Assembly (NCBI GenBank): GCA_017473795.1
Contig: JAFUJE010000130.1
Span: 1-15,537, forward strand
Direction: 5' to 3'
Origin: Clostridia bacterium
GTDB lineage: Bacteria; Bacillota; Clostridia; Christensenellales; UBA1242
DNA length: 15,537 bases
Positions 1 to 15,537 of the stretch are shown piece after piece. The translations under genes were made by a program, and so were the position numbers. The number at the start of each line of letters is the position of its first letter. The stretch's first letter is position 1. Under the pieces are notes generated by a model. The model made no database searches and had not been told where the DNA came from. It saw nothing but the letters and a program-made list of their open reading frames with translations.

Positions 1-336
1 AATAACAAAGCACAAATTATCAGCAATTCAATTATCAAAGACGCAAAAGGTTTAGTCCATGACTTGTACTTTGTTGATTGGGCATATAGTGAAAATTATA
101 CAGCAGTTACTATTAAAGTTGCCGGTACACTATATGTCAATGACTACTTTATTCCTGAAGCTAGTTACAAATTTAACGGTGTTAAAAACGAATTAATTTT
201 ACACGATACTTGGTTTGATTTAATCATCACCGCCGAAGATGTTGCCAATGGTAATGATTTAGTTTGGGAATTTGATTGGGACGGCAACGGTACTTACGAA
301 CAAACCATCAAAATACAAGTTACCAACTTTAATTAA
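1..336 (+). CDS. C-terminal fragment of a probable secreted/surface protein, function unknown
   Basis: The frame is open from the first base of the window and ends at a TAA, so this is the last 111 residues of a longer gene that starts upstream. The visible part is rich in alternating hydrophobic and polar residues and aromatics, with few charged helical stretches, which suggests an immunoglobulin-like or other beta-sandwich domain. It ends with a Trp-Glu-Phe-Asp-Trp-Asp-Gly-Asn-Gly stretch that resembles an acidic calcium-binding-like turn, then a final beta strand. No transmembrane segment or sorting signal is visible at the C terminus. A strong terminator follows 15 bases downstream. Secretion is inferred from composition only; I do not recognise the family, and the N-terminal signal would lie outside the window. 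Confidence 0.7.
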   Translation, partial: NNKAQIISNSIIKDAKGLVHDLYFVDWAYSENYTAVTIKVAGTLYVNDYFIPEASYKFNGVKNELILHDTWFDLIITAEDVANGNDLVWEFDWDGNGTYEQTIKIQVTNFN

Positions 337-347
337 AATCAAAATCA

Positions 348-384
348 TAAGAACTGGCGAAAACAAAGCCAGTTTTTTTATGTA
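348..384 (+). repeat. 37-nt direct repeat, copy 1 (contains a terminator)
   Basis: The 37 bases here are identical to 1006-1042. The repeat consists of a short leader (TAAG), a terminator hairpin, its T-run and a trailing ATGTA. Similarity continues weakly beyond the exact match if one base is gapped. The two copies bracket the small membrane-protein gene at 479-988. Confidence 0.85.
352..379 (+). terminator. Rho-independent terminator after the surface-protein fragment
   Basis: The stem AACTGGC (352-358) pairs perfectly with GCCAGTT (368-374) across a nine-base A-rich loop and runs into seven T residues (373-379). It should end the transcript of the gene that stops at 336. Confidence 0.9.
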
Positions 385-431
385 AAATTATGTCATTCTT
401 AGATTAATAATTGCGGTATTTTACAAAATAT

Positions 432-472
432 TTGACTTAAAATTAATTTAATTTTACTCTATATTAGGGGGT
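432..472 (+). promoter_or_regulatory. Candidate promoter and ribosome binding site for the small membrane protein
   Basis: TTGACT (432-437) is separated by 17 bases from TACTCT (455-460), a weak -10. TATATT (460-465) is a better hexamer but lies 22 bases from that -35. A purine-rich AGGGGG (466-471) lies 7 bases before the ATG at 479. Unlike the leaderless promoters elsewhere in the window, this gene leaves room for a short leader with a Shine-Dalgarno-like site. Confidence 0.45.
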
Positions 473-478
473 AAAAAT

Positions 479-988
479 ATGAATAAAAAGAATTTAATTT
501 TAAGTTCATTGTTGTGTGGACTTTCGGCATTAACATTTTTTATTATGTTTATTCCGATTATTTCCGTGACGGGGTACGATTTAGAACTGTTTACTTTAAT
601 CAATAGAATGTCAGAATGGTACATGGTCGAAGAATACGTTTGGGGTATTGCTGCTTTAATTTCGATTATTGTTTTACCATTATTGTTTTTCAGTTCTATT
701 CTCAGTATTTTCGTTGCTTGCGGAGAAATAAGAAATAAAATCACACAAATAGTAATTTACATTGTAAACATCGTACTTTCCAGTTTGGTTGTTGGTGTCG
801 TGGTTAATTATTTCTTGGGATTGGGAAATGGTTTAGACGCCAGTGGTTTAGAACTTTTTAAAGATGAAACTTTCTTTAAATATTCCACAGCGTTCTTTTA
901 CTTACACACAATTTTCTCGATTGCGATGTTAGTTATTGCTTGTTTCAATTTTAATAAAAGCAAAAAAACTAAAAACACACAAAAATAA
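479..988 (+). CDS. Small four-helix integral membrane protein, function unknown
   Basis: This encodes a 169-residue hydrophobic protein. Four membrane segments can be read at about residues 8-32, 52-84, 88-116 and 134-158. A positively charged start (Asn-Lys-Lys-Asn) and a strongly basic tail (Lys-Ser-Lys-Lys-Thr-Lys) suggest both ends lie in the cytoplasm. The loop between the first two helices is acidic and aromatic and is probably outside. No catalytic motif, lipobox or transporter signature is visible, and I do not recognise the family. The ATG is supported by a G-rich RBS. The gene stands alone, with a terminator before it and an identical terminator after it, so it looks like a single-gene unit. 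It is one of the two + strand genes left of the origin and therefore faces the replication fork, unlike the housekeeping genes beside it. Confidence 0.75.
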   Translation: MNKKNLILSSLLCGLSALTFFIMFIPIISVTGYDLELFTLINRMSEWYMVEEYVWGIAALISIIVLPLLFFSSILSIFVACGEIRNKITQIVIYIVNIVLSSLVVGVVVNYFLGLGNGLDASGLELFKDETFFKYSTAFFYLHTIFSIAMLVIACFNFNKSKKTKNTQK

Positions 989-1005
989 GATTGAAAAAAA
1001 TTAAT

Positions 1006-1042
1006 TAAGAACTGGCGAAAACAAAGCCAGTTTTTTTATGTA
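1006..1042 (+). repeat. 37-nt direct repeat, copy 2 (contains a terminator)
   Basis: This is identical over 37 bases to 348-384. The copies begin 658 bp apart and lie in the same orientation on either side of the 479-988 gene. Two terminators normally share only stem and T-run, so identity of loop and flanks points to duplication rather than chance. Confidence 0.85.
1010..1037 (+). terminator. Rho-independent terminator of the small membrane protein gene
   Basis: AACTGGC (1010-1016) pairs with GCCAGTT (1026-1032) across the same nine-base loop as the upstream copy and ends in seven T residues (1031-1037). Confidence 0.9.
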
Positions 1043-1075
1043 TAAAATTGTTTTACCCGCACATAATAGACTTAG

Positions 1076-1158
1076 AAAATCCGCCACGGTTAGTTTGGAT
1101 CGGGAAAACCCTTTTCATGACTAACGACTTTACCATCTGTAAAGTTGCGGATTTTTTT
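1076..1158 (+). ncRNA. Possible structured RNA: three-way junction ending in a U-run
   Basis: The convergent intergenic space holds three nested complementary pairs. P1 is a perfect 9-bp stem, AAAATCCGC (1076-1084) with GCGGATTTT (1147-1155). P2 is GTTAGT (1089-1094) with ACTAAC (1120-1125), enclosing a small inner hairpin: either GGG/CCC around AAAA or GAAAA/TTTTC around CCC. P3 is ACTTTAC (1127-1133) with GTAAAGT (1139-1145) around a 5-nt loop. P2, P3 and P1 abut with almost no unpaired bases, forming a compact three-way junction, and the 3' strand of P1 runs into seven T residues on the + strand. No clear promoter is visible, although CATAAT at 1062-1067 could be a -10. I recognise no known family; it is not a tRNA, 4.5S RNA or hammerhead. 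It could also be an elaborate terminator or a small mobile inverted repeat. Confidence 0.35.
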
Positions 1159-1165
1159 CGTGCAA

Positions 1166-1195
1166 GAAAAAAGCGTACCAATGTGATACGCTTTC
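1166..1195 (-). terminator. Rho-independent terminator of pyk
   Basis: Read leftward, AAAGCGTA pairs perfectly with TACGCTTT across a nine-base loop (+ strand arms 1170-1177 and 1187-1194), followed by a T-run from the A residues at 1167-1172. It begins about 22 bases past the pyk stop codon. This shows that the short pyk reading frame really ends here rather than continuing into a lost C-terminal domain. Confidence 0.85.
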
Positions 1196-1216
1196 TTTTG
1201 ATTGTTTAAGGTAAAA

Positions 1217-2239
1217 TTATTTACCGTATTTTTGATTCCATGCTTCGTTAGTAATTTTACGCATATATTTGATGGTTTCAACTGGATATTCACCCATAGC
1301 AGTTTCTTCCGAAGTCATAACTGCGTCGGTACCGTCGTAAACAGCGTTAGCAACGTCGGTTGTTTCAGCACGGCTTGGACGTGGTTTTTGCATCATATTC
1401 AACATCATTTCGGTTGCCACAACAACAAATTTATTAGCAGCGTTACATTTTCTGATAATTTCTTTTTGTACGGTTGGCAATTTTTCTAATGGATATTCAA
1501 CACCCAAGTCACCACGAGCAACCATAATACCGTCTGCTTCCGCAATAATTTCGTCTAAGTTTTCTACTGCTTGAACGCTTTCAATCTTAGCGATAATTGG
1601 GGTAGTACCGGTAATTTGACGCATTTCACGGATATCTTCTGCTTTGTTAACAAAAGAAGCCGCAATCAAGTCAACTTTTTGTTCTACACCGAATTTCAAA
1701 TCGGCAATATCTTCTGGACGTAAGAATTGTAAGTGGACGTCAACGCCCGGAACAGCCATACTCTTTTTGTCAGCGATTTTACCACCGTTTTCAATTTTCA
1801 AGACAATTTCTTTACCTTTAACTTCTTGAACTTTAGAAACGATTAAACCGTTACAAATTAAAACGGTGTCACCAGGTTTAACATATTTGTATAAATCTGG
1901 GTGAGAAATTGAAACACCTTGTTGATTACCAACACGTTCATCACAGTACAATGAGAAGATGTCGCCTGGTTGAACAGTTACACCACCGTTTTCAAATGTA
2001 CGTAAGCGGATATCTGGACCTTTGGTATCCAACAAAATTTTGATGTCCTTTCCGTATTTTTCATTTACTTCACGAACTCGTGCGAATTTACGACCATGTT
2101 CTTCATGGCTTCCGTGGCTGAAATTACAACGGGCAATGCTCATGCCGGCGTCAGCCAATCCTTTGATGGTTTCTACACTTTCAGAGGCAGGGCCAATGGT
2201 GCAGAGAATTTTGATTTCCTTTTTATTTGTGCTTTCCAT
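1217..2239 (-). CDS. pyk: Pyruvate kinase lacking the C-terminal domain
   Basis: This is the last step of glycolysis: phosphoenolpyruvate plus ADP gives pyruvate plus ATP. The 340-residue product has the (beta/alpha)8 barrel and the inserted B domain (about 78-175). Visible motifs are the N-terminal CTIGPAS, the K+/substrate motif NFSHG (39-43), LLDTKGP (69-75), catalytic-region Lys199 in ASFVNKAED, metal ligands Glu220 (AKIES) and Asp244 (ARGDLG), and PRPSRAE followed by DAVMTSEETA near the end of the barrel. Family members usually have about 470-585 residues. The roughly 120-residue C domain, which carries allosteric effector sites and subunit contacts in characterised enzymes, is absent. 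A terminator follows directly, so this is not a window or frameshift artefact. The ATG at 2239 is chosen because homology starts just after it and a promoter ends 7 bases before it. A longer in-frame start would read through that promoter. Confidence 0.9.
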   Translation of the reverse strand: MESTNKKEIKILCTIGPASESVETIKGLADAGMSIARCNFSHGSHEEHGRKFARVREVNEKYGKDIKILLDTKGPDIRLRTFENGGVTVQPGDIFSLYCDERVGNQQGVSISHPDLYKYVKPGDTVLICNGLIVSKVQEVKGKEIVLKIENGGKIADKKSMAVPGVDVHLQFLRPEDIADLKFGVEQKVDLIAASFVNKAEDIREMRQITGTTPIIAKIESVQAVENLDEIIAEADGIMVARGDLGVEYPLEKLPTVQKEIIRKCNAANKFVVVATEMMLNMMQKPRPSRAETTDVANAVYDGTDAVMTSEETAMGEYPVETIKYMRKITNEAWNQKYGK

Positions 2240-2243
2240 AACA

Positions 2244-2798
2244 TTAATTATAAATAATTTGCAAAATTTTGTCGATTGTTTTTTCCAAATTATCATTAAT
2301 TATCACATGGTCAAAGTGTTCGGCTTCTTTCATACATTCATCATAATCAGCCATACGCACTTTAATATCGGCTAAAGCGTCACCACGGCGGTGTAAACGC
2401 TGTTCTATTTCGTTTTTATCAGCGGTAATAAAAATCGTCGTGACTTGTTTAAAACGTGATTTAAGCGCTTTTACGCCAATTAAATTACAATCTTTTAACG
2501 GTATCTTCTTTTGTGTAAATAACTCGTTAATATATTTTTCACTCATGCCACGTTTTTCGCCATGGCGCATGGTGTATTCAAAAATATCGCCCGAAGCTAC
2601 CATTGCGTCAAATTCTGCATTACTAACAAAATGGTAAGGATTGCCTTGACTTTCGTTAGGACGCATGGCACGGGTTGCCACCGAAACTAATTTAGCAAAA
2701 CGTTCGGGATATCTTTGGGTTAAAGTTCGGATAATTGTATCTTTCCCAGCACCACTGGGACCTTCAATAACGACAATCTTTTGATTAAATTCTTCCAT
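2244..2798 (-). CDS. gmk: Guanylate kinase (divergent)
   Basis: Converts GMP and ATP to GDP and ADP in purine nucleotide metabolism. The 184-residue length is close to the usual 190-210. A P-loop, EGPSGAGKDT, sits at about residues 12-21. The GMP-binding segment follows as SVATRAMRP (38-46) with a NPYHFVS motif, then the EYTMRHG segment and the lid RLHRRG, whose arginines are kept. Two positions are unusual. The common Asn-Tyr-Tyr-Gly element after the histidine reads Glu-Lys-Arg-Gly, and the Ile-Asp-x-Gln-Gly strand reads Cys-Asn-Leu-Ile-Gly, so the aspartate is replaced. It is the best-fitting family, but altered nucleotide selectivity or a related NMP kinase role cannot be excluded. The gene ends 5 bases before the pyk start and contains the pyk promoter in its last codons. 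Confidence 0.78.
   Translation of the reverse strand: MEEFNQKIVVIEGPSGAGKDTIIRTLTQRYPERFAKLVSVATRAMRPNESQGNPYHFVSNAEFDAMVASGDIFEYTMRHGEKRGMSEKYINELFTQKKIPLKDCNLIGVKALKSRFKQVTTIFITADKNEIEQRLHRRGDALADIKVRMADYDECMKEAEHFDHVIINDNLEKTIDKILQIIYN
2247..2275 (-). promoter_or_regulatory. pyk promoter inside the end of gmk; leaderless
   Basis: Read leftward, TCGACA (+ 2270-2275; one mismatch to TTGACA) is 17 bases from TATAAT (+ 2247-2252), and 7 bases then separate the -10 from the ATG at 2239. The whole promoter lies inside gmk; the TATAAT doubles as its last Tyr-Asn codons. No Shine-Dalgarno sequence fits between. Confidence 0.75.
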
Positions 2799-2803
2799 AA
2801 ATT

Positions 2804-2832
2804 ATCTTAGCCTTAAATGTTAATTAAGTCAA
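2804..2832 (-). promoter_or_regulatory. gmk promoter; leaderless
   Basis: Read leftward, TTGACT (+ 2827-2832) is 17 bases from TAAGAT (+ 2804-2809). Only 5 bases separate the -10 from the ATG at 2798, so the transcript should start at or within a base or two of the start codon. Confidence 0.7.
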
Positions 2833-2995
2833 ACTAAGAGCGCACCCCAAAATTATCCTGCTTGATTAAAAAAATATTTACAGCAAAAATGGCTGGCAAG
2901 AAACCAACCACTTAAACACAAAATTTTCTCTTGTTTAAAAATAAAACTTGAAGCCCATAATTTTACTAAACCAACCAAACAACCACACAAGTTAT
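2833..2995. other. Intergenic region between glyS and gmk
   Basis: Apart from the glyS terminator (2885-2913), nothing coding or RNA-like was found here. The part next to glyS (2914-2995) is A/C-rich on the + strand and holds only a weak inverted pair, AACTTG (2946-2951) with CAAGTT (2987-2992). Confidence 0.6.
2885..2913 (-). terminator. Rho-independent terminator of the serS-glyS operon
   Basis: Read leftward, TGGTTGG pairs with CCAGCCA (one G-U pair; + strand arms 2890-2896 and 2904-2910) around a seven-base loop and is followed by five T residues (+ 2885-2889). The stem can be extended through flanking A-U and G-U pairs. It lies about 85 bases past the glyS stop codon. Confidence 0.7.
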
Positions 2996-4414
2996 TTATA
3001 AAATATTTTTTTTCTTATTATAGGCTGTAAATATGTCAGTAACTTTTGTTGGTAATTCCGCAATTTTAACCCGTGTTTGTTCCATGGTATCACGGTCACG
3101 GATTGTGACGGATTCGTCTTCCAATGTATCGTAATCCACGGTGACACATAATGGGGTGCCAATTTCGTCTTGACGGCGGTAACGTTTACCGATTGAGCCG
3201 GCGTCGTCGTAAGTTACATGGAAGTGTTGTTGTAAATCACGGTACAATTTAGTTGCCGTTTCGGTTAAGCCTTTCTTTTGTAACGGTAAAACGCAAATTT
3301 GGTAAGGTGCTAAGTTGGGATTCAATTTTAACACAACACGGGTATCATTTTCCGCCACTTGTTCGGTGTGGTAAGCGTCACACAGAATGGCTAAGAATAA
3401 ACGTTCCAAACCTTGCGAACTTTCGATAACGGTCGGTACAAATTTTTGGTTGGTCATCGGGTCTAAGTATTCCATTGATTTTTTGGATAAGTTTTGGTGA
3501 TTAGTTAAGTCGTGGACGCCACGGTGGTGCGTGCCATTTAATTCACCCCAGCCAAAAGGGAAGTGGTATTCCATGTCGCAAGCGGCTTTGGCGTAGAATA
3601 CCAATTTTTCGTGGTCGTGGAAGCGTAAGTTTTCGGCTTTTACCCCCAAAACATTGGTAACAAAATTCCAAATCTTTTGTTTGTATTTTTCGTAGAAACC
3701 CATAGCGTCGTCGGCGTGACAGAATAATTGGTGTTCCATTTGTTCAAATTCAACCGTTCGGAAAATAAAGTTACCCGGCGTAATTTCGTTACGGAAAGCC
3801 TTACCAATTTGTCCAATCCCGAAAGGGACTTTTAAGCGCATACTGCGTTGAACGTTAGTAAAATTGATAAATTCGCTTTGGGCTGTTTCGGGACGTAAGA
3901 AAATTTGGTCAGTATTATTTTGGGTAACACCCCGGTGTGTTTCAAACATTAAGTTAAATTGACGAATCGGCGTCCAATTAAACTTGCCACATTTCGGACA
4001 GACTAATTTGTGTTCGTTGATGTAGTTTTCTAACGCTTCGTTCGTCCAACCGTCCGCATTAATTTTGTCATCATGGCTTTCAATTAATTTATCCGCACGG
4101 GAACGGGTTTGACAATCTTTACAGTCCATTAAAGGGTCAGAAAAACCGCTGACGTGCCCGCTGGCCACCCAAACATTGCGGTTCATCAAAATCCCACCGT
4201 CTAAGCCCACGCTGTTGTCGTTGGTTGTGACGAACTCACGCCACCATAATTGTTTGATACGGTTCTTTAATTCCACACCTAACGGACCGTAGTCCCAAGT
4301 GTTGGCTAAACCGTCATAAATTTCTGAACCCGGAAAAACAAAGCCCCGGTTTTTACACATCGCAATAATTGTTTCAATCGCAACAGGTTGTGTATGTTGT
4401 TCTGTATTACTCAT
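2996..4414 (-). CDS. glyS: Glycyl-tRNA synthetase, single-chain (alpha2) type
   Basis: Charges tRNA-Gly with glycine in the cytoplasm. The 472 residues match the homodimeric class II enzyme, not the two-gene GlyQ/GlyS type. The N-terminal KNRGFVFPGSEIYDG and TWDYGPLG segments are characteristic. Two Cys pairs, C98/C101 and C139/C142, look like a zinc-binding knuckle. Downstream are RPETAQ (174-179), the motif 2 region RNEITPG (208-214) with EFEQME (222-227), and motif 3 GLERLF (335-340). The anticodon-binding domain occupies roughly residues 368-465. The start is fixed by an AAGGAG ribosome binding site 9 bases upstream that overlaps the serS stop codon. It is the second gene of the serS-glyS operon, and no T-box leader is present. 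Confidence 0.95.
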   Translation of the reverse strand: MSNTEQHTQPVAIETIIAMCKNRGFVFPGSEIYDGLANTWDYGPLGVELKNRIKQLWWREFVTTNDNSVGLDGGILMNRNVWVASGHVSGFSDPLMDCKDCQTRSRADKLIESHDDKINADGWTNEALENYINEHKLVCPKCGKFNWTPIRQFNLMFETHRGVTQNNTDQIFLRPETAQSEFINFTNVQRSMRLKVPFGIGQIGKAFRNEITPGNFIFRTVEFEQMEHQLFCHADDAMGFYEKYKQKIWNFVTNVLGVKAENLRFHDHEKLVFYAKAACDMEYHFPFGWGELNGTHHRGVHDLTNHQNLSKKSMEYLDPMTNQKFVPTVIESSQGLERLFLAILCDAYHTEQVAENDTRVVLKLNPNLAPYQICVLPLQKKGLTETATKLYRDLQQHFHVTYDDAGSIGKRYRRQDEIGTPLCVTVDYDTLEDESVTIRDRDTMEQTRVKIAELPTKVTDIFTAYNKKKNIL

Positions 4415-4423
4415 TTGCTTTTG

Positions 4424-4430
4424 CTCCTTA
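4424..4430 (-). promoter_or_regulatory. glyS ribosome binding site overlapping the serS stop
   Basis: The serS stop codon TAA and the Shine-Dalgarno AAGGAG share bases, forming TAAGGAG, 9 bases before the glyS ATG. The same arrangement joins gyrB to gyrA, suggesting translational coupling inside operons. Confidence 0.8.
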
Positions 4431-5711
4431 CTTCTTCTTTAAAACCGTAATCCCGTGCATATATTTGTGCAGAGCAGCCGGAATATTAACACTGCCGTCT
4501 GCATTTTGGTATTGTTCTAAAATAGCAGGGATTAAACGAGATGTTGCTAAACCCGAACCATTCAAAGTGTGTAACAACACAGTTTTGCCGTCCGTATCTT
4601 TGGTACGAATATTAGCACGACGGGCTTGGTAGTCGGTCGCATTGGAAACCGACGAAACTTCTTTATAGCCTTTCATTGAGGGGATAAAGACTTCGATGTC
4701 GTAAGTTTTGGCCATACTTGCCGAACAATCTCCCGCCGCCAAAGCTGTGGTTTGGAAATGTAAACCTAAGCCTTCCAAAAGTTTTTCGGCGTTACGAACT
4801 AACTCACTGAAGAATTGTGGACTTTGGGCAGCCGCACAGTAAACAAACATTTCAATCTTGTTAAACTGATAGCCACGAATCATACCACGTTCGTCCGTAC
4901 GGTAAGAACCGGCTTCTTTACGGTAGCAGGGGGTGTAACTGAAATATTTAATTGGTAACTGATTTTGGTTAATAATTTCGTCACGGTGTAAGTTTAACAA
5001 AGCTGTTTCTGCCGTTGGTAATAAGAATTTACTTTTCTTCGGGTCTTTATTAAAATCGGTGACAAAGACATCTTCCACAAATTTCGGGAATTCTCCGGCG
5101 GCATAACCGCTTTCCCAATTTAATAAGTGCGGTGGTAAAATAAATTTGTAGCCATTAGCAATGTGAAAATCAATAAAGTAATTTAATAAAGCCCATTCTA
5201 ACATGGCACCAGCGCCGGTATAAACCCAAGTCTTGGCACCGCTTAATTTAGCACCACGTTCGTAGTCAATTAAACCTAAGTTGGTTGCCAAAGTTACATG
5301 GTCTTTCCATTCAAAATCCAAAGCCGGTTTTTTACCAAAAGTGGTGACAACACGGTTTTTTTCTTTTCCGCCTGCCACAACTTCGGGGAGAGGAATATTG
5401 GGTAAAGCCGCTAAATGTTCAAAAATTTTGTCGTTAATTTTGGTTAACTCGGCATCGCCATTAGCAATCTTGTCACCGATAGCTTTCATTTCGGCAATTT
5501 GTTTGGTGGCATCTTTGCCTTCTTTTTTTAACTTAGCAATGATAGCACTGTTTTCGTTACGTTTTTGGCGACGTGCTTCGTTGCGTTGAATTAAATTACG
5601 GCGCAAGTTATCCAACTCAATCACCGTGGTAAAATCAACGTGGCAATCACGTTTCGCCAGTTGTTCTTGTACCCATTGTGGGTTATTGCGGATTAAATTT
5701 ATGTCTAGCAT
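4428..5711 (-). CDS. serS: Seryl-tRNA synthetase
   Basis: Charges tRNA-Ser (and tRNA-Sec where present) with serine. The 427 residues match the usual size. An N-terminal helical hairpin (about 30-100), rich in Lys, Glu and Arg, is the tRNA-binding coiled coil. The class II core follows: TAETALLNLHRDE (233-245), motif 2 around PCYRKEAGSYRTDERG (261-276) with GYQFNKIEMF, then KTYDIEV (335-341), SSVSNATDYQARRANIR (353-369) and motif 3 NGSGLATSR (384-392). An upstream in-frame ATG would add 12 residues but would place the promoter inside the coding sequence. The ATG at 5711 fits both the family N terminus and the -10 spacing. It heads the serS-glyS operon. Confidence 0.95.
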   Translation of the reverse strand: MLDINLIRNNPQWVQEQLAKRDCHVDFTTVIELDNLRRNLIQRNEARRQKRNENSAIIAKLKKEGKDATKQIAEMKAIGDKIANGDAELTKINDKIFEHLAALPNIPLPEVVAGGKEKNRVVTTFGKKPALDFEWKDHVTLATNLGLIDYERGAKLSGAKTWVYTGAGAMLEWALLNYFIDFHIANGYKFILPPHLLNWESGYAAGEFPKFVEDVFVTDFNKDPKKSKFLLPTAETALLNLHRDEIINQNQLPIKYFSYTPCYRKEAGSYRTDERGMIRGYQFNKIEMFVYCAAAQSPQFFSELVRNAEKLLEGLGLHFQTTALAAGDCSASMAKTYDIEVFIPSMKGYKEVSSVSNATDYQARRANIRTKDTDGKTVLLHTLNGSGLATSRLIPAILEQYQNADGSVNIPAALHKYMHGITVLKKK

Positions 5712-5717
5712 ATCCTT

Positions 5718-5747
5718 ATTATACAATAATTCGTGATGGCTCGGCAA
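5718..5747 (-). promoter_or_regulatory. serS promoter; leaderless
   Basis: Read leftward, TTGCCG (+ 5742-5747) is 18 bases from a perfect TATAAT (+ 5718-5723). Six bases separate it from the ATG at 5711. An AGGA sequence falls within those six bases, too close to the start codon to act as a normal Shine-Dalgarno site. Confidence 0.75.
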
Positions 5748-5755
5748 TGGTTTAA

Positions 5756-6481
5756 TTATTCAGCGTCAGTCGTTGGCACGTTAAAAGTCGGTTTTTCTTC
5801 CGGTGTCATAATGGCTTTGATTTCGTCTTTTAATTTTTCTTCGTTGAAAGTGGGGTGTACGTCCGACCAAGTGTAAGTAATTTGGTAATCCGGCGTAATT
5901 TCAAATTGGTCAAATTGTAAGCCGTCCATGTAAGCCAACATCTTAATTGTTGGTTTTAAGAAACGACGACTGCGTTCGGGTAAATTATTGACATATTTTT
6001 CCGATAACGTAATTTTGTAAGGTTTACCTTTATTATCTTGGGTGATAATAATCGCCTTCTTAAATTTAGCCACTTCGGTATTGAAGATGGAAACTTTCAT
6101 TTGGTCGATTTGTTTTTGTTCGGTTTTGCTTAAATTCAACATCAAAGTCGGTTTGATTTTTGCCAACTCGATTTTAATTAAAGGATCCAAAGAATTGTTG
6201 CCAATTTCGGTACGGAAGCGAGCCGAAATATTTGGGAAAATGTTATCAACATCATCTGGCGCAAAATCTGAAGAACGAATGATAATTTCGTGTGTTTTAC
6301 GAATTTTATTGCAGAGTTTTTCTACTTCCCGCATGGTAATGTCGTGAAAAAATAAATTGGTAAAAATGTAAGCCCGTTGTAAAGAATTTTTGACCAATCT
6401 TTTGGTTAATTCACAGCCGATACTGCCGTCTGGCGTCACCTTAAAACTGTGGTTAATCGCTTCACAACCTTGAAAATTCAT
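5756..6481 (-). CDS. Hypothetical protein coupled to dnaN, function unknown
   Basis: The ATG at 6481 overlaps the dnaN stop codon by one base (TAATG), which implies coupled translation with the sliding clamp. A longer in-frame start at 6547 would overlap dnaN by 67 bases and is less likely. The 241-residue product is soluble, with no membrane segment or signal peptide. It has a mixed alpha/beta look: an N-terminal half with several short strands, a Lys/Glu-rich middle (about 120-160) and an acidic, Pro-rich C-terminal tail. No Walker A motif, zinc ligands or nuclease motif could be seen. In many bacteria this slot holds yaaA and recF; neither is encoded here, and the product lacks the RecF P-loop and SMC-like signature. 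I do not recognise the family. Confidence 0.75.
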   Translation of the reverse strand: MNFQGCEAINHSFKVTPDGSIGCELTKRLVKNSLQRAYIFTNLFFHDITMREVEKLCNKIRKTHEIIIRSSDFAPDDVDNIFPNISARFRTEIGNNSLDPLIKIELAKIKPTLMLNLSKTEQKQIDQMKVSIFNTEVAKFKKAIIITQDNKGKPYKITLSEKYVNNLPERSRRFLKPTIKMLAYMDGLQFDQFEITPDYQITYTWSDVHPTFNEEKLKDEIKAIMTPEEKPTFNVPTTDAE

Positions 6482-7586
6482 TAACCTAACCTCACCGGTA
6501 AAACTAAGAATAAATAATCGCCCCGTTTCGCACTGGTAATTACGCAAGGTGCTAACGGTGTTGTAAATGACAATTTAACGAATTCGTCGTTAATTGTGTT
6601 CAAAGCATCGAACATATATTTCGAGTTAAACGCAATCTTAATACTGGTACCGTCTAAGTTGGCAGGTACACGTTCGTTAATTTGACCTTTTTCGTTGTTG
6701 GCAAATAATTCCAAACTCTTATCGGCGGTTGTTAAAGTTAACAAATTGATTTTGTTGGAACCTGATAACAAACCAGCACGACCGACCGAAGCCAAAAGTG
6801 GGGCAGTTTCTACTACCACGCTACAATTAAATTCGGTTGGAATAATTTGACGGTAATTGACAAAGTCGCCGTCAATCAAACGAGAAGCAAAAACCGTGCT
6901 ACCTACGGTAATTTGCACAAATTTTTTATCCACAATCAAGCCGATTTCTTCTTTGTCATCGGTTAACATACGGCGCATTTCTTCCAAAGCACGGCAAGGA
7001 ATAATTAATTTTGCCGAACCGGTCGGACGTACCAAAGGTTTAATGATACGGGCTAAACGGTAACCGTCTAAAGCCACAGCCGTAATCGTGTTATTATTGG
7101 CATCAACATCAAATAAAGCCCCACGCAAAACCGGACGAGCATTGTCTTGTGCGGTAAACGGTGTCGTTTTGTTGATAATCTCACGTAAGTCCGCACTCTT
7201 TAAAAAGAATAATGGTTGGCTTCTAAGTTAATTAAATCAGGATATTCGTTGACTGGCATACAAGAGAAGTTACCATCATTGCCTTCACCGTGTTCAATTA
7301 CTGCCGAAGTATCACTGCTGGTAAAAGTAATTTGACCTTTACCAATCTTGCTAATGTATTCGCAGAACAATTTACCCGGTAACAAAGCACTACCTTCTTG
7401 TTTAACGTCAGCGTGAATTGTTTTTCGGATATACAATTCTAAGTCGGTTGCAAAGAAAGTAACCGTATTTCCTTCCGCTACAATTTTAATACCTTCTAAA
7501 ATTTGGTTAACAGTTTTACTGTTGGTACCGTGCGCCACAATTGCCACAGCACTTTTTAAATCTTCACCATCGCAAATAAATTTCAT
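6481..7586 (-). CDS. dnaN: DNA polymerase III beta subunit (sliding clamp), frameshifted as read
   Basis: DnaN is the ring-shaped processivity clamp of the replicative polymerase. The first 128 codons (7586-7200) give the N-terminal clamp domain, ending in NEYPDLINLEANHYSF and an immediate TAA. Dropping back one base at the T5 run (+ 7202-7206) restores the second and third domains: SADLREIINKTTPFTAQDNA, then LDGYRLA, and the clamp's typical end YLFLVLPVRLG. The joined protein has about 368 residues, the normal length. The lesion is thus one missing T in a homopolymer, or a slip site, in an otherwise intact essential gene. Sequencing or assembly error is the simplest reading; transcriptional or ribosomal slippage is possible. 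It has its own leaderless promoter and overlaps the next gene by one base. Confidence 0.92.
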
Positions 7587-7592
7587 ACTTCA

Positions 7593-7621
7593 ATTATAAC
7601 GGAATTTCGGGGGAGTGTCTA
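7593..7621 (-). promoter_or_regulatory. dnaN promoter; leaderless
   Basis: Read leftward, TAGACA (+ 7616-7621; one mismatch to TTGACA) is 17 bases from a perfect TATAAT (+ 7593-7598). The ATG follows after 6 bases. The -35 overlaps the TAG stop codon of the preceding gene. Confidence 0.8.
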
Positions 7622-8047
7622 TTGCTTTAATTCAACAGCCAACATAAATTTCTCGCCGTTCATGAATTCAATTAAGTAATTGGTAAAGTATGCATTTAAT
7701 TGACTGCCGACAGCGTCTTCCACGTAAGTACGGCATTCGTCCATGTTACGTAACTCTAAACGGTTGAGTTCGGTGCGGTTTTCTTCGCCGTAACAGTAGT
7801 CATGTTGTACGACATAACGCAAAGTATCGATGTTCTGCACTTTGGCTTCTGTCTGTACCTGCGGTAAAGTGTCCCGTGCCACTTTGGGAGCGGTCACCGC
7901 AGCCACAGTTTGGTCGGACAAGTTAATTAATAACGTATCCCCGTGACGTTCGACTTTGTTAGTAATTTCGTTTTTCATCATAGATTGTAAGAAATCGACC
8001 ACAAAGGTTGGTTGTGTACTGTCATGTACTTCTTGAGTTTTGTTCAT
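7619..8047 (-). CDS. Hypothetical protein between dnaA and dnaN, function unknown
   Basis: The product is a 142-residue acidic soluble protein with no signal peptide or membrane segment. The ATG at 8047 is preferred over an upstream ATG at 8128 because a perfect -10 ends 6 bases before it, the spacing seen at the other first genes here. The extra upstream residues also read as low-information sequence across repeated promoter elements. The N-terminal part (about 12-60) is helix then strands. The C-terminal half has a Tyr-Cys-Tyr-Gly-Glu-Glu segment and an Arg/Glu-rich helix, ending in strands (EFMNGEKFMLAVELKQ). No known motif was recognised. dnaA and dnaN are usually adjacent or separated by little in bacteria, so an extra independently promoted gene here is uncommon. 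It is the only gene in the window ending in TAG. Confidence 0.65.
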   Translation of the reverse strand: MNKTQEVHDSTQPTFVVDFLQSMMKNEITNKVERHGDTLLINLSDQTVAAVTAPKVARDTLPQVQTEAKVQNIDTLRYVVQHDYCYGEENRTELNRLELRNMDECRTYVEDAVGSQLNAYFTNYLIEFMNGEKFMLAVELKQ

Positions 8048-8053
8048 GTCTTT

Positions 8054-8082
8054 ATTATAGTCTAAAGCCAAAACGTATCCAA
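8054..8082 (-). promoter_or_regulatory. Promoter of the dnaA-dnaN intergenic gene; leaderless
   Basis: Read leftward, TTGGAT (+ 8077-8082) is 17 bases from a perfect TATAAT (+ 8054-8059), and 6 bases lead to the ATG at 8047. The -35 is poor (3 of 6), so an activator or the upstream repeat pair at 8102-8118 may matter. Confidence 0.6.
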
Positions 8083-8101
8083 CCGAAATCGTTTTACATT
8101 T

Positions 8102-8118
8102 TTCGACATTATTCGACA
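8102..8118. repeat. Tandem TTCGACA motif, 10-bp spacing, downstream of dnaA
   Basis: TTCGACA occurs at 8102-8108 and again at 8112-8118, exactly one helical turn apart, 20-36 bases upstream of the -35 of the next gene. A third intergenic copy is at 9568-9574 upstream of rpmH. The arrangement suggests a protein-binding site, either an origin/DnaA-type site or a promoter operator. This is inference from spacing and location only. Confidence 0.4.
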
Positions 8119-8138
8119 AGACTAACATGACCCGCTTT

Positions 8139-9500
8139 TTATTTATCTAACTGTTTTAAGATATCTTCAACTGCCGTTTTTAGTTTGTGGTCGGTATCCA
8201 TTAAATTGGCAATTTTATCACGGGAATAAATCACCGAAGCGTGTGTGCGTCCGCCTAAAATTTCGCCAATCTCGGTTAAAGGTACATCTTTCAAACGTTC
8301 GGTTAAGAGGTAAGCGGTGACCATGCGGGCATCGGCTAGTTTTTCGGTACGACGTTTACCGGTAATTTCGTCCGGGGTCACACTGAAGTAAGCGGCGACA
8401 GTCGCAATCACACGGGCAGCGGTATCACCAACCCGGGCGTTTTCTTCATCACCCGAATTATCCGCCAAAGCCAAAGCACAGTCTTCGATTGTCGGAATCG
8501 TGTGACCGTTTAATTCGGCGTAGACAATAATCTTGATTAAGTGACCTTCCATGTCACGAATATTTTCGTTAATTTTGTTAGAATATTCCGCAATGTAGGA
8601 CGCCACTTCATTGGATAAGTATTTATCTTCCAAAGCCGCCTTCTTTTGCAAAATAGCAGTACGCATTTCAATGTCGGGGTTGCGGATATCTTGGAAAATA
8701 CCACTTTTTAAGCGGGATTGTAAACGTTCGGACAAAGTTGCAATTTCGTTCGGGTGGCGGTCACTGGTTAACACAATTTGGCGTTGGTGTTCAAATAAGT
8801 CGTTAAACGTGTGGAAAAATTCTTCCTGTGTGGCTTGCTTGCTGGCTAATTCTTGCACGTCATCAATTAATAAAACATCAACGTTACGGTATTTTTCTCG
8901 GAACGCACCAAAGTCACCTTTCTGTTTGATAACATTAACGTAATCGTCCGTAAATTTTTCAATCGTGGTTAAAACCAAACGACTGGCAGGATTTTCTTCT
9001 AATATATGATTAGCAATCGCATTTAATAAGTGGGTCTTACCCAAACCCGAACGGCCGTAAATAAATAACGGATTAATTTTTTTGCCGGGATGTTTGGCTA
9101 CAAATTCCGCCATGGCGGCGACTTCTTGGTTAGATTTACCCACGATAAAATTAGCAAAAGTCTGTTGTGGGTTAATGTTATTATTGTAGATAATTGGTTC
9201 TGGTGTTGGTACTTCGGGGGTAGGGTTGTTGCGTGCATCACGACGTTCTTTTTCAACCGCATCAATGATTTCCACTTTTTCCACTAACGGAGCCACGGCT
9301 TTAATTGCGTAGTCAATGTGCGGGAAGTGTCGTTCGTTGCGGGCGTAGTTTGCGTCACGAGTTGACATCGCAGTCAAAATAAAAGTCCCGTCTTCAAAAG
9401 CTTCAGGCATTAACGGTTGAATATAAAGGTCAAAAGAAATACTGCTGACATTGTTTTCAATAATCGGTAGGGCTTGTTTCCAAATTTCATTCACGTCCAT
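8139..9500 (-). CDS. dnaA: Chromosomal replication initiator DnaA
   Basis: DnaA is the AAA+ ATPase that binds oriC, melts it and loads the helicase. The 453-residue length is normal. Domain I occupies residues 1-75 and a Pro/Asn-rich linker about 90-112. The ATPase core carries Walker A GRSGLGKTH (149-157), Walker B LLIDDVQ (210-216), sensor I LTSDRHP (244-250), the arginine-finger box around LSERLQSRLKSG (256-267) and sensor II RDMEG (315-319). The C-terminal DNA-binding domain has the signature GGRTHASVIYS (416-426). The usual form is GGRDHTTV(I/L)HA, so the Asp and both Thr that contact the DnaA box are changed while His is kept. This predicts altered DNA-site preference. The start is fixed by homology (MDVNEIWKQ) and by its promoter. 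Confidence 0.96.
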   Translation of the reverse strand: MDVNEIWKQALPIIENNVSSISFDLYIQPLMPEAFEDGTFILTAMSTRDANYARNERHFPHIDYAIKAVAPLVEKVEIIDAVEKERRDARNNPTPEVPTPEPIIYNNNINPQQTFANFIVGKSNQEVAAMAEFVAKHPGKKINPLFIYGRSGLGKTHLLNAIANHILEENPASRLVLTTIEKFTDDYVNVIKQKGDFGAFREKYRNVDVLLIDDVQELASKQATQEEFFHTFNDLFEHQRQIVLTSDRHPNEIATLSERLQSRLKSGIFQDIRNPDIEMRTAILQKKAALEDKYLSNEVASYIAEYSNKINENIRDMEGHLIKIIVYAELNGHTIPTIEDCALALADNSGDEENARVGDTAARVIATVAAYFSVTPDEITGKRRTEKLADARMVTAYLLTERLKDVPLTEIGEILGGRTHASVIYSRDKIANLMDTDHKLKTAVEDILKQLDK

Positions 9501-9509
9501 GATACCAAT

Positions 9510-9538
9510 AGACTAACACGAAAAGGCGTTTTTGTAAA
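9510..9538 (-). promoter_or_regulatory. dnaA promoter; near-leaderless
   Basis: Read leftward, TTTACA (+ 9533-9538; one mismatch) is 17 bases from TAGTCT (+ 9510-9515; three matches of six, weak). Nine bases separate the -10 from the ATG at 9500 with no Shine-Dalgarno sequence. Confidence 0.5.
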
Positions 9539-9588
9539 TCATTGCTTGTCCTATATATAAGACAAACTTCGACACCAAAAAGTTAAGG

Positions 9589-9617
9589 TTGACGACGGCG
9601 GTAGGCTGTGTTAAAAT
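9589..9617 (+). promoter_or_regulatory. rpmH promoter; leaderless, near consensus
   Basis: TTGACG (9589-9594) is 17 bases from TAAAAT (9612-9617), each with one mismatch to consensus. The ATG at 9625 follows after 7 bases. This is among the strongest-looking promoters in the window, fitting a ribosomal protein gene. Confidence 0.85.
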
Positions 9618-9624
9618 GCAATCT

Positions 9625-9762
9625 ATGAAAAGAACTTGGCAACCTAGTAAAGTTAAACGTCGTCGTACAGTTGGTTTCCGTAAACGTATGAAAACCGCTG
9701 CTGGACGCAATGTATTACGCCGTCGTCGTGCACGTGGTCGTAAACGTTTAACCACCAAATAA
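9625..9762 (+). CDS. rpmH: Large ribosomal subunit protein bL34
   Basis: The product is a 45-residue, extremely basic protein. It opens with the family signature Met-Lys-Arg-Thr-Trp-Gln-Pro-Ser-Lys, has the central GFRKRMKT and ends in [17 protein letters not shown]34 binds 23S rRNA and typically has 44-47 residues. The gene lies first on the rightward side of the origin, next to rnpA, as in most bacteria. It starts 7 bases after the -10, so it has no leader and no Shine-Dalgarno site, which is notable for one of the most highly expressed proteins in a cell. It ends one base before the rnpA start. Confidence 0.97.
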
Positions 9763-9763
9763 T

Positions 9764-10096
9764 ATGTTACCGGTACGGTACCGCTTAAAGAAGCGTAAAA
9801 CATTTAACTATTTACACCAACACGGAAAGCGCCAAAATGGTACTTATGTGGTGGTGTATTTTTGTACTGCTGCGCATTTGAAAGTGGGTTTCAGTGCCAG
9901 TAAGAAAGTCGGTAATAGTGTGGTGCGTCACCGTAGCGCTCGTTTGATGCGGGAAGCCATGCGTCCGTTGTTATCTCGGGTTAATCCCCGTACAAATTTA
10001 ATTGTGGTGGCTAAGCCCGACTTGCCCAAACAACATCTCTTATATATTACATTGGATTTGGAAAACACTTTGAAAAAAGCCGGACTTATGTTATAA
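9764..10096 (+). CDS. rnpA: Ribonuclease P protein component
   Basis: This is the protein cofactor of RNase P, which matures tRNA 5' ends with the catalytic RNA. The 110-residue basic protein has the family's N-terminal RLKKRKTF and the central GFSASKKVGNSVVRHRSARLM segment (42-62). In the usual RNR motif the middle Asn is His56, while Arg55, Arg57, Arg60 and Arg63 are retained. One base separates it from the rpmH stop (TAATATG), and no Shine-Dalgarno is visible, so it probably depends on re-initiation after rpmH. Its last codons contain the yidC -10 element. Confidence 0.93.
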   Translation: MLPVRYRLKKRKTFNYLHQHGKRQNGTYVVVYFCTAAHLKVGFSASKKVGNSVVRHRSARLMREAMRPLLSRVNPRTNLIVVAKPDLPKQHLLYITLDLENTLKKAGLML

Positions 10097-10097
10097 T
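10070..10097 (+). promoter_or_regulatory. yidC promoter inside the end of rnpA; very short leader
   Basis: TTGAAA (10070-10075) is 16 bases from a perfect TATAAT (10092-10097). The ATG at 10109 is 11 bases further, so the leader would be only a few bases and lacks a Shine-Dalgarno site. The -10 overlaps the rnpA stop codon. Confidence 0.65.
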
Positions 10098-10108
10098 TCT
10101 AACTAATT

Positions 10109-11236
10109 ATGAATATTCAGTTTCCGGCCGGTGATGGCATTCAAGGTTTTGTTTATTGGTTACTCGAACAAATTATGGGGTGGGGTTGGGTCTCCTACGG
10201 TTTCGCCATCTTCTTTTTTACATTGTTTATTAAGTTGATGTTGTCACCTTTGGATTTTTTCAACCGCTTTTTTTCCCGTCGTACCCAAATTAAACAACAA
10301 GCCTTGGCTGGTGAATTGGCAGATATTGAAAAAATCTACAAAAATGACCCGATTGGTTTGACCCGTGCTCGTCAAGCGTTATACCAAAAAAACGGCGTTG
10401 GCGGTATGGGTGGCGCTTTGATTTCTTTGGTGAGCGTGATTGTAACCATGGGGGTCTTCTTCCAAGTCATGGGTGCTTTGAGTAATATCTCTAACCAAAA
10501 TATGCATTACCAATACGAACAACTGCAAGGCGTTTATCGTACTTATGTTGCGGATAAAGATGCAAACAACTTGACCGACGACCAAAAAACCGAACTTGGT
10601 ACTTTATTAAACCAAAAATACGCAGATACCCAAATTTCGTTCGGTTGGATTAAAAACATCTGGCAACCGGACAGCCCGATGGCCAGTGCCGGTATGTCGG
10701 CTGATGCTTATAACAATACATTGGCTAAAGAAGAACAACTCGACGAAGCCGGTAAAGCCGAATACAACACGATTTACAGTTATATCGCAGTTACAAAACA
10801 ACCCAACGGTTTCTTTATCTTGGCTATTTTGTCGGCGGTAACCATTTTTGTTTCCATGAAAGTTAACAGCCTGATGCAAAAACGTGCGGCACCAAAAAAA
10901 ACCGAAGTGAAAAAAGAAGAACCGATTATCACTTATTCGCTGCGTGACGCTAAACAACAAGGCATGGAAGAAAAACCTGTCGTTGACCCCGCACAAATGG
11001 GGAAGATGATGTCTTGGATTATGCCGATTATCTACGTATTATTTGCGACCATGCAAACTTCGGCGTTTGCCATCTATATGATTGCGTCGTCTTTAGTTTC
11101 GACCGTTATTTCGGTAAGTTTTTCGTTCTTGATTGACTTGATTTTGAAAAACATGAAGAAGCCGGAAATTACCAAAGATTTCGATGCGAAAATTATTAAC
11201 CCGCATGCGAAGTATTTCAAAGGAGGAAAAAAATGA
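10109..11236 (+). CDS. yidC: Membrane protein insertase YidC/Oxa1 family
   Basis: Inserts and folds membrane proteins, alone or with Sec. There are 375 residues and five membrane segments at about 28-48, 103-123, 234-252, 301-316 and 319-347, the core Oxa1 fold. A positively charged cytoplasmic hairpin (FFSRRTQIKQQ onward, 54-97) follows the first helix, as in the family. There is no lipoprotein signal, unlike many Gram-positive YidC proteins. Two regions are larger than in the roughly 260-residue Gram-positive type: an outside loop of about 110 residues (124-232), acidic with many Asn, Gln and Tyr, and a Lys/Glu-rich cytoplasmic loop (253-298). It ends in a basic tail. The stop overlaps the jag start (ATGA). 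Confidence 0.92.
   Translation: MNIQFPAGDGIQGFVYWLLEQIMGWGWVSYGFAIFFFTLFIKLMLSPLDFFNRFFSRRTQIKQQALAGELADIEKIYKNDPIGLTRARQALYQKNGVGGMGGALISLVSVIVTMGVFFQVMGALSNISNQNMHYQYEQLQGVYRTYVADKDANNLTDDQKTELGTLLNQKYADTQISFGWIKNIWQPDSPMASAGMSADAYNNTLAKEEQLDEAGKAEYNTIYSYIAVTKQPNGFFILAILSAVTIFVSMKVNSLMQKRAAPKKTEVKKEEPIITYSLRDAKQQGMEEKPVVDPAQMGKMMSWIMPIIYVLFATMQTSAFAIYMIASSLVSTVISVSFSFLIDLILKNMKKPEITKDFDAKIINPHAKYFKGGKK
11220..11226 (+). promoter_or_regulatory. jag ribosome binding site
   Basis: A strong AAGGAGG sits 6 bases before the jag ATG and within the last codons of yidC. It contrasts with the absence of such a site before the first genes of operons. Confidence 0.9.
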
Positions 11237-12024
11237 AAGAAACAATCGTAAGTGCGAAAACCGTAGACGAAGCGATTACAAAAGGGTGTGCCGAATTAGG
11301 TGTCGGTATTGACGAAGTCGATTTTGAAATTGTCGACGAAGGTGGTATGTTCCGTAAGATGCAAGTTAAAATCACGGTAAAAAGCGAACCAGTCGCCGAA
11401 GTTGCTCCGGTGGCTGAAACCGTAGTTGCGGAAGAAAAAACTGTAGCCCCTGCCGAACCTGTTGTCCAAGTGCAAAAAGGTAAAGTCGAAGAATTTGAAA
11501 TTGGCGGTAAATCCAAAACTGATAAGCCAGCCAAAGCGCCACGCAAAGTCACCGAATTTGACCCGAATTGTCCGAAGTTCACCAAATCTTTGGCTTTTGC
11601 GGAAGAGTTCTTTAAATTAATTGGCGACAACTTAACTGTAACTACTTCACACGATGACCAAGAATTTATCATAGCAGTGGACGGCGCAGATGTGGCTCGT
11701 TTGATTGGTAAAAATGGTCACACGATGGCTGCCATTAACACCATTATCCAATCCATTGCGATTAATACTCACAGTGATGAATCACGCCGTGTTTTTGTGG
11801 ATATTGGCAATTACCGTGCAAAACGTAAAGAGTACTTAATCGACTTGGCGAAACGCAAAGCCGAACAAGTAAAAACTACGGGGCGCTCGGTGCGTTTGAA
11901 ACCCATGCCGGCTCGAGAACGTGTGATTGTGCATTTAACTTTGCAAGATATGGAAGGAATCATTACGCAAAGTGAAGGCACCGAACCAAACCGTTATTTA
12001 GTGATTAAACCAGGGGCAAGATAA
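11233..12024 (+). CDS. jag: RNA-binding protein Jag/KhpB (KH-R3H)
   Basis: Jag/KhpB proteins bind RNA and in characterised Gram-positive bacteria affect cell elongation and division. The 263 residues divide into a Jag-N domain (1-50, ending near GGMFRKMQVKITV), an acidic Ala/Val/Glu/Pro linker (51-115), a KH domain (about 120-195) with the GxxG loop GKNG at 159-162, and a C-terminal R3H domain (about 205-263) with RERVIVH (228-234). The order matches the full-length family. The start lies inside the yidC stop codon with a strong RBS, so it is coupled to yidC, the common pairing. A terminator overlaps its stop codon. Confidence 0.93.
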   Translation: MKETIVSAKTVDEAITKGCAELGVGIDEVDFEIVDEGGMFRKMQVKITVKSEPVAEVAPVAETVVAEEKTVAPAEPVVQVQKGKVEEFEIGGKSKTDKPAKAPRKVTEFDPNCPKFTKSLAFAEEFFKLIGDNLTVTTSHDDQEFIIAVDGADVARLIGKNGHTMAAINTIIQSIAINTHSDESRRVFVDIGNYRAKRKEYLIDLAKRKAEQVKTTGRSVRLKPMPARERVIVHLTLQDMEGIITQSEGTEPNRYLVIKPGAR

Positions 12025-12034
12025 GCCCCTTTTT
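12013..12034 (+). terminator. Rho-independent terminator of yidC-jag
   Basis: GGGGC (12013-12017) pairs with GCCCC (12025-12029) around a seven-base loop containing the jag TAA, then five T residues (12030-12034). It separates the yidC-jag unit from gyrB. Confidence 0.85.
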
Positions 12035-12050
12035 GATGCTTATTTTCACG

Positions 12051-12074
12051 CCTATATATATAAGAAGTTGTCGC
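12051..12074. other. AT-rich TATATATAAGA element resembling the one upstream of rpmH
   Basis: CCTATATATATAAGA (12051-12065) is followed by TTGTCG (12068-12073). The dnaA-rpmH region has CCTATATATAAGA (9550-9562) followed by TTCGACA (9568-9574), that is, the same AT element with a TGTCG/CGACA motif a few bases on. It may be an origin or regulatory element shared by the two intergenic regions. Confidence 0.35.
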
Positions 12075-12081
12075 AAATACG

Positions 12082-12111
12082 TTGCATTTGGGGTGTCTAA
12101 TATGTTATAAT
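12082..12111 (+). promoter_or_regulatory. gyrB promoter; leaderless
   Basis: TTGCAT (12082-12087) is 18 bases from a perfect TATAAT (12106-12111). Eight bases then lead to the ATG at 12120. There is no Shine-Dalgarno sequence. Confidence 0.75.
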
Positions 12112-12119
12112 TATGTATT

Positions 12120-14057
12120 ATGAGTAATGAAAAAATCGGGCAGAAAAAAACTGCTGCAAGCACAAATTATGAAGCGAAAGACATTACCGTTTTGGAAGGT
12201 TTGGACCCTGTTCGTAAACGTCCTGGTATGTACATCGGCTCGACCGATACCCACGGTTTACACCACTTAATTACCGAGGTTGTTGATAACAGTGTGGACG
12301 AAGCTTTAGCGGGTTATTGTACCGAAATTACGGTAACCATCGAACGTGATGGTTCAATCTCGGTTTTGGATAACGGACGTGGTATTCCGACCGGTATTCA
12401 CCCGACCGAAAAGATTTCGGCAGTGCAGTTGGTTTTAACCAAACTACACGCTGGTGGTAAATTCGGCAAAGGCGGTTATTCTATCTCGGGTGGTTTGCAC
12501 GGGGTTGGTGTTTCCGTCGTTAATGCTTTGTCGGAATGGTTGGAAGTTGAAGTTTATCAAAATGGTAAAATTCACCACCAAACCTACAACCGTGGCGTTC
12601 CACAAGCACCATTACGTGAAACTGGCAAAACAGATAAACACGGTACCAAAGTTACGTTCTATCCTGATGCGGAAATTTTTGACACGATTGAATTTAACTA
12701 CGAAACTATGAAAGTTCGTCTGCGTGAGTTGGCGTTCTTAAACAAAGGCTTGGTTATCAAATGTGCTGACTTGCGTCCGGGTCGTGAACATAAAGACACT
12801 TTCTGCTATAAAGGCGGTATCAAAGAGTTCGTTGAAAGTTTGAATAAAGGTAAAGAATTGGTTATCCCAGATATTATCTATGTTCACAAGAAAAATAAAA
12901 ACAACGAAGTGGACGTTGCTTTCCAATGGAACGACGGCTACAGCGAAAACATTCACACTTATGCCAACAACATTAACACCCAAGAAGGTGGTGTGCATTT
13001 AATCGGTTTCCGTAATGCTTTGGCGAAAGCCATTAACGACCACGGTCACAAAGCCAATTTAATTAAAGAAAACGACAAGTTGTCGATTGAAGACGTTTTG
13101 GAAGGTGTGGTTGCGATTATTTCGGTTAAATTGGAAAACCCACAATTTGAAGGTCAAACGAAAACTAAATTAGGTAACGCTTATATGCGTGGGGAAGTGG
13201 AAAAAGCCGTTCAAGAAAAATTCGGCGAATTCTTGGAAGAAAATCCGAAAGCGGCTAAAGAATTAATTTTGAAATGTCAAACCGCACGTAATGCTCGTGA
13301 AGCCGCTCGCCGTGCCAAAGATTTGGTACACCGTAAAGGCGTCTTAGAAAATACGACCTTGCCGGGTAAATTGGCTGACTGTACCGAACGTGACCCGAAA
13401 TTCTGCGAAATCTTTATCGTCGAGGGTGACAGTGCGGGCGGTACGGCGAAGCAAGGGCGTGACCGTCGTTTCCAAGCCATTTTGCCGTTGCGTGGTAAAA
13501 TTTTGAACGTTGAAAAAGCCCGTTTGGCTCGTTTCTTGTAAAGTGAAACCATTAAAAATATGATTACGGCTTTTGGTTGTGGTATTCAGGAAGACTTTGA
13601 TATTACCCGTTTACGTTATCACAAAATTATTACGATGTCCGATGCGGACGTGGATGGTAGCCACATTCGTATCTTGTTGCTAACTTTCTTGTACCGTTTC
13701 ATGCGTCCGTTAATTGAAGGCGGTTACGTTTATGCGGCACAACCACCGTTGTACAAAATTACCCGTGGTGGCGAAGAATTATACGCTTACAGTGATGCCG
13801 AGTTGGAACAAATTACCGGCAAGGGTGGTCGTGGTAAAGCTAACGTACAACGTTACAAAGGTTTGGGTGAAATGAACGCCGAACAATTATGGGAAACTAC
13901 CATGAATCCGGCTAACCGTACATTAGTTCAAATTACTTTGGAAGACGCTTTTGCGGCAGACGAAATCTTCTCAACATTGATGGGTGAAAAACCCGAATTA
14001 CGTCGTGAATACATTGAACGTAATGCGGCTAACTTCACACAGGATTTGGATATTTAA
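12120..14057 (+). CDS. gyrB: DNA gyrase subunit B, interrupted by an in-frame TAA
   Basis: This is the ATPase subunit of DNA gyrase, which introduces negative supercoils. The frame has 645 codons before its final stop, the usual length, but codon 474 is TAA (13539-13541). Before it are the GHKL ATPase motifs, Asn57 in [17 protein letters not shown] (84-90) and GGLHGVG (124-130), and the first TOPRIM motif EGDSAGG (from 435). After it, in the same frame, are MITAFGCGI, the metal-binding DADVDGSH (from 508) and [15 protein letters not shown]. The TAA falls where relatives have a variable residue between Leu and Ser/Asn, so one base change from a sense codon explains it. Without readthrough the first product lacks the second metal motif and would be inactive. 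gyrA follows through a TAAGGAG overlap. Confidence 0.93.
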
Positions 14058-14061
14058 GGAG
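14055..14061 (+). promoter_or_regulatory. gyrA ribosome binding site overlapping the gyrB stop
   Basis: The gyrB stop codon and AAGGAG share bases (TAAGGAG), 5 bases before the gyrA ATG. It matches the serS-glyS junction and indicates a coupled gyrBA operon. Confidence 0.85.
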
Positions 14062-14066
14062 TAATC

Positions 14067-15537
14067 ATGAGAAAGAAAGATTATAGCGAAGAATTACAGG
14101 AAATTGTTGATAATACGAAATACGTCAAAGTTAAAATCGAAGACGAAATTCATAAGTCGTTTATGTCTTATGCCATGATGGTTAACATGAGTCGTGCGAT
14201 TCCGGACGTACGTGACGGTTTAAAACCTGTTCACCGTCGTATTTTGTACTCGATGAGTGAATTAGGCTTAACCCACGATAAACCATTCAAAAAATGTGCT
14301 CGTATCGTCGGTGAGTGTTTGGGTAAATATCACCCGCATGGTGACAGTTCGGTTTACGATGCGTTGGTGCGTTTAGCACAGCCATTTACCATTAATATGC
14401 CTTTGATTGACGGACACGGTAACTTCGGTTCTGTGGACGCCGACCCACCGGCTGCGATGCGTTATACTGAAGCCCGTTTGTCCGCTGTGGCTAGTGAAAT
14501 GTTGCGTGATATCGACAAGAATACGGTCGACTTCCGTCCTAACTTCGACGAAACCGAGCAAGAACCCATTGTTTTACCTTCTCGTTTCCCGAATTTGTTG
14601 GTTAATGGTAGTGACGGTATTGCGGTTGGTATGGCAACCAACATTCCACCACACAACTTAAGCGAAGTTATTGACGGTGTTGTGGCTTTAATTGAAAATC
14701 CTGACATCGAAATTGACCAATTATTGCGGATTATTCCGGCTCCGGATTATCCAACCGGTGGTATTATTATGGGACGTGCAGCGTTACGTCACGCTTACAA
14801 GACCGGTCACGGCAGCATTGTGTTACGTGCAACCACCGAAATTGAAGAACACAACGGCCGTAACCGTATTATCGTAACCGAAATTCCGTACCAAGTTAAC
14901 AAAGCTAAATTAGTAGAAAGCATTGCTTTGTTGGTACGTGACAAACGAATTGAAGGTATTACCAGCGTTGACGAAGAATCTGACCGTCATGGTATGCGCA
15001 TTGTAATTAACTTGAAAAAAGACGCTCAAGCCCAAGTGGTTTTGACGAACTTATTTAAACTCAGCCAATTACAAATTTCCATGGGTATCAATTTCTTGGC
15101 TTTGGTTGGTAATGAACCTAAAGTCTTGAACTTGAAAGAAATGTTGTACTACTACTTGGAACACCAAAAAGAAGTTGTTTTGCGTCGTACTAAATTCGAT
15201 TTGGAAAAAGCCGAAGAACGTGCGCACATTTTGGAAGGTTTGGTTAAAGCCTTAGCCAACATCGATGAAGTCGTGGCGATTATTAAAGCGTCCAAAGATA
15301 AAGTTGATGCTGCGGCTAAATTGATGAAACGTTTCATCTTAACCGACCGTCAAGCCAATGCGATTTTGGAAATGCGTTTACAACGTTTAACCAGTTTGGA
15401 GGTTGAAAAATTAAAAGCCGAATTGGAAGAATTACGTGCTTTGATTATCGAATTGAAATCAATTATCGCTAGTCAACCAAAATTGTTGGCTTTGATTAAA
15501 AAAGAATTGTTGGAAATTAAAGAAAAATACGGTGTTG
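14067..15537 (+). CDS. gyrA: DNA gyrase subunit A, N-terminal part (cut by window end)
   Basis: This is the DNA breakage-reunion subunit of gyrase. 490 codons are open to the end of the window; full GyrA is about 800-850 residues, so the C-terminal DNA-wrapping beta-pinwheel lies outside. The catalytic tyrosine is Tyr133 in [10 protein letters not shown]. The preceding quinolone-determining region reads [22 protein letters not shown]. Ser94 and Asp98 take the places of E. coli Ser83 and Asp87, so the usual resistance substitutions are absent. [25 protein letters not shown] and the later coiled-coil segment with [12 protein letters not shown] are also present. The ATG is set by the RBS that overlaps the gyrB stop codon. 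It could be confused with ParC, but adjacency to gyrB favours GyrA. Confidence 0.93.

Follow-up and report, generated by a model that had tools for sequence, protein, structure and literature searches.

About one fifth of the genes of an uncultured, small-genome clostridial bacterium from a Christensenella-affiliated lineage, including most first genes with a recognisable promoter, appear to be expressed as leaderless or near-leaderless mRNAs from sigma-70 promoters, with Shine-Dalgarno (SD) sites serving the downstream genes; we put the probability of this reading at roughly 0.9.

Results

Promoters and SD sites in the window

The window, i.e. the whole analysed stretch of 15,537 nucleotides, had been described in an earlier note as carrying nine promoters with the −10 hexamer ending 5 to 11 bases before the ATG and a −35 hexamer at a spacing of 16–18. 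All nine were present as described when checked base by base (Table 1), with −35-like hexamers at 17 bases (seven genes) or 18 bases (serS and gyrB) and six perfect TATAAT boxes, which account for 6 of the 10 occurrences of TATAAT on both strands of the window. The gmk promoter is weak, its −10 hexamer TAAGAT carrying two mismatches. The AAGGAG-type sites reported at glyS, jag and gyrA were likewise found base by base, and rnpA, inside the rpmH operon, had neither an SD site nor a promoter. The label "operon-first" is partly circular for pyk and yidC, because, by their coordinates, a same-strand gene ends 4 nt and 12 nt before them, respectively; with their promoters in the 3' end of the upstream gene, these would be internal promoters.

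Table 1 Putative promoters and Shine-Dalgarno sites in the window.
Feature	Sequence	Position	Strand	Remark
gmk promoter	TTGACT-17-TAAGAT	2804..2832	-	5 nt before ATG 2798
pyk promoter	TCGACA-17-TATAAT	2247..2275	-	7 nt before ATG 2239, within gmk 3' end
serS promoter	TTGCCG-18-TATAAT	5718..5747	-	6 nt before ATG 5711
dnaN promoter	TAGACA-17-TATAAT	7593..7621	-	6 nt before ATG 7586
142-aa gene promoter	TTGGAT-17-TATAAT	8054..8082	-	6 nt before ATG 8047
dnaA promoter	TTTACA-17-TAGTCT	9510..9538	-	9 nt before ATG 9500
rpmH promoter	TTGACG-17-TAAAAT	9589..9617	+	7 nt before ATG 9625
yidC promoter	TTTGAA-17-TATAAT, extended −10 TG	10069..10097	+	11 nt before ATG 10109, overlaps rnpA end
gyrB promoter	TTGCAT-18-TATAAT, extended −10 TG	12082..12111	+	8 nt before ATG 12120
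glyS SD	TAAGGAG	4424..4430	-	operon-internal
jag SD	AGGAGG	11221..11226	+	operon-internal; kept in 7 aligned congeners
gyrA SD	AAGGAG	14056..14061	+	operon-internal; kept in G005

Judging from the aligned sequences, the near-leaderless spacing is kept in congeners while the flanks diverge. Thus, the congener G005 has the same promoter layout at pyk and dnaN and, at serS, an identical gap between diverged flanks; its aligned gmk start shows no such promoter. At dnaA, TTTACA is found in 6 of 7 congeners, with a −10-like hexamer 7–12 nt before the ATG. For yidC, all 9 congeners have a −10 box at 6–12 nt, namely TATAAT or a variant (TATCAT in G001, TATAGT in G005), and the gyrB promoter is kept in the 4 congeners in which the start was read, with TACAAT in G001.

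Genome-wide promoter signal

Genome-wide counts cover the 89 readable contigs of the metagenome-assembled genome (MAG), i.e. 547,774 of 660,066 bases (83%). Starts were called by a codon score (codon usage only); of the 551 called genes, 64 without a start or sufficient upstream sequence were excluded, leaving 487. An exact TATAAT ended 6–9 bases before the start in 38 of these, whereas six equally wide control bins averaged 3.2 (Poisson p about 10−27), so that the genome-wide distance count proposed in the earlier note bears out the enrichment near starts. No TATAAT peak was seen at other positions or shifted spacings in the same genome. Alignment of 100 near-start sites on nothing but the −10 box brought out an A-tract, an extended −10 TG and, 17 bases upstream, a TTGaca box; together these identify the sites as sigma-70 promoters. 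Allowing up to 2 mismatches, TTGaca was spaced at 17 in 31 of the 100 sites and at 18 in 10.

By promoter score, 105 of the 487 genes were assigned to the leaderless class, whereas the background rate would give about 4. Only 4 of the 105 have an SD site, scored as a 4-nt SD core; the other 101 lack one. Start codons in this class comprise 100 ATG, 5 GTG and no TTG, and those of the remaining genes 341 ATG, 18 GTG and 23 TTG. Neither signal was detected at these thresholds in 210 of the 487 genes, so that this account covers part of the genome.

Sorting by gene position

Position classes were set without using promoters: divergent genes (n = 116) and close-packed genes, which start no more than 20 nt after a gene on the same strand (n = 182). 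At the divergent starts, 40 promoter-score matches fall in the two bins 6–11 nt before the start, and each remaining 3-nt bin holds 0–4 matches, except for 6 just inside the gene. Of the 58 divergent genes in which a promoter could be detected, 38 have leaderless spacing and 15 have the promoter more than 20 nt upstream. Leaderless spacing was significantly more frequent in divergent than in close-packed genes (38/116 vs. 16/182; Fisher p = 4 × 10−7), and SD sites showed the opposite distribution (19/116 vs. 112/182; p = 5 × 10−15). Within the close-packed class, 14 of 182 genes are leaderless without an SD site and 56 have neither signal. These counts support predicted leaderless or near-leaderless transcription as a property of the whole genome, favouring first genes; the earlier statement that SD sites occur only inside operons is too strong, since they prevail at close-packed genes but are also present at 19 divergent ones.

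Proposed mechanism and alternatives

We infer the transcription start points and the route of initiation from this arrangement. Ordinary sigma-70 promoters with the −10 box ending 6–9 bases before the start codon would drive these genes, and with initiation about 7 bases beyond the −10 the mRNA would open at the A of the AUG itself or carry a leader of a few bases. Leaders of about 2–5 nt would be expected for the dnaA and yidC mRNAs, the yidC gap of 11 giving about 5 nt. Translation would then proceed without SD pairing by the leaderless route, in which the AUG at the 5' end is read by the 70S ribosome or with IF2 and initiator tRNA, and downstream genes of operons would mostly pair their SD with intact anti-SD 16S rRNA; the anti-SD CCTCCT is present in three relatives.

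It is improbable, although the likeliest of the alternatives, that the near-ATG TATAAT boxes are secondary promoters, the main mRNAs beginning farther upstream or reading through, with leaders. The close spacing of pyk and yidC behind same-strand genes would suit this explanation, as would the 15 divergent genes whose best promoter is distant; however, divergent genes show no other outstanding upstream promoter position, and nearly all genes of the leaderless class are devoid of an SD, the site expected to serve a leadered mRNA. A still less probable explanation is that the called start codons lie upstream of the true ones, which would then be preceded by a leader and an SD on ordinary mRNAs, as might happen with starts predicted from codon usage alone. 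Yet an SD-preceded in-frame start within 90 nt downstream is not more frequent among leaderless genes (8 of 101) than among SD genes (18 of 172) or the rest (23 of 210), and the starts align to the same ATG for dnaA and gyrB in the congeners read, for dnaN in G005 and for yidC in 8 of 9 congeners. That the pattern reflects AT-rich composition or a mixed bin instead of selection is largely refuted and very unlikely: the MAG is 78% complete, in 139 contigs with 2.8% contamination, and AT-rich loci of the family also yield exact TATAAT near starts (see below), but within this genome the peak is absent from control bins and at shifted spacings, the spacing excess is seen in all 10 genomes of the genus, and named Firmicutes loci show depletion.

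Spread across the genus, family and order

An excess of the TATAAT-to-ATG spacing was observed in all 10 genomes of the genus (pooled, 1085 vs. 658); it marks a supported four-genus clade of the family and, across the order, is seen again in 6 of the 103 genera sampled. In the order set of 200 genomes, only 3 single genomes pass Bonferroni correction, and G000 itself (73 vs. 37, p = 4 × 10−4) does not. In the family set, G032 goes in the opposite direction (162 vs. 251, p = 7 × 10−6), which indicates that spacing counts vary beyond the binomial assumption and that binomial p values are too small. A reversed-pattern control proved misleading, giving 145 vs. 23 for G010 but 145 vs. 175 under the shifted-spacing control, and the latter was therefore used.

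At 23 other dnaA loci of the family, TATAAT at −6 to −9 was found 6 times vs. 1.5 for exact matches and 11 vs. 14.3 with one mismatch; at 12 Clostridia MAG loci, the values were 6 vs. 2.7 and 8 vs. 17.2. The 23 control loci of named Bacilli and Clostridia (253 genes) had no exact match and 3 near matches vs. 14 in controls, i.e. near-start TATAAT is depleted in these named Firmicutes loci, which have 42% GC.

Loss of ribosomal protein S1 was rejected as the cause, because multi-domain S1 is also absent from family members that lack the signature, G010 among them, and G015 has both. IF3 was detected in 16 genomes out of 20; the remaining four (G000, G004, G007 and G077) are all at most 83% complete, so there is no case for its loss. 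A bS21 motif matched nothing in the readable contigs.

Discussion

The TA-led genes described by Zheng and colleagues (2011, BMC Genomics 12:361; PMC3160421) have a TANNNT/TATAAT box whose first T lies about 12 bp before the start codon, with a TG extension in several low-GC genomes, and proximal genes are leaderless and distal genes SD-led. The genes described here resemble them in the placement of the box at a fixed distance, enriched over other positions, in the TG, in the absence of SD and in the first-gene bias. Sorting by operon position, seen here genome-wide, is already known. For Firmicutes, that study reports 56 genomes out of 209 with leaderless genes, on average 4.2% (2.4–16.6), mainly in Lactobacillales and Mycoplasma, whereas about 21% of called genes, by a different method, belong to this class here, in a Christensenella-affiliated clostridial lineage.

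According to the account in PMC9581028, GeneMarkS-2 (Lomsadze et al. 2018) predicts leaderless use in 21.6% of bacterial species, at up to 40% of transcripts; our genome resembles that class in being mixed, its leaderless genes marked by a promoter signal and the others by SD, and the available part of the account does not name the clade of the source bacterium. SD-independent initiation on leadered mRNAs, of the Bacteroidetes type, was rejected, as SD is not generally lacking (see the close-packed genes). In Mollicutes, leaderless mRNAs are reported at 18% on average, with repeated S1 loss and reduced genomes (PMC4014445). The present case is similar in being a reduced Firmicutes genome with (predicted) leaderless mRNAs and differs in class and in that S1 loss does not track the signature. 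Transcription start maps of three solventogenic strains, also Clostridia, are described as showing only about 2–3% leaderless transcripts, with a 5' UTR peak at 32 nt (PMC9045289). In the portions of the literature on leaderless initiation and Christensenellales available to us, no report was found for this lineage.

The system is of a type already described (PMC3160421), here in a new lineage, and leaderless use is unexpected in this small clade; predicted large-scale leaderless initiation is placed in a clostridial group, in contrast to the mapped Clostridia. Sister genera seemingly with and without the signature offer a natural comparison for genome changes (promoter placement, SD loss and S1), and start-codon prediction in these MAGs should include promoter models. 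Some antibiotics are reported, in the account of PMC9581028, to block initiation on leadered mRNAs while sparing leaderless ones, so drug response could differ. A tentative and somewhat doubtful extension is that the habit was gained several times in one clostridial order, at the base of the four-genus reduced-genome clade and perhaps separately in genus g19 of the same family and in genera of six other families, with loss of multi-domain S1 coexisting in part of the clade, as a second Firmicutes route parallel to that of Mollicutes; if so, the ribosomes of the clade would move towards reliance on leaderless first cistrons.

Promoters next to start codons across the genome

In the 89 of 139 contigs covered by the genome-wide analysis (547,774 bases, window included) of the host MAG (660 kb, completeness 78%, contamination 2.8%), gene calling by codon usage, without promoter or Shine-Dalgarno (SD) information, yielded 551 genes, of which 487 had a start and sufficient upstream sequence. 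Among these, exact TATAAT hexamers ended at position −6 in 4, −7 in 17, −8 in 11 and −9 in 6 genes, and at every other position to −45 in 0–3 genes each. The enrichment just before start codons, proposed in the earlier note, is thus present genome-wide (38 at −6 to −9, whereas six control bins average 3.2; 112 vs. 34.8 with one mismatch allowed). Counted from the end of the hexamer, the upstream logo of 100 SD-less genes picked by the −10 box alone shows T (0.77), T (0.56) and G (0.47) at −29, −28 and −27, a stretch rich in A between −38 and −34, and TG at −9/−8; the top TTGACA match (at most 2 mismatches) has spacing 17 in 31/100 and 18 in 10/100. The logo rebuilds a sigma-70 promoter that was not selected for, and no other evidence argues as strongly for the boxes being promoters.

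By a generic promoter score whose cut-off 0.14% of random positions reach, a promoter ends 5–10 nt before the start in 105 of the 487 genes, vs. about 4 expected. Most often (38 of the 105 predicted leaderless genes) the −10 box ends 7 nt ahead of the start codon, which, given normal start-site spacing, would put +1 on the A of AUG. Half of the divergent genes (58/116) have a promoter match in the last 80 nt, the best match lying at 4–11 nt in 38, at 12–20 in 4, beyond 20 in 15 and closer in 1. Mis-called starts were rejected as the cause of the peak because a downstream SD-preceded start occurs in 8/101 leaderless genes, 18/172 SD genes and 23/210 others.

The same pipeline, applied to 23 Bacilli and Clostridia loci (253 genes) out of 80 named ones, found at −6 to −9 no exact hexamers vs. 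0.8 in control bins and 3 near matches vs. 14. The picture is mixed for 23 further dnaA loci of the host family (exact 6 vs. 1.5, near 11 vs. 14.3) and for 12 Clostridia MAG loci (exact 6 vs. 2.7, near 8 vs. 17.2).

Sorting by gene position

Promoters at leaderless spacing were found in 38/116 divergent vs. 16/182 close-packed same-strand genes (Fisher P = 4 × 10−7), and an SD core in 19/116 vs. 112/182 (P = 5 × 10−15); only 4/487 genes have both. The proposed rule holds to this extent, but 56/182 close-packed and 60/116 divergent genes have neither signal, so genes are sorted by position strongly though not strictly.

For the nine window promoters (gmk, pyk, serS, dnaN, the 142-aa gene, dnaA, rpmH, yidC and gyrB), the −10-to-ATG spacings described earlier were reproduced base by base, as were six perfect TATAAT boxes; −35 spacers are 17 or 18, and 6 of the 10 TATAAT copies in the window lie at these starts. 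The label 'operon-first' is looser: only dnaA and rpmH are divergent, whereas pyk and yidC follow a same-strand gene at 4 and 12 nt, by gene coordinates.

Window features with side observations
Feature	Position	Observation
~241-aa gene	5756-6481	between dnaN and serS; start overlaps dnaN stop as TAATG; longer frame without Pfam match
dnaN	6481-7586	split: 128 aa, followed by 215 aa in a different frame (one 368-aa frame in congener G005); probably assembly or read error
142-aa gene	7619-8047	between dnaA and dnaN; own strong predicted leaderless promoter; 169-aa extended frame has sub-threshold Pfam match only
rnpA start	9760-9766	1 nt past rpmH stop, without SD or promoter; equally close in congeners; likely translational coupling
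gyrB	12120-14057	two frames, 473 aa + 165 aa; likely indel error

Conservation and spread in relatives

In a dnaA tree of 91 rows, the window groups with G005 (same genus), G023, G012, G015 and G079 in one clade (support 100/100), surrounded by the remaining family rows and by named MAGs that carry the label Christensenella or Clostridia; the closest named DnaA proteins are ~41% identical over the full length. We take the host order to be Christensenellales (GTDB).

Congeners were compared at loci that a yidC search located in the genus's 9 other genomes (yidC of G003 is in pieces) and in one G005 stretch. The −10 box lies 6–12 nt before ATG at yidC in 9/9 congeners and 7–12 nt at dnaA in 7, and near ATG at gyrB in all 4 read, with altered flanking sequence; in G005, the gap is identical at pyk, serS and dnaN. 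The AAGGAGG of jag is kept in 7 congeners. In neighbouring genera the pattern shifts, yidC of G015 and G023 having an SD instead.

Whole-genome counts of TATAATN{5,8}ATG (A) exceeded those of TATAATN{13,16}ATG (B) in 10/10 genus genomes (pooled, 1085 vs. 658). In the family, 6/35 genomes passed P < 0.01/35 (G001, G003, G005, G015, G023, G027); clade member G012 was not significant alone (81 vs. 51, P = 0.006), and G079 was outside these counts. No A excess was found in others of the family, e.g. G010 (145 vs. 175), and G032 was significant in the opposite direction (162 vs. 251, P = 7 × 10−6), so the P values given here are too small. Across the order (200 genomes, 103 genera), the median ratio was 1.08, with 3/200 single genomes passing and 0/200 significant in reverse; the 6/103 genera that pass when pooled (f15 g96, f32 g123, f3 g104, f19 g99, f6 g31, f17 g82, by family and genus) are candidates only, because the measure ignores gene starts.

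Translation machinery

The 16S 3' ends of G003, G005 and G023 read GGATCACCTCCTTTT, and the anti-SD is therefore intact in these genomes; a 16S search of the window's own MAG found none. IF3 was found in 16/20 genomes and was not found in this MAG. Translation of leaderless mRNAs may use 70S ribosomes or IF2, a proposal drawn from the literature.

Multi-domain rpsA (ribosomal protein S1) had no match in the 10 genus genomes, G012, G023 or G027; a match is also missing in relatives that lack the signature (G010), and G015 has one. Among the matches listed, all 24 genomes sampled in 24 further families of this order show a multi-domain match, and S1 seems to have been lost in many genera of the host family (G000–G034).

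Relation to known systems

Zheng et al. 2011 (PMC3160421) already describe this promoter-start arrangement in bacteria, name Lactobacillales and Mycoplasma for leaderless genes, and state that proximal genes only can be leaderless, distal genes usually needing an SD. For Firmicutes they give leaderless genes in 56/209 genomes (mean 4.2%, maximum 16.6%), vs. 105/487 putatively leaderless genes here; PMC9045289 gives about 2–3% for three Clostridia. The mechanism is therefore known; what is new is the lineage, how high the level is for Firmicutes, although measured in another way, and a possible recurrence within one order.
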